From the NCBI GenBank assembly GCA_030710605.1, contig CP092882.1:16180062-16244061 (forward strand): a stretch of DNA of 64,000 nucleotides. Direction: 5' to 3'. Positions 1-64,000 of the stretch are shown piece after piece. Each line of letters begins with the position of its first letter. Position 1 is the stretch's first letter. The DNA comes from Cordylochernes scorpioides. Taxonomy: Eukaryota; Arthropoda; Arachnida; Pseudoscorpiones; Chernetidae. The notes beneath the pieces were generated by a model. That model saw only the letters and a program-made list of their open reading frames with translations. It made no database searches and had not been told where the DNA came from. The position numbers and the translations under genes are program-made.

Positions 1-1
1 A

Positions 2-796
2 ATGAGGATGAGATTAAACAGGATACAACAGTGGAATGAACCTGCAATCAGGTTCGCAGAGGATATCCTTGTACTGTGCAACAAGGTCGACCCCCAAATG
101 GAAGAAGAGACTAAAATAAACTGGGTTATTGGAGGGTTAAAGAAAGAATACTCTTTTGCCCTTCACCTAAACCCTCCTAAAAATACCAATGAACTTCTAG
201 AAATTTGTAAAAAGCTGGATTTGTTCGAAAAGAATTACCAAGAACGTGCAGAAAAATCAAAAGCTCTTTATAATGGACCACGCTCTCCTCGTCCCCATCA
301 TCAAGAGCAATGGAAGAATGCTACGTCGCTCAGAAGACCATATCAGAACACCTCCAAGCCCCAGGCCCCCGCTCCTAGGTACTACCAGAACACCTCCAAG
401 CCCCAGGCCCCCACTCCGAGGTATTACCAGAACAAGCCTCTGCCCCAGGTATCTGCCCCTAGACGATCTTACACTCCCAATCCTGAGCCAAAACCGGTCT
501 ACCCAAGTAAAACATACAATAAGAATCCAAATTCAAATAGGAATAGGACAGAAGACGGGAGACCAATATGTTTCAAGTGTAACAAGCCAGGACACGTAGC
601 GCGGTATTGCAGAGTCAGGTTTGTAAGAATTGTGGAAGAGGACCCCATAGTTACACAAGACAAGGTCGAAGAAGAAATCCGAATGGATAATGGAACTCAG
701 AAGTCGAGACCTCTGCTCTACTCTGACGTAAGTAAAAGCCCGTACTCGAGTATCCCTACAAGGAATAGATATGCTGCATTAGAAGATTTAAACTAA
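2..796 (+). CDS. gag: Ty3/gypsy Gag (5'-truncated by window edge)
   Basis: This is the C-terminal part of a retrotransposon capsid/nucleocapsid polyprotein, which packages element RNA in cytoplasmic particles. The visible 264 residues hold a capsid-like helical region (about 1-85), a proline-rich stretch with near-repeats of SKPQAPxPRYYQN (about 115-150), and one CCHC zinc knuckle, CFKCNKPGHVARYC, at residues 190-203. The reading frame was already open at the left edge, so the first Met is not claimed as the true start. Gag ends at a TAA (794-796) directly behind a slippery heptamer, and Pol continues in the -1 frame. No stops or frameshifts are seen. I am confident of the family and unsure of the N-terminus. 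Confidence 0.85.
   Translation: MRMRLNRIQQWNEPAIRFAEDILVLCNKVDPQMEEETKINWVIGGLKKEYSFALHLNPPKNTNELLEICKKLDLFEKNYQERAEKSKALYNGPRSPRPHHQEQWKNATSLRRPYQNTSKPQAPAPRYYQNTSKPQAPTPRYYQNKPLPQVSAPRRSYTPNPEPKPVYPSKTYNKNPNSNRNRTEDGRPICFKCNKPGHVARYCRVRFVRIVEEDPIVTQDKVEEEIRMDNGTQKSRPLLYSDVSKSPYSSIPTRNRYAALEDLN
787..793 (+). promoter_or_regulatory. -1 ribosomal frameshift heptamer TTTAAAC at gag/pol junction
   Basis: The heptamer reads T TTA AAC in the Gag frame (codons 788-790 and 791-793) and is followed at once by the Gag stop TAA at 794. A -1 slip gives TTT AAA and then CTA AAC in the Pol frame, which stays open from there to 4260. This is the canonical X XXY YYZ arrangement. A downstream stem or pseudoknot was not demonstrated. 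Function is inferred from position and frame. Confidence 0.75.
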
Positions 797-3700
797 ACAT
801 CGCGCCTGAGTCCGTCAATCAAAGCAAGTCGACCATAAATGGAATTAAAAAGTTAGACCCCAAATATAAAATGAACATTAACGTGGATAGAATCGGTATC
901 TGCGAAGCTTTGATTGATACAGGCGCCGATCTTTCAGTGGTCGACCTTAGTACAGCTCTTAACACAGGTCTTGAAATAATAAATCCTGATAAAATGTGCT
1001 CCGGACCCGATGGCAAAGAATTAGATATCGTAGGAAATATTATTTTAAATATAAAATTTGATGACAAAACAATTACACATCAATTTGTGATAATGAGAAC
1101 ACATTTGCGAATATTTATACTTGGACGTGATTTTCTTAAGAAAATGAACGCAAAAATTGATTGTCAGCGTGAAATAATCAAATATGACTTGACAGAAAAT
1201 CGTGACGTAATCAAATATCAACAGAAGAAAATAAAAAGTGCAAAGGATGCCATTATACCAGAACTTTCTATTAAATTGATTAATGCATTTGTAGAAGCAG
1301 AGGATGGCGAATACATCATCGAGGAGAACCATAAAGTGTTTCAAACAAATGGACTTCGACTAGCGAGAAGCTTAATAAATGTTGTGAATAAGGAAACATA
1401 TATCTGGATAACAAACCCTTACCCTCGACCATTAAAAATATTAAAAAACCAAACATTGTGCTTTGGAAGCCAGCCAGCCGAAGTGAATCTTATGGAAGAA
1501 AGTGAACAAAAAGAGCATGAAGAACCCCAATTTCAGATAAACAAAAATTTAGCATATACGGAAAAGGAGCAATTGAAACAAGTTTTGGAAAGGTACGAGG
1601 ATTTGTTTTCGTCGGGATTAGGAAGATCCAACTTAGCGAAACATCGGATCGATACAGAAGGCGCGAAACCGATCAAACACAAGCCGTATAGGGTGAGCGC
1701 GAAAGAGCGAGAAATCATAAAAGAACAAATTGATGAAATGCTCAGAGACGGCATAATTAGACCATCCTCGAGTCCATGGTCCTTCCCTGTAATCTTGGTC
1801 AAGAAGCGAGATGGTAAGTACAGATTTTGCGTTGACTACAGAAAATTGAATGATGTAACAGTGAAGGATGTTTACCCAATTCCCAGAATTGATGAAGTAT
1901 TGGATACACTTCAAGGATCCAAATACTTTTCAGCAATTGACCTTAAATCAGGATATTGGCAAGTAGAGGTTGAGGAGAAAGATAAAGAAAAGACAGCCTT
2001 CACTACAGCACATGGCCTATATGAGTTCAACGTAATGCCCTTTGGTCTATGCAATGCCCCTGCTACATTTGAGAGGAACATGGAAAATATGCTTGGTAAT
2101 CTTAGATGGCAAATTTGCTTATATTATCTAGATGACGTAATCATTTATAGCTCGGATTTTTCAACACATCTCAAAAGAATAGAAGCTGTTTTAAAATGTT
2201 TTCGCGAGGCTAATTTAAAATTGAACAACAAAAAATGCCAATTTGCTTTCGAAGAACTGGAGATTCTTGGCCATATAACTAATCAACATGGTATAAAACC
2301 AGCGGAGCATAATATCAAGGCTATTAGAGATTTTCCTCGGCCCAAAAAGATAAAAGAATTTCAATCATTTTTAGGAATGTGCTCATATTATAGAAAATTT
2401 ATCAAAGGTTTTTCAAAAATTGCCGATCCATTAACCAGTCTTATAAAAAAGAATGTACCTTTTACCTGGACAGAAAATCAAGAGAAAGCATTTCAAACCC
2501 TTAAAGTAGCATTGATAAATCCTCCAATCTTAGGGCACTTTGACCCGAATGCAATTACTTACATTCATACTGACGCATCTAACATCGGCCTGGGTGCAAC
2601 ATTAGTCCAAAAGTTCGGCGATAAAGAAAAAGTTATCTCATATTTAAGTCGAACACTGAGCAAACCTGAGCAAAATTATTCGACTACCGAAAAAGAATGT
2701 CTAGCTGTTGTGTGGTCAATGTCCAAGTTACGACCCTACCTATATGGAAGGCACTTCAAAATCGTAACTGATCATCACGCACTATGCTGGCTTAAGAATC
2801 TGAAAGATCCGACCGGCCGATTAGCACGATGGGCACTGAAGATTCAGGAATATAATTTCGAAATCATACATAAATCGGGTAAAAAACATCTGGACGCTGA
2901 TGGTCTATCTAGAGGACCCTTACCTGAAAACGAATGGGACGAAGATTATGAAAGACTATTTCTGAATCAAATAATAGACGAAAAGGATGATTTTATTGAG
3001 AATATTAAGGAGAACCTTAGTGGAAACAAGCGTTCAATTACACAGAACTTCAAAGAAGAAAATGGGTGTCTCTACAAGAAAAATCCAAATCCTGAAGGTA
3101 GGGCATGGTTGCTGGTAGTGCCAAAGAAGAGAAGGAAGGAAGTCATGAGTGAATACCACAACCATATGCTGAATGGCCATCTGGGCGTCGCCAGAACCAC
3201 TTACCGATTGAAGAATAAATACTATTGGCCTTCCATGTTGAAAGATGTTTCAGAATTTGTAAAGACGTGCCATCTTTGCCAAAGTCGGAAAGGTTCAAAT
3301 CACTTGCCTTCTGGACTTCTACAACCTATTCCCCCAGCTAACTACCCTTTTGAAAGAATCGGAATTGACTTTGTTGGCCCCTTGCCATCAACGAAAAGAA
3401 GAAGGAAGTGGATAATTGTGTTGACTGATTATTATACCAAGTATGCTGAAACAAAGGCAGTATCAGAAGCAACCGTGAAAGAAGTCTCTACATTTTTAAT
3501 CGAACATATTATTTTACGTCACGGGGCCCCAAGATTTCTTATTAGCGATAGAGGTTCACAATTCACTAGCAATTTGATGAAGGAGGTAATGAAAATGTGC
3601 AAAGTGAAACACTGCTTCACAACGAGCTACCACCCCCAGACTAACGGACCCACGGAACGGCTAAATAGAACTTTAATCAATATGATCAGCATGTATGTGA

Positions 3701-4260
3701 ACACAGACCAAAAGAACTGGGATGAAATCCTCCCTTTTATCACCCACGCGTATAATACCACGATTCAAGAAACCACAGGCTACTCTCCATTTTTCCTGTT
3801 GTTTGGAAGGGAACCCATGTCCCTCTTAGACGACGAGAATATCCCAACGGACAGTAACATGGACGATTACGACGAATATATAGAAAACTACTTAGATAAA
3901 ATAGCAAGGATGAGACAGGTATTCATTAACAACACAGAGAAGACTCAGGAAAGAATGAAAAGAAACTATGACAAAAAACACAATGAGAAAATCTATGAAC
4001 CAGGACATTTAGTGGCAGTTTGGACACCAGTCAGGAAAATCGGAAAATGCGAAAAACTATTGAGAAAATATTTTGGCCCATATCGAATATTAAAGAAGCT
4101 GTCTAACGTAAATTACTTAATTGAGCCGAAAGATAATCCTGGCCAAGACCCATTGATTGTCCATGTCTCAAGACTCAAACCCTATTTTGAGAGAATTGAT
4201 GAGGTAACTCACGAGGACGTGACGACCTCTGGAGAGGGGGAAGTGTTACATCATGATTAA
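793..4260 (+). CDS. pol: Ty3/gypsy Pol polyprotein (protease-RT-RNase H-integrase), intact
   Basis: Pol copies element RNA to DNA and inserts it in the genome. It is probably translated by -1 frameshift from Gag rather than from the first Met at 871, because its frame is open back to the slippery site. Numbering from that Met, the protease motif DTGA is at 16-19, the RT catalytic YLDD at 419-422 and an RNase H Asp (HTDAS) at 568. The integrase has an HHCC zinc region ending CHLCQSRK, then D833, D893 and E929, which gives D-x59-D-x35-E spacing. All catalytic residues are present and no stop interrupts 1,156 codons, so the copy looks recently active. No envelope ORF follows. The coding end overlaps the polypurine tract and the LTR start. 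Confidence 0.92.
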   Translation, partial: LNIAPESVNQSKSTINGIKKLDPKYKMNINVDRIGICEALIDTGADLSVVDLSTALNTGLEIINPDKMCSGPDGKELDIVGNIILNIKFDDKTITHQFVIMRTHLRIFILGRDFLKKMNAKIDCQREIIKYDLTENRDVIKYQQKKIKSAKDAIIPELSIKLINAFVEAEDGEYIIEENHKVFQTNGLRLARSLINVVNKETYIWITNPYPRPLKILKNQTLCFGSQPAEVNLMEESEQKEHEEPQFQINKNLAYTEKEQLKQVLERYEDLFSSGLGRSNLAKHRIDTEGAKPIKHKPYRVSAKEREIIKEQIDEMLRDGIIRPSSSPWSFPVILVKKRDGKYRFCVDYRKLNDVTVKDVYPIPRIDEVLDTLQGSKYFSAIDLKSGYWQVEVEEKDKEKTAFTTAHGLYEFNVMPFGLCNAPATFERNMENMLGNLRWQICLYYLDDVIIYSSDFSTHLKRIEAVLKCFREANLKLNNKKCQFAFEELEILGHITNQHGIKPAEHNIKAIRDFPRPKKIKEFQSFLGMCSYYRKFIKGFSKIADPLTSLIKKNVPFTWTENQEKAFQTLKVALINPPILGHFDPNAITYIHTDASNIGLGATLVQKFGDKEKVISYLSRTLSKPEQNYSTTEKECLAVVWSMSKLRPYLYGRHFKIVTDHHALCWLKNLKDPTGRLARWALKIQEYNFEIIHKSGKKHLDADGLSRGPLPENEWDEDYERLFLNQIIDEKDDFIENIKENLSGNKRSITQNFKEENGCLYKKNPNPEGRAWLLVVPKKRRKEVMSEYHNHMLNGHLGVARTTYRLKNKYYWPSMLKDVSEFVKTCHLCQSRKGSNHLPSGLLQPIPPANYPFERIGIDFVGPLPSTKRRRKWIIVLTDYYTKYAETKAVSEATVKEVSTFLIEHIILRHGAPRFLISDRGSQFTSNLMKEVMKMCKVKHCFTTSYHPQTNGPTERLNRTLINMISMYVNTDQKNWDEILPFITHAYNTTIQETTGYSPFFLLFGREPMSLLDDENIPTDSNMDDYDEYIENYLDKIARMRQVFINNTEKTQERMKRNYDKKHNEKIYEPGHLVAVWTPVRKIGKCEKLLRKYFGPYRILKKLSNVNYLIEPKDNPGQDPLIVHVSRLKPYFERIDEVTHEDVTTSGEGEVLHHD
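4231..4243 (+). other. Polypurine tract of the gypsy element
   Basis: The run GGAGAGGGGGAAG sits directly before TGTTACA, the expected layout of a plus-strand DNA primer site at the 3' LTR border. It lies inside the last codons of pol, as in compact gypsy elements. Confidence 0.7.
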
Positions 4261-4446
4261 TGGCGTATTTATTATATTATTTTTAATATATTTGAAATTT
4301 AAATTATATATTTATTTATTTTTATATTCTATGATATTTATTTAAAACAGATTATTTTTAGATTATCATCATTTGTATTTAGGTACACTGTGACTTCACT
4401 GCTCTCATTGATGTGAGAAAAGAAATAAATGATTCTGGTGGCTACA
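4244..4446 (+). repeat. 3' LTR of the gypsy element (right border uncertain)
   Basis: The LTR starts with TGTTACA behind the polypurine tract and is very AT-rich. Its right border lies near 4435-4446: either GATTC followed by a TGG-type primer site (TGGTGGCTACA), or the end of GGCTACA. I could not settle this because the 5' LTR lies outside the window. What follows is a new gag start rather than host DNA. Confidence 0.55.
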
Positions 4447-4489
4447 TAAAGTAGACTTATCTCATTATTCCCTTTTATAAATTTGTAGG

Positions 4490-4574
4490 ATGGTTGAAAC
4501 ACGCTCTGGTAAGATGCAAGACCCAGCACAGGAGAGAATCAAGGCTGAAGAGTCTGCCAAGCCGCAACCTGGTG

Positions 4575-4578
<4 letters not shown>
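4490..4578 (+). pseudogene. Second gag 5' fragment downstream of the LTR
   Basis: An ATG at 4490 opens a frame beginning MVETRSGKMQDP, the sort of N-terminus seen in arthropod gypsy Gag proteins. It runs about 30 codons and is broken by the TA microsatellite at about 4579-4608. Its position after an LTR gives the order pol-LTR-gag, so this is either a tandem element sharing one LTR or a circular-form insertion. Identity rests on the short N-terminus and context. Confidence 0.4.
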
Positions 4579-4610
<32 letters not shown>

Positions 4611-4614
<4 letters not shown>

Positions 4615-4961
4615 ATATGATCCTGTCGACTCTTCTGTGATATGATCCTGTCGACTTTCAATGTGGCAATATAGTGATAATAATGTGGGGAGAGAGAAAT
4701 AAGGAAACCACAAGTTTGGAAGAGAAATTCCAGGCAACCAGCGAGAGAGGGGGAGCGCGAGGGGATGTCACTGCTGAACGACCGTTCGTGTCGCACACCA
4801 CCCCCCAACTGTCCAAAAATAGTCCTGAGGTTCTACGAAAATGGGCCCCTTGGAATGTGACTGATATATAAAGTGACCGGCCTTTACATCCTTCTCTCTA
4901 CGTCTCTCTCTGGTCGACTGTAGATTTACTTTATTATTCCTGGAAGGGCAATATTATGACA
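4611..4961 (+). repeat. Solo LTR of a second LTR-element family
   Basis: This segment starts TGTGATATGATCC (the first 21 bases are tandemly doubled), ends ATTATGACA, and is flanked on both sides by TA repeats. It carries a TATA-like box (TGATATATAAAGTG at about 4860) and a pyrimidine-rich leader, as LTR promoters do. A diverged relative lies at 38888-39165 and shares the block around CGnTCGTGTnGCACAC and AGTCCTGAGGT. No internal domain is attached to either copy. Confidence 0.5.
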
Positions 4962-5007
4962 TATATATATATATATATATATTTAATTAAAAAGTCATAT
5001 ATTGGAT

Positions 5008-5072
5008 CAAAAAATTATTTATTCTACCAATATTTCACCTGGCTGAACGCCAACCTTTATCAAGGTGTTATA
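5008..5072 (-). repeat. Possible Penelope-like 3' end with decayed hammerhead-like core
   Basis: On the minus strand the order is CTTGATAAAGG, a short stem region TTGGC/GTTCAGCC, then TGAAATATTGG. This resembles the CTGATGA-stem-GAAA order of Penelope-type hammerheads but has substitutions in the core, so it would not be active. The assignment is tentative. Confidence 0.25.
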
Positions 5073-5104
5073 ACATTTTAAAGTGTGTCAACAACATATA
5101 TATA

Positions 5105-6407
5105 CAGGGTGTACCAGGTAAATTGGGAATTTCAACAATGGTATTTTAAATGAAATTTTTTGCAAGTAAAAATTAAAATATCCGAATGAAATTTGACACA
5201 GTAGTAGATAAAAGGATATAGTTTTTATTTACTCAATGTTGTTTCCATTATTAGCTACAACAGTCTCGAGGCGAGTGCGGAATGAAGCACAGGCCTTGGC
5301 GACGATGACCTTGTCCATTTGGGTCATCAACGTGTGAACTGCTTTCTTGACAGACTGGATGGTGGTATGAGGAGCTTTGTTGACATCTCTCTCAACAACG
5401 CCCCATACATAGTAGTCGAGGGGATTGCAATCTGGAGAATTAGGGGGCCAAATATCAGGACCCCAGTGACTAGGGACGTTAAGTGTCAGCCACGATTGTG
5501 TCTTTTTTGCCTTAGGGGCTGGAGCTGAGTCCTGTTGGAAGATATACTTCCTTCCTGCGGCCACCATGTCCATCCAAGGCTTCACAACGGTCTCCAGAAC
5601 ATTGATGTAGGTGTCAGCGTTCATCCTAAGGCCCTTCTCAAAGAAATGGAGAGGCATGACATCACCTTCACTGCTGATAACGCCAAGGACCATTACGGAG
5701 GCAGGAAATTTCGTGTGCATCACGACAGGTATCTCTGAGGGGTCTTTACAGATCCAGCGATCATTCCTGGGATTTACCTTTTGGTCCACGTCAAAGTTCT
5801 TTTCGTTAAAGAAGAACCTTAGCATGCTAAAAGAGTCGTGTTTCAGGTTGTTGAGGAGGGCAGCAGCCTTTCCTTTTTTGTTATTCTTCATATTCTCAGT
5901 CAGCAACTGACCTTTCCGAAGAGCATAAGACTTGAGACCAAGGTCCTCATGGATAGTTCTGACAATTGTCATAGAGCCAACGTCCATTTCCTTGGCTATG
6001 GCCCTCATGCTCTTCCCAGGGTTTCCATCAATCTTCTCCTTGACATTTTTGACAAATTCTTCGCCTCTTACCCTGTCCGATCGACGCGAGTGCTTTTTCC
6101 TTATAGCTATCCCCTCTTTGTTACTGTCGGCCTCATCAAACTGCTTCTTGACACGATAAATAGTGGTTTTGGGCAACTTAAGAAAATCCACTATCTCTTT
6201 GGGGCTCCTTCCGGCGCGCAGAGCAACGATGATGGCAGCTCGATTTTCAAATTCTCGGTTACTCTTCATCAGTACACTGCGCACACATGTACTGTTGCAT
6301 TTTACATGAATATGGCTACGTAATGAAAAAAAAACAAGTTTTTAAACTCAAGTAGTTTTTGTTTTATGGACTGTCAAAGTTAGTCCCAATTTACCTGGTA
6401 CACCCGG
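5105..6407 (-). mobile_element. maT-type Tc1/mariner transposon, complete with TIRs and TA duplication
   Basis: Inverted ends CAGGGTGTACCAGGTAAATT (left) and its complement with CCGG at the tip (right) bound a 1,303-bp element flanked by TA on both sides (5103-5104 and 6408-6409). One transposase gene fills it on the minus strand. The intact ends suggest it could still be mobilised in trans. Confidence 0.9.
5229..6284 (-). CDS. maT-like (DD37D) transposase with first catalytic Asp changed to Asn
   Basis: A 351-residue cut-and-paste transposase of the IS630/Tc1/mariner superfamily. The N-terminal half holds two helix-turn-helix regions (about 10-60 and 90-130) that bind the TIRs. The catalytic core shows FFNEKNFDVD, where the family has DEK: residue 160 is AAC (Asn) instead of GAC (Asp), at 5805-5807. 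The second Asp is in QQDSAP. The third is in NPLDYYVWG, 37 residues further on, which is the DD37D spacing of maT elements. The frame is otherwise open from start to stop, so this looks like a single recent inactivating transition. A domesticated DNA-binding role is possible but not supported, because the TIRs are still in place. Confidence 0.85.
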   Translation of the reverse strand: MRSVLMKSNREFENRAAIIVALRAGRSPKEIVDFLKLPKTTIYRVKKQFDEADSNKEGIAIRKKHSRRSDRVRGEEFVKNVKEKIDGNPGKSMRAIAKEMDVGSMTIVRTIHEDLGLKSYALRKGQLLTENMKNNKKGKAAALLNNLKHDSFSMLRFFFNEKNFDVDQKVNPRNDRWICKDPSEIPVVMHTKFPASVMVLGVISSEGDVMPLHFFEKGLRMNADTYINVLETVVKPWMDMVAAGRKYIFQQDSAPAPKAKKTQSWLTLNVPSHWGPDIWPPNSPDCNPLDYYVWGVVERDVNKAPHTTIQSVKKAVHTLMTQMDKVIVAKACASFRTRLETVVANNGNNIE

Positions 6408-7526
6408 TATATATATATGCACCTTATCCCAGTACAATATCACATTTGTACTATTTTTTTCATATAAAAAAATATATATATATATATAGTTTTTAGGTAA
6501 TAAAAAGGCATTTACAAATATAAATTCATAATATGTTAAAGATAATTACTTAGAAACCTGATAATGAAACATAAATTTAACAAAAATAAACTTTTTGAAA
6601 ACTTTATTTTATTATATTGTGAGATGGATTAGCAGCAAGATTGCTTTGTGTTGAGAATTGGGGCACTTGAGGTGCATGCGAGCGAGAGGCGTGTGTGTGA
6701 CACGAAGGGCTAAATTAACAACTTACAATATTTAGATTTAGTTCCTATTTATAGAGATATTTGTAACCCAGGTTCCGTTTTTGCTCGCGTCCTGTTTTGA
6801 TTGCTGAGTTGAACCAGTTGACCAGAAATTTTCAAGCTGAGGTTGAGTCTGGGAGACTGGCAAGAGATCTAGAATTGAGGTCAGTTTCTATTCATAAGAG
6901 ATTAAAAATGTGGCTGAAACTTACCTCATAATTTAGGGTAGCACACCGTCGAGATGAAACGACTCTTGGAATATAACTCTGAACAGAAATCACCCAGTAG
7001 GATTCTTTGTCTGAACACCATGATAGCTAGGTTATAATGTGGCTCTGCTATGTGAACTACGCTGATCACTTTAATTTTAAAAGTGGATGAAGATTAAAGG
7101 CAAAGATACAGGTTTTAAGGTTATATATTTCTTTGTGGAATATATATATATATAATTTTGCCAGGAGGAAATTGACCTAAAGAGACAAGGTTCGCCTCTC
7201 CCGTCAAAATAGACGTCTAAAACCAGACGCCATCTTTTGACCGTCGCCGCAACTAGCGGCCTCGGGTCGGTGACAAAGCCAAAACATCAGCTTTGGCAAA
7301 CTGAAAAGCGTCCATCTAGAGACCATGGTTTCAGGCTAATATCCCTCGTCAGTCTAGAGCGGAATTTATTATATGATATCCACACGGGATCTAATGGAAT
7401 CTTGACAATCTGCCAAAGAAGTGTTTACTGGCAAAGTGGCTGGGCCATATCTATGGCTAAAATATAGATGGAAATTTTGCCGGGAGAAAATTGATCTAAA
7501 GAGACAAGGGTCGCCTTATATATATA
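6408..7526. other. No gene seen; AT-rich with one direct repeat
   Basis: No convincing coding frame, RNA or element end was found. A diverged 43-bp direct repeat lies at 7155-7197 and 7474-7516, both containing CTAAAGAGACAAGG and both next to TATA tracts. Confidence 0.5.
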
Positions 7527-7943
7527 CAGGGTGATCCAAAAGTCCCGCACAACTTTAAAAATTAATAACTCCGCGAATATTTGCGCTAGAGAAATGCGGT
7601 AAACACCATTGTGTTCAGGATGCAATGGGAATTTTTATGGCAAATAATAAAAAATCGAAATTGATTTTAGTTACAACTTTATTCGCTAGATGGCGTTCTA
7701 CCAGAATCAGAGATTCAGCGGCCAAATTGTTTGATAAATTGAAAAATATAAATGAACGACACGTTTTTTTCCTTTTTGAATACCAGGAAAGAACCCTAAT
7801 AATATCAAATGATAAATTAATAAAACACCATTTCGCCAAAAGTTAGAAGAAATGGTTGACGATTTTTAAATACAATCTGAGATATGTAAAATAGGTATAT
7901 GCAAATTAAAACATGTAGCAAAAAATATTTATATTTTAGATGG
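7527..7943 (+). repeat. Left inverted copy of the CAGGGTGATCC terminal repeat
   Basis: The repeat begins CAGGGTGATCCAAAAGTCC behind TA and matches, in inverse, 18307-18731 for about 0.42 kb. A 73-residue frame (7625-7846) is conserved in both copies but matches no family I know. It may be non-coding. The outer ends of both copies abut TA, as for a Tc1/mariner-type insertion. The copies are either the two long TIRs of one element or two separate MITEs. Confidence 0.7.
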
Positions 7944-8640
7944 AGTTTTGTGAAATAAATTGAATGTTTGAAAATAACTACTGATATCAATACACTATTT
8001 TTGAAATGTTAATATAGTACCAAAAATTATGATGGCACTACTAATAGGATTTCGTGCTATAAGGAATGTATAGTTTCTTGACTAATTGTCGACACTTGAC
8101 TATTTAACTGGATATTTGTCATGATCCAAAAATGAAATATAGAGGGGAGTGACAAAATATATTTTTCGTACTTTATTCCAAATATCCTATGGGTTTGTCA
8201 AATGTTATCATTGTTTATTATACTGTACATAATTTTGAAAATGTATCCCCTAAAAAAAATCATTTTTAAATCGACCTTTTGCGTTGAAAAACGTGGTAGT
8301 AAAATCATTTTGAATTATTTTCTGCGCAAAACATCTATAGTTGGGGTGGGGGGGGGATACAGAGATTATTCCTAATGCTATTTCTTCTAATGAGCGAAAA
8401 GCGATAAACTAAACATAAGGGGTAAAATTGTGTATACCAGTGTTATTCGAGAAGTTATAACACTTTGGCCTGTACGACATAATATAAAATGTGGGCAAAT
8501 GACAAACAAAAAAAATATTGTTTACAGAAAAAAAAAAGAGTCAAGATGTGAGGACAGCATTTATTATTCCCATAACCCAAAACAAAGAGCTGCAAAATAT
8601 AACACATAAGGTAACTGCCTTCTCTCTTGTATTAGGTCAC
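7944..8640. other. No gene seen
   Basis: AT-rich sequence with a G-run near 8344-8356. No coding frame or known repeat was recognised. It lies between the left inverted repeat and the end of the transposase relic. Confidence 0.5.
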
Positions 8641-9837
8641 AATCCTTGCTCAATGTGGCGCCCTTCATTCTCAAACACCGCCTGCAGACGATAGATGACA
8701 GAATGGTCACAATTAAATAGTTGAAATTTATAAAACGTGCCATCTGATAGAAGCCTTCAACATGGCCAATGTGGTAGGCCGGCATCGATAAAAACGCGAC
8801 TCAATGTACCCCCATAACCGAAATTGTAAGGCGTCAAGTCTGGTGATATTGGGGGCCACTGGTATATAAAGTGGCGACTTATCAACGAATTTCACCGAAT
8901 GTATACTTCAGCAATTGTTTGGCACCGCGGGAGATATGAGGAGGTCCTCCATCTTGCATGAATGTTATTTCGCTTAGTGCTTGTCTGTCCTGCAATATGG
9001 GAATAACCTTTTCTCTCAAAAATTGAACATAACGTTCACCAGTTACAAAAACGGTTTTAAAGGTTCTTCCATTGATTTTTTCAAATAAAAATGGCCCAAT
9101 AATAAGAGAAGTGAACCCACACAAAACTGTAACTCTGTGCTGATGAAGTGGTATTTCAGTAAAAATCCTAGGGTTTTCTGTTGCCAAAATGAGGCAGTTT
9201 TGAATGTTAAATTCTCCCTTTAGAGAGATAAAAGTGAGCATCATCTGTTCTTAGAACATTTGACAGCCAGTTTTCATCAATATCAATTTGCCGAAAAACC
9301 CATGCAGCGAATTCTTGACGCTTCTCAAAATCGCTGACATTCAACTCGTGAAAACTTTGAATTTTGTTAGGATATTTTTATAGAAAATTTCTAAATGTGT
9401 CTTCTCTCCAAACTGTTCCATACGAAATCCCCGTTTGTCGAGAAACTTGTCTAGCACTTACTTCTCCATACGTGGATAACGTTGCATTCTGCAAAACCGT
9501 AACAGCCACTGACTCTTCCACTCCGAGGTTTTGCTTCCAGAGATCCAGTTTCCTCAAAACTTTTAATCAATCGCATTAGAGAGTAGCAACTCATTGGTCC
9601 TTTACCGCTTCGAATATCTTTAAAGGAACGAAACGCTCGTAAAGCTTCAGTGGCTGATTCTGAATCACAATTTAAAAAATTCATCAAGAGTGCTTTATCC
9701 TGTAGTGACGGCATTCCAGGGGGAAGGGGAGAATTCCGACCACACCTCCTTGCGGTCCCCCCTGGACCCTTGGAATATTTGACCAAATTCTGGTTCGTTT
9801 CCAAGAAGACTAACGTTGCAACGGCACCCATTTGCAA
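8641..9837 (-). pseudogene. Decayed Tc1/mariner-superfamily transposase
   Basis: Pieces in different frames line up in the correct order on the minus strand. The N-terminal helix-turn-helix part contains ATEALRAFRSFKDIR and FEETGSLEAKPRSGR (about 9480-9700). The core contains CGFTSLIIGPFLFE and ITFMQDGGPPH (about 8900-9160), then SPDLTPYNF (about 8825-8855). The C-terminus contains VFENEGRHIEQGL (about 8641-8680). Frameshifts separate the pieces, and the expected third Asp is Asn in TPYNF, so it cannot be active. It may be the gene of the element bounded by the 7527/18731 inverted repeats, later split by nested insertions. Confidence 0.75.
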
Positions 9838-10079
9838 ATGAAGAGCAAAACTGATATCTCCAGTAATGCTACCGCGTCCGGGGTAACCGCCGCGTCAGGA
9901 GCTGCAGCTTGAGCTCATGATGAGAAATCTACTACGAGGACACAATTCAATCTACTACAACTCAATAAAAATGGTACCCAGAGGAAAATAAAGAGCTGAC
10001 TTGTCTTCTCTGTGACAACAATGTACATATTAATTGTCCTCAGGAGACAAAATTGAATCAGAATCTGAGATTCAATATC

Positions 10080-11820
10080 AAAGATTATACGAAACGACGA
10101 ATGGACAGACCGGGAAAATTCGGAGGAGGACTTGCCGTTTTGATGAAAACTCTAGAAATAAAATATAAGGAAATCGCCTATAATCAGAGTAAGCCTAGAG
10201 AAAGCACGACAGAAGCTTAGGCAATAGAAATCTATCTTACAGATAAAACAATTCCAATCATAAATGTTTATCACCACGATAATACTAGCATCAATACAGG
10301 CCTGATAGAGACATTAAGTGAAGCGTCTTCGGATATCGCAATCATACTTGGTGATTTTAACGCCGAAAGACCAACTTGGGGATCACCTGTCCAGGATAAT
10401 AAAGGTCAGCAGGTTGAGGATATGCTAACCGACCTCGACCTTACGCCGTTAAATAACGAAAAGAACACCTATCTATCCAAGTCCACAGGCACAATATCCG
10501 CAATAGACATCACAGCGATAAATTACAACATCGCACCCACAACACAATGGAAAATTCTGAAAAGCGCAATCAGTGACCACAGACCAATTTTAACAACCCT
10601 AAAATTCAAAATTGAGAATTTTCAACAGAATAAAAGAACACTGGAAAAAAATTACAGAAAAGCTTGAAGAACTGTGCAACGAAGAATTAAATCACAGAAC
10701 GATTGACAAAAACTTTGAAAAATTATCTTTAAACATATCCAAAGCTGCAAAAGTATCGATACCTAGAGGTAGACGTAAAAACCTGTGAATACTTTACTGG
10801 AAGGACCACAATATCGAGGCGATGATTGCAGAGAGAGACAATAAAAAAACTTCTTAAAACAAATAAAACAGAAAAAATCATAAAGGAACTCATTGAAATT
10901 AGTCACAAAATAGAACAAGAAATTTGGATATTCAAACAAGAAAAATGGGCAGAATTCTGCGAAGAAAATGAATCCAAAAAAGGAAAACCATCACTGGAAT
11001 ATAATTAGTGTTATAAAACTCAAAACCAACACTAATCCTCCAATACTCTAACCGATATAAACAGCGAGAACGAACAAACAGATGGCTGACATAATTGCTG
11101 AATATCTTCCAAGCACTTCCAGACTCAGCTATACGAATGGAGGCAGGACTCTAAAAAATAATGTAAACAGGTTAGTTAAACAAGCAAGAAATTACCATCA
11201 ACAAGATATTTACTCGAGAGACTTCACACTGAATGAGCTAAACTCATCAATAGGAAAGTTAAATACAAGATGTCACCTGGAGATGGTCTAATCTTTGGTC
11301 AAATGATTAAACACTTTGGAGACGAAGCTAAAAATCAACTCCTACGAATACTGAACATTTCATGGCAAACTGGTAAACTACCAAAGAATTGGACGATATC
11401 AATTTTTCTTACCAGCATACTTTGTAAAATAACAGAATGAATTATCCACTCTAGGCTCATAGTCTGGCTCACTAACAATAATAAAATAAACTTCTACCAA
11501 ACTGCCTAAAGATTCAGACACTGTACAACTGATAAACTGTTCTACTCTGTCAATCAATAATAGATTTCTAGGAAAAACTGCCAAAGAAGACAACGGCCGT
11601 ATTCCTGGATATGACCTCAGCTTTTGTTCGAGTGTAGAAATTATTTGAAAGGCTGCACAACATCGGAGTAAGAGGAAAACCCTTAATCTGGATTGCAGAC
11701 TTAAGGGGAAGAAGGATAAAGGTTCGGGTCAATGGAACATTTTCCAAGGACCGAAGAACATGGGCTGGTGTACCTCAGGGATCTGTGCTCAGTCCTCTAC
11801 TCTTCTCGCTATATATTAAC
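10080..11820 (+). pseudogene. Non-LTR retrotransposon (LINE) relic: endonuclease and 5' part of RT
   Basis: An apurinic-type endonuclease domain is recognised by GDFNAERPTWGS and SDHRPILTTL (about 10350-10600). It is followed by RT pieces: KITERIIHSRL (about 11420), a broken AVFLDMTSAF (about 11595), and AGVPQGSVLSPLLFSLYIN (about 11764-11819). Many stops and frameshifts are present. The RT ends abruptly at 11820, where the LTR of the next element begins, so the gypsy inserted into it. The PQGSVLSPLLF form suggests the Jockey/I-like LINEs, but the clade is not certain. Confidence 0.75.
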
Positions 11821-11959
11821 TGTTGTGTATGTAAATAGATGAATATTATTTGTATTATTTAAAGCCTCATTATGTAAAAATATATGTATATATAAATTGG
11901 ACATTTGTTGTTGGCCATGGTCAAGTTTGAGCTCTTGTACGTCTAATTACGACACAACA
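11821..11959 (+). repeat. 5' LTR of gypsy element 2
   Basis: The 139-bp LTR begins TGTTGTG and ends ACACAACA, giving the usual TG...CA inverted tips. It contains a TATA-like ATATATAAATTGGAC. It matches the 3' LTR at 18009-18142 at most positions, and the differences suggest an old insertion. Confidence 0.85.
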
Positions 11960-11963
11960 AAAG

Positions 11964-11977
11964 TGGCGACGAGGATG
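11964..11977 (+). other. Primer binding site of gypsy element 2
   Basis: TGGCGACGAGGATG lies four bases behind the 5' LTR. TGGCGACGAGGA is a primer site seen in many Ty3/gypsy elements. The tRNA was not verified here. Confidence 0.65.
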
Positions 11978-12153
11978 CGCGATCTACAGAGCCAGTAAAA
12001 AGCTGAAGAAAACGGCGTCTATGCAAGTATAACAACTACATCTTTTAAACAAATCTGACTCTCGGATTATGGAGAGGAAAAATAAGAAAATGGGTTAAGA
12101 TTACATCTTTTAAAAAGAGAGATTAAGAGGAACGTGGTAAGTTTCTTTATTAA

Positions 12154-12200
12154 GTGGTATACGAGCTTTCGGACGTCAGCCGTCCTTCATCAGGTATTGA
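12154..12200 (-). ncRNA. Hammerhead ribozyme (left, inverted Penelope arm)
   Basis: On the minus strand this copy has the same core as the right arm: CTGATGA, a GGACG/CGTCC stem II, GAAA, then GCTC with the cut expected before GTATAC. All core bases are conserved. It faces the right copy across the element. Confidence 0.8.
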
Positions 12201-12620
12201 CATGAATGAGAAGGAGATGCTATATTTATAAACGACGGTTTAGCATAAAAAATATTAAACAAAAAATAAAAGATTAAAAAGATTTGAGATTTGCATGCCA
12301 GTAATAAAAATATTTAAAAGTGTACAATATATAGATTTAAGAAAATCTGCATACCTAGGGAAAAAGGCGGAAAACTAGAGGCGAAGACAAAAGCAAGAAT
12401 AAAAATAAAAATAAGAATATAAACGAGAATATGAAAAACAGCGGAATAAAGATAAAGTTAAAAGTTACGAAGGAGGTGTATCTGTTGGTATAGAATAAAA
12501 AGCAGAATATTGGGGCGGGAGGTCAATCTTTCTGTTGAGGCTGGGTGTAGTATTGGAGACAAGGGCTTCGAGAACTAAGCGTTGGTATTTATTTGTTATA
12601 TCGCTATAAACGGGGGTTGT

Positions 12621-13625
12621 CCTCTCTCCACAATCGCAGCGGAAATTGTCATGCTAGGGCTGGACCAATGGCTGGTGTCCAAAGATCATTTGGGGGTCGT
12701 TACTTGGTTACGTTACGTAGACGACATCTTCTGCCTACACCGAGATACCGATCATTTACCCATTCTCACCACTTTAAACTCTTACCATCCGGATCTACTT
12801 TTTACACACAACCCGTCCCGCTCTAACTGTATTCCATTTTTAGACATTTTAATTATTAACACCGACGATAAATTCCACACAACGGTCTTTCACAAACCCG
12901 GCTTTACCCCCTCGTACCTACATTTTTCATCCCACGCCCCCGTCTCCCATAAGATCACCACCGTCCGAACTCTTTCCAAACGTATCTACACCCACTGTTC
13001 CCTCCCTTTTTTTAAAAATATCGAGAGGCGCACGGTCTACTCGCATCTCTTGTCCGCGGGCTATCCACGCAGTTTTATCGACCGACATTTTTTCACACCC
13101 AATCAAAAAAGAACCACACCTCCTTTATTTAAAAGCACCTGCGTCCTCCCATACTCCACCACGAATTCCGGTATTGGTTCCTTTTTACGTAAATTCGGCA
13201 TTCGCACTCTTTACAAGTGCACACCTTCCCTTTACACCTTCCTACGACATCCAATCACAAAAAGCTCCGCCAAACGTAACCCCCAATCCCTTTCTAACGC
13301 CGTTTACAAAATTCCTTGTAACGATTGCGATTTATGCTATATTGGAGAAACAGGCCGAACAATCGCCATCAGAGCCAGTGAACACGCCCGCAACATCCGC
13401 TCGAAAGACAAAAAATCGCTCATATACCAACATATCGCCGAATCCGGACATTCCTTTAATCTCGACAATACAACCCCCGTTTATAGCGATATAACAAATA
13501 AATACCAACGCTTAGTTCTCGAAGCCCTTGTCTCCAATACTACACCCAGCCTCAACAGAAAGATTGACCTCCCGCCCCAATATTCTGCTTTTTATTCTAT
13601 ACCAACAGATACACCTCCTTCGTAA
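12621..13625 (+). pseudogene. Penelope-like RT C-terminus plus GIY-YIG endonuclease (partial)
   Basis: The open frame covers the last third of a Penelope polyprotein. It starts at PLSTIAAEIVM, close to the RT motif before the active site, and contains the catalytic LRYVDDIF, the thumb region (FLDILI, GFTPSYLHFSSHAP) and a C-terminal GIY-YIG domain (VYKIPC, CDLCYIGETGR, with a downstream EHARNIR). The frame itself is intact to the stop at 13623-13625. The N-terminal RT and start are missing, replaced by the inverted segment. The coding match begins just after the inversion junction near 12620. Confidence 0.85.
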
Positions 13626-13896
13626 CTTTTAACTTTATCTTTATTCCGCTGTTTTTCATATTCTCGTTTATATTCTTATTTTTATTTTTATTCTTGCTTT
13701 TGTCTTCGCCTCTAGTTTTCCGCCTTTTTCCCTTCATCCTAGGTATGCAGATTTTCTTAAATCTATATATTGTACACTTTTAAATATTTTTATTACTGGC
13801 ATGCAAATCTCAAATCTTTTTAATCTTTTATTTTTTGTTTAATATTTTTTATGCTAAACCGTCGTTTATAAATATAGCATCTCCTTCTCATTCATG

Positions 13897-13943
13897 TCAA
13901 TACCTGATGAAGGACGGCTGACGTCCGAAAGCTCGTATACCAC
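13897..13943 (+). ncRNA. Hammerhead ribozyme (right Penelope arm)
   Basis: The conserved core is complete: CTGATGA at 13904-13910, stem II GGACG/CGTCC around 13912-13926, and GAAA at 13927-13930. Stem I pairs ATAC (13900-13903) with GTAT (13935-13938). Stem III is only the palindrome AGCT, so cleavage after the C at 13934 would need a dimer. Minimal hammerheads of this kind are established in the terminal repeats of Penelope-like elements. Activity here is inferred. Confidence 0.85.
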
Positions 13944-14067
13944 TTAATAAAGAAACTTACCACGTTCCTCTTAATCTCTCTTTTTATATTCCAAACGTGG
14001 CTTATCATGTCTGATTACATCTTTTAAACTATCTATTCTAGAAAACAAAATAGTAGAAAAGATCAGC

Positions 14068-17000
14068 ATGACAAGTTCAAAGTTAATAATACCTTTTAGA
14101 TGCTATAGCCCAGTGGAGGACACCTCTATCTTTTTGTACAAAAATTTGAGGCTTTCTTTTTGGCATCTGAAGAAGGATATTAAAGTGCTGATTTTTACCT
14201 CGCTACCAGATTCTGAAGCTTTGAAGCAGGGAAACGACATTTTCTTCCTGGTCTAATGAAAGATCAACCCTATGATACTATCATTCAAAGAATTAAGCTG
14301 CATTTGGATCCAAAGAAGAAAGTGATACCACAGCGGTGCAGAATTTTAAAGAGAATTCAACAGGAAGGAGAATCAATTTCGGAATATCATAGAGAATTGA
14401 AACATTTGGCAATAAATTGTAATTTCGTCGATATGTTGGGAACCATGATGCGAGACCGTTTTGTGGCTGGAATCAAGTCGGAAATCCTGAAAAAGAAGCT
14501 ACTACAAGAGGACGACGATGTCACCCTGGATAAAGGTTTTGCAGTGGAGATCTCGTTCGAATTGGCGGAGATAAATAAAAGAGAATTACAAGATAAATTA
14601 GTGGCCAAGATATCCCCCGTGAATTGAAAAGATAAAAAGGGCGAGTACAATAATAGTACGGCGCAGTATAGGCCTTTCAGGCAAAGTGGCAAAGGCAAAA
14701 TAGTGTGTTATAGATGTGGTGAAAGTCATTCACACGTGGCATCTGTTTTACCTCATAGAACAAAGACTTGTTTTAAAATGTAATAAACTGGGTCATTTAA
14801 GTAGGGTCTGCAAAGCTAGTAAAAGAATGTGGGGATGTAAATTTGTACAAGAGGACTCTATATATTCTGTACAGGGCGAAACTGATGCCACACTAAATTT
14901 AACAATAGATGATTATTCTTTGTGCTTTACAATAGATACAGGAAGTCCAGTTACGTTAATACCTAAAGATATTTATAAGAATTATTGGCAAGGTAAAAGA
15001 TTATTTCTAACAAATTTAAGATTAAAATCCTTTTGTGGTAAATCAATAGAGATTATAGATCAAATAAATGTTTTTGTAAAAGAAGCCAACCAATATTTAC
15101 GATTAATTGTTGTAAATGAAAAAATCCAGGTAATTTTATAAGGAAGAGAATGGCTTAAACAGTTAAAACTTGATTATTCTATATTGTTTAGCATTAAAAT
15201 TTTAAATAATGAATATAATAGAAATATATTTAAATATATAAAAATTTGATGGATAGGTATGCAGATTTGTTTAACAAAGATTTGGGCTGTCTAAAGGACG
15301 TTAGAATAAATTTTAATTTAAAAAGGGATGTGACTCCTTTGTTTTGTAAGGCCAGAAGTTTACCTTTCTCTCCAAAAAACAAAGTAGAGAATGAAATTGA
15401 TCGTTTAGTTAATTCTTGCATTTTATAACCTATAGTTCATGCATATTGGACCGCTCCAATAGTACCGGCATCAAAAAAGGATGGTAGTGTAAGGATATGT
15501 GGTGATTTTAGATGTACAGATAATAAGGCAATAGGATTAGATAGGTATCCCATTCCATCGATCGATGAGATCTTTTCAAAATTATCTACAAGCACCGTAC
15601 TTTCGACTCTAGACCTATCACAGGCTTACTTACAAGTAATGTTAGCGGAAGAAGCCAAAACTGTTGTTATAAACACAACAAAGAGGTTGTTTTCTTATAA
15701 AAGACTACCATATGGCGAAGCGGTAGCACCAAATAAATTTCAGAGGATTATGGAAGGCCTATTTTCTGATTTGCCAGGTGTGGCCTGCTACATAGATGAT
15801 ATTTTGGTTGCAGGAAAAGACTTTGAAGATCATGAACAAAAGTTGGATCTAGTGTTTAGATGATTGCTAGAAAAAGGTTTAAAGTTAAATAGATATAAAT
15901 GTCAATTTAAAAAGAAATCGGTGGAATTTTTAGGGTTTAAAATGGATAAATATGGACTGCATCCCTTAGAAAATAAAATTAAAGCAGCGATAGAAGCGCC
16001 TGAACCTAAAAAGTGTTTCGCAATTGAGATCTTTCATAGGACTCTTAATTTATTATTATAGATTCATAAAGAATATAGCAAATATTTTAGCGCTATTCTA
16101 TCAACTTTTGAATAAAATTTGTAGATGGAATTGGACGAAAAATATCGAATGTTATTTTAAAAATGTAAATCATTATTAATGGACTATGGACTAGGCGTAA
16201 TTCTGAGTCATATAAATGATAGAAAGGAAGAATGCCCCATAGCTTTTGCTACTAGAACATTAACTGAAGCGAAAAATGGTACTCTCAACTAGAAAAGGAA
16301 GCGTTGAGCATAACTTATGGCGATGAGAAATCAAGACAATACTTACTGGGACGAAAATTCGTATTAGTCACAGACAATCGACCCTTAATTCATATATTTT
16401 CACCTCAGAAATCAATTTCCATATGTGCAGCATCCAGAATTAAAAGATGGTCCTTAAAATTAGCTGCATTTAATTATACTGAGGAGTTTCGAAAAAGTAG
16501 TGATAATTCCAATGTTGACGCATTGTCACGTCTTCCTTTAGAATCGAGTGTCAGGGAGTTTCTTGATGAAGACCAGGTACTTCTTCTCAGGAAGTGGAAT
16601 GAGGTACCGTTCTCTTTTAGGGAGGTGGCATATGAGACGTCCCGAGATAAAATACTGTCTATAGTATTAAGGAATGTTAGAGAAGGCAACTGTGTGTGTG
16701 TGTGTGTGTGGAAATTCACAAGGGTACTGAGGGAAAACCCAGTAGCTCCTTATTATAAGATCAATTAGGAATTAAGTTTGGAGTTTGATTGTTTTCAATG
16801 GCATGAAAGAGTGGTAATTCCCCAAAATTTAAGATATTTAATTTTAAATGACTTGCATGAAATACACATGGGAATTGTTAAAATGAAGATGATTGCCAGA
16901 CGGTATTTTCTGGTCGCCAGGCATAGACAGTAACATCAAAGAGTTAACTAGAGAAGGTAGAGTATGCCAAGAATCGGCAAGCCTGCCTCCGGCTACCATC

Positions 17001-17610
17001 TCGGAATGGACTTGGCTCGAAAAACCGTGGCATCGACTTCATCTTGATCTAGCGGGTCCGTTCATGGGAAGGATGTTTTTGGTTCTCGAGGACGCATACT
17101 CAAAGTGGATAGAATTTTTTATCATCAAAGATATTACCCGAAAAACGATTATAAGTCATCTTGGGAGAAATTCTCGCCAGAATTGGATTGCCCTAATATT
17201 TTGTTACAGATAACGGAAGACAGTTTGTCTCCGGTGAATTCGAGCAATTTACCAAAATGAATGGTATACGGCACACTAAGGCCAGTCCGTATAATCCTAG
17301 TACAAATGTTTTAGCTGAGAGATATGTAAGAGAGTTTAAAAACCTTTTGAGAAAGAATAATGGGAAGGATGATTTAGAGACAAATCTACAAAGTTTCCTA
17401 TTTGCTCATAGAGCATTCCCCCAAACTGTAATAAAGGAATTCCCCGGCGGAACTGCGAATGAAGAGAAGTTTAAGATCAAGATTCTCGAATTTAATACCA
17501 AGATGAGAAATCCGCGAGAGGTATTTCATGAGGCCGTAAGAAGGCAGGAGCAGTTTACTACAGGTTGCGAGGTTTATTTCCGCAACTATGCAACTGGACC
17601 TAAACGGTAA
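14068..17610 (+). pseudogene. Gag-Pol of gypsy element 2 (K02A2.6-like), broken
   Basis: Gag-like sequence with RDRFVAGIKSEILKKKLL (about 14256-14627) is followed by damaged zinc knuckles (CYRCGE, CNKLGHLSRVC). Next come a protease with IDTGSPVTLIP (about 14931), RT with KDGSVRICGDFR and the catalytic YIDDILVAG (about 15790), RNase H with SRLPLE near its end, and integrase fragments to NVLAERYVREFKNLL (about 17310). Multiple in-frame stops and frameshifts separate the parts, and a (GT)n tract at about 16690-16710 interrupts the coding region. The RT wording resembles K02A2.6-type gypsy elements. The copy is dead. The Penelope insertion splits its 5' region. Confidence 0.85.
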
Positions 17611-17995
17611 AAAGGTACCATTTTGGAATTATTGAGCTACTGTCACTACCTTATAAGTTGCGAGGGCGTCGTGTATAAGAGGCATATTAATCAATTGCGA
17701 CCTGTGAGAAAGAAACAAGTGGAGACAAGAAATTTGATTCTTCCTCGAACATCAGGAGAGAAGCCTGTAGGTGGAAGTCAGAAATAAAGTGAAGAGGAGG
17801 TTCCAGAGGTTACATCAGGAAACAAGGAGGAGACTGCTTCTGTGCACGTACCCTCTTGCACTCCTATACCAGGGCCTGTTGCTGTGTACGTGCCCTCTTG
17901 CACTCCTAAACCGGAGGCTGCCGCTGTGCAATTGCCCGTCCGCAGTCCTAGACCTCAGAGAGGCAGGAAACCCCTAGACCGACTGGAGTATTATT

Positions 17996-18008
17996 AAGGG
18001 GGGAGATG
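17996..18008 (+). other. Polypurine tract of gypsy element 2
   Basis: AAGGGGGGAGATG directly precedes the 3' LTR. Confidence 0.6.
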
Positions 18009-18142
18009 TGTTGTGTATGTAAATAGATGAAGATTATTTGCATTCTTTAAAGTCTCATTATGTAAGAATATATGTGTATATAAATTGGACATTTTTTGTT
18101 GGCCAAACGAAAAGAATCTGAGGCTCTTTATTGGACACGACA
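18009..18142 (+). repeat. 3' LTR of gypsy element 2
   Basis: It starts TGTTGTGTATG and matches the 5' LTR at 11821 through GTTGGCCA, then less well to the ACACGACA end. No perfect target duplication was seen. Confidence 0.8.
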
Positions 18143-18306
18143 AAAACAACAACGGCATTCCAGAGTAAAATAAATTATCAGAGATAGATAAATATTTTTC
18201 ATATGAATTAAAATAAATATAATCGATACTGAGAGAGAGTTGAATTTAAAAAAATAGAAAATTATTATTTTCGAAATATAAATAGCTGAGAGGATTCCAG
18301 CAAACC

Positions 18307-18731
18307 GCATCTAAAATATCAGTTTTTTTTTTTTTTTGCTACATGTTTTAATTTGCATATACCTATTTTACATATCTCAGATTGTATTTGAAAATCGTTA
18401 ACCATTTCTTCTAACTTTTGGCGAAATGGTGTTTAATTAATTTATCATTTGATATTATTAGGGTTCTTTCCTGGTATTCAAAAAGGAAAAATACGTGTCG
18501 TTCAGTTATATTTTTCAATTTATCAAACAATTTGGCCGCTGAATCGCTGATTCTGGTAGGGGGCCATCTAGCGAATAAAGTTGTAACTAAAATCAATTTC
18601 GAATTTTTCATTATTTGCCATAAAAAATCCCATTGCATCCTGAACACAATGGTGTTTACCGCATTGCTCTAGCGCAAATATTCGCGGAGTTATTAATTTT
18701 TAAAGTTGTGCGGGACTTTTGGATCACCCTG
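18307..18731 (-). repeat. Right inverted copy of the CAGGGTGATCC terminal repeat
   Basis: This is the mirror partner of 7527-7943. It ends GGATCACCCTG and is followed by TA. The 78-residue minus frame (18411-18647) is nearly the same as the frame in the left copy. Confidence 0.7.
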
Positions 18732-19395
18732 TATATATATATATATAGTATCATTATGAGAATTTCAAGATTTATAAAAAAAATTATTCAGTTTGACCTG
18801 TGATGTTTTTTTTGTAATAAATAATTAGTAATAATATATTATAATAAAAAAGAGAAAAAAGTAACACTAGCAAATCAGATGTATGTGTCAATAATGAATC
18901 AATGAAGTTAGTGTCGACAGACCAGGGATTGAATCTTTGTCCAATTGAGGTAACTTCAGTAGATTCAAAACAAAAATTCAAAATTAATTCAAAATCTGTA
19001 GTTATTGATATTTTACTTTTCCTCTTTTTTCCAAAAATATAAAATATCTATTAATATTTTGTTCATAGAAGCTTGTTTCATGACTAGCTCACCAATTTTC
19101 TGTTATTACCAACAATTATCTGATAATATATATGAGGTGGATAAAAATATTGAGAGTATAGGTTCTCGATGTAGTTAAGTTCGAAAGATCATCTAAGATG
19201 ATCCTTCAAAAGTTTTTATTATTATTATTATTATTATTAATAAAAAATCATTATTGGGGTAAGCATCCCCATAAATGTTTTAACCCAAACTCGCTAACAA
19301 ATGTCAAAGTAAAAATGTCAAACTTGCCCTAAAATTATGAACCATGATAAATTCCAAACAACTAGTTGTAAGGTGGAGACACTATATATAAGATA
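18732..19395. other. No gene seen
   Basis: AT-rich sequence with an (ATT)n run at about 19216-19240. It leads into the Penelope-like relic. Confidence 0.5.
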
Positions 19396-19590
19396 ACATG
19401 TTGTAAATGCAACCTAATATACATTGGTTAAACTTCTAATCCCATAAATATTAGAATTAACCTTCATAGAAATCATGCGAAAAATCTAATAGGTAATAAT
19501 TATATGATAGAACATCATAAGATTCACTCTTTTGATAACTATGACATAGAATTATTAGATATATGTAAAAACAAAAACAACGTCTAATAT
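19396..19590 (+). pseudogene. GIY-YIG endonuclease motif of a permuted Penelope-like element
   Basis: The frame reads TCCKCNLIYIG, then one stop, then TSNPINIRINLHRNHAK and HHKIHSFDNYDIELLD. This is the second half of a GIY-YIG domain with Cys residues just before YIG. It lies upstream of the RT fragments at 20481-21590 in the same direction. That N-terminal placement is the order described for the Naiad/Chlamys group of Penelope-like elements. Decay makes the exact start unclear. Confidence 0.65.
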
Positions 19591-20480
19591 TAGAAAACCG
19601 ATACATTTTGAAGCAAAATTCACTCTACCCTTATGGTTTAAATGATGAATTAAATCATTCGAATACAGTAACCGATCCAAATATCTCTGTCAATGAAAGT
19701 AGCTGTACATACAAAAAAAAACCAACTAAATAATAATAAAAATAACAAGAGAGGAACAAGCACAAACAAACTTGGTTATATAGACTTCGAACAGGTTTTA
19801 ATTAATAATCAGGAATTCCAACCAAATTTTATACAAAAATTCATTAGCTTCCTCTTCAAACTTAACTACAAAAAATGGAAATATTTATACAATATATTAG
19901 AACTAACAAACTATCTAATAGAATTACAGATATCCCTAAAAAGATATCTATAAAAATTCAAGAAAATTGATAACAGTAATTCTGTTAAAATTGTCATAAA
20001 ATTTACAAACAAAATATTTGAATATATCAAATTTAATGATATATTCAACAACAATGATATCAAATATTTATTCCCAGTACAGAGTTCAAATTTTAAAACC
20101 ACATTCAAATACAACAAAAATCTAGGAAGTATGGTATGCAACTATAATACCTTCATAAAAATTTAAACAACTTTAATAATATTAATTGTGAGTGCAATAA
20201 TATAAGTGACCAACATAAATTTAAAGGTCACATTCTAACTAGTGACTTCACATTCTTAAATAAAGAAATACAAGTCATGCTTAACAACGGATATAAATTT
20301 ATACCACCGGTTAAACAAAATTACAACAAAACGGTTAATTCAATCAACCAAGATCTTGATCTCTTTATTAATTAAACAAGCCTAAAGTTCAAGATCCCGG
20401 AAATTACTTTCCTTAATTGGAAATTTGAAATTATGAAACAAGAGTCAAGGATTATTACCACAATACACTGAAAATTGCAA

Positions 20481-21485
20481 AATTCCCCACTCAAACATTG
20501 GAACATTAAAAGAAAACATAAAAATTATTCAAGAAAAATACATTATTACTCCAATTGATAAATGTTCCAACAATTTCGCAATCACCTGCAAAAATCAAAA
20601 TCACGACTTAATTATGCAAGAAATATACAACACTGATAAATACAGCATATCAAATATAACCCTGATTCAAATTAAAAAGGAATTAGAGGTTAAGGAAAAA
20701 ACTTTAAATATCTATAGCAAAAAAAAAACACCAACCCTTGTATACCTTATATCTACATTATACGCAAAATTAACAAAATTCTTCTTAAATTCAGAACCAT
20801 AACATCTGGAATAAATTCTAATTTAAGCAATTTAGACCTTAAATTAGCTTCAATTTTAAAATTATTGACAAAACAGATCCGCAATAAAGAAAAATACAAT
20901 TTTATTGACTCCAATAAAAATGTATTAAATTTTATTAACAAAAACCTTCCCAAACTCAAATCCGTTTATACTTTTGATTTTGAATACCTTTTCTCTAAAC
21001 TGGAGTTGGAGGATCTTATAAACTCAAAATTATAAATCTATTTTCAGAAATTTTAATTGACAAGCCATTCAATATACCCTTAATTCACAATGGCAACAAA
21101 ACCATTGTAATTAACTATAATAAAGCAAAATTACTTTTAGAAACATTCCTTAAATTCAATTATATCCAAATTAAAAATCAAATTTATAATTAAAAACAAG
21201 CAGTACCAATGGGTACATCATCTAGTCAATTATTGGCCAACCTCCTTTTATTTTGGTATGAGAGAGAATTCTTCTCTCTTAACAAAGTTAACTGGTGGTT
21301 GTTCCGATACGTAGATGACATTCTTATATTCAATAATAACAATTTTTCAAAATTAATAGAAAAGATCTATCCTCCGTATCTAAATCTTAAAAAAATAATG
21401 AAAAAATCAAAAAGTCAACTTTCTCGATTTATACATAAATCTAAAAGAAAAAGTATAGAACTTTATTCAACTGTAAATACAAAGC
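20481..21485 (+). pseudogene. RT of the permuted Penelope-like element, first part
   Basis: Pieces in shifting frames read KYIITPIDKCSNNFAITCK (about 20550), FDFEYLFSKLELEDLI (about 20970), MGTSSSQLLANLLLF and the catalytic FRYVDDILIF (about 21209-21330), then YPPYLNLKK and NFLDLYINLKEK (to about 21460). The wording fits the Penelope/Naiad type of RT and not LINE or LTR RTs. Stops and shifts show it is dead. It breaks off near 21485, where an R1-like LINE is inserted. Confidence 0.7.
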
Positions 21486-21699
21486 GCGATGTCCCGCCAA
21501 GGACACTGGCGCCCAAAGGAAAGCAACACAAGAGAAAGAGAGAGGGAGAATCTATTAACATATGCTTAAGGCATTTACCAAATTCCTGAAATTGATTTCA
21601 AACAAGCATACTATATACATAGGTAATTTAGTTTAAACACATCTTAAAATAAAGAAAAAAGGAAAAAAAATCATATATACAGCACATAGTTATTTATAC

Positions 21700-22206
21700 C
21701 TAACACATGAGATTATTTAAAAACTTTGATATATATTTACAAAATCTATTGAATACAATGTATGAATCCCTGCTGGATATCAGTTCTCTTGGATCGGTAC
21801 AGAGAATACCGTTATTGAGTCTGTAGTCTTGAAATGCTGGGCACTTGAGTAAAAGGTGAGTAGAATCTTGAATGCGGCATCCACAAAAACAGACCGGATC
21901 CTCCGATGCATGGATTATTTCCAGAAAACTTCCGAAATTACCATGGTTGGTTACAAATTGTGTGTTGTGTAAATTAGGGTGAAAATAACTTGGAATACCC
22001 CGGTTTAAAAAACTTGTAAATGTATCGTTTGTATTATTCAGTAAAAGCAACATTATTTCCTCTATATAGGATTTAATTATAAAGGGAATATCGATGTTGT
22101 ATTTTTGCTTGTCCTCGAACGATAAGTTATTTAAGTCATATTTCATATTTTTTGCTTCAATGTAATCTGCAATCAATGGAACCTTAGCCAAACTATTATT
22201 ATGCAA
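21700..22206 (-). pseudogene. LINE ORF2, C-terminal zinc region
   Basis: A 168-residue frame carries the Cys/His motif CFCGCRIQDSTHLLLKC, which sits at the C-terminus of R1-type ORF2 proteins. It follows the YADD frame with an apparent loss of the segment in between. Confidence 0.6.
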
Positions 22207-23241
22207 ATATAAAATGTTTGTTTTTTCGCGGAACTGATTTCTAACTTGTTCTCAATACACCACAATTCGATAGTTTTTATTGCTTCCTCTATGACTGTTT
22301 TTAGTGATGTTAGATCTTTATTCCAGCATATGATCGAAATATCATCCGCATAACAAATCAACTCACTATTGGGCACCTAAAAATTCAACAGCAAATCGTT
22401 CAACAAAATTGTCCATAGAAGTGGAGAAAGCGGACCGCCCTGAGGACACCCCTTAGTAATTGGCTTTGAAGTTGTTAGATTGTCGTAACTGAATGAAATG
22501 ATCCTGGAATTTAAATATGATTGTAGAATTTTGATCAGTTTTTCCGGTAAATTGTCTGAATCTATTCTTTTGATGATCGCTGGCCACCAGGCATTATCAA
22601 AAGCCCCCGAGATATCTATTGTAACTAGTGCAGACAGTTCTTTTTGCTTATGCTTCATTAATACATCGATTACAGTATTCAAAGCAGTGATAGTTGACTT
22701 TGACTTGATAAATCCGTGCTGCCTCGAGCTTAACAGATTGTTTTGAATATAAAATTCATATATTTTATTTTTGAGAATTTTTTCTAGAATCTTTGAAAAA
22801 TTGGATAATAAAGATATCGGACGGTAGGTTTTAGCTGATTCATAATTGGTTTTGCCGGGTTTGGCTATTATTTTGAGTGCTGCTGTTTTCCATTTTTTGG
22901 GAAGTATCCTATTTGAATACATTTATTAAATATTGAGTGCAAAATCGGAAGTATTAGTTGAAAAGCATTCTTTATCATATTATTACTAATATTGTCTGGA
23001 CCAGGAGCTCTATTTACATTAATTTTTTCGATTAGCTCTTCTATTTCTTTCTTATGAATATTGCATGAGTTTGAGTTTGTAAAATTCGGTGTATAGTTCC
23101 TTATTGATGTATGGTGAGCAGTATCCGATATAGTTGTATCATCAGGAATTAGTTCATTAATCAGATCTTTTATTAGAGCTTCTTTAGAATCTACTGGTGC
23201 CTGTTCAATTATTGGTAATCCCTTTTGTTGATTAGAGGAAC
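22173..23241 (-). pseudogene. LINE ORF2, reverse transcriptase part
   Basis: After the frameshift the frame carries INVNRAPGPDNIS (about 23000). It continues with RPISLLSNFSKILEK, SRQHGFIKSKST, VTIDISGAFDNAWW and KGCPQGGPLSPLLW (22377-22922), then LICYADDISII (22173-22376). The GCPQGGPLSPLLW form is typical of R1/LOA-type LINEs. A stop separates the PQG block from the YADD block, and the region after YADD is shortened. Confidence 0.8.
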
Positions 23242-24390
23242 TCAGTTTTTTAAGGTTCCATAGGCGTTTCCAAACGGATTATTAGATACATTTTCTTCTA
23301 TAAAATCTTGCCAACTATTCCTCTTAGCTTTTCTAATACTATTTTTATATTTATTTCTGACAGACTTATATTCATTAACACTAATTGCTTTATGATGAAA
23401 GTATAGATTTCTCACATAATGAAAATACTTTTTCTTTTGTTCTAATTCTTTGTTCCACCACTTGATCCCGGTATTGAAAGTGAAGTTGGAAGATATCACC
23501 TCCAGTGATTGATATGCAGCTTCCAGAATTATATCCGTTAGCCTGTCAACTACCATGTCAATATCTGTTTCTTTTTCGACCTTTTTTATATCGTTTTCCA
23601 ATCTTCTTACTTCCTGTTTAGAAATTGTATTTGAAAACAGTGACCAATCTGCTTTCTTTTTGCTAAGTTTCCATGTAGAATTTTGTTGATTGTTTGTAAT
23701 ATCTAAGTTAACATTGATATCAAATGAAACTGTCACATGGTCGGAAATATTGGTTAATTCAAAAGTTTGCCAATTGTTCACCAGTTTCAATGAATGTCTA
23801 TTTGAAATGGTGAGATCTATTATGCTTTTATTACGACAGGTAGGAGTTTTGTTATTGGGAATAAATAAATTATATTCATTAATAATAGGTTGCATTTTAT
23901 ATCCGTTAGAGTTTGTAATTCTATCGAACCGAACCGGGTGACGGGAATTGAAATCCCCACAGAGGACTAGGGGAGTACTCTCGAAGGTAGCTATCAAATT
24001 CTTTAAAAAGTTCAAATGTTCGTCCTCGCATTTGTTTGGAGGAATATAAAAGTTTGCTATTATCGTCCTAGATTTAGGTGTATTTATAGAGATTGATGTA
24101 CAAAACTGATTTGTGAAACCCTCCAACTTCCTATATTTTATATTTTTATTAAATATAACCGTTGCAGTATAAGTGTTTTCTGTTGAGGAACAATGTACTA
24201 TGTGCGAGTCCATATCGAACACGACCTTTCTATTTAAAACATATGGCTCTTGAAGAAGGAGAATATCTGGAGGATTGTCTCTAATTGAGCTTCTGAGTTC
24301 GGTAGTTGCAATTATACTTTTCCTTAAATTATGTTGTATACAATTAAATTTTCCTATTGTTGAACTTTTTGCTTCTTTCATAATGGACAT
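23242..24390 (-). CDS. LINE ORF2, endonuclease part
   Basis: An apurinic-type endonuclease that nicks the target. Visible motifs are NCIQHNL, LLLQEPYV (catalytic Glu), LVLCGDFNSRHP (Asp/Asn pair), SIIDLTISN and the terminal ISDHVTVSF. About 382 residues are open, and then the frame shifts near 23242 into the RT region. The endonuclease itself looks intact. Confidence 0.8.
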   Translation of the reverse strand: MSIMKEAKSSTIGKFNCIQHNLRKSIIATTELRSSIRDNPPDILLLQEPYVLNRKVVFDMDSHIVHCSSTENTYTATVIFNKNIKYRKLEGFTNQFCTSISINTPKSRTIIANFYIPPNKCEDEHLNFLKNLIATFESTPLVLCGDFNSRHPVRFDRITNSNGYKMQPIINEYNLFIPNNKTPTCRNKSIIDLTISNRHSLKLVNNWQTFELTNISDHVTVSFDINVNLDITNNQQNSTWKLSKKKADWSLFSNTISKQEVRRLENDIKKVEKETDIDMVVDRLTDIILEAAYQSLEVISSNFTFNTGIKWWNKELEQKKKYFHYVRNLYFHHKAISVNEYKSVRNKYKNSIRKAKRNSWQDFIEENVSNNPFGNAYGTLKN

Positions 24391-24435
24391 TTATGCAAAA
24401 CGCTTATGAAATTTTCATATGAGATTATTTCTGTT

Positions 24436-25416
24436 CTATTCTACTTCCAAATCATAAAAATATTGGGTTCTATCTATAATTCTATCTACTTGTATTTTGT
24501 GAAGTGGACAGTCCGTCCCATTAACCCTGTGATTTATTTGTTTATTTCTGTAAATTGGGTGTTTAGAACAGTTGTGACAACTCAGTACATTCGAACAGGA
24601 ATGGGTTCCATGGACCCCACAGATATTACAGATTTTCTCATTTGTGCAGTCTTTTAGCTTATGGTTTGAATTGTATTGATAGCATTTTTGAGATTGTTTT
24701 ACTATGATCCTATCTTGAATACGGCAACGTACTAAATCAGTGTATAGAGTATTGTTATTTTTCTTAATTATTTGATATGCTTTTGGTGAAAGTCTTAAAA
24801 CTATGTTTTGTGTTGCAGTATTTGATTTCCTTACAAACAGCATCCTTATTTCGTCCTCCATTCCCCTTAATTCTGGATTCATGTTGCAGAGTGTCTTAAC
24901 AAATGTTGTTGTGTCCGTTATTTTAGAAACATGTTTGACCACAACCGTTGGATATCTTTTCTCAGGAATATAAATCTTACTTATTGCCTTCAACTCATCC
25001 GATTTTCCCAATTCCTCCTGAAGAGCATTCAATTCCACCCGCGATGGCGATTTTATCACTACTGCGTTCCGTGTATTGAAAATTTTATTTATTTTAATAT
25101 TCCCGCCGTCTTCCCTTATTTTCTTTATGGTTCTAGAAATAGCTTGAGAAACATCAGATATAGATTCATTGTTGGCTGGAGCTGCAATTAGCGTAAATTC
25201 CAAGTTTTGAGTTTGTTGATGTTTGACAATTAATTGTTGTACATTTTCTTGTTTTGTTACTTGTGCAAATGTGGGTCTGTGTACCGAAATTTCTCTCAAT
25301 ATTTTTTCAACCTTATTTTCCATTGCTGAGTTGACAGCTTCCGTTATTATTCCTATTGTAGAGTCTTTATTGATATCAGAAAGAGAAGAGACTCCTTCCT
25401 TTTCCTGAGTAATCAT
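24436..25416 (-). CDS. LINE ORF1 (Gag-like, zinc knuckle)
   Basis: A 326-residue RNA-binding protein that coats LINE RNA. The N-terminal part is charged. The C-terminal part (about 245-310) has Cys/His clusters: CYQYNSNHKLKDC, CNICGVHGTHSC and CHNCSKH. The first knuckle has Tyr where its second Cys is expected, so one finger is probably lost. The stop is 46 bp before the ATG of the endonuclease frame. Confidence 0.7.
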   Translation of the reverse strand: MITQEKEGVSSLSDINKDSTIGIITEAVNSAMENKVEKILREISVHRPTFAQVTKQENVQQLIVKHQQTQNLEFTLIAAPANNESISDVSQAISRTIKKIREDGGNIKINKIFNTRNAVVIKSPSRVELNALQEELGKSDELKAISKIYIPEKRYPTVVVKHVSKITDTTTFVKTLCNMNPELRGMEDEIRMLFVRKSNTATQNIVLRLSPKAYQIIKKNNNTLYTDLVRCRIQDRIIVKQSQKCYQYNSNHKLKDCTNEKICNICGVHGTHSCSNVLSCHNCSKHPIYRNKQINHRVNGTDCPLHKIQVDRIIDRTQYFYDLEVE

Positions 25417-25804
25417 TGTTGATAAAAAGGATATGTCATTTTTAGTTACGTTTTTTTTTTGATTGCCTAAATATTTATTATTAAATTATTGAAATATTTC
25501 ATCCAATTTTAAATTTATAGATTTTATAACTGAATCCATTTTGTTATCTTAATTTTTATTTTACAAGTTACCAGAGAAATACAATCCAAACAGTTAGCAA
25601 ATATGCAAATTTTTTCGAAGAATTTTGATTTCCAATTTCTCAGCCGAATCTTTTGGCAATCACACTGACAATTGCAATTAGATATGAATCGGTGATTACG
25701 GTAAGAAAGATAAGATAGGAAAAAGTTATCATAATAGAATTAAAATTAAAAATTGATACTTAGCTGCAGAGCGAGGCGACCGTGCGTCCATCCAATTTGG
25801 CCTC

Positions 25805-26150
25805 CTAGCGGCCTTATAGAAGTATATGACAAAAGATCAAATTCCGATTTAAACATTATTAAATATAATAGACAAGATTCAAATACATAAAAAATATTGC
25901 ACTAAAGGTATCTATTTTGGACAATTTTTAAATTTCTACAGAATTAACAACAAATTAAACAACTTTAAAAGTAAAATTAAAAACTTAAATGATGAATTTC
26001 AAAAAAATGGATTCAGCCAAAAAACAATTTAAAAAATTAACATATTAGCAATCATTAAATATCTTCACAAAAACAAATTTTCTTACAATTTCTGCTTCAA
26101 TTACTAAAAACTCTACTATGAGATTTTAATTACCTTTTGGCCGAATATTC
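25805..26150 (+). pseudogene. RT thumb of the permuted Penelope-like element, second part
   Basis: Past the LINE the frame resumes with EVYDKRSNSDLNIIKY, then IYFGQFLNFYRINNK. These are typical sequences downstream of the active site in this RT group. Together with 20481-21485 it shows one element split by insertion of the 21490-25800 LINE. Confidence 0.6.
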
Positions 26151-26301
26151 AAACTTGTTTTGTCCGGTAATTTTAAAATCGAAAATTTATTTATAAACAT
26201 CAACCATCTCCATCTGGGTGAGTAGAATTTGCTTGTGATGTCAATTGTAACAAACATATATTGAATTTTAAGTTGATAACATTACCGTAATTCAATACAT
26301 A

Positions 26302-27624
26302 CGAGGTGTGTTCAAAAAGTATCGCGAATTTTGAATTTTCGCGGGTTATGTATATTCGAATTTCGATCTTTTTTAGATTTATGTTGGTACTCATGTCTCT
26401 TACTTATGCCGACAAGCTCGGCCATTTTGAATGTTCACTTGATTGTTGACAGCTGCTTTGCTTGCAGGTGTTTTGGATCGTCTTCGATTTTTACCTATTA
26501 AAAAAAATGTATCAAAGAACCTGTATCAAATTTTTTGTGAAAAACGAAATTAAGTGCGCGGATGCATTCCGAATGTTGACTGTGGCATACGGAGAAGCTA
26601 CCTTGGACCGAAGCAACGTTTATCGGTGGTACAAAATGTTCTCAGAAGGCCGAGAAGATGTGAACGACGAAGTGCGTGCCGGACGCCCGAGCACTTCAAC
26701 AACAGACGAAAAAATTAATGAAGTGGAGAAATAGATATTGGCCAATCGTCAAATCACCGTTAGAGAAGTTGATGAGGACCTAAACATATCGATTGGCTCG
26801 TGCCATTCGATTTTTATCAATGATTTGGGCATGAGACGGGTCGCCGCGAAATATGTACCAAAATTGCTCAATTGCGACCAAAAACAGCATCGCATGAACA
26901 TTGCTAATGAGATGTTGGACTCTGTCCGAGACGACCAAAATTTGCTCCAGAGGGTCATAACTGGTGACGAAGCGTGGGTTTATGGTTATGACGTGTAAAA
27001 CAAAGCTCAATCATCTCAATGGAAGCTGCCGCACGAACCAAGACCGAAAAAAGCGCGCCAAGTTCGGTCAAATGTGAAAGTTTTGCTGACAGTTTTCTTC
27101 GATTGCAGGGGCGTGGTGCATCATGAGTTCTTGCCACAGTGTAGAACGGTCAATAAGGAATATTACCTGTAAGTTATGCGCAATTTGCGCGAAGCAATCC
27201 GCCAGAAACGCCCGGATTTGTGAAAGAACAAAAATTGGCTTTTGCACCACGATAACGCCCCTGCTCACATATCGTTGCTTGTGCGCGACTTTTTGGCCAA
27301 AAACAACACACTAATGATGCCGCAGCCACCGTATTCCGCAGATATGGCCCCCTGTGACTTTTTCTTGTTCCCTAAACTGAAGAGGCCCATGAAAGGACGA
27401 CGTTACGCTACGCTTGACGAGATAAAGACGGCATCGAAGGAGGAGCTGAAAAATATTTTTAAAAATGATTTTTTGAAGTGCTTCGAAGATTGGAGAAACC
27501 GTTGGCACAAGTGTATAATATCTCATGGGGATTACTTTGAAGGGGACTAAATAGGTATTCATGAATAAAAAAATAATTAAAAAAAAAAAAAACAGAAGTC
27601 GCGATACTTTTTGAACACATTTCG
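26302..27624 (+). mobile_element. Full-length mariner element, inactive
   Basis: Inverted ends (CGAGGTGTGTTCAAAAAGTA on the left) with TA on both sides bound 1,323 bp. The right end differs from the left by two substitutions in the outer ten bases. The transposase inside has several stops. Confidence 0.9.
26507..27550 (+). pseudogene. Mariner transposase with several nonsense codons
   Basis: A mariner transposase frame is collinear over its whole length: helix-turn-helix with YGEATLDRSNVYRWYKMF, then GDEAWVYGYDV (first Asp), HHDNAPAHISLLV (second) and PPYSADMAPCDFFLFPKL (third, DD34D spacing). It ends GDYFEGD. Stops occur after VEK (26732-26734), after YGYDV (26996-26998), after YYL (about 27171) and after RPDL (about 27222). 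Frames agree on both sides of each stop, so these are point changes. Confidence 0.85.
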
Positions 27625-29203
27625 TATAAATGAATGATCTACAATAATGTTAACAGCAATACTGACTTCAACTGGAACGCGCAAACTAAATGTTGCTTTC
27701 GTTCGATGACAATGACGCAACTAACATGAGTTACATCATCTATCTCTCTGGAATGACTAATACTAACTGAATTCTCCACTAATCTAGATAATAGAAAAAT
27801 TAACTATAAGTAAATATTTTGAAATCATAAAATTCATAAGGAATGCTGTCACATTAATTGAGTGTATTTATCAGCTATTATAAATATTTTCAAAGGAATT
27901 TTTTTTCATTTTCCCCCTCCTCTTTCTCTCCTTTCCTTTTTTTGTTATTTATCATTTTTATAGTTAAAAATATATGGTAGAGAAAAAGTATATCTTGGAT
28001 TATATTTTTGAACTACGTAAATGTAAGTTTGGATACGATTAAGTTGATAGTATCTGCCCTTTCAAATACAGGTTAATTGAAATTATCAGACGAAGGATTT
28101 AGTCTTTTGATCTAATGAATTTAGCTTCCCCATCCCATATTGAAACACGCAATTTTTAATTTGATAGTATTATATAAAAAAATATCATTTTCTTATAGTT
28201 CTAATATCTTATTTTCTTCCAGTTTTAACTTCTAAAATGAAAAAAAAAAACACTTTTTTTAAATTAGGTTTGAAAATACAGAAAATGATACTTGCTCAGT
28301 TTCATTAGTTGATTTGTGTTATATCTGAAGCTTAGCTATTATCCCATTTCCATTCCAATCTAAATTTACTTTCTATTTGGTCGAAGAGGTATGGTTTAGC
28401 AGTAATGAAGATAGGGCTGGAACTGCTGCTCAGGTCTTCATCTGAAGAGGCCCGCCTGAGTACCATCCTCTTTCCATCTGGTCTAACCTTTATGGTTTTC
28501 ATCTGGTCTAACTTTTAAGGTTTCCATCCTTCCTAATTGGTACATTAAATTAATATACTATCTTATATCGTGTCCTACAGTTTTACACTAGATTGTTTTT
28601 AAAATAAGCTCATAAAATATCGCAAAAAAAATTCACAAAAATCTATTTTCTTTCATCAAGAGAGAAAATAGAGCAAAAAAAAAAATACTTCTCTTCTTCT
28701 AATTAGCCTAATTTTATATTTGGAAAATTATTATCATGGTTCTGTCTTTGCTCTTTTCTATAAAACTTTCTCTTCGCTTATTCCTTTTTTTACCCAGCCT
28801 ATGACGCTTAGCCGCCGATGCTTTGCTGGTGTTACTTTTTTTCTTTTTATTATAATATATTATAGCTAATTATTTATTTTAAAAATAAATAAAGCCTCAT
28901 ATGTTTAAATTTAATAGAAAATTTTATAAATCCTGAAATTCTCATAACGCTACTATTTGATACAGAATTAGCTTGCTGTTCTGACTGAAAATTAATTCAA
29001 AATCTGTAGTTCTTAATATTTTACTTTTCCTATTTTTTCCTAAAATAAAAAATTACTATTAATATATATATATATTTATGAGAAGTGTTTATATTTCAAA
29101 TGTTCTTCATTATCAATCTCAATCAATTATTAATCTAATTTGATTGTAAATATAAGATACAGGTTTTAAAGCTATATGCTACTTCATTAATTATCCCTAT
29201 ATA
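27625..29203. other. No gene seen; AT-rich
   Basis: No lectin-type exon, element end or RNA was recognised on either strand. The stretch near 28380-28540 is slightly richer in GC, with repeated GGTCTAAC/TTTCCATC wording, but encodes nothing I know. Confidence 0.4.
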
Positions 29204-29645
29204 TAGTCACGACCATAATGGGCCGGCCGGTTCTGTCACGGATGCGCGCGCATCATCATTATGATCATTATCATTATCTAATGATAATAATAATAATAAT
29301 AATTATTATTATTATTATTATCCCTATATATAGTCACGACCGTCATGGGCCGGCCGGCCGGTTCTGTCACGGATTCGCGCGCATCATCATTATGATCATT
29401 ATCATAATCTAATGATAATTATAATAATCATAATTATTATTATTATTATTATTATTATATTATTATCCATATATATAGTCACGACCGTCATGGGCCGGTT
29501 CTGTCACGGATGCGCGCGCATTGGGAGGTCACATGCTCGCCGGCAGCCAACGGGCGCGCGCCGCCGGCATTACGTCATAGATTATAAACACAAGGTAATA
29601 AGGCCAAATAAAAAAATAGTGTGTGATAAGGCACAATTTGGATTA
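29204..29645. repeat. Repeats of a TCCCTATATATAGTCACGAC unit with GC palindromes and (ATT)n
   Basis: Three units start TCCCTATATATAGTCACGAC, carry GGCCGGCCGG and a GATGCGCGCGCATC palindrome, and then ATCATTATGATCATTATC with an (ATT)n tail. The third unit continues into a GC-rich block with ACGTCA and GGTCACATGCTCGCC, then a TAATAAGGCC block that joins the Helitron end at 29646. The same composite precedes the Helitron at 40114. TC at the start suggests Helitron-type 5' ends, but this is inference. Confidence 0.5.
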
Positions 29646-30014
29646 TCTACTTATATAATTGCCTTATTCTCTCTGTGTGAAGTTCACTGTGTGAAGTTCA
29701 CTGTGTGAAGTTCACGGATAGATTTTGGTCAGAATGGATAAAATAAAAAAAGTGTCAAGGGATGGGAATCGAACCCACGACCTTCCGCTTACCGGGCAGA
29801 TGCCATGACCACTAGGCTACCCTGGACATATTTTTCCGTTCACATTTTTATTTTTATATTTTCAAGACACACACAGTTTGGGGCGGGACGTTTCACAAAA
29901 GAGACATCCACGGCGCCAATTTATAATTGTAATGAATAGTATTTTAATTAAAACATTTTTAAAATATATACGCACTCGGGTAAAACCCGGGCGTTGCCCG
30001 GGCCATTCGTCTAG
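29646..30014 (+). mobile_element. Non-autonomous Helitron-like element carrying a tRNA-like sequence
   Basis: It begins TCTACTTATATAATTGCC after an A. It ends with the hairpin CCCGGGCGTTGCCCGGG, seven bases, then CTAG followed by T. TC at the 5' end, a hairpin near CTAG at the 3' end and A/T flanks are the Helitron hallmarks. It has no Rep/helicase gene. An antisense tRNA-like cassette lies about 105 bp from the 5' end. Confidence 0.8.
29753..29827 (-). tRNA. tRNA-like cassette, anticodon loop CCGGTAA (GGU, Thr-like)
   Basis: The minus strand folds as a cloverleaf. The acceptor is GTCCAGG/CCTTGAC with one mismatch, and an A box TAGCCTAGTGG is present. The anticodon stem is TCTGC/GCGGA with loop CCGGTAA, and the B box is GGTTCGATTCC. 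The base at position 33 is C instead of the nearly universal T, so it may be a tRNA-derived relic rather than a working tRNA. It lies antisense inside a Helitron-like element. Confidence 0.65.
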
Positions 30015-30679
30015 TATATATATAAAAATAGGAGAAGTTTTCTGTTCGAATTTTCTTCATTCTCAATCTCAAACAATCATTAATCTCAAGCCATTTACAA
30101 AATATATGAATATGATATTTGAAATCATTTTTTTTTAATTGCATTTCTTCTCTCTGCTAACCTAAGCACTATGTTTTTACTGTGTATGCAAACTGGCAGA
30201 CTTTGGTTCAATAAAAGTAAATCGATGTGTCTATTTTGTGACAGGAAAGATACTCTGTATTTCAATAGATGATTATATATTATAACAGAAAATAATCTAT
30301 CTATATACACTCTATAACATCAAAAAAATCGAATTTTAAAGAAGTTGTCAAATTGGGACAAAAATTGGTGTATGTGAACAACATTTCTAGAAGAAAAAAC
30401 GATTAAACCTTCGGAACAATTAATTGTTTTATTCCAGAATTTGATAATCACAATTTGAGAAATTCAATATATTATTGAGAATTCAATTCAGTGGAGACGA
30501 ATAAAACTTATATTATGGAGATCTATTTGATTATCTTAAATATTTTAAAAATGCAATTTTTGAGAAGAACCAGTTATGCAAATCAAAAAATATATATATA
30601 TTCATACATAACTCTCTTTCAACCTTACCTAAACCATACCTTTATAACAAGTTTCCACATTATAGAAATAACAATTTAT

Positions 30680-30990
30680 TCGCGATCAAACGTTGTGGCC
30701 CACCGTTTGTATCACATCACAAACACGATGCAACGCCAGCCATCTCTGTATTGAGCTCGATGTACCATCTCGGCGACTGTCAAGCCACTGGATTCCTTTA
30801 ATTGGACCACGAAGTGTGTCGGCGGGCGTCCAGGGGAAGAGTCGCCCAGACGTCATTGTGTACATCATTTCCTGTGTGGCGCGAAGTGACTTAAGAATCT
30901 CAAACGATTTCGTTGTACACGTCACAGAATTCGGCCATCTTCCGAAATCAAAAGTTTCTAACAATATACCTAACTTTAATTTATATATAT
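30680..30990. other. GC-richer block of unknown identity
   Basis: This block stands out from AT-rich flanks. Both strands have open frames of about 100 codons (30693-30992 plus; 30686-31021 minus), neither of which I recognise. It may be a decayed coding piece of a mobile element. It lies directly 3' of the lectin exon at 31071 in gene orientation but shows no lectin motif. Confidence 0.3.
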
Positions 30991-31070
30991 AATGAGATGA
31001 ATCAGTTAGCGTTGTTAACAATTAAGGATAAGAGTAAGAGACATTATAGGTGAAAAAATAAATAAATTAC

Positions 31071-31235
31071 CTTCAGGAGGTATCAGGTATTTCAATCTAT
31101 ACTCGGAATTTTCATAGTGGTAAAGAGTTGCTCCTTCTCCCCTACAGTAGTTATCAGCTTCTCTTTCAGATACCTTGTTGGTTCGTAGCAGGTAGCACTT
31201 GTTTATGAAGGTCCGCCAACCCTCAGGACATGGAC
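31071..31235 (-). CDS. C-type lectin gene B, exon 2 (first half of a lectin domain)
   Basis: The exon lies between an acceptor (ATGTTACAG before GTCCATG) and a donor (CCTGAAG before GTAATT). It begins and ends in phase 1. The frame reads CPEGWRTFINKCYLL and SEREADNYCRGEGATLYHYE, the N-terminal half of a C-type lectin domain with the first Cys residues and the A...C motif. It joins in phase with the signal-peptide exon at 35158-35212. The rest of the domain was not found further left, so the gene is either incomplete or has diverged exons. Confidence 0.75.
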
Positions 31236-31518
31236 CTGTAACATTCTCATGCTCAGGTTGTCATATTGAGGACAAAATGTAATAGTGTTGAGACCTGCGT
31301 CACACACTTTCGTTTGGAAAATATTTATAGCCAATGTATAGACCTCTGATATTGTCGTAGTGATATATTAATTTGGAAAATAAAATATCGAGAGAAAGAG
31401 AGGTAAATTGAGATAATCAAGCAAAAGGAATTAAAATATTCCATTATATATTGTCTATGTGTATGTGATATTTTTTCTGGTCATTTTGATTATTTAGAAT
31501 ACAAACTGAATTTGCACT

Positions 31519-31590
31519 TGATCAATGGCTGAGTGGTTTATACCATCGATTTTCGATTAAAAAAGAACCGTGGTCGAATTCCTAATTGGA
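31519..31590 (+). tRNA. tRNA-Ser-like relic
   Basis: ATGGCTGAGTGG fits an A box. TTTTCGATT could be an anticodon loop with CGA (Ser), and GGTCGAATTCC resembles a B box with one change. Stems are poor, so this is a decayed tRNA or a SINE head. Confidence 0.3.
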
Positions 31591-32540
31591 AAATTCTTAT
31601 GAAGAAGTAATTGCTTTGATATGGCTTGATTCTTTCACCAGTCTAGGCCTACTGTTGTGTGCAAGTAACTAATTGCGACTCTGGAAAATCTGCAAAAGAC
31701 GAATTGCTTTCCACATGCGTAGATTTATGGGGCACTTACAGCTAAAGTAGTCGTTAACTGCCCACTTTGATTATCATGGTCTTTATCTCAAATGTATTTG
31801 GTTTATTAAAAAAATAATACAAATTATATATTTAATACAGGAATAGAAAATTTTAAAAATGTTGTGAATAAATGTCGCCTTCTAGTATCAATTTTTGATT
31901 TTGGATATGCTACTATGTTCAAAGTAACATTCAGAGCATATATCCGTTTTAATCAAATTATAATATAAAGGAATGCTTTGCTATTTTGTGAATCTGATTC
32001 CAAAAATAATTGATCTATTTTGGCGAAAGATTCATGAGTAACTTGAGTTGACAATTCAATTTAATAATCCCTTGCATTAATATCAAGCTGAAACATATGG
32101 ACTCCAGGGAAAAGCATCCCTTAAAAAACATTTTAATCATTATTTCTCGGGAACGAACACCCCTTAAAATTAAAAAAACACGGTATCATGAATCTATCGT
32201 CAAATTAAAACAATTATTACTTGAATCTGATTCACAAAAAAAAAGTATTGAAATTAACAAAAAGAAATGTTTAAAAGCGGTTCTGTGTCTAAAAAGATAA
32301 AATGAGATGTATATAGGAAAACAGTGGCTATGTGTTTTGACGGAAAACCATGTTCCTGCGGATGTGATAATAAGGAAGCATGATAAATTGGTTTAAGACA
32401 AAAATAAAAACTTTCGAATTTCAAAATTCATCTTCACAGAAATAATTTTCTAACTTTTTATTATAATTTGTTTCTATATCATTAATATATTTATTATACA
32501 GTTATGAATAAATAATTTTCAATGATAGAGTATTTAAATA
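31591..32540. other. No gene seen
   Basis: Intronic sequence of lectin gene B, with no coding signal on either strand. Confidence 0.4.
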
Positions 32541-32704
32541 CAGAAGACTTCCTGTAAAGGACACCTAATGAGAGATCCAAAATGTCCTTTAGGGAGAGAT
32601 GTCCTCTTACAGAGAGTTTCCAAATAGTAAAAATGATAATTTTGCAGATGAAAACTGTCCTTTGTAGAGAGGTGCTGAGTGACCGCTAAAGGGAGGTTCT
32701 ACTG
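32541..32704 (+). repeat. Pogo-like MITE, copy 1
   Basis: Ends CAGAAGACTTCCTGTAA and GGGAGGTTCTACTG are imperfect inverted repeats flanked by TA. The interior repeats GTCCTTT and AGAGAGTTTCCA wording shared with copies at 36689 and 47146. It has no coding capacity. Confidence 0.6.
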
Positions 32705-32749
32705 TAGTACAATATTACTTTAATATTATATATATATCGAATTGAGGTG

Positions 32750-33365
32750 TCTACTCACTGTGGGAATGCTGTCGACTCTGTCGAAATGTGTGGTTTGGTG
32801 GATATGGGGTTGGATTGGTGGGTTGGTGTGGCGCAGTTTTGGTCGGATGACAAGGGTTCCACATGGGAAGAACGAAAACACCTGGATGGGGTAGAAAAGG
32901 ACCTTGCGATTGGGAGAGAATGTTCGGCAGAGGTAGCTGGCCTTTCACATGGTGGAGCGTACACTACTTTGGTTGGATCCTATGTTGAGCACACCTACTT
33001 CGTAGCATGGTCACCTACCTTCCTTTTGTTTCTTGTCCGAGATAATCGTCATAGACTCTCTCGACTTCTCATTGGTTGAGATCCTTCCACGTGCTCTCTG
33101 GTGATTCGCTATTAATTTGTCATGCTAAAGGTGATTGGCTGTTAATTTGTCATGCTTAAAGGTGATTGGCTCAGTACCTCCATTGTCGCCAAAATTGCAA
33201 TCCTCCTGGAAGAAGAAGACCTTTGAACTTGAGTTTTATGGGTCCAGGGCAGTGACCTTTGTTTCCTGGATGATGCAATCCTGTACTTTGTTTCTTTCCC
33301 ATCTCGCGAGACCTAACTTTTATTAAACCTTTAGACGATACATTATACAAAGTTTGTGGTGCAGT
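32750..33365 (+). repeat. GC-richer block, possible solo LTR
   Basis: A block of about 0.6 kb starts near TGTCTACTCACTG. It has three inverted CCAAT motifs in repeated GGTGATTGGCT wording, then TTTTATTAAACC and TGTGGTGCAGTTACG near its right side. This looks like an LTR promoter and polyadenylation region next to a TGG-type primer site, as in BEL/Pao elements. The 110-codon frame inside is not recognised. Confidence is low without a second copy. Confidence 0.3.
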
Positions 33366-34192
33366 TACGTAATCCTATATACAGATTATCACATATATAT
33401 ATATATATCTTCAACTATTATTGTAAGATATTTATTTCGAATAATAAGTGTCAATCTTATTTAATCATTAATTCTGTTCTTCCAATAAGTACCTTCCAAA
33501 AAGACAGTTAAAAAAGGCAGATAAAAAATGCGAAAGAAAACCAATTATTTTTTCTAAAAATTTAGAGGTCTTGCACTCGCTCTCTTTTAAAAAATTCGTC
33601 AGATTAGATATTTGACCTATTACTTAATTTATATTCTTAAATGTTAACAAAATCAAAGTTGCCACAGTTATGATGAGGGTCATAATCCAAAACCAAGGTA
33701 TACAGTTTGGATTTTTTCTGAATTTACTGAAACCTTTGTGTTTCGACTCGTTCTTTATCCCCACCTGTACGTTTTTAGCTGGGGTGATCGTCTAAAATTA
33801 TTATTTTACTTTCGTTTAAGAAGGTGATGACATTTTTGGTATACATAACCCATAATTCTTCATCTTCATGGTATATATATGCACATATATTTTTATTTTA
33901 AATAAATATTAATTTAAATGCATATAATAAATCGCTGCATTAGCGTGTCATCAGTCAATGGAAATTAATACTATGTATAGCGTGTATAGGTTTATTTAAA
34001 AGATATAATAGCATTAGAATACTGCTTCATTTTGAAAGGAACATTTGTCATATATTGTCACATAGAAAATGAGGAAAGACACACCTCAAAATAAAATGGA
34101 ATTTAACTTTAAAAGTCAAACACATTAAAAATTATAAAATACAAAAGGAGAAATGAAGGAATTTTAGAAAGTATAAATATCAAAATTGTTAA
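33366..34192. other. No gene seen
   Basis: AT-rich intronic sequence of lectin gene B without recognisable features. Confidence 0.4.
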
Positions 34193-34970
34193 TCTACTTA
34201 TATAATTGCCTTATTCTGTCTGTGTGAAGTTCACTGTGTGAAGTTCACGGATAGATTTTGGTCAGAATGGATAAAATTAAAAAAGTGTCAAGGGATGGGA
34301 ATCGAACCCACGACCTTCCGCTTACCGGGCAGATGCCATGACCACTAGGCTACCCTGGACATATTTTTCCGTTCATAAAGTTAACATATGATGCCAATAT
34401 ATATAATAATTGTATAAACGATTGCAAGACAAAATCACCGCGAATGTTTATTTTTTTAAGGCAATTTCTTTTTAAGGCAATTATCGTTTTGCACAATTAC
34501 CTAATATTTTAAAATAAATAACAATACTTAAATGAAAATATGTTTCTTTAAATAAAATAAAATAAAATTTAGGTACTAAAGGTAACTAAAGGTATATTTA
34601 GTCAATATACCTAAGTTCATGTAGCAAATGTAATTATCTCTATCGATTTAGTAGGTGAAATGCAAAAAAAAAATCGACATGATAAAATCTTTATGAAAAT
34701 TCACATTTTTATTTTTATATTTTCAAGACACACACAGTTTGGGGCGGGACGTTTCACAAGAGAGACATCCACGGCGCCAATTTATAATTGTAACGAATAG
34801 TATTTTAATTAAAACATTTTAAAAACACACAGTTTGGAACGGGACGTTTCACAAGAGTGACATCCATGGCGACAATTTATAATTGTGACGAATAGTATTT
34901 GAATTAAAACGTTTTTAAAATATATACGCACTCGGGTAAAACCCGGGCGTTGCCCGGGCCATTCGTCTAG
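34193..34970 (+). mobile_element. Helitron-like element, longer form with tRNA-like cassette
   Basis: It has the same 5' end (TCTACTTATATAATTGCC) and 3' end (hairpin, CTAG, then T) as 29646-30014 and the same A/T flanks. It adds about 0.4 kb of internal sequence (AAGGCAATTTC repeats) and an extra partial subterminal copy at about 34826-34915. It lies in the intron of lectin gene B. Confidence 0.8.
34286..34360 (-). tRNA. tRNA-like cassette (GGU), second copy
   Basis: Sequence and fold match the cassette at 29753-29827, including the A and B boxes and the C33 loop. It is again antisense within the Helitron. Confidence 0.65.
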
Positions 34971-35157
34971 TCTGTTAATAAAATAATAAATACTTTACCA
35001 CAATATGATATTGTATACCCATTGATAATATGTTAGGTTGTTATTTAATTTTGAGTTAGAGAGGTAGTATACGATTTAAAAAATACTCAAATCATTCTAT
35101 AATATCATTTAGAAAGGTATGTATATCAAACACAGATATATATAAAAATCTACCCAC

Positions 35158-35212
35158 CTTCTTGGGCCGCAGAGATGGAAACAAACAAGGCTGCAGTCAA
35201 CAATACCAACAT
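35158..35212 (-). CDS. C-type lectin gene B, exon 1 (signal peptide)
   Basis: ATG at 35212 starts MLVLLTAALFVSISAAQE, a short hydrophobic signal peptide ending in the cleavage-like SAA/QE. The donor is GAAG before GTGGGTAG, phase 1, matching exon 2 across an intron of about 3.9 kb full of repeats. The gene encodes a secreted or membrane lectin whose domain starts straight after the signal. The upstream 5' UTR and promoter were not identified. Confidence 0.7.
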
Positions 35213-36688
35213 GGCTCTAATGACATTAGTAAATCAGATATCTGATTAAAGGACGCCGACAACATCCTTTTCCTTTTCTAGACTGATATAATTCCTCTCT
35301 AATGTTCTCTCTTGAAGTAGGTAGTTTAATAGTTTCAAAATATATATATTTTTGAAGCTGTTTTCAGGCATTTGATTCACTTTATATTGACATTTTAGTG
35401 TGGATTATTTATTATTTTAACCGCAAGAGAGAGAGAGAGAGAGAGAATAATATATTATTCTTTATTTTGTAGCTTATAAAATCAAATAAATATTTTTGAT
35501 TCTCTTTTGGTTTAACATAAATTCAGTCAATGTGTGTGTTTTGAGCAAAAAAAAATATCATGCTATTATCATGTTTGCCTTTACTTATTTTCAATGTGAC
35601 AGTATCGGGAGTAAGGTCGACAATTTTCAATCATATCATTGGTTTGAAAAGTCCAACCTTTTGAAAATTTAATTTATATATATAGTAAGATAAAAACAAT
35701 GGGAAAATTGTAAATTTATAAATTTATTAACATCAGTTTATCACGCAAGTGAAAGAGATATATTATGGAATATGAGATATATAGTATGAATATGAATCAG
35801 AATAATTTTAAATGTGAATTATAGAAATCAATTTTATATAGCACATGAATTTTCTTTTTCAAAATATAATCTTTCTATACTTTCTGTGATGAAAATATGT
35901 AAATGGGCATATGCGATATAGCATGTTTATTGGGAGTAATGGCCTCCGAGGAGGTACCTCAATCCATTAAACGCTGTGATATTCCATGAATGCGTCTAAT
36001 AGGCTATATCAACTATTCTGTTTTCATATAAATGACTAGAAAATATTCAATAGGATTCTTCTCTGTTATTGTCTTTTCATCAAATTATGCTTAATTGATT
36101 TTGTCTTTTCTGTTCATGAATGAGCATTACCCGAGTCGAATTTTTATTTATAATTCTATTGTCCTCTAAAAGGGGAGAGAGATTGAAATTTAAGCTAATT
36201 TATTACCTCTCATTTAATATATATATATTAATAATAATATATTTTAGCACATTTTGAATTAAAATTAATATTACTAGGTGACTGGACATTTTTCGCTTCT
36301 TCTTCTCCTACCATGAAAGGTTGCGGTGGATATACACTCATGGACATAACTTAAGGAAGTAGAAGGTTTTTGATGTCAGGTCGTCTTTTTTCTTTTAAGG
36401 AGTCAGAGGCAGTTTTATTCACACTTCGTGATCTCGTGTCTTCAATAAAGGTCACTGCGTTTCAAATATCTTTCATAGATATTGTCTGAATTCCAATATA
36501 CATGCTAAAAGGTACAACCTACTTAAATATTGCCCATGAGTTATATCAACCTTTAAAAGCCTACATAATACAACAATTTTTAATATTTTAATGTTATTCC
36601 ATAATAGAATAGTTTTCTCTTTGGGGTTCAAATAAGAATTTGTACAAAATTCCTTCTTTCCTCTAATTTTTTTTTATTTTATTAATTA
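35213..36688. other. No gene seen; upstream side of lectin gene B
   Basis: This stretch should hold the promoter of lectin gene B, but no clear core promoter was identified. A (GA)n run lies at 35425-35448. A segment at about 36430-36515 resembles 58120-58195 (TCTTCAAT.AAGGTCAC and AATATCTTTCA), a shared repeat or old duplication upstream of both lectin loci. Confidence 0.4.
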
Positions 36689-36828
36689 CAGTAGAACATT
36701 CCTTTAGTGGACACCTCTTCCTAAAGGATAGTTTTATTTTGCAAACTACCATTTTTACAATTTAGCCACTCTATGGTAAGTGGGCTTTGGCTCTGCAATT
36801 AGATATCCTTTACAGGGATGTACTACTG
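36689..36828 (+). repeat. Pogo-like MITE, copy 2
   Basis: Ends CAGTAGAACATTCC and GGGATGTACTACTG form an inverted repeat with TA on each side. The 140-bp interior has the TTTTGCAAACTACC wording of the family. Confidence 0.65.
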
Positions 36829-37054
36829 TAAAAAATAATATATATGTGGTGTGTGTATTTATTTATATTATCCTCATCATATTCAGACGCTCTATCACCA
36901 TAAGGGAGGCTTGCTTCAAGAAACAATACAAAATTCTTAGACTAATACACATAAACAATTACTGATTTGAAAATTCAAGCAGGAATTGTAAAATCTAGCA
37001 TGATTTATATACAAACCAGGAACAACACATGAAATAAATACAAATATATATATA

Positions 37055-37887
37055 CTAGACGAATGGCCCGGGAAACGCCCGGGTTTTACCCGAGTGCTCA
37101 TATATTTTAAAAACGTTTTAATTCAAATACTATTCGTTACAATTATAAATTGGCGCCATGGATGTCACTCTTGTGAAACGTCGCGTTCCAAACTGTGTGT
37201 TTTTAAAACGTTTTAATTAAAATACTATTTGTTACAATTATAAATTGGCGCCGTGGATGTCTCTCTTGTGAAACGTCCCGCCCCAAACTGTGTGTGTCTT
37301 GAAAATATAAAAATAAAAATGTGAATTTTCATAAATATTTCATCATGTCGATTTTCTTTTTGCATTTCACCTACTAAATCGAAGAAATAATTACATTTGC
37401 AACATGAACTTAGGTATATTGACTAAATAGAAAACTGCATAGTAATAAAGATCATTTTTTAAAGGCACCATATCGTTTGTTTTTTCAATAAAATCGAAAC
37501 AAAAATTAACGATAAATAACGATAATTGCCTTAAAAAGAAATTGCCTTAAAAAAGAAGCATTCGCGGTGATTTTGTCTTGCATTCTTTTATACAATTATT
37601 ATATACGAATGACCCGGGCAACGCCCGGGTTTTACCCGATTAAATGCTTTTGTTCAAATACTATTCCTTACAATTATAAATTGGCGCCGTGGATGTCATT
37701 CTTGTATAATATATAAATGAGTTATAAAAATTGTAAAAAAAAAAAAAATGCATCGGCCGGTAATCGAACCCTGGCCGCCCGCGTGGCAGGCGAGCATTCT
37801 ACCACTGAACCACCGATGGTTATGAAAAATCCCATCCGTGAGCTTCAAACAGACAAACAGACAGAATAAGGCAAATATATAAGTAGA
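37055..37887 (-). mobile_element. Helitron-like element with tRNA-Gly, first of a head-to-tail pair
   Basis: Read on the minus strand it starts TCTACTTATATATTTGCC and ends with a hairpin and CTAG, followed by T (37054). The outer hairpin carries one change. Inside lies a second hairpin without CTAG (about 37613-37650). The tRNA-Gly cassette is about 65 bp from the 5' end. At its 5' side it touches the CTAG of the next copy with no base between. Confidence 0.8.
37749..37819 (-). tRNA. tRNA-Gly(GCC)-derived cassette, copy 1
   Basis: The minus strand reads as tRNA-Gly with anticodon GCC. It keeps the A box TGGTTCAGTGG and loop TGCCACG, and is followed by a T-run of 13 as a pol III terminator. 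It differs at position 1 (C for G) and in the T arm, which weakens the acceptor and B box. Confidence 0.75.
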
Positions 37888-38722
37888 CTAGACGAATGGC
37901 CCGGGCAACGCCCGGGTTTTACCCGAGTGCGCATATATTTTAAAAACGTTTTAATTCAAATATTATTCGTTACAATTATAAATTGGCGCCATGGATGTCA
38001 CTCTTGTGAAACGTCCCGTTCCAAACTGTGTGTTTTTAAATTGTTTTAATTAAAATACTATTCGTTACAATTATAAATTGGCGCCGTGGATGTCTCTCTT
38101 GTGAAACGTCCCGCCCCAAACTGTGTGTGTCTTGAAAATATAAAAATAAAAATGTGAATTTTCATAAATATTTCATCATGTCGATTTTCTTTTTGCATTT
38201 CACCTACTAAATCGATAGAGATAATTACATTTGCAACATGAACTTAGGTATATTGACTAAATAGAAAACTGCATAGTAATAAATATCATTTTTTAAAGGC
38301 ACCATATCGTTTTTTTTTTCAATAAAATCGAAACAAAAATTAACTATAAATAACGACAATTGCCTTAAAAAGAAATTGCCTTAAAAAAAAGAAACATTCG
38401 CGGTGATTTTGTCTTGCATTCGTTTATACAATTATTATATACGAATGACCCGGGCAACGCCCAGGTTTTACCCGATTAAATGCTTTTATTCAAATACTAT
38501 TCCTTACAATTATAAATTGGCGCCGTGGATGTCATTCTTGTATAATATATAAATGAGTTTTAAAAATTGTAAAAAAAAAAAAATGCATCGGCCGGGAATC
38601 GAACCCGGGCCGCCCGCGTGGCAGGCGAGCATTCTACCACTGAACTACCGATGGTTATGAAAAATCCCATCCGTGAGCTTCAAACAGACAAACAGACAAA
38701 ATAAGGCAAATATATAAGTAGA
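37888..38722 (-). mobile_element. Helitron-like element with tRNA-Gly, second of a head-to-tail pair
   Basis: This is a near-identical copy of 37055-37887 in the same orientation. Its 3' CTAG is joined directly to the 5' TCTAC of the other copy. The pair as a unit has A and T flanks (minus strand, 38723 and 37054), so it may have arrived as one insertion. Confidence 0.8.
38584..38654 (-). tRNA. tRNA-Gly(GCC)-derived cassette, copy 2
   Basis: The best-preserved copy. The anticodon arm, T arm (GGTTCGATTCC) and most of the acceptor match the canonical metazoan tRNA-Gly(GCC). The first base is C instead of G, and one D-arm base is changed. A T-run follows. Pol III transcription is plausible. Confidence 0.8.
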
Positions 38723-38887
38723 TATTTATATATACATTGTTTATATATAGCAATTACGTTTTTTAACTAAGAGAAAAATCCTAGATATATTTGCAGAATT
38801 TTATGCATTTAAAATATGAGTCTTTACTTTTTATGAACATAAAAAGATGAATATATTCAATGTTTTCCCAATATCTTTAGTTCTGGA

Positions 38888-39165
38888 AGAATGACACTCA
38901 ATATGGGTTATAAAATTCGGAAAAATAAACACATCACAAGAGGGACCTAGGAAACCATAGAGAGAGACGGGACAGGCACAGCTGGACGGTCGCTCGTGTT
39001 GCACACATCATCAAATATATTAAAAGTCCTGAGGTGTTAGCTAACAGGCCTTAGTGATCGCCTCTTGTCATGTCGCTGCTATTTCAAGTGACAAGACTTT
39101 ACCCTCCATCTTTGTTTCTTATAGGTTAGCTTTATTAAATTAATACATATGTTATTTAACACTTA
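38888..39165 (+). repeat. Diverged relative of the solo LTR at 4611
   Basis: The region shares GGAAACCA, the CGCTCGTGTTGCACACATC block and AAAGTCCTGAGGTGT in the same order and spacing as 4611-4961. Ends are too decayed to fix. Confidence 0.45.
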
Positions 39166-39786
39166 ATATAATTATCAATATAGATCAAATATAAGTTGGA
39201 GGTGTGTTATAATATGAATTTTAATGGATTTCAATCACTTATCTTGTAAAAATTGAGCATTGTTTCGCTTTGTAGCAGTTTACTTTTTTTTATTGAACAT
39301 TATTTTTAACACTCACACATAAAAACAGTTCTGGCGATATTGAAGAATTTCTCTGTCATTCTTTCCTTAGTGGAATTTATTTCATCAATGACCTTATCTT
39401 TATTATTTTATTTCATGACAGGCTCTTTTCAAATAAAAAAAAAAAACATCGACTGATATCTCTTCCACTTAATGTGCGTACTTTATCGATCTCTTAATTA
39501 TATTTGAATTCAATACTTTCTAAGAAAGTGACTATTTATCATGTGCAAAGAATTGCCAAATACTAAATTCAATAATCTGTGCATTGTTGTTTCAATATTT
39601 TAATTTAATAAAAATATCCATGCTGTACATCTTGAAGATATAGTATGATTATATGTAACCATTATTTCTTCCATTACATCTACCCTCTCCTTTGTTATGT
39701 TATAATTATCTCTGGCTTCTAGGATTCTCCTGTTAAAATTATTATTTTACTGCCTAAATATACTAAATATTTGATAAGCTATTCAG
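39166..39786. other. No gene seen
   Basis: AT-rich sequence without coding frames or recognised repeats. Confidence 0.4.
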
Positions 39787-40113
39787 GGCCAATATCCCTA
39801 TATATAGTCACGACCGTCTTTCCTCATCGGCCTCAGTCACGGATGCGCGCGCATCATCATTATGAGCATTATCATTATCTAATGATAATAATAATTATTA
39901 TTATTATTATATTATTATTATTAATATATATAGTCACGACCGTCTTTCCTCATTCCTCATCGGCCGCCTCTGTCACGGATGCGCGCGCACAGGGAGGTCA
40001 CGTGCTCGCCGGCAGCCAACGGGCGCGCGCCGCCGGCATTACGTCATATATTATAAACACAAGGTAATAAGGCCAAATAAAAAAATAGTGTGTGATAAGG
40101 CACAATTTGAATA
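39787..40113. repeat. Second copy of the TATATAGTCACGAC/GC-palindrome composite
   Basis: It has the same building blocks as 29204-29645: two units with GATGCGCGCGCATC or GATGCGCGCGCA, an (ATT)n tract, then the GGTCACGTGCTCGCC block with ACGTCA, leading into a Helitron at 40114. The composite plus Helitron therefore exists twice in the window. Confidence 0.55.
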
Positions 40114-40468
40114 TCTACTTATATAATTGCCTTATTCTGTCTGTGTGAAGTTCACTGTGTGAAGTTCACGGATATATTTTGGTCAGAATGGATAAAATAA
40201 AAAAAGTGTCAAGGGATGGGAATCGAACCCACGACCTTCCGCTTACCGGGCAGATGCCATGACCACTAGGCTACCCTGGACATATTTTTCCGTTCACATT
40301 TTTATTTTTATATTTTCAAGACACACACAGTTTGGGGCGGGACGTTTAACAAAAGAGACATCCACGGCGCCAATTTATAATTGTAACGAATAGTATTTTA
40401 ATTAAAACATTTTAAAAATATATACGCACTCGGGTAAAACCCGAACGTTGCCCGGGCGATTCGTCTAG
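40114..40468 (+). mobile_element. Helitron-like element with tRNA-like cassette, third copy
   Basis: The 5' TCTACTTATATAATTGCC follows an A. The 3' end is a partly mutated hairpin (CCGAACG for CCGGGCG), then CTAG before T. It is almost the same as 29646-30014. Confidence 0.8.
40207..40281 (-). tRNA. tRNA-like cassette (GGU), third copy
   Basis: Same fold, boxes and C33 loop as the two other copies, antisense in its Helitron. Confidence 0.65.
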
Positions 40469-40469
40469 T

Positions 40470-40678
40470 ATTAAATACTAGGTGGTTATAAAAAAGTTCT
40501 TCAAATGAAAAAAAAAATAGCCAAAAATACTAATCAAAATGCAGCCGAAAATTTTCCTCAGGTTTATATAAAGCGACATGCAAAATTTGGTTCCAATTGG
40601 TTCAGTAGTTTTGAGTTTATCGCGAAACAGACAGACAGACAGAAATTGACTTTTATATATATATAGAGATATAGAGAT
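40470..40678 (-). repeat. Helitron-type 5' end of another family, reversed
   Basis: On the minus strand it starts TCTCTATATATATATAAAAG, followed by a GTCT repeat, then CGCGATAAACTCAAAAC. This wording is familiar from the 5' ends of insect Helitron-like elements. It directly borders the minisatellite array at 40680. Confidence 0.45.
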
Positions 40679-40679
40679 T

Positions 40680-41404
40680 TACTCTTCATTGTTGGCTTTT
40701 TATCTTACATTCATTCTTCATTGTTGGCTTTTTATATTACATTCACTCTTCATTGTTGGCTTTTTATCTTACATTCACTCTGTTGGCTTTTTATATTACA
40801 TTTACTCTTCATTGTTGGCTTTTTATCTTACATTCACTCTTCATTGTTGGCTTTTTATATTATATTTACTCTTCTTTGTTGGCTTTTTATCTTACATTCA
40901 CTTTTCATTGTTGGCTTTTTATCTTACATTCATTCTTCATTGTTGGCTTTTTATATTACATTCACCCTTCATTGTTGGCTTTTTATCTTACATTCATTCT
41001 TCATTGTTGGCTTTTTATATTACATTTACTCTTCATTGTTGGCTTTTTATCTTACATTCACTCTTCATTGCTGGCTTTTTATATTATATTTGCTCTTCAT
41101 TGTTGGCTTTTTATCTTACATTCATTCTTCATTGTTGGCTTTTTATATTATATTTACTCTTCATTGTTGGCTTTTTATCTTACATATATTCTTCATTGTT
41201 GGCTTTTTATATTACATTTACTATTCATTGTTGGCTTTTTATCTTACATTCACTCTTCATTGTTGGCTTTTTATCTTACATTCATTCTTCATTGTTGGCT
41301 TTTTATATTACATTCACTCTTCATTGTTGGCTTTTTATCTTACATTCATTCTTCATTGTTGGCTTTTTATATTACATTCACTCTTCATTGTTGGCTTTTT
41401 ATAT
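40680..41404 (+). repeat. 32-bp minisatellite array, forward orientation
   Basis: About 23 units of a 32-bp repeat built on CATTGTTGGCTTTTTAT. Units alternate between TCTTACATTC and TATTACATTy forms, so the higher order is about 64 bp. One unit near 40778 lacks about five bases. Because 32 is not a multiple of 3 and no frame of the unit has a stop, all three forward frames stay open (up to 305 codons). These are not genes. Confidence 0.9.
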
Positions 41405-41751
41405 CATATACGAATGACCCGGGCAACGCCCGGGTTTTACCCGATTAAATGCTTTTATTCAAATACTATTCGTTTCAATTATAAATTGGCGCCGTGGATG
41501 TCATTCTTGTCAACATATATAGTCACGACCGTCATGGGCGGGCGGGCGGGCCGGCCGGCCGGCCGGTTCTGTCACGGATGCGCGCGCATCATCATTATGA
41601 TCATTATCATTATCCAAATAATTTGGATTATAGATTAGAAGGTAATAAGACCAAATCTACTGATAAGGTACAATTTGGAATATAAACATATATAGTCACG
41701 ACCGTCATGGGCCGGCCGGTTCTGTCACGGATGCGCGCGCATCATCATTAG
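41405..41751. repeat. Spacer between the inverted minisatellite arrays
   Basis: It holds a reversed Helitron 3' subterminal piece (hairpin CCCGGGCAACGCCCGGG at about 41418-41434), then two copies of the TATATAGTCACGAC unit with GGCCGGCCGG expansions and the GATGCGCGCGCATC palindrome. It forms the loop of a large inverted repeat. Confidence 0.7.
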
Positions 41752-42514
41752 TATAATATAAAAAGCCAACAATGAAGAATGAATGTAAGATAAAAAGCCA
41801 ACAATGAAGAGTAAATATGATATAAAAAGCCAACAATGAAGATTGAATGTAAGATAAAAAGCCAACAATGAAGAGTGAATGTAATATAAAAAGCCAACAA
41901 TGAAGAATAAATGTAAGATAAAAAGCCAACAATGAAGAATGAATGTAAGATAAAAAGCCAACAATAAAGAGTAAATGTAATATAAAAAGCCAACAATGAA
42001 GAATAAATGTAAGATAAAAAGCCAACAATGAAGAGTAAATATAATATAAAAAGCCAACAATGAAGAATGAATGTAAGATAAAAAGCCAACAATGAAGAGT
42101 AAATATGATATAAAAAGCCAACAATGAAGAATGAATGTAAGATAAAAAGCCAACAATGAAGAGTAAATGTAATATAAAAAGCCAACAATGAAGAATAAAT
42201 GTAAGATAAAAAGCCAACAATGAAGAGTAAATATAATATAAAAAGCCAAAAATGAAGAGTGAATGTAAGATAAAAAGCCAACAATGAAGAGTAAATGTAA
42301 TATAAAAAGCCAACAGAGTGAATGTAAGATAAAAAGCCAACAATGAATAGTAAATGTAATATAAAAAGCCAACAATGAAGAATGAATGTAAGATAAAAAG
42401 CCAACAATGAAGAGTAAATATAATATAAAAAGCCAACAATGAAGAGTGAATGTAAGATAAAAAGCCAACAATGAAGAGTAAATTTAATAAAAAAAGCCAA
42501 AAATGAAGAGTAAA
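41752..42514 (-). repeat. 32-bp minisatellite array, inverted orientation
   Basis: The same repeat as 40680-41404 on the other strand, about 24 units, with the same alternation and the same shortened unit (near 42312). Long minus-strand frames (up to 284 codons) are by-products of the repeat. Confidence 0.9.
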
Positions 42515-43031
42515 TCCCTATATATATAAAAATGAATGTTTGTATGTTTGTCTGTTTGTATGTTTGTTTGTATGTCCGGTATACAAATTCGCAGTAGTTC
42601 ACTAATTCAAACCAAAATGTCCATACATAGGTAAAAAAATACGGGGAAGACGATAGGCTATTTTAAAATATATATATATCATTTATTAAAACTATATATT
42701 TTTAGTCAGAAAATGATGATGACGATATTGCTGTATCATGTTTGATTATCAGATACAAAATTATATCGGGAAAAATTCCAAAAAGCAGAGACCACGGGTG
42801 AAACCAGTTCATTATTTTGTACGCAGGAACAAAATTCTAACAGAAAAACATTCATTCGAGCAGAAAACTAGAGCCAGATCATCTTTCTATAAAAATATCG
42901 CTTCTCAGACACAAAGTTTGCAGCGGGACGTTTCACAAGTGTGACATCCACGGCGCCAATTTATAATTGTAACGAATAGTATTTGAATAAAAACATTTAA
43001 TCGGGTAAAACCCGGGCGTTGCCCGGGTCAT
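42515..43031 (+). mobile_element. Helitron-like element, variant ends
   Basis: It starts TCCCTATATATATAAAAATG with a GTTT/GTCT-rich leader, and ends with the subterminal block (GGGACGTTTCACAAG, GGCGCC) and hairpin CCCGGGCGTTGCCCGGG, then CATTCGTCAT in place of CTAG. No tRNA cassette. The ends belong to two different 5'/3' types, so it may be chimeric. Confidence 0.55.
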
Positions 43032-43929
43032 TCGTCATTAATATATAGTCACGACCGTCTTTCCTCAATTCCTCATCGCTGTCACGGATGCGCGCGCATC
43101 ATCATTATGATCATTATCTTCTATAGAAGCTTCTATCTTTATAATTATGTATATTTACAAAAAGTCAATTCGCTCGCGCCTCTAGCGGTGAAAATGAGGG
43201 GTAATACCAGCTGACCTAATGTCCATGTGAGGTTTGGAGCGGGACGTTTCACAAGAGTGACATCCACGGTTCCAATTTATAATTGTAACAAATAGTATTT
43301 GAATAAAAACATTCAATCGGGTAAAACACGGGCGTTCCCAGTGTCATTCGTCTATATTATACAAGAATGACATCCACGGCGCCAATTTATAATTGTAACG
43401 AATAGTATTTGAATAAAAGCATTTAATCGGGTAAAACCTGGGCGTTGCCCGGGTCATTCGTATATAATAATTGTATAAACGAATGCAAGACAAAATCACC
43501 GCAAATTTTTCTTTTTTTTTAAGGCAATTTCTTTTTAAGGTAATTATCGTTATTTATCGTTAATTTTTGTTTCAATTTTATTGAAAAAAAAAAAACAACG
43601 ATATGGTGCCTTTAAAAAATGATCTTTATTACTATGCAGTTTTCTATTTAGTCAATATACCTAAGTTCATGTTGCAAATGTAATTATCTCTATCGATTTA
43701 GTAGGTGAAATGCAAAAAAAAAAAAATCGACATGATGAAATCTTTATGAAAATTCATATTCTTATTTTTATATTTTCAAGACACACACAGTTTGGGGCGG
43801 GACGTTTCACAAGAGAGACATCCACGGCGCCAATTTATAATTGTAACGAATAGTATTTGAATTAAAACGTTTTTAAAATATATACGCACTCGGGTAAAAC
43901 CCGGGCGTTGCCCGGGCCATTCGTCTAGT
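43032..43929 (+). repeat. Cluster of broken Helitron 3' ends
   Basis: At least three 3' subterminal blocks lie in series in the forward direction: hairpins near 43320-43340 (mutated), 43440-43455 and 43902-43918. Only the last is followed by a clean CTAG (43925-43928). A fragment of the TATATAGTCACGAC unit lies at 43045-43110. This is decayed or truncated Helitron material. Confidence 0.6.
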
Positions 43930-44108
43930 ATAATATATAAATGAGTTTTAAAAATTGTAAAAAAAAAAAAAAATGCATCGGCCGGGAATCGAACCCGGGC
44001 CGCCCGCGTGGCAGGCGAGCATTCTACCACTGAACCACCGATGGTTATGAAAAATCCCATCCGTGAGCTTCAGACAAACAGACAGAATAAGGCAAATATA
44101 TAAGTAGA
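43930..44108 (-). mobile_element. Helitron-like 5' half with tRNA-Gly
   Basis: On the minus strand it starts TCTACTTATATATTTGCC at 44108 and contains the tRNA-Gly cassette. Its 3' half is missing or replaced by the forward element ending at 43928. Its 5' end touches the 3' end of the next reversed copy. Confidence 0.65.
43974..44044 (-). tRNA. tRNA-Gly(GCC)-derived cassette, copy 3
   Basis: The body matches tRNA-Gly(GCC) with intact A box, anticodon arm and B box. Position 1 is C instead of G, as in the other copies. A T-run follows. Confidence 0.8.
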
Positions 44109-44400
44109 TACGAATGACCCGGGCAACGCCCGGGTTTTACCCGATTAAATGCTTTTATTCAAATACTATTCGTTACAATTATAAATTGGCGCCGTGGATG
44201 TCATTCTTTTATAACATATAAATGAGTTTTAAAAATTGTAAAAAAAAAAAAAAAAAATGCATCGGCCGGGAATCTAACCCGGTCCGCCCGCGTGGCAGGC
44301 GAGCATTCTACCACTGAACCACCGATGGTTATGAAAAATCCCATCCGTGAGCTTCAGACAAACAGACAAACAGACAGAATAAGGCAAATATATAAGTAGA
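44109..44400 (-). mobile_element. Short Helitron-like element with tRNA-Gly (type B end)
   Basis: A minimal form of about 290 bp: 5' TCTACTTATATATTTGCC, tRNA-Gly cassette, subterminal block with GGCGCC, and hairpin CCCGGGCGTTGCCCGGG then TCATTCGTA without CTAG. It abuts the 5' end of the neighbour at 44108 head-to-tail. Confidence 0.65.
44258..44328 (-). tRNA. tRNA-Gly(GCC)-derived cassette, copy 4 (damaged B box)
   Basis: The anticodon arm and A box are kept, but the T arm has changes (GGTTAGATTCC for GGTTCGATTCC, and ACC for CCC), so pol III use is doubtful. Confidence 0.7.
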
Positions 44401-44858
44401 TAGCGCACTCAGGCGTCAATGTATCATAAATTCGAGAGGTATTTCATATAATTGAAATACTTATCAATTTTGAGAATTATAATCTCTTGTTCTTTATTAT
44501 TTGACAAATAGAGTTTCGCAAATAATTTTCTATTTCAACCAATATTTCGACATACATGCCATCCATTTATCTAATGGTGGTATTGTGACTATAACTAAGT
44601 AATCAAAAAGGGTTATTCGAAATTATTATGATGCCTTGGATGACCCTATTGTTTTGTCATTTAGAAACACTTAAAATATTGGGACTGACTGGCTTAAAAC
44701 CAAGATGCATGTCAATTCTAAAATGTTGTATTTATTTCGATGGCTACCAAGATCGATTGACTTTTTAAAAATAAAAATATAATTAATAAAGAAAACCACA
44801 AGATATGTTATGAAATACTTTTAAAACGTTTTATTTAAGAGGTTTTGAAATTTATTAT

Positions 44859-45046
44859 CTAGAGATGTATGGTATCTTGGTTTAATGAGTTGCGAAACTG
44901 CAGTCGTTCTCTGCTGAGCTGATACCAGGTCAGTATCTGGGGTTGACGGCGGGCCATGTGTAGCGCCATGAGCAGCAATGTGGCTCCGAGGGCCACTCCC
45001 AATATGGCCACTAGCGTGGTCAACCTGTTGGATGAAGCCTCCTGGC
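44859..45046 (-). CDS. Gene A terminal exon: transmembrane helix and tail
   Basis: Acceptor TAATGTTCCAG before GCCAGG, phase 1. The frame has LTTLVAILGVALGATLLLMA, a single membrane helix, then a stop-transfer MARR and a tail of about 30 residues ending at TAG (44859-44861). AATAAA on the minus strand (44830-44835) is a plausible polyadenylation signal about 24 bp after the stop. No clear endocytosis motif is visible in the tail. Confidence 0.8.
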
Positions 45047-48000
45047 CTGGAACATTAGAAAATATAGTTAAAATGATACTTTACAAATCATAGAATGAGT
45101 GTTTTTTTTTACACATGCAGTTTTTTTAAGAGACAACTGATCTTATATATATTCATCGCAGTAAGGAAGCTCAAATGGAGATCCAATACTCTAGGCAGCA
45201 CAGAACCCAACAACAGCCTCCAGGTCTGACGCATGTCCAGTGGCCACAGATTCGACCATGTCAATATTAGCCTATCACTTAAAAGACGAGTGTGGAATCA
45301 GCCGCGTTCTGAAATAAGTGCTATTGTTTTCAATTTTTATAGCTATGTTGCCTTAATTGTTCTATAGAGATAATTAAAATGTTGTTTAGAGTTTATGTTT
45401 TCCTATGTGTAGATATATTGTTAATAATTAGGATGCTGCTAGTGCTGTGAGGACTGTGATTTTGGCCAAGATTTATACATTTTTTGTTTTCTGTGTGTGT
45501 GAGAAGTTATATATGGCTCTGCAGACTGTCTGTAGTGTTGTCCTGAATAAATGTGATTCACAGAAATTCATTGAATTTAAAATAACTAATTACAACCATG
45601 ATGTGAAAAAAAGGTGCATACATATGTTAATATTTTGGGAGAGGAAATACAAAAAAAATCAATATAATTATTATTTTAAATGACAAGAAAGGCTAAAAGA
45701 ATTGAATTTGAACAAACCATTCATGCTTGTCAGATATTCTTTCGAATCTAGATCATTATTTCCAGGTACTGTACAAACAACAATTTATCCATGAGTACTG
45801 AGAATTATAGAAAGAGGAAGTCAATACAGACCTTTTTCTACTACACATAGGGCGAATCGATATGAATCACATTGGATGTCATTCCAGTGTCCAGAATCAG
45901 CCAGCATCTCCACACAGCGGTCCCCAGAATGATGTTCATCAGTCCAGTTTACATAGTCCAGAGGTGATCCATCACTCCATTCGTATCCTGGAACATAGGT
46001 CCATACAGAATATCTATCCATGTTACTGATTGCACCAAGTAATCCTTGCATTTTCATGATTTGATTGAATATATTTACATCATTCTATTTTGGTATTTTC
46101 AAGCATATCCTATTGGCACATAAATAATTGAAGTCCAATCCCTCCTCTACATGGCGTGGGGGAGAAGCAGCACAAAAAAGGGACTGCCCTGAAGGGCGAA
46201 GTACGGTATCTTGAACTCAGAGTCGCTATGGTAACCGTGAACAGAGAACTCTGAAATGTGGCTGACTAACGGGGCATTGACCCTCCTCTTCATCCATGGA
46301 GAATAGACAAAGCATCACCACTATATGAATAATTAATTAGTTGAAGTGAGTGCACCAAATAATTCTTGACTTTTCATAATTTGATTGGATATGTTAACAT
46401 CATTATCAATATTTCCTATATATATATTGACACAATATTCATTAATTAATTAAAATAAATTTTAACTCTACGAAAATATATTTTTCTAGTTGTTCTCTTC
46501 CTTAATATAAAAAAACTGGTTTTAATTAGGTTCTAAGAAGACCACATTAATATAATTTATTCTCTATATATTTGTTAGTTATAGTGATATAAAAATGTTA
46601 GCTAATTAGTTTCCTTCATTGTTTTTAGCAACACATCTGACCTTTAAAAACCTCTCATGCATTATTTCATGACAGCCTTTAAAATATGTATTTTGGTAAT
46701 TTGAGTATTTTAAAGAATGTTATTTAATATTTTTTGCTATTTGTTGGAGTAGATTATATTAAAAAAAATTAAATATTATTTTAGCATAACGGAATCATAC
46801 TATGATATTGAAAATAAATAAACAACTTACCATCCACAGTTTGGTGCAATCCAATCCACACAGATTCTGACTTGTTAAGATGTGAAAAAATGATTTCATT
46901 TTCTGCAGCATTGTGAATACTAACTTGATTGCCTCCTGCACAACACATTAAACTTGTATTTGTTAATATTATTAGTGAAATTATAAATAGTATCATAATT
47001 ATACCTTTCGAAGGGCTGTTATGCCCAAAGGCTAGTATTGTTTGTGATAAAAAAAAACTTTCCCTCAGAGAATTATATTTTTATCATATTTGTATATTGC
47101 CTATTGTTTATATTATGTTTATTATTTTTTATATACAGTACAACCTCCTTTTAAAATACACCTAATGGCAGAGCTAAGTGTTCTTTATGAGAGGTGTCCT
47201 TTTACCAGAGAGTTGCTAAATTGTAAAAAAGTAATTTTGCAAATAAAAACTGTTCTCTGAAAAGAGGTGTCCACTAATGGAGTGTCCGCTATAGATATTA
47301 GTATAACATTACAATGGTATATCATGACTTGTTCTCTCTCTTGTAATGATTCCCAATTATAATATTTGAGAATTTTTTTTCAATTTGGATGTCTTCAAAT
47401 AGGATAGTCTTTTTTCTTTTTTTTTTTTGAAATATTAAAATAATGACACATTTACGTTTATGTTCGTACTCCAACTGTCGTTGCTTAATTTATGTCCACT
47501 CTGAAGGAAATTTTCTATTCGAGCTAGAGAGAATATTAATATTAATGTTTTATGAACAGATTAATAAATCTGATATTTATATTTTGACACTCTGTATACA
47601 TATTTCTGCATACATTATTGCTTCACTTGTACTTTATAAATAACAGTTTGTTCTTGTGCTTTAAATACATTTCTGTGTCATCCTGTGTTACCTCATTGTC
47701 TATGTCACAATATAATAACAGTCTTGAATATCGCTTAAATATTTATTTTAATATATATTTATATATACACAACATCGAAGTAGTGTATTGTCATAACAAA
47801 AATGTACCTGTCCCATAAATGTCTATAATACCTCGGCAAGAGGGTTGTGTACCTAAATACCTAAATATTGCGGCTAATGTTTATAAATTTCCCGCCTTGA
47901 GCGCGCGCCATCTATCGGAGCTTAGTTGCACAAAACCTGCCGAGCTGCCAATGTATTACAGGCTATATTTATTTTTGGCTATGACAATATATTTTCAAGA

Positions 48001-51000
48001 TTCATTTCTAAAACTAAAATATAGTTGGAAAAAAGTACAAATTCGTTATTCTACTGGAATAAGGTGCAAATATTATGAAAAATAAAAGGTTGCACATTAA
48101 TGAGATGCCTTTTTTATTCTTGCCAGCTTTACCAGAGCTGCGTCATTCTCACTGAAACTACTCATCGCTATCGTAGAAGTTACCTCAATATCAACTTTAT
48201 CAGAGCTACCAATATTTCAAAATTCACTCACCCAAATTCAAGCAACGATACAAGGCTTCTATCCCTACTTGACGCTCAGGAATTAACATAAAACAATGAT
48301 CCAGCCCCCAATCTTCCCATTCCCTGTCTTTTTCTTGTGATGATGGACAGAAAATATTTTCAGGTGACGAGGATATGTATTGCTTCTTCTTCTTAGTTCC
48401 ATTTATGGTATCTGCAACATTCAATTTTCTGTTAAACCATCAAACTATCCTGCATTAATATATGAATATAGAAATGCTATTGTTTGAATATATTTAGTCA
48501 ATCTTCAACTTGAATGATCAATACTGAGTGTTTTAATGAAAATACCTTATGTGAAATAGCACCAAAAATTATAAATTGAAAGAACTGCTCAAATCGGCTT
48601 GAAACAATCAAATCAAATAAAGAAAAACATAATGTATTGTTTAATTTCTATATCTTTTCTAAAAAAACATCTATAATTTAGTTCAATGAAAATTTATATT
48701 TTATATATGTAAATTTCTGGAATATCTTATTATATATATAGTAAGAGATATAGTTGTCAGAATTTTAAAATATGTAATAAATTAATTCAGAGATTGAGAA
48801 AAATATTTGTGAATATAAAAAAGTGTATTTGTTGGGAATATACTGTTTTTAGGAAAAATAATTTTAAATTTCATGTGCTTACTTTGACAAATATATCCTA
48901 ACTGACTGTCACAATTGAAGGTTTGCCATTTGAAGAAAGGAGGCGTGGCAGCTACGCAGTGATTGGGTGAGGAAGTGGGCTGGCCAATGTCCCAGGCAGC
49001 AAAAAGGAGGGGCTCATTTGAACGCCAAAGGAACTGCCCACTCTCGAAACTTCTCCTTAGCCCCACCCACAATGGAATGGGGATCTCTAGGCTCAAATAT
49101 GAGATTGCGTACTGGAACAGAACATTCTCAATTTCAAGAAGCTGAGAATTTTGTTCTTGGCATTTCTGAACTGCTTCATTCCACCTAACATTAGTACCAT
49201 ACACCACATTCAGGCAGAGGTTTTTGTAGCGTATCCAACCATTGTCACATTGTCCAAATATTTTGACTGGATCTGTGAGGTTTGGATCTGAAACACAGCA
49301 TATGTTATATTCCACATCAAGATATAACAATTATTATTTATCTAATTTTAAAAAATCATTAGAACCTTTATTATGATTTCCAATTTTTTTATAAATATAT
49401 TATAATAAATATTTCGAAATTTGGTATAGGTTATAGAATAAACTTCTATTGTTTCACTACATAACATAGATTAAAATACACTTTGATATTATAAAATACC
49501 AAACAGTTTCTATCAGAAGGTTAAATTATGTGCTCTGAATTTTAAAATTATGAAACAGCTAGAGGGATTGCCTTTTTTTAGACATGATTTCAAAATAAAG
49601 ATTATTTTGAAAAATTTGGATACTATTTGTATTTTTGCTATTTTTCACAATTTTGAATCTCACAGAGATGAGTATATCTGATTTGCGTGGTATATAATGA
49701 AAAAAAAACTACTTTTTTCTTTTTGAGGGAAAAATTTCTTTGATTTAGGACAAGCTAGAAAACATGTACATAGTACAACAGCACATACATATGAAAAATA
49801 TTGTAGCAAAGTATTTATTATTTTTTTACCAGAGTATCATTTTTTTATGTTTCTATTTTGTTACTCTGTAAAATTCCCTCAATTATTATCATTTGTTTAT
49901 CATTATAGTTTGTTCTTGCTTTAAATAAATTGCTCTATCATACATGACAACTCCAGGAATCCAGGTTACCTCAAGAAAAAGATAGAGCTGTGTCATCCTG
50001 AAGTTTGACTTTCCTAATTTTCCACGTGGCAAAATTTCAGACTTTAAAGATGCCATAGTGGTCAGGTATAAACTCTATATTAGAATTTGCAATTTACTTT
50101 TAAATGAAGCAATAGTCGCAGCCCTATCGAGCGTGTACATCTGGCGTAATGAGAAGCCAAAATTCTATAAAACGTTGACAGGTGGTTGGGATTGGACTTA
50201 ATTATTTATTTATTTTAAATTTTTATGATCAAATTCTAACATACCTTTGTAAGAAAAAAATAATGAAAAAAAAATATATAAAAAGGTCAGGTTTTGAAAT
50301 CAAAAATAAAAATGGCATATCCTGACCAGGAGCACATGTGCTTTACAGAAGGCAGAGCGCCATCTGGTGGAACAGAAATAAACTAAACATTGAAATAGCC
50401 TGTTCCCTGATATTTGGTCAACCCAATTTTTAATAAATCTGTAAAGCACAAGTGCTCCTGGTCAGGATATGCCATTTTTATTTTTTATTCAAACAACTGA
50501 CCTATTTATTTTTTTTCTTTCTTTTTTTCAAGTGTTGAGCGTATTTACGCAAGTTTGGCCTTAAATACCCATTTCTTGGTTTTTCAAAAAGCCACTGGGA
50601 CCAAAAAACCTTTTGGTCGCATGTGGTATAGCCTACTCCACGCTGACGAGCGCCAAAAGCGCGAAACGCGTTCGTGGATGGCTTTTCTTGATTTATCAAG
50701 TATTTGGGTTGGCCAAATATCAGGGAACAGGTTAAATCAATGTTTATTTGATTTCTGTTCCACCAGATGGCGCTCTGCCTTCTGTAAAGCATATGTGCTC
50801 CTGGTCAGGAAATGCCATTTTTATTTTTGATACCTTTGTATATTAACTTGATCCAGTTTACAAGGCAATGATACTAATATTAATATTTAGGTGATGGTCT
50901 GAAATACACTGAATAAAAGTATATATATGTTATGAATAATTTGTTTGTTATTAGAGAAAGGGTTGATAAGACAAAGAATCGATAAGATAAAAGGTTGGTT

Positions 51001-54000
51001 CAGTAGTGATAAGAAACAGATAATTATTTACCATCAAGTAGCTTTTATTTTCAATTGCTTGAGTAAATATTAACATTAATTATTTTCACATTATATAGAA
51101 TTTATAAAGTTAATCCTATATTAGTGATTCAAAAGATAGACTATAGAATAACTTGAAGTTATTCCAAAAACGATGATAACCAAAAGTAGAAATATCAATG
51201 AATAAAATAAAATATATATTTTTTAGATATATAAATATTCGAGTTTTTGGATTATATAATATATATATATAAAGGTGGAAATAATATAATCATCAAATAT
51301 AATTTGAAAAATCGGCCCATTTAACGTTTTATATAAATTCATACAAAACTAACTAATACTCAAAATTTGAATAAATAAATTTTTATAAATGACTGCGGCG
51401 TATAATTATAAAGCTATACAACCAGTTTTACCGCATAAGTTTCTTTTATTTATGAAAAATCATTTTTAATTTCAAAGAGAAATAATTTAATATTTCTAAC
51501 TTTTGGATGACGTATGAAAAGGTTGAATATATGAAGAGTGATTTTGTTTTAATTTTTTCCAAATATCAAAGTGTGTAAAATTTTTATTGAAAAATAATGG
51601 ACTTAATCTTTATTTGTATATTCATATTGGGAGTGTGTTTTAGTTATTGCGGGTTTATTTTTCAGAAATTAAATTTTTATTGTGAGAATTGGTCAAGCAT
51701 TCAATGCTCGAAGAATTGTCCGCTAGCCACTACTTTTTTTTCCATTGTGGAAAAAGATCGGTTCATTGGTCGCTCTACATTCATAGATCCATTTTTTGAG
51801 TTCATCGTAATTGGAGAAGTGCTGGTCACATCCAGGCCATGTTGCATTGATCAGAAGAGATAAAAATTGGAAGTAGCAATTCTGGGTTATACAAGGTATG
51901 TCCCATAAATTCCCGGACTGGGTCCATAAAAAAAAAAAAGAAAAATGTAAATAAATTTGACTGTTTATTATAGAAAAAAATATCTGGCAACACCGTGGTA
52001 CCAATATCGAGGCGATACGTGCGCACGCGCCAAGGTCATTCTAATTTATTTAAAGGTTAAACCTAGCGCTGCGGCGATTTTACAATGGAACAAAAATTGA
52101 TGCAGAGGATTTGCATAGAATTTTGTGTGAAACTTCAAATATCAGCAACCGGAACTTTAGAAATGCTTAATAATCAAACTTTTTTGAATGGAATTTCTAG
52201 ATTTAAAGCTGGCAGAATTTCCATTGTAGATGATCCTCGTCAAGGACGCCCAAAATTTCAAAGGACTGATGAAAATGTGCAAAAATCACCGATTTGATAA
52301 AAGAAAATCCTCGAACCACTTTGCTGGAGCTAGAGCAAGACACAGGCATCTCTAAAACAACGATTGGAAGGATCGTAACCGAAGATTTGAAGCTCAAAAA
52401 GACTCCTGCAAAATTCATCCCAAGATTCCTCACTAATGAGCAAAACATGTGTCGGCTTACAACCTGGGAGGACATGTTGGAAATGACAAGAACGGATCCG
52501 GAATGGAAAGACAAGATAATCACAGGCGACGAGACATGGGTCTATGGCTATGACTCTGAAACCAAGCGTCAATCTGCCGAGTGGAGAGGTCAGGATAAGC
52601 CTAGACCCAAAAAATCCAGGATATTGAAATCCAGAAACAAGGTATTGCTGGTCGTTTTTTTGGATAACAAGGGCATTGTTAATCACGAGTATCTTCCTGC
52701 AGGCCAAACAGTTATTAAGGAAATGTATTTGGGCATTCTTCGCCGTCTAAGACGAGCGATTCGAATAAAAAGGCCAGAAAAATGAACTAATGGTGACTGA
52801 ATCCTACACCATGACAATGCCCGCCCTCACACAGCGCAATTGGTGACGAGTTTTTTTGGCGAAAAACGGGACACAAATCCTACCTCAACCACCCTATTCC
52901 CTAGACATCGCACCAAATGACTTTTTCCTGTTCCCCAAACTTAAAGCAGTTCTAAAAGGAAGACATTTTGACACCAGGGATGACATAATAGAAAAATCGC
53001 TGTTGGCATTGAAGAGCATTCCAAAAGAGGCCTATAAAAGCTGTTTCGACAATTGGGAGAAACGATGGCGCTGGTGCGTTGAAGCAAGGGGGGATTACTT
53101 TGAAAAGTTTTAATACTTTTTTTTTTTTTAAATGTCATACCTTTTTTTTTATGCATCCAGTCCGGGAACTTATGGGACATACCTTGTATGTCGGATTGAG
53201 TAGGACTTACCATTTGAACGATTCTTAGTATGTTTCAATGGGTGTGGCAGCATGTGGCCGATCATTTTCGTTTTTATTAATCATCTATAATCACTTTTAA
53301 TGTCTATTGTCGTATTGCAGACGTTTTTCTCGCAATGCACGGCTCAAACACAATTGTCTCTGGAAGACGTTTCCTGTGAACCTCTCGTTTGGTTGTAGCA
53401 AATCATAATATACCACTCCTAGCGGGTCCAACCAAATACACAGCATAATCTTCTCGCCATGAATATTCGGCTTGGCCGTTTTAATGAGGAACAGCAAAGG
53501 TGATCATAAGTTGCCCGACGTGTTGAATTATCGTAATGGAACCACTTTTCATCTCCAATTACAATTCGATGCAAAACGCATTCATTTTCTTACGTTGGAG
53601 CAGTTATTCACACGTGAAAAAATGTATTTCGCAATCTCTAAGCTTCAGTTCATATGACACCTAATTTCCTACCTTTCGGATCAATCCCTTTTCTTTTATG
53701 CGAAGTAAAATGGCTGAATGAGTTGAGTTTTTGCGAGTTCCCTTTGCGTTTATGATTTTCATCGAGACTTTGCCTCTAATTCTTTCTCCTCAAATTTTAG
53801 TGGCGTTCCAGGGTTTTCTTCATCTTCAAAATCAAATTTGCAACTTTTAAACCATGCAAACCACTTCTAGCACGTTTTTAAAACTAGATTATGGTCACCA
53901 TGAACTTACACTAAAATATTATGACTCTCAGCAGCTTTTTTTCTTCATATTAAAGTAATTAGTAAAACTACCCGCAAAAACACATTATCTGGAACAAAAG

Positions 54001-57000
54001 TTGATATTTTACGAGAGAATTGTAAATTGTAAATACGCTGCTGTATCAACTCATAAGCATAAATAAATAAATTACGAGAGAACAGAAACCAGACATTTAC
54101 ACCTCAGAAAGATGACAGTTACTGAAAATGGAACTCTTATGCTGACACTTAAAAATGATCGTGTGTCAGATTAAAACATTGGAATAATAAACAAGTAGAA
54201 CCATCTTTATCAAAACCTCATGAACTTATTTATACTCCTAATATATTTTGTCTAAAATTTGGATTTATTTTAACTTTTAATTATTATGTCATTAATATAG
54301 AAATATTTTTGGCTCTTAATGATATATGAATATTAATATTGGGGCAAAACTAGAATAAAAAATATGTAGATAAAAGAGTTTTTATAAAAGATATTAATAA
54401 AATATGCACTAAAAAGATAAAAGAAATACTTCATTCATTGCCATTGAATGTTCAGAGCTATATGAGTCAAAATAAGAGCTACAGGGGACTATTAATATAT
54501 ATATATATATTGAGTTAAAAAGTAAAATATTTAATGACACATAAATATTCAGTTACCTTATATCAGTGTTGGGCAAATATTAATTAAAATGATTTATTAA
54601 AGATTAACAATTGATTAATTGTTAATTGTAATTTTCACAATTAACAATTAACCAATTGTTAATTGTATTTTTACAATTAACAATTAATTAATTGTTAATT
54701 GCACTTTTCTAATTAACAATTAATTAATTGTTAATTGCACTTCAATTTAATTGAAAAATAATTTTTTAATGCCCAACACTGCATTTCAGTACCACTCTCT
54801 TCTCGAACATGCTGTCCGACAATTTGTGACTCTTTGGCAGATTTGTCATTGTCGCAAAAGAAAAAAGGCGTTCAACTGCAGCTGACGATGGTAAAGGTGT
54901 GTTGTATTTAATAAAAACACTTTTTATCTCAGGCAGTGTTGGGCAAATATTAATTAAAATTATTTATTAAAGATTAACAATTGATTAATTGTTAATTGTA
55001 ATTTTCACAATTAACAATTAATCAATTGTTAATTGTATTTTTACAATTAACAATTAATTAATTGTTAATTGTATTCATACAATTAACAATTAATTAATTG
55101 TTAATTGCACTTTTCTAATTAACAATTAATTAATTGTTAATTGCACTTCAATTTAATTGAAAAATAATTTTTTAATGCCCAACACTGCCTTATATTAAAT
55201 CACGTTTCGTTCATACAAGGTATGTCCCATAAGTTCCCGGACTGGGTCCATAAAAAAAAAAGGTAAGATTTTTTAAAATTTTTTATTAAAACTTTTCAAA
55301 GTAATCCCCCCTTGCTTCAACGCACCAGCGCCATCGTTTCTCCCAATTGTCGAAACAGTTTTTATAAGCCTCTTTTGGAATGCTCTTCAATGCTAACGAT
55401 GATTTTTCTATTATGTCATCCCTGGTGTCAAAATGTCTTCCTTTTAGAACTGCTTTAAGTTTGGGGAACAGGAAAAGGCCATTTGTTGCGATGTCAGGGA
55501 AATAGGGTGGTTGAAGTAGGATTTGTGTCCCGTTTTTCGCCAAAAAGCTAGTCATCAAGTGCGCTGTGTGAGGGCGAGCATTGTCATGGTGTAGGATCCA
55601 GCCACCATTAATCCATTTTTCTGGCCTTTTTTTTCGAATCGCTTCCTTTAGACGGCGAAGAATGCCCAAATACATATCCTTGATAACTGTTTGGCCTGCA
55701 GGAAGATATTTCGTGATGAAAAATGCCCTTTTTATCCAAAAAAGCGACCAGCAACACCTTGTTTCTGGATTTCAATAATCTGGATTTTTTGGGTCTAAGC
55801 TCACCCTGACATCTCCACTCGGCAGATTGATGCTTGGTTTCAGGAACATAGCCATAGACCCATGTCTCGTAGCCTGTGATTATCTTGTCTTTCCATTCCG
55901 GATCCGTTCTTGTAATTTCTAACATGTCCTCACAGGTTGCAAGCCGACACAGTTTTTGCTCATTAGTGAGGAATCTTGGGATGAATTTTGCAGGAGTCTT
56001 TTTGATTTGGTTACGATCCTTCCAATCGTTGTTTTAGAGATGCCTGTGTCCTGCTCTAGCTCCAGCAAAGTAGTTCGAGGATTTTCTTTTATCAAATCGG
56101 TGATTTTTTGCACATTTTCATCATTCCTTTGAAATTTTTGGGCGTCCTTGACGAAGATCATCTTCAATGGAAATTCTGCCAGCTTTAAATATAGAATGCA
56201 ATTTAAAAACAATTGTTCTCTTTGGGGAATGCTTTATTAAGCATTTAAAAAGTTTCGGTTGCTGACATTTGAAGTTTCACACAAAATTATATGCAAATCC
56301 TCTGCTTCAATTTTCGTTCCATCGTAAAATCGCCGCAGCGCTATGTGTAACCTTTAAATAAATTAGAATAACTTTGGGGCGCGTGCACGTACCGCCTCGA
56401 TATTGGTACCACCGTGTAGCCAGATATTTTTTCTATAATAAACAGTCAAATTCATTTACATTTTTCATTTATTTATTTTTTTATGGACCCAGTCCGGGAA
56501 CTTATGGGACATACCTTGTATGTCTTAATGATCGCCCCCTGATATACATGTAATTGTTCAATAGAGGTAGTATATGTATTTTTATCTTTCCTTGTTACTT
56601 CACTTCTGTTAATTCAATATATTACATGTCCTTACAGCATTACCTCTGTTCTTTCGGCAGCTGAAGTACCTGGTGAGATCACAAAGGACATTCTCCCATC
56701 TCCCCAGCTGTCCATGTCTGTAGGTCGCTACCACACACGTCTACCTAGGAGTTTTCAACGACTGTCATTAAAGTATTGTCGTCACCTTGTCAGGATTGTC
56801 ATTCACTGGATATCCTGGAGCCCAGTATGAGAAGTCCATTGGAGTACTATCAGACCATTTCCAGGATCCTGAAGTCCATCTTAGTCCCAGCCATACACCT
56901 TCCCTGCCCAAGATAATGAGAGAATTGATGACAGCTGTACACAATAACTCAAGTTGTCATACTAGCACTATAATACACTTCCATGTAATCAGTGGACTAA

Positions 57001-57577
57001 GGTAAAATAGCTGGTAGAAGAGATATCATCTCTCTTATTAGTTTTTGATTTAGTTTAAAACAAAATATCATTTTAGACATTTCAGAGGTAAATTTAATTT
57101 TGGTCTCATATATATATTGTTCTCAATATACATTTATAAAGATTTTTTTTTTCGAAACTGAAAATAATTCTAAAGCGAGTTAATATATCACATGTGCGTA
57201 TTTGATTGCTCTCTTTATATTTGATTCATATATTCGAAACCTATTTTTGAAAATGATTACTATATCGTATAAAAATTTATTGGTGTATAATATTATATAG
57301 AAGAATTGAGTAACACTGGAAAATAGTATATTTGTGACTGGAAAATGCAATAATGACGAAACACGCATATAAAGGGAGCTAGTATAAATGGATAAATAAT
57401 TCAGTATAACCTATAGTCTTAAAGTATATGATAACTGAGAACAACACTCAGGTTTACCTTGTTCTTTCGAAGAATGGATCGAAGCCAATGTAGCATTTTG
57501 GTCTGCGCATATGTTCTGGGCTTCTTTCCAGTTCTTTCTTATCGTGTCATGGACAAAATTCCTGTAGCAATTTTGAC
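44859..57577 (-). CDS. Multi-domain C-type lectin type I membrane receptor, gene A (3' part; spliced)
   Basis: Eight exons on the minus strand join with matching phases: 57458-57577, 56786-56934, 51734-51881, 48883-49287, 48232-48411, 46831-46935, 45832-45987 and 44859-45046. They encode three C-type lectin domains in series, then one transmembrane helix and a cytoplasmic tail of about 35 residues. This is the layout of mannose-receptor-like endocytic or recognition receptors. The signal peptide and any further lectin domains would lie upstream (right of 57577) and were not found. Lectin domain 3 keeps the WND motif (WNDIQC). None of the three shows a clear EPN or QPD sugar motif, so the ligand is unknown. 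Introns carry many transposons, and one mariner sits next to a splice acceptor, so expression should be tested. Confidence 0.75.
45832..45987 (-). CDS. Gene A exon g: end of lectin domain 3
   Basis: Acceptor CTATGTTCCAG before GATACG and donor GAAAAAG before GTCTGT, both phase 1. The frame has YEWSDGSPLDYVNWTDEHH, RCVEML, HWNDIQC and FALCVVEK. WND is a conserved calcium-site motif. The donor is weak (GTCTGT). Confidence 0.85.
46831..46935 (-). CDS. Gene A exon f: middle of lectin domain 3 (WIGL)
   Basis: Acceptor GTGTTGTGCAG before GAGGC and donor GTGGATG before GTAAGTTG, both phase 1. The frame has QVSIHNAAENEIIFSHL and ESVWIGLHQTVDG. Confidence 0.85.
47146..47303 (+). repeat. Pogo-like MITE, copy 3 (decayed right end)
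   Basis: The left end CAGTACAACCTCC follows TA. The interior has AGAGGTGTCC and GAGAGTTGCTAAATTGTAAA wording shared with the copy at 32541. It lies in an intron of gene A. Confidence 0.55.
48232..48411 (-). CDS. Gene A exon e: linker and first half of lectin domain 3
   Basis: Acceptor TGAATGTTGCAG before ATACC and donor AATTTGG before GTGAGT, both phase 1. A lysine-rich linker is followed by WEDWGLDHCFMLIPERQ and EALYRCLNLG. Confidence 0.8.
48883..49287 (-). CDS. Gene A exon d: complete lectin domain 2
   Basis: Acceptor CTGTGTTTCAG before ATCCAAAC and donor TGTCAAA before GTAAGC, both phase 1. One exon of 405 bp encodes the whole domain: CDNGWIRYKNLCLNVV, WNEAVQKCQEQNSQLLEI, PLWVGLRRSFESGQFLW and QTFNCDSQLGYIC. 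The loop has QPTSSPNHC, not a canonical EPN or QPD. Confidence 0.85.
49288..50299. other. Intron of gene A, no further feature
   Basis: AT-rich intronic sequence between exon d and the foldback element. Nothing recognised. Confidence 0.4.
50300..50830 (+). mobile_element. Foldback element with hammerhead ribozyme (non-autonomous Penelope-like or retrozyme-like)
   Basis: Outer ends TCAAAAATAAAAATGGCAT and their complement are inverted repeats extending about 125 bp, including GAGCGCCATCTGGTGG. A third partial copy lies at about 50437-50486. The middle holds a complete hammerhead. No RT is present. The combination fits a non-autonomous Penelope-like or retrozyme-type retroelement. It sits in an intron of gene A, antisense to the gene. 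Confidence 0.6.
50638..50677 (+). ncRNA. Hammerhead ribozyme, minimal stem III
   Basis: All core parts are present. Stem I is CCACG (50638-50642) with CGTGG (50673-50677). The core is CTGACGA (50643-50649). Stem II is GCGC-CAAAA-GCGC, followed by GAAA (50663-50666). The palindrome ACGCGT forms a minimal stem III, and the cut is expected after T50672. The one core variation is C at the free N7 position, which hammerheads allow. Activity would probably need a dimer. Confidence 0.8.
51734..51881 (-). CDS. Gene A exon c: end of lectin domain 1
   Basis: Acceptor TATAACCCAG before AATTGC (phase 0) and donor AAAAAA before GTAGTG (phase 1). The frame has NATWPGCDQHFSNYDELKKW and IYEC, the last two Cys of the domain. 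The upstream polypyrimidine tract is gone: a mariner begins at 51892, so only about 9 intronic bases, including the TA duplication, remain native. The phases on both sides fit the neighbours. Confidence 0.65.
51892..53186 (+). mobile_element. Mariner element, copy 1, next to a splice acceptor of gene A
   Basis: Ends CAAGGTATGTCCCATAA (left) and its complement with TA on both sides (51890-51891, 53187-53188). It is 1,295 bp long and the same family as the inverted copy at 55216-56518. Confidence 0.9.
52085..53113 (+). pseudogene. Mariner transposase, copy 1 (frameshifts and stops)
   Basis: Collinear pieces: an N-terminal part to RTDENVQK, a frameshift near 52285, then TLLELEQDTGISKTTIGR and ITGDETWVYGYDSETK (first Asp). 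A stop near 52783 is followed by ILHHDNARPHTAQL (second) and, after another shift near 52850, PPYSLDIAPNDFFLFPKL (third, DD34D spacing). It ends GDYFEKF. It is dead, but most of the protein is readable. Confidence 0.85.
53290..53890 (-). pseudogene. Mos1-type (mauritiana) mariner relic
   Basis: Minus-strand pieces in order: KWFAWFKSCKFDFEDEENPG (N-terminal DNA-binding part), IVIGDEKWFHYDN (first catalytic Asp), then IMLCIWLDPLGVVYYDLLQP. The C-terminal third and the TIRs were not found. It is a different subfamily from its neighbours. Confidence 0.7.
53891..54555. other. Intron of gene A, no further feature
   Basis: AT-rich sequence. No coding or repeat signal recognised. Confidence 0.4.
54564..55187. 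mobile_element. Composite hAT element with two end-modules and an 8-bp target duplication
   Basis: The whole unit is bounded by CCTTATAT at 54556-54563 and 55188-55195. It starts CAGTGTTGGGCAAATATT and ends TAATGCCCAACACTG, typical hAT tips. Inside are two complete MITE-like modules (54564-54781 and 54934-55187), each built of TTAATTGTTAATTG palindromes and each with both tips. They flank a fragment of hAT transposase (54782-54933). The second module has one extra palindrome unit. Confidence 0.8.
54785..54930 (-). pseudogene. hAT transposase C-terminal dimerisation fragment
   Basis: The minus frame reads FIKYNTPLPSSAAVERLFSF, then TMTNLPKSHKLSDSMFEKR. The PSSAAVERLFS motif is the hallmark of the hAT dimerisation domain. 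Only about 48 residues are left, held between the two end-modules. Confidence 0.8.
55216..56518 (-). mobile_element. Mariner element, copy 2 (inverted relative to copy 1)
   Basis: Same TIRs as 51892-53186, with TA on both sides (55214-55215, 56519-56520), 1,303 bp. It lies in the intron between exons b and c of gene A. Copies 1 and 2 face each other across about 2 kb. Confidence 0.9.
55286..56212 (-). pseudogene. Mariner transposase, copy 2 (frameshifts, altered catalytic residue)
   Basis: Pieces TLLELEQDTGISKTTIGR, IITGYETWVYGYVPETK, ILHHDNARPHTAHL and PPYFPDIATNGLFLFPKL. The first catalytic Asp is Tyr (GYETW for GDETW) and the third is Gly (TNG for PND), so it is inactive even apart from the frameshifts near 55640 and 56000. 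Confidence 0.85.
56786..56934 (-). CDS. Gene A exon b: middle of lectin domain 1 (WLGL)
   Basis: Acceptor GTGTACAG before CTGTCATC (phase 1) and donor GACAAG before GTGACG (phase 0). The frame has VINSLIILGREGVWLGLRW, WKWSDSTPMDFSYWAPGYP and NDNPDK, the WIGL core and the WSD...P loop of a lectin domain. Confidence 0.8.
57458..57577 (-). CDS. Gene A exon a: first half of lectin domain 1
   Basis: Acceptor TTGAATGCAG before GTCAAAATTG and donor AACAAG before GTAAACC, both phase 1. The frame contains NCYRNFVHDTIRKNWKEAQ and ICADQNATLASIHSSKEQ, the classic first half of a lectin domain (CY, WxxA, C, LASIHS). Confidence 0.8.
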
Positions 57578-58198
57578 CTGCATTCAAAAAAGAAATATTG
57601 AAATGACCACTTTCCGTAAATATTTATAGTACATTCTTCAATAACTACCAATGAGAATCTTAGAATTATATAAAGCTGTTTAAATCTAAACATGAGATTC
57701 CTATGTTGCTTTAATACCATATATATATATAGAAATTGTTTTTTTCAGAAACATATAATAGTTTCGATATCACTTGCTTTTTATATATCTTTAAACTTTC
57801 ATTTCATTAATATGAGAATATTATTTACAAAATAAGCAATTTCGTATAGATTTATTTATTTGTGAAAAATATAACTTTTTATAGATAAAAATTGATGTAT
57901 GGAGGTGTATATTGAGCAAATTTGGTGCGCTTAGTTGCACTGTATGTCTTCACATTATAGAGCATGGTATAATGAAAATACAGAACTTATAGAAACCCTA
58001 GTTCAACCTGCTTTAACTTATACTCATTGTATAAATGTAGAGAAGTGCGTTTTTTTATGTCGCTGGTTTTCTGTTATTTTTAGGGATACATAGACAATTA
58101 TTTTTTGAACTTGGTTATCTCTTCGTCTTCAATGAAGGTCACAGTTCATTGAATATCTTTCAGAGTTATTGTATGAATTTCTATTTACAACTCTCATA
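57578..58198. other. No gene seen
   Basis: Upstream side of the first recognised exon of gene A. It contains the segment near 58120-58195 that resembles 36430-36515. No signal-peptide exon was found. Confidence 0.4.
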
Positions 58199-59151
58199 AA
58201 AAATGTCGACACTTTGCTCATAAAATCCTGAAAACTCAATATATTTTCTCCCGGTTTGTGGCAAAGGAAAGCGTCGCCCTCGGCTTGGAGACCTGCCAAT
58301 TTCCAAAAAAGTCGCCGAAGAACCAGGGATATCATTCGGGTCGACTCAATCGATAATGAATGAAATTTTGGGAGTGAATAGACTCAACGCCGTTCTCGTT
58401 CCCAAAGATTTGACTTTTGATCAAAAGAACGCCCGGAAAGAAACGGCCAGTCTCAATCTCGAAGCGACAACCGATGACCCCGAATTGCTGAAGTGTGTCA
58501 TTACTGGAGACGAAACATGAATTTAGAGCTTTGATTCAGAAACTACCCAAAATTCATCGGAGTGGCGCTTCAAAAATGAACCGAGACCAAAGAAAGCGAG
58601 GAAAGCTCCCAGCAAAGTCAAGGTCATGTTGACGGTGTTCTTCGACTACCAGGGCATCGTTCATCATGAATTTCATTAACAAGGCTCTACAATAACTGCT
58701 GACTCCTACCTGGGATTTTAAGGCGATTGAGGGAAGCGATCAGGCAGAAACGGCCGTAGCTGTGGAGGAGCAAGTCGTGGATCCTCCACCACGATAACGC
58801 GCCGGCGCACACAGCCCTCAAAATCTCGAAGTTCCTGCAGGACCACCCAACCTCTGTGTACCCCCAACCTCCCTACAGTCCCGATTTGGCCCTCTGCGAC
58901 TTCTTCTTTTTGGAAAGCTCAAAAAAAGTTAAAGGGTCGGAAATATCAGAGCATAGAAGAGATCAAAGTGGAATCGAAGAAAGCCATGAAGGCGATCCAG
59001 AAAACAGACTACCAGAGCTGTTTTGCGGACTGGAAAAAAAGGTGGCTGAAGTGCATCGCGGCCAACGGGGACTACTTTGAAGGGGACAATTCGAATTTGG
59101 TAGAATATTAAAGTTTTTTTTTAACTTATGAGCAAAGTGTCGAAACTTTTT
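58199..59151 (+). mobile_element. Mariner element with deleted N-terminal coding region
   Basis: Ends with GTCGACACTTTGCTCATAA and TTATGAGCAAAGTGTCGAAA, TA-flanked. The 953-bp length and missing start show an internal deletion near the left end. Confidence 0.7.
58258..59094 (+). pseudogene. Mariner transposase fragment
   Basis: Readable pieces are KVAEEPGISFGSTQSIMNEI, VITGDET (first Asp) with a stop where Trp is expected, EWRFKNEPRPKKARK, VMLTVFFDYQGIVHHEF, WILHHDNAPAHTALKI (second Asp) and PPYSPDLALCDFFF (third). Frameshifts follow. The family differs from the other mariners here. Confidence 0.75.
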
Positions 59152-59285
59152 TATCATAGTAGTACATACAGAAAGGTACAATTCTCTTAATTTTTTCAAT
59201 GAGTATAATTCATATCGAAGTAAAAGAAACATGCAACGAGAACCTGTCAATCTTCTTTAAAAACAAACAAAAATAACTGAAGTAC

Positions 59286-59393
59286 CTAGTTACTCAGACA
59301 TTTCTCTAATTGATCAACATTCATAGGCACAAGTGACCTTGTCTTTTTAAACATTCCATTTCTTTCTATTATTTTGGCGTCGCCACAAAACAT
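59286..59393 (-). pseudogene. Short relic resembling a hAT transposase C-terminus
   Basis: The minus frame ERCISLMFCGDAKIIE...RSLVPMNVDQLEKCLSN ends at TAG. The ER-x-S...R-x-L-x-P...LE pattern recalls the hAT dimerisation region, but it is short and the match is loose. Confidence 0.3.
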
Positions 59394-59908
59394 CAAACTA
59401 ATACATCTTTCAATCTTCTATAAACTAAATTATATTGATGAAATAGGTAATTAGGAGATAACACCATCTTTAATCAAATTTAAAAAATGCCTTTCAGTTT
59501 ATTATGGTTTTAGGCTATGAGACAACACCAAGAGCAATACACCTGCTACTATGGTTATGTAAATTCAAATTAAAATAAATAAATCTTTCAAAGAGGTGTT
59601 ATAGAAAATTGTGTGGCAGAGGCTGATCTCAGTATAATATAATATGTAATAATCGTAAACATTTGATCATTTATAAAAGATTTTCATTAAATATTCTGCA
59701 CCGCTCTCCATATTGCTAACTTCAGTAGGTGTAATAAATAAATTTCAAGCATGAATTGAGATGTGTGCTTGGATGATTGATTCTCATTCAAAGAGTCGAT
59801 ACTTTTCTAGCAAACTCTTCAATATTCCTAATCATTTCGAAAAGGTTAACAAACATCATGGTAAGTTGAAGTAATATTTGAATATTTCGAAGCATAGTTA
59901 CCACACAA
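59394..59908. other. No gene seen
   Basis: AT-rich sequence up to the copia LTR. Confidence 0.4.
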
Positions 59909-60236
59909 TGTTGAGTTTGAGAACAGATTGAATCGATTTATTATCACATATCCATTTAAAATCTATCGCCGTGTTGTGTTTTGTTGATATTTATAATTTA
60001 AAATGTTCATTTTTCATTCTATGATTATATTAATCTGTGGATTATTTTATTCTGTGGTGTAGATTATGTGTATATATATAGGTATTTTCTTTGAGTGAGA
60101 GTGGTTGAGAATCTGTGTGGAGACGTATGAGTTTCTAAAACTCTTTTTATAGTAATTTGACTTCATTGTAATTAGTGTCTTCAATAAAGAAGTTTTTTAC
60201 TTATAATAGAAAATAATTATTAAGATTCTCCCAACA
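59909..60236 (+). repeat. 5' LTR of the copia element
   Basis: The 328-bp LTR starts TGTTGAG and ends CTCCCAACA, so the tips are inverted (TGTTG/CAACA). It contains a TATA-like GTATATATATAGG (about 60068) and AATAAA (about 60183). The 3' LTR lies beyond the window. Confidence 0.75.
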
Positions 60237-60238
60237 AT

Positions 60239-60254
60239 TGGTAGCAGAGAGCGG
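60239..60254 (+). other. Primer binding site of the copia element
   Basis: TGGTAGCAGAGAGCGG lies two bases behind the LTR. TGGTA.CAGAG resembles the initiator-Met tRNA sites of copia elements. Confidence 0.65.
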
Positions 60255-60312
60255 TTGAATTTAAATTTATGCAAATCAAGATTAATTGAAAAATTTTTAG
60301 AAAAAAGAAAAG

Positions 60313-63300
60313 ATGCAAAATTTTAATTTATCTCCAATAGAAAAACTTTCAGACAAAAACTACTTGATCTGGGCAAATCGAATTGAAAGTGAATTACGGG
60401 GATTAAAATTATGGAGAAGAATTATAGAAGGAGAAGAAGTGGAAAAGCCAATAGAAACAGACAAGAAATTTGATGAAAAAATGAAAATCTGGGAAGACTG
60501 GGATGACGACAATGCCATTGCAAGAAATTTGATGAATAGAACAATGAATGACACTCAAGTGCTGAAATACTCGAGCGAAAAAAGTGCCAAGAAATTATGG
60601 AATATAATTGGAGAAGAAATGGCATCTAAAAATGAAGACTTACAGATGAAAAATAGAATAGAATTGTCAAAATTGAAAATGAACGAAGATGAAACGGTGG
60701 ATGACTACTTAAATAGAGCAATGATTATAAAGAGCAAAAGCATTCAAGCAGGAGATGAGATTAAAGATAGAGAGTTAATTTGCTTCGTTTTGGAAGGGTT
60801 GAGAGTTGAATTTGATTTTGACATAAAAATTATAAAATCAGACAGGCAAAATAATATGAACACTATAAGACAAATCCTGAGGGAAACAGAAGAAAAATTA
60901 AAACTTAGAAAAGAAGAAAAACGGCAAACAGAAATAGCATCTAAAGCTAGAGAGGGCCGAACGGGAAGACGAAATTTTGCTATCAAATGTTTCAACTGTG
61001 GAAAGATGGGACACATTTCTAGAGAGTGCAGAGGCAAGATCAAATGTTTTAAATGTGGAGGATTTGGTCATAAATCGGAAATATGTAGAAAGAATAGAGG
61101 TGAAGAGAATGCAGAGCATAATTATAATGGGCCTAGGAGAGGAGTAAACAGGAGAAATTATAGAGAGTCTACAAGTCATGTGATGGAGACAAGTGAAGTT
61201 AATTACGAAGAGGAAGATCAAGGGGATGAAAAAATTAGATGGACAATGGATTCTGGAGCCTCTAGCCATATGATTAGTGGGAAGGAATTCTTTATAGAGT
61301 ATGAAGAGGAGGAGAGAATTATAGCAATAGCTGAGAAGGGTGCAGTGATGAAATCATCGGGAATTGGAGATATAAGAATGAAGTCGAATGTAGATGAGGG
61401 ATTCATTAAATTTGGAAATGTTTTGCATGTGCCTGATTTGAGAGAAGGTTTATTATCGGTTGCAAAAATAGTGGATCATGATTTAAGTGTATTATTTAGT
61501 AAATATAAAGCTGAGGTAATAGGTAAAGATGGTGAGATTTTATATGAGGCAAGGAGAAATGGTGATAAATTTGAAGTGGAAGGAACCCTAAATATGGAAA
61601 TAGCTAGAAAAGCAGAAGTAGATGATATGCTATGGCATCAAAGACTTGCTCATGTAAATTTTCAGAAATTGAAAGAAATGTATGATAATTCAACTGTATT
61701 AGCATTAAAAAATTTACATAATAACAAAGCGAATTGCGAATCTTGTACATTAGGAAAAATTCATAGAAAATCTTACAAAAGTATACAATATAAACAATCT
61801 GAAGATATTTTGGATCTATGGCATACCGACATAGTTGGACCTTTAAATGATTCTTTTGGATATAGGGATTTTATCAGTATTGTTGATGACTATAGTAATT
61901 TTACTTTTGTTATACCAATTGCTAATAAATCTCAAACAGCAGATTCCATAATAAACTTGATTATGCAAGAGGAAAGACAGACTGGCAGGAAAGTAAAGAG
62001 AATTCGAAATGATAATGGAGGAGAGTATATTTCAAACTATTTGAGGCGATGGTTATCTAGTAAGGGCATCAAACAAGAATTTACTACAGCTTATACTCCT
62101 GAAAGCAATGGAAAAGCCGAAAGATTCAATAGAACCATAGTTGAGTCAGCTAGAACCATGCTAATTGATTCTAAATTACCTTTAAAATTTTGGAGCGAAA
62201 GTGTTAAGGTGGCTGTTCATATAAATAATAGAATTAAAATCAAAGAAATGAATACAACTCCTTTCGAGATATACAAAGGATGGAAACCAAACATTGTTTA
62301 CTTAAAAAGGTTCGGAAGCGAAGCTTATGTTCATATTAGAAAAGAAAAGAGAAAGAAGATGGAACCAAAAGCTCATAAAGGGATCATGATGGGCTATAGT
62401 ATGATAAGAAAAGGCTATAGAATATATTTACCGGAAATGGATGAAATTCATGAAGTATCAGACGTTATATTTAATGAAGCTAAGTTAGGATATTATTTAA
62501 TGAATAATAGAGGTAGAAATCTTGATAAAAATGAACTTTTCTTTTTTTGTAGAGAAGACCAAAATTTGATTTCTCACGGGAATGAAGACTATGGTGGTAA
62601 TAGAGAAGACCAAGTAGAAAATTTTAACATCGATGATGAGCATATTCCTCAAGATGAAAATGATATAGATTTGAGTGAAATAGAGGAAATACCTCCTGAT
62701 GAAATAATTACTCCACATAGAAGAGGACCAGAACCAGGAATGACGAGAGAAAAGAGAGAAGAACGAGATCTTCGTTTGAGAGAAACAGAGGAAGAAGAAC
62801 TTATAAAAAAGGGTGTGAGGAGATCTGAAAGATTAAGACTAATAAAGAATAAGGAAAATGTTTCTGATAGAACTTTTGAAATTAAATGTCCGAGGGATTA
62901 CCAAGAAGCACTGAATTCTGATGATAGAAAACAATGGATTAAAGCCATGGAAGATGAGATGCAAAGGATTAATAAGTTAAAAGTTTGGAGATTGATAGAT
63001 AGGCCTAAAGATAAAAAATTGATAAAAAGTAGGTGGATTTTTTCAATTAAGAAAAATAGTGATGGATCAATTAAAAACTTCAAAGCGAGGCTAGTAGCTA
63101 CTGGATATGATCAAATATTGGGTAGTGATTACCACGAAATTTATTCTCCAACAATAAGACCTGAGACAATAAGAATTCTAATAAAAATAGCTGCAATGAA
63201 AAAAGTTATTCCTTAGCAAAAGGACGTTCAAACAGCTTTTTTATATGGTGATTTGGAGGAGGAAATATTTATGCTTCAACCTCCTGGATATGAAAAGGGA

Positions 63301-64000
63301 AACAACAAGATTTGTTATCTAATGAAAAGTATTTATGGCCTTAAACAAGCGAGTAGAATGTGGAATAAGAAATTAGATGAATTATTAACCAATGCAGGAA
63401 TGAAACAATCTGCGAATGATCCATGTTTATATTATTGCAATTTTAGAAATCATTTCTTATATCTGGGAATTCATGTGGATGACATACTAAGTGTAGGATC
63501 TGGTGACGATTTTGAGGAAAATATTTGGAAAAGGATAAAAAGAGAGATAGATATCACGGATTTAGGAGCTGCAAAAAACTTTCTTGGAATGGAATTTGAA
63601 TATAGGGATGATAGTATTTTTATAAATCAAAAGAAATATATTGAAGAAATATTGGAAACCTATAATTTACGTGATTGCAATCCTTCGAAAACTCCGTTAT
63701 GCATTTCTACAAATTATGATTTATTTGAAAATAGTAAATCGATTGATCAAAATTACTATCAAGAAATTGTTGGAAAGTTGATTTACATAGCAACTAGAAC
63801 TAGACCGGACATTTGTTATGCTATAAGCAATATGAGTAGATTTAATAAAGATCCTAGAGAGGTTCACATGAATGGATTGAAGAGGATATTAAGATATTTG
63901 AAGGGAACTATGAATTATGAATTGATTTATTCTAGGGGAGATTCAAGTATTGTGACTTATACTGATGCGAGTTGGGACAGAACAGCTGATGCGAGATCGT
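60313..64000 (+). CDS. Ty1/copia Gag-Pol polyprotein with one in-frame TAG (runs off window)
   Basis: One long frame encodes capsid (from MQNFNLSPIEKLSDKNYL) and two CCHC knuckles (CFNCGKMGHISREC from residue 226, then CFKCGGFGHKSEIC). The aspartic protease follows (MDSGASSHM, Asp 313), then integrase with D506, D567 and E603 (D-x60-D-x35-E), and RT of copia type (FKARLVATGYDQ, LYLGIHVDDILSVG). Near the right edge is the start of RNase H (TYTDASWD). A TAG at 63214-63216 (codon 968) interrupts the frame between integrase and the RT core. The same frame is open on both sides, to the window end. This is either a recently dead copy or, less likely, a stop-readthrough arrangement: the context TAG CAA AAG only partly fits known leaky stops. 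Confidence 0.9.

Follow-up and report, generated by a model that had tools for sequence, protein, structure and literature searches.

Short non-autonomous Helitrons with two kinds of tRNA cargo in the pseudoscorpion Cordylochernes scorpioides

Seven tRNA sequences lie inside or beside short repeated elements in the window, by which we mean the whole 64,000-nucleotide stretch of Cordylochernes scorpioides DNA analyzed here, and their presence raises the question of what carries them and whether they are its passengers. All seven are on the minus strand, and ARAGORN and Rfam (41.9 to 60.8 bits, relative to a tRNA gathering score of 29) identified three of them as Thr(GGT) and four as Gly(GCC) (Table 1), just as a preliminary description of this DNA had placed three antisense GGU tRNA-like sequences and four sense tRNA-Gly(GCC) sequences. 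We favor the reading that the elements are young non-autonomous Helitrons with captured tRNAs as passengers, and we give this account as a whole a probability of close to four in five.

Table 1. Elements and tRNAs between positions 29,646 and 44,400 of the window and adjoining heads (slashes mark element boundaries)
Feature	Position	Strand	Evidence or remarks
Further TC heads (29194, 29321, 29466) upstream of Thr element	29194..29645	+	possible larger compound unit
Complete Helitron, Thr type, 369 bp	29646..30014	+	flanks A/TC...CTAG/T
Thr-like tRNA (ARAGORN anticodon GGT), antisense to element	29752..29827	-	ARAGORN and Rfam, 54.2 bits
3' end, 17-nt hairpin and CCATTCGTCTAG	29986..30014	+	hairpin -14.0 kcal/mol
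Complete Helitron, Thr type, 778 bp	34193..34970	+	3' interior common to Gly type; A/TC...CTAG/T
Thr-like tRNA, antisense	34285..34360	-	ARAGORN and Rfam, 54.2 bits
3' end hairpin and CTAG	34942..34970	+	
Complete Helitron, Gly type, 833 bp	37055..37887	-	5' TC abuts CTAG of neighboring element
tRNA-Gly(GCC), sense, T-run	37749..37819	-	ARAGORN and Rfam, 41.9 bits
Complete Helitron, Gly type, 835 bp	37888..38722	-	head to tail with 37055..37887
tRNA-Gly(GCC), sense, T-run	38584..38654	-	ARAGORN and Rfam, 60.8 bits
Further TC head upstream of third Thr element	39795..40113	+	
Complete Helitron, Thr type, 355 bp	40114..40468	+	A/TC...CTAG/T
Thr-like tRNA, antisense	40206..40281	-	ARAGORN and Rfam, 54.2 bits
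Gly-type interior with 3' end (CTAG) but no 5' end	43355..43928	+	inverted beside 43929..44108 fragment
Gly-type 5' end and cassette	43929..44108	-	broken at 43929
tRNA-Gly(GCC), sense	43974..44044	-	ARAGORN and Rfam, 59.5 bits
Short Gly-type unit	44105..44400	-	end is variant ...CATTCGTA
tRNA-Gly(GCC), sense	44258..44328	-	ARAGORN and Rfam, 54.9 bits

Ends, targets, and empty sites of the elements

When the 2.62-Gb genome was searched with a 30-mer of the 5' end starting with TC, 15,066 exact matches were obtained (reversed control, 0). The shared ends and the two tRNA types near the 5' end, in opposite orientations, that the preliminary description gave are supported, and the family has thousands of members. 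Among sampled elements, A precedes TC in 92 of 101 distinct contexts, and T follows CTAG in 71 of 73. CTAG was present at 73 of 85 distinct 3' ends (9 of the 12 that differ read ATAT), and a 17-nt GC-rich palindrome forms the hairpin, after which come 12 nt, the last four being CTAG. Among 96 joined flanks, four gave clean empty sites without a target duplication, whereas 44 of the 48 junction-spanning matches were not clean evidence of empty sites. Two of the clean sites correspond to units with the Thr-like tRNA (L003 versus L034, 90.8% over 120; L018 versus L030, 92.5% over 107), one corresponds to a Gly unit (L070 versus L012, 95.0% over 121 columns, with one gap ~14 nt from the joint), and one lies in a minisatellite (L046 versus L056, 99.2% over 120). 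CTAG/TC head-to-tail joints were also observed in L061, L071, and the window; such arrays, like A/T insertion without duplication, are expected from rolling-circle transposition. Given the TC 5' end, the CTRR 3' end (CTAG), the 3' hairpin, and the A/T target without duplication, the elements are non-autonomous Helitrons.

The same data bear on whether SINEs or nested tRNA pseudogenes hit the Helitrons independently. While tRNA-derived SINEs occur near Helitrons in this genome (around position 8030 of L079), and SINEs nested in a Helitron are reported for a grasshopper (PMC7754599), identical cassette joints recur in thousands of copies, and whole elements bearing a cassette have empty sites without duplication. 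Moreover, no SINE body adjoins the cassette, and the clean comparisons revealed no target duplication of whole elements. Independent insertion is thus largely refuted.

Within the window, the proposed TC...hairpin...CTAG structure applies to the elements that hold five of the seven tRNAs; the last two Gly tRNAs lie in a broken copy and in a unit with a variant end. Since the two complete Gly elements are joined CTAG/TC, their inner joint lacks the A before TC. The first and third Thr copies are preceded by TCCCTATATATAGTCACG heads or a variant (29194, 29321, 29466, and 39795) and could have been mobilized within larger units; the same 100 bases also precede the Thr element of L043 and L045. 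Over ~376 bp of the 3' interior, the long Thr copy and the Gly type are 96% identical, and their 5' ends are ~82% identical over 69 columns. The flanking sequence said to be common to both types is shared as far as TCACGGAT but not beyond, where the Thr type reads TCACGGATNGNTTTT (found at 8,486 exact sites, against 19 for the reversed control) and the Gly type reads TCACGGATGGGATTTT.

Rep-PIF1 Helitrons are abundant in the genome: 150 of 1,987 candidates were scored (PF14214), and all matches listed exceed the cut-off. One of them, L079, contains an open 1,384-amino-acid frame with Rep and PIF1 domains, and its 3' end matches that of the family at 86% over 37 bp; a TCTACTT 5' end was not detected in it. 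No autonomous copy with both family ends was found: L079 is not one, and its three partial relatives (L080 to L082) did not fix its 5' end. A search for remnants of the L079 protein in L001 to L078 and the window detected only one, in L034, outside the family element. The short copies would presumably be mobilized in trans by a Rep-helicase element.

tRNA cargo and its linkage to 5'-end subtypes

We analyzed the cargo in a sample of 102 5' ends, all located within the initial 18 Mb of a single contig. The antisense Thr-like tRNA was present on 26 of these ends and sense tRNA-Gly(GCC) on 22, while 51 (the c-, d-, and e-type ends) had no 5' tRNA. Exact cassette junctions numbered 4,271 for the Thr-like tRNA and 3,252 for tRNA-Gly genome-wide, and the identity of these joints across thousands of copies also argues against the cassettes being independent insertions, the outcome that the preliminary description had named as fatal to its proposal. 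In the sample, cargo tracked the 5'-end subtype without exception (Gly, 22/22; Thr, 26/26). A pattern allowing any antisense tRNA B box 25 to 55 bases past GCTCACGGAT matched 13 times genome-wide, and every match reads as the Thr cassette. Two cargo types do reside on related elements, as had been proposed, and in thousands of copies, but the interchangeability of cassettes in the same proposal is only partly right: their free exchange is not supported by the sampled ends or by this pattern.

This linkage makes each capture look single, and each lineage probably picked up its tRNA once, as a passenger. Five c-type elements hold a Thr-like tRNA near the 3' end. L018, the only c-type Thr carrier aligned, shares derived bases with the Helitron version of the tRNA, which points to reshuffling rather than to a second capture.

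The cassette tRNAs fold into a cloverleaf (ARAGORN and Rfam) and are accompanied by T-runs, yet the acceptor stem is mismatched in both consensus cassettes. There is one such mismatch in the Thr-like tRNA, which also has C33; in the Gly consensus, C1 lies opposite C72, and undamaged copies score ~59.5 to 60.8 bits versus 66.7 for intact G1 copies. In canonical copies, for which 12 of the 36 rows for Thr and 5 of the 30 for Gly were dropped as rearranged or in other contexts, the tRNA and its near flanks are equally diverged (~0.75%), and selection on the tRNA was not detectable as constraint beyond that of the near flanks. With no rows dropped, the flanks were more divergent than the tRNA for Gly (23/727 versus 22/2121) and less divergent for Thr (11/1284 versus 55/2616). 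The equal divergence in canonical copies and the acceptor mismatches together make the cassettes look like young passengers.

These observations also weigh on two other roles for the tRNAs. That the element spreads functional tRNAs used by the host might be suspected from the thousands of near-intact tRNA-Gly(GCC) sequences (genome-wide, 6,523 35-mers start with C and 6,063 with G), but we consider it very improbable given the C1 opposite C72 and lower scores of the Gly cassette, the C33 and acceptor mismatch of the Thr-like tRNA, and the lack of constraint in canonical copies. Alternatively, the tRNA could serve the element, with an internal pol III promoter near the 5' nick aiding nicking, strand opening, or chromatin access. 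Two different tRNA genes do occur near the 5' end, 48 of the 102 sampled ends carry one, and most copies retain T-runs and what we take to be the A and B boxes. Nevertheless, the tRNA is conserved no more than its near flanks, the Thr-like and Gly tRNAs are in opposite orientations, and half of the sampled ends (the 51 above) do without a 5' tRNA, which leaves a service to the element improbable.

Relation to previously described Helitrons

The Helraiser Helitron of bats has a TC 5' end, a CTAG 3' end with a hairpin ~11 to 12 nt before it, and AT insertion without target duplication, and bypass of its 3' end mobilizes flanking DNA (PMC4778049). The elements described here share these ends, hairpin, and target, but they are short, non-autonomous, and bear a tRNA close to the 5' end, whereas the Helraiser work concerns Rep-helicase elements and vectors. 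Among open-licence PMC papers listed in searches for tRNA-carrying Helitrons and for C. scorpioides, only an Arabidopsis case looked close: tandem tRNA-Cys units are annotated as Helitrons, and its authors discuss tRNA capture and state that non-coding RNA genes carried by Helitrons, if proven, would be a first (PMC10701932). That case involves one small cluster in which three Helitron finders recovered no reliable element, in contrast with the pseudoscorpion, where the copies are dispersed, number in the thousands, and have defined ends and empty sites. The grasshopper Tukutron also has tRNA-related sequence within a Helitron, although there whole and truncated SINEs are nested in an autonomous element, rather than tRNA genes with T-runs and no adjoining SINE body (PMC7754599). 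Insect Hel1 Helitrons similarly captured internal segments, which a filler-DNA model explains by repair with short homology, but their cargo is gene fragments, and "tRNA" has 0 occurrences in the main text (PMC6544945). Heat-shocked Helitrons of Caenorhabditis elegans concern HSF-1 and Pol II rather than tRNA cargo (PMC6765114).

For the tRNA-bearing Helitrons of C. scorpioides, the Arabidopsis tRNA-Cys clusters are the closest precedent. The C. scorpioides elements show that a Helitron-type transposon with defined ends can copy tRNA genes around a genome, here multiplying non-coding RNA genes genome-wide, and they offer a route by which a genome may amass thousands of tRNA-like sequences, such that tRNA gene counts in genomes of this sort should not be read at face value. 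As a young family for which candidate donor loci exist, they also lend themselves to studying how Helitrons take up internal DNA and exchange 5' ends.

Likely sources of the cassettes and probable exchange of 5' heads

A donor-like tandem tRNA array contains the same Thr-like core with a 14-base identical right flank; its left flank is a weak, A-rich match. Judged from this sequence similarity, one 5'-end lineage most likely gained its antisense Thr-like tRNA gene out of such an array. In the other lineage, a TCTACTT 5' end would have been joined to a tRNA-Gly, at a point ~20 bp upstream of it; the tail of this tRNA and the Helitron 3' part exist beneath a different 5' head as well. Consistent with this, L097, L099, and L102 begin with another head (Y) and carry tRNA-Gly with the derived C1, together with the same 3' part, and the Gly relatives differ in their 5' heads. 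We infer that 5' heads were exchanged around the Gly cassette. A 4-bp match (ATGG) at the Gly joint and short Thr copies compatible with deletion between TTCA repeats suggest that capture probably occurred by DNA-level template switching or filler-DNA repair, after which the tRNA would have been copied as passenger DNA.

The Gly cassette might instead derive from an independent tRNA-Gly unit (heads X, Y, and Z with a common 3' tail) that inserted in 5'-truncated form, given that the right side of the cassette matches the tail common to 14 of 15 G1 units. We regard this as unlikely, since there is no visible target duplication at the cassette and the Y-head elements already have both the cassette and the Helitron 3' part; head exchange or repair remains our preferred explanation.

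In L098, the anticodon arm of tRNA-Gly is fused straight onto ...GTCATTCGGCTAG/T. It is imaginable, if rather doubtful, that pol III genes with internal promoters (tRNA-Gly, the Thr-like tRNA, and possibly 5S rRNA) recur as cargo by helping the element, either by placing a small transcription unit of each copy next to the 5' nick or, as in L098, through a tRNA arm replacing the 3' terminator hairpin, with 5' heads reshuffled around a kept tRNA. The X head may resemble Helentron or HINE 5' ends; Helentrons and HINEs are marked by asymmetric terminal inverted repeats and a hairpin inside the 3' end. Finally, a tRNA-Leu reported by ARAGORN in L045 reads, by eye, as a tRNA-Tyr gene that has an intron and lies outside the element.

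Two tRNA cassettes in one Helitron family

The preliminary description had assigned seven tRNAs to the window, and ARAGORN and Rfam recovered all of them at the coordinates claimed: three Thr(GGT), antisense to the Helitron, and four Gly(GCC), in the sense orientation, as it had stated. When up to 8-9 mismatches were tolerated, seven TCTACTTATATA 5' ends were found in the window, together with 13 sequences resembling the 3' end (up to 6 mismatches). The three Thr copies (+) and two of the Gly copies (-) are complete elements; the remaining two Gly copies lack a CTAG end of their own. Identity between the long Thr copy and Gly-type elements is 96% over 376 bp of the 3' interior and ~82% over 69 columns of the 5' end. 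Other TC heads lie upstream of Thr copies 1 and 3, and two other sampled loci (L043 and L045) have the same 100 bases ahead of their Thr 5' end, so copies 1 and 3 may have moved as part of larger elements. The 32-bp minisatellite repeat of the window was also found after some d-type 5' ends.

Genome-wide, the 5' 30-mer had 15,066 exact matches, the Thr cassette junction 4,271, the Gly cassette junction 3,252, the Thr core 5,302, and the tRNA-Gly 35-mer 6,523 with a C start and 6,063 with a G start; each reversed pattern gave 0, and the family counts are lower bounds because matching was exact. The literature searched gave one close case, Arabidopsis tRNA-Cys clusters that overlap Helitron annotations (PMC10701932); SINEs nested in a Helitron have also been reported (PMC7754599). 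Taken as a whole, the elements are most readily explained as young non-autonomous Helitrons whose captured tRNAs are copied as passenger DNA, to which we assign a probability of roughly 0.78.

Cargo, 5'-end form and source of the Thr-like tRNA

Eight loci from a Thr-type motif search, 30 from the 5' 30-mer search and 40 fetched stretches, all located on contig C1 below 18 Mb, yielded 102 distinct 5' ends (≤4 mismatches), which were classified by the sequence within 300 bp and before the next 5' end. Besides 26 Thr and 22 Gly ends, there were 27 c-type, 19 e-type and 5 d-type ends, which have no tRNA close behind, and 3 others (by eye, one e-like, one c-like and one truncated Thr cassette). Every Gly cassette followed a T13/GCTCAC 5' end (22/22) and every Thr cassette an A13/GTTCAC 5' end (26/26); the c-type occurs with both. 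A genome-wide pattern search for the antisense B box of any tRNA, placed 25-55 bases downstream of GCTCACGGAT, yielded 13 matches, and all 13 read as the Thr cassette. Five c-type elements (L015, L018, L033, L049 and L054) carry a Thr-like core ~270 bp from the 3' end, with a different left flank, and count against a strict one-place rule. Given that L018 has the bases that separate the Helitron cassette from the array described below (GTCAAGG, ATGACCACT), we read its tRNA as a probable reshuffled Helitron cassette. At L058 and L059, runs of 5' ends precede a single cassette and a single 3' end.

Up to position 20.396 Mb, C1 contains 37 exact copies of the Thr core. The TCACGGATNGNTTTT motif is no more than 100 bp away from 28 of them; 3 others belong to c-type elements (L015, L018 and L033), 2 to Thr elements whose motif is a variant (L027 and L047), and the remaining 4 lie outside these contexts (L094-L096). 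Three of these four form a tandem array and one is solitary; in two (L094 and the first of L095), every position of the acceptor stem pairs (GTCCAGG/CCTGGAC). On its right side, the array shares 14 identical bases with the Helitron cassette (ATATTTTTCCGTTC), and the left side matches weakly, in A-rich sequence; L094 has few matching bases on the right. The outside cores scored 50.6-56.9 bits and the window Thr copies 54.2, so the score cannot tell donor from copy. We infer that the tandem array was the donor. The candidate donor genes in L095 and L096 have, by eye, a 13-base inverted repeat on both sides (GAACGGAAAAATA / TATTTTTCCGTTC). The tRNA is called Thr-like because its loop, CCGGTAA, combines C33 with a GGU anticodon, both unusual in eukaryotes.

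In four loci (L062, L010, L034 and L026), the Thr cassette is fused to other sequence within the last 13 of its 74 bases, and in L042 its first 27 bases are absent. These breakpoints are consistent with repeated rearrangement at the tRNA and too few for a hotspot claim.

G-starting tRNA-Gly units (L034, L043, L046, L057 and L083-L093) have at least three 5' heads and one common 3' tail. In L098, a single copy, a tRNA-Gly anticodon arm is joined directly to a Helitron-like end, GTCATTCGGCTAG followed by T, as if the arm had taken the place of the terminator hairpin.

Insertion sites and mobilising enzyme

A precedes TC in 92 of 101 distinct contexts and T follows CTAG in 71 of 73; 12 of 85 3' ends are other than CTAG, and head-to-tail CTAG/TC joints occur in L061, L071 and the window. 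The 3' hairpin has a folding energy of -14.0 kcal/mol. Helraiser inserts at AT sites, has TC/CTAG termini with a hairpin 11 nt from the end, and shows 3' bypass (PMC4778049). Across 96 joined flank pairs, 48 had some match across the junction and four were clean: two for units with the Thr-like tRNA (L003 versus L034; L018 versus L030), one for a Gly unit (L070 versus L012, with a single gap ~14 nt from the joint) and one in minisatellite context (L046 versus L056). The other 44 were set aside as same locus, tandem neighbours, simple repeats, gaps or low identity. In the four clean comparisons, the entire unit, including the tRNA, lies between A and T with no duplication.

A PF14214 profile search gave 1,987 candidates, of which 150 were scored, over the cut-off in all matches listed. 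L079 has an open frame of 1,384 aa with Rep and PIF1 domains, and over 37 bp its 3' end matches that of the family at 86%; the TCTACTT 5' end was not found in the 9.9 kb fetched. The tRNA-bearing elements were probably mobilised in trans. Downstream of the Rep-helicase frame of this apparently autonomous Helitron, L079 also contains a full-length 5S rRNA gene between ~90-bp inverted arms; L067 has this palindromic unit without 5S.

Constraint on the cassettes

Differences from consensus were equal in the tRNA and near flanks of canonical copies: 14/1776 versus 8/1027 (5') and 1/358 (3') for Thr (24/36 rows), and 13/1775 versus 5/650 (5') and 6/795 (3') for Gly (25/30 rows). For another stretch of Gly flank, the count was 56/925 unfiltered and 14/881 after a homology filter (24/30 rows). 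With no rows dropped, divergence was uneven (Thr, tRNA 55/2616 versus flank 11/1284; Gly, tRNA 22/2121 versus flanks 23/727 and 21/954), an effect of counting rearranged copies and those under a different head. C1 faces C72 in the Helitron Gly consensus, and the Thr-like cassette has one acceptor-stem mismatch. We conclude from these alignments that both cassettes are probably young passengers. Since T-runs and internal boxes are present, pol III transcription is possible.

Coordinates of the window and of individual features
Feature	Location	Detail
Window	G000:C20:16180062-16244061	genome of 2,619,359,433 bases, 24 contigs
32-bp minisatellite array	window 40677-41402	~23-24 copies
32-bp minisatellite array	window 41754-42515	~23-24 copies, opposite orientation
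Runs of 5' ends, L058 and L059	C1:11.856 and 11.893 Mb	up to seven, spacing 131-149 bp
Thr-like tandem array	C1:14.97 Mb	291-bp spacing
Arm-to-end fusion, L098	G000:C1:6319300-6319650	
5S rRNA gene, L079	L079:6855-7190 (G000:C2:3622000-3631900)	Rfam, 114.3 bits
tRNA gene, L045	L045:2983-3075	tRNA-Leu(TAG) by ARAGORN
Large-subunit rRNA fragment, L044	L044:1165-2063	531.3 bits

By eye, the L045 gene looks like an intron-bearing tRNA-Tyr gene, and it adjoins a W-type repeat; the rRNA fragment in L044 lies downstream of a c-type element.
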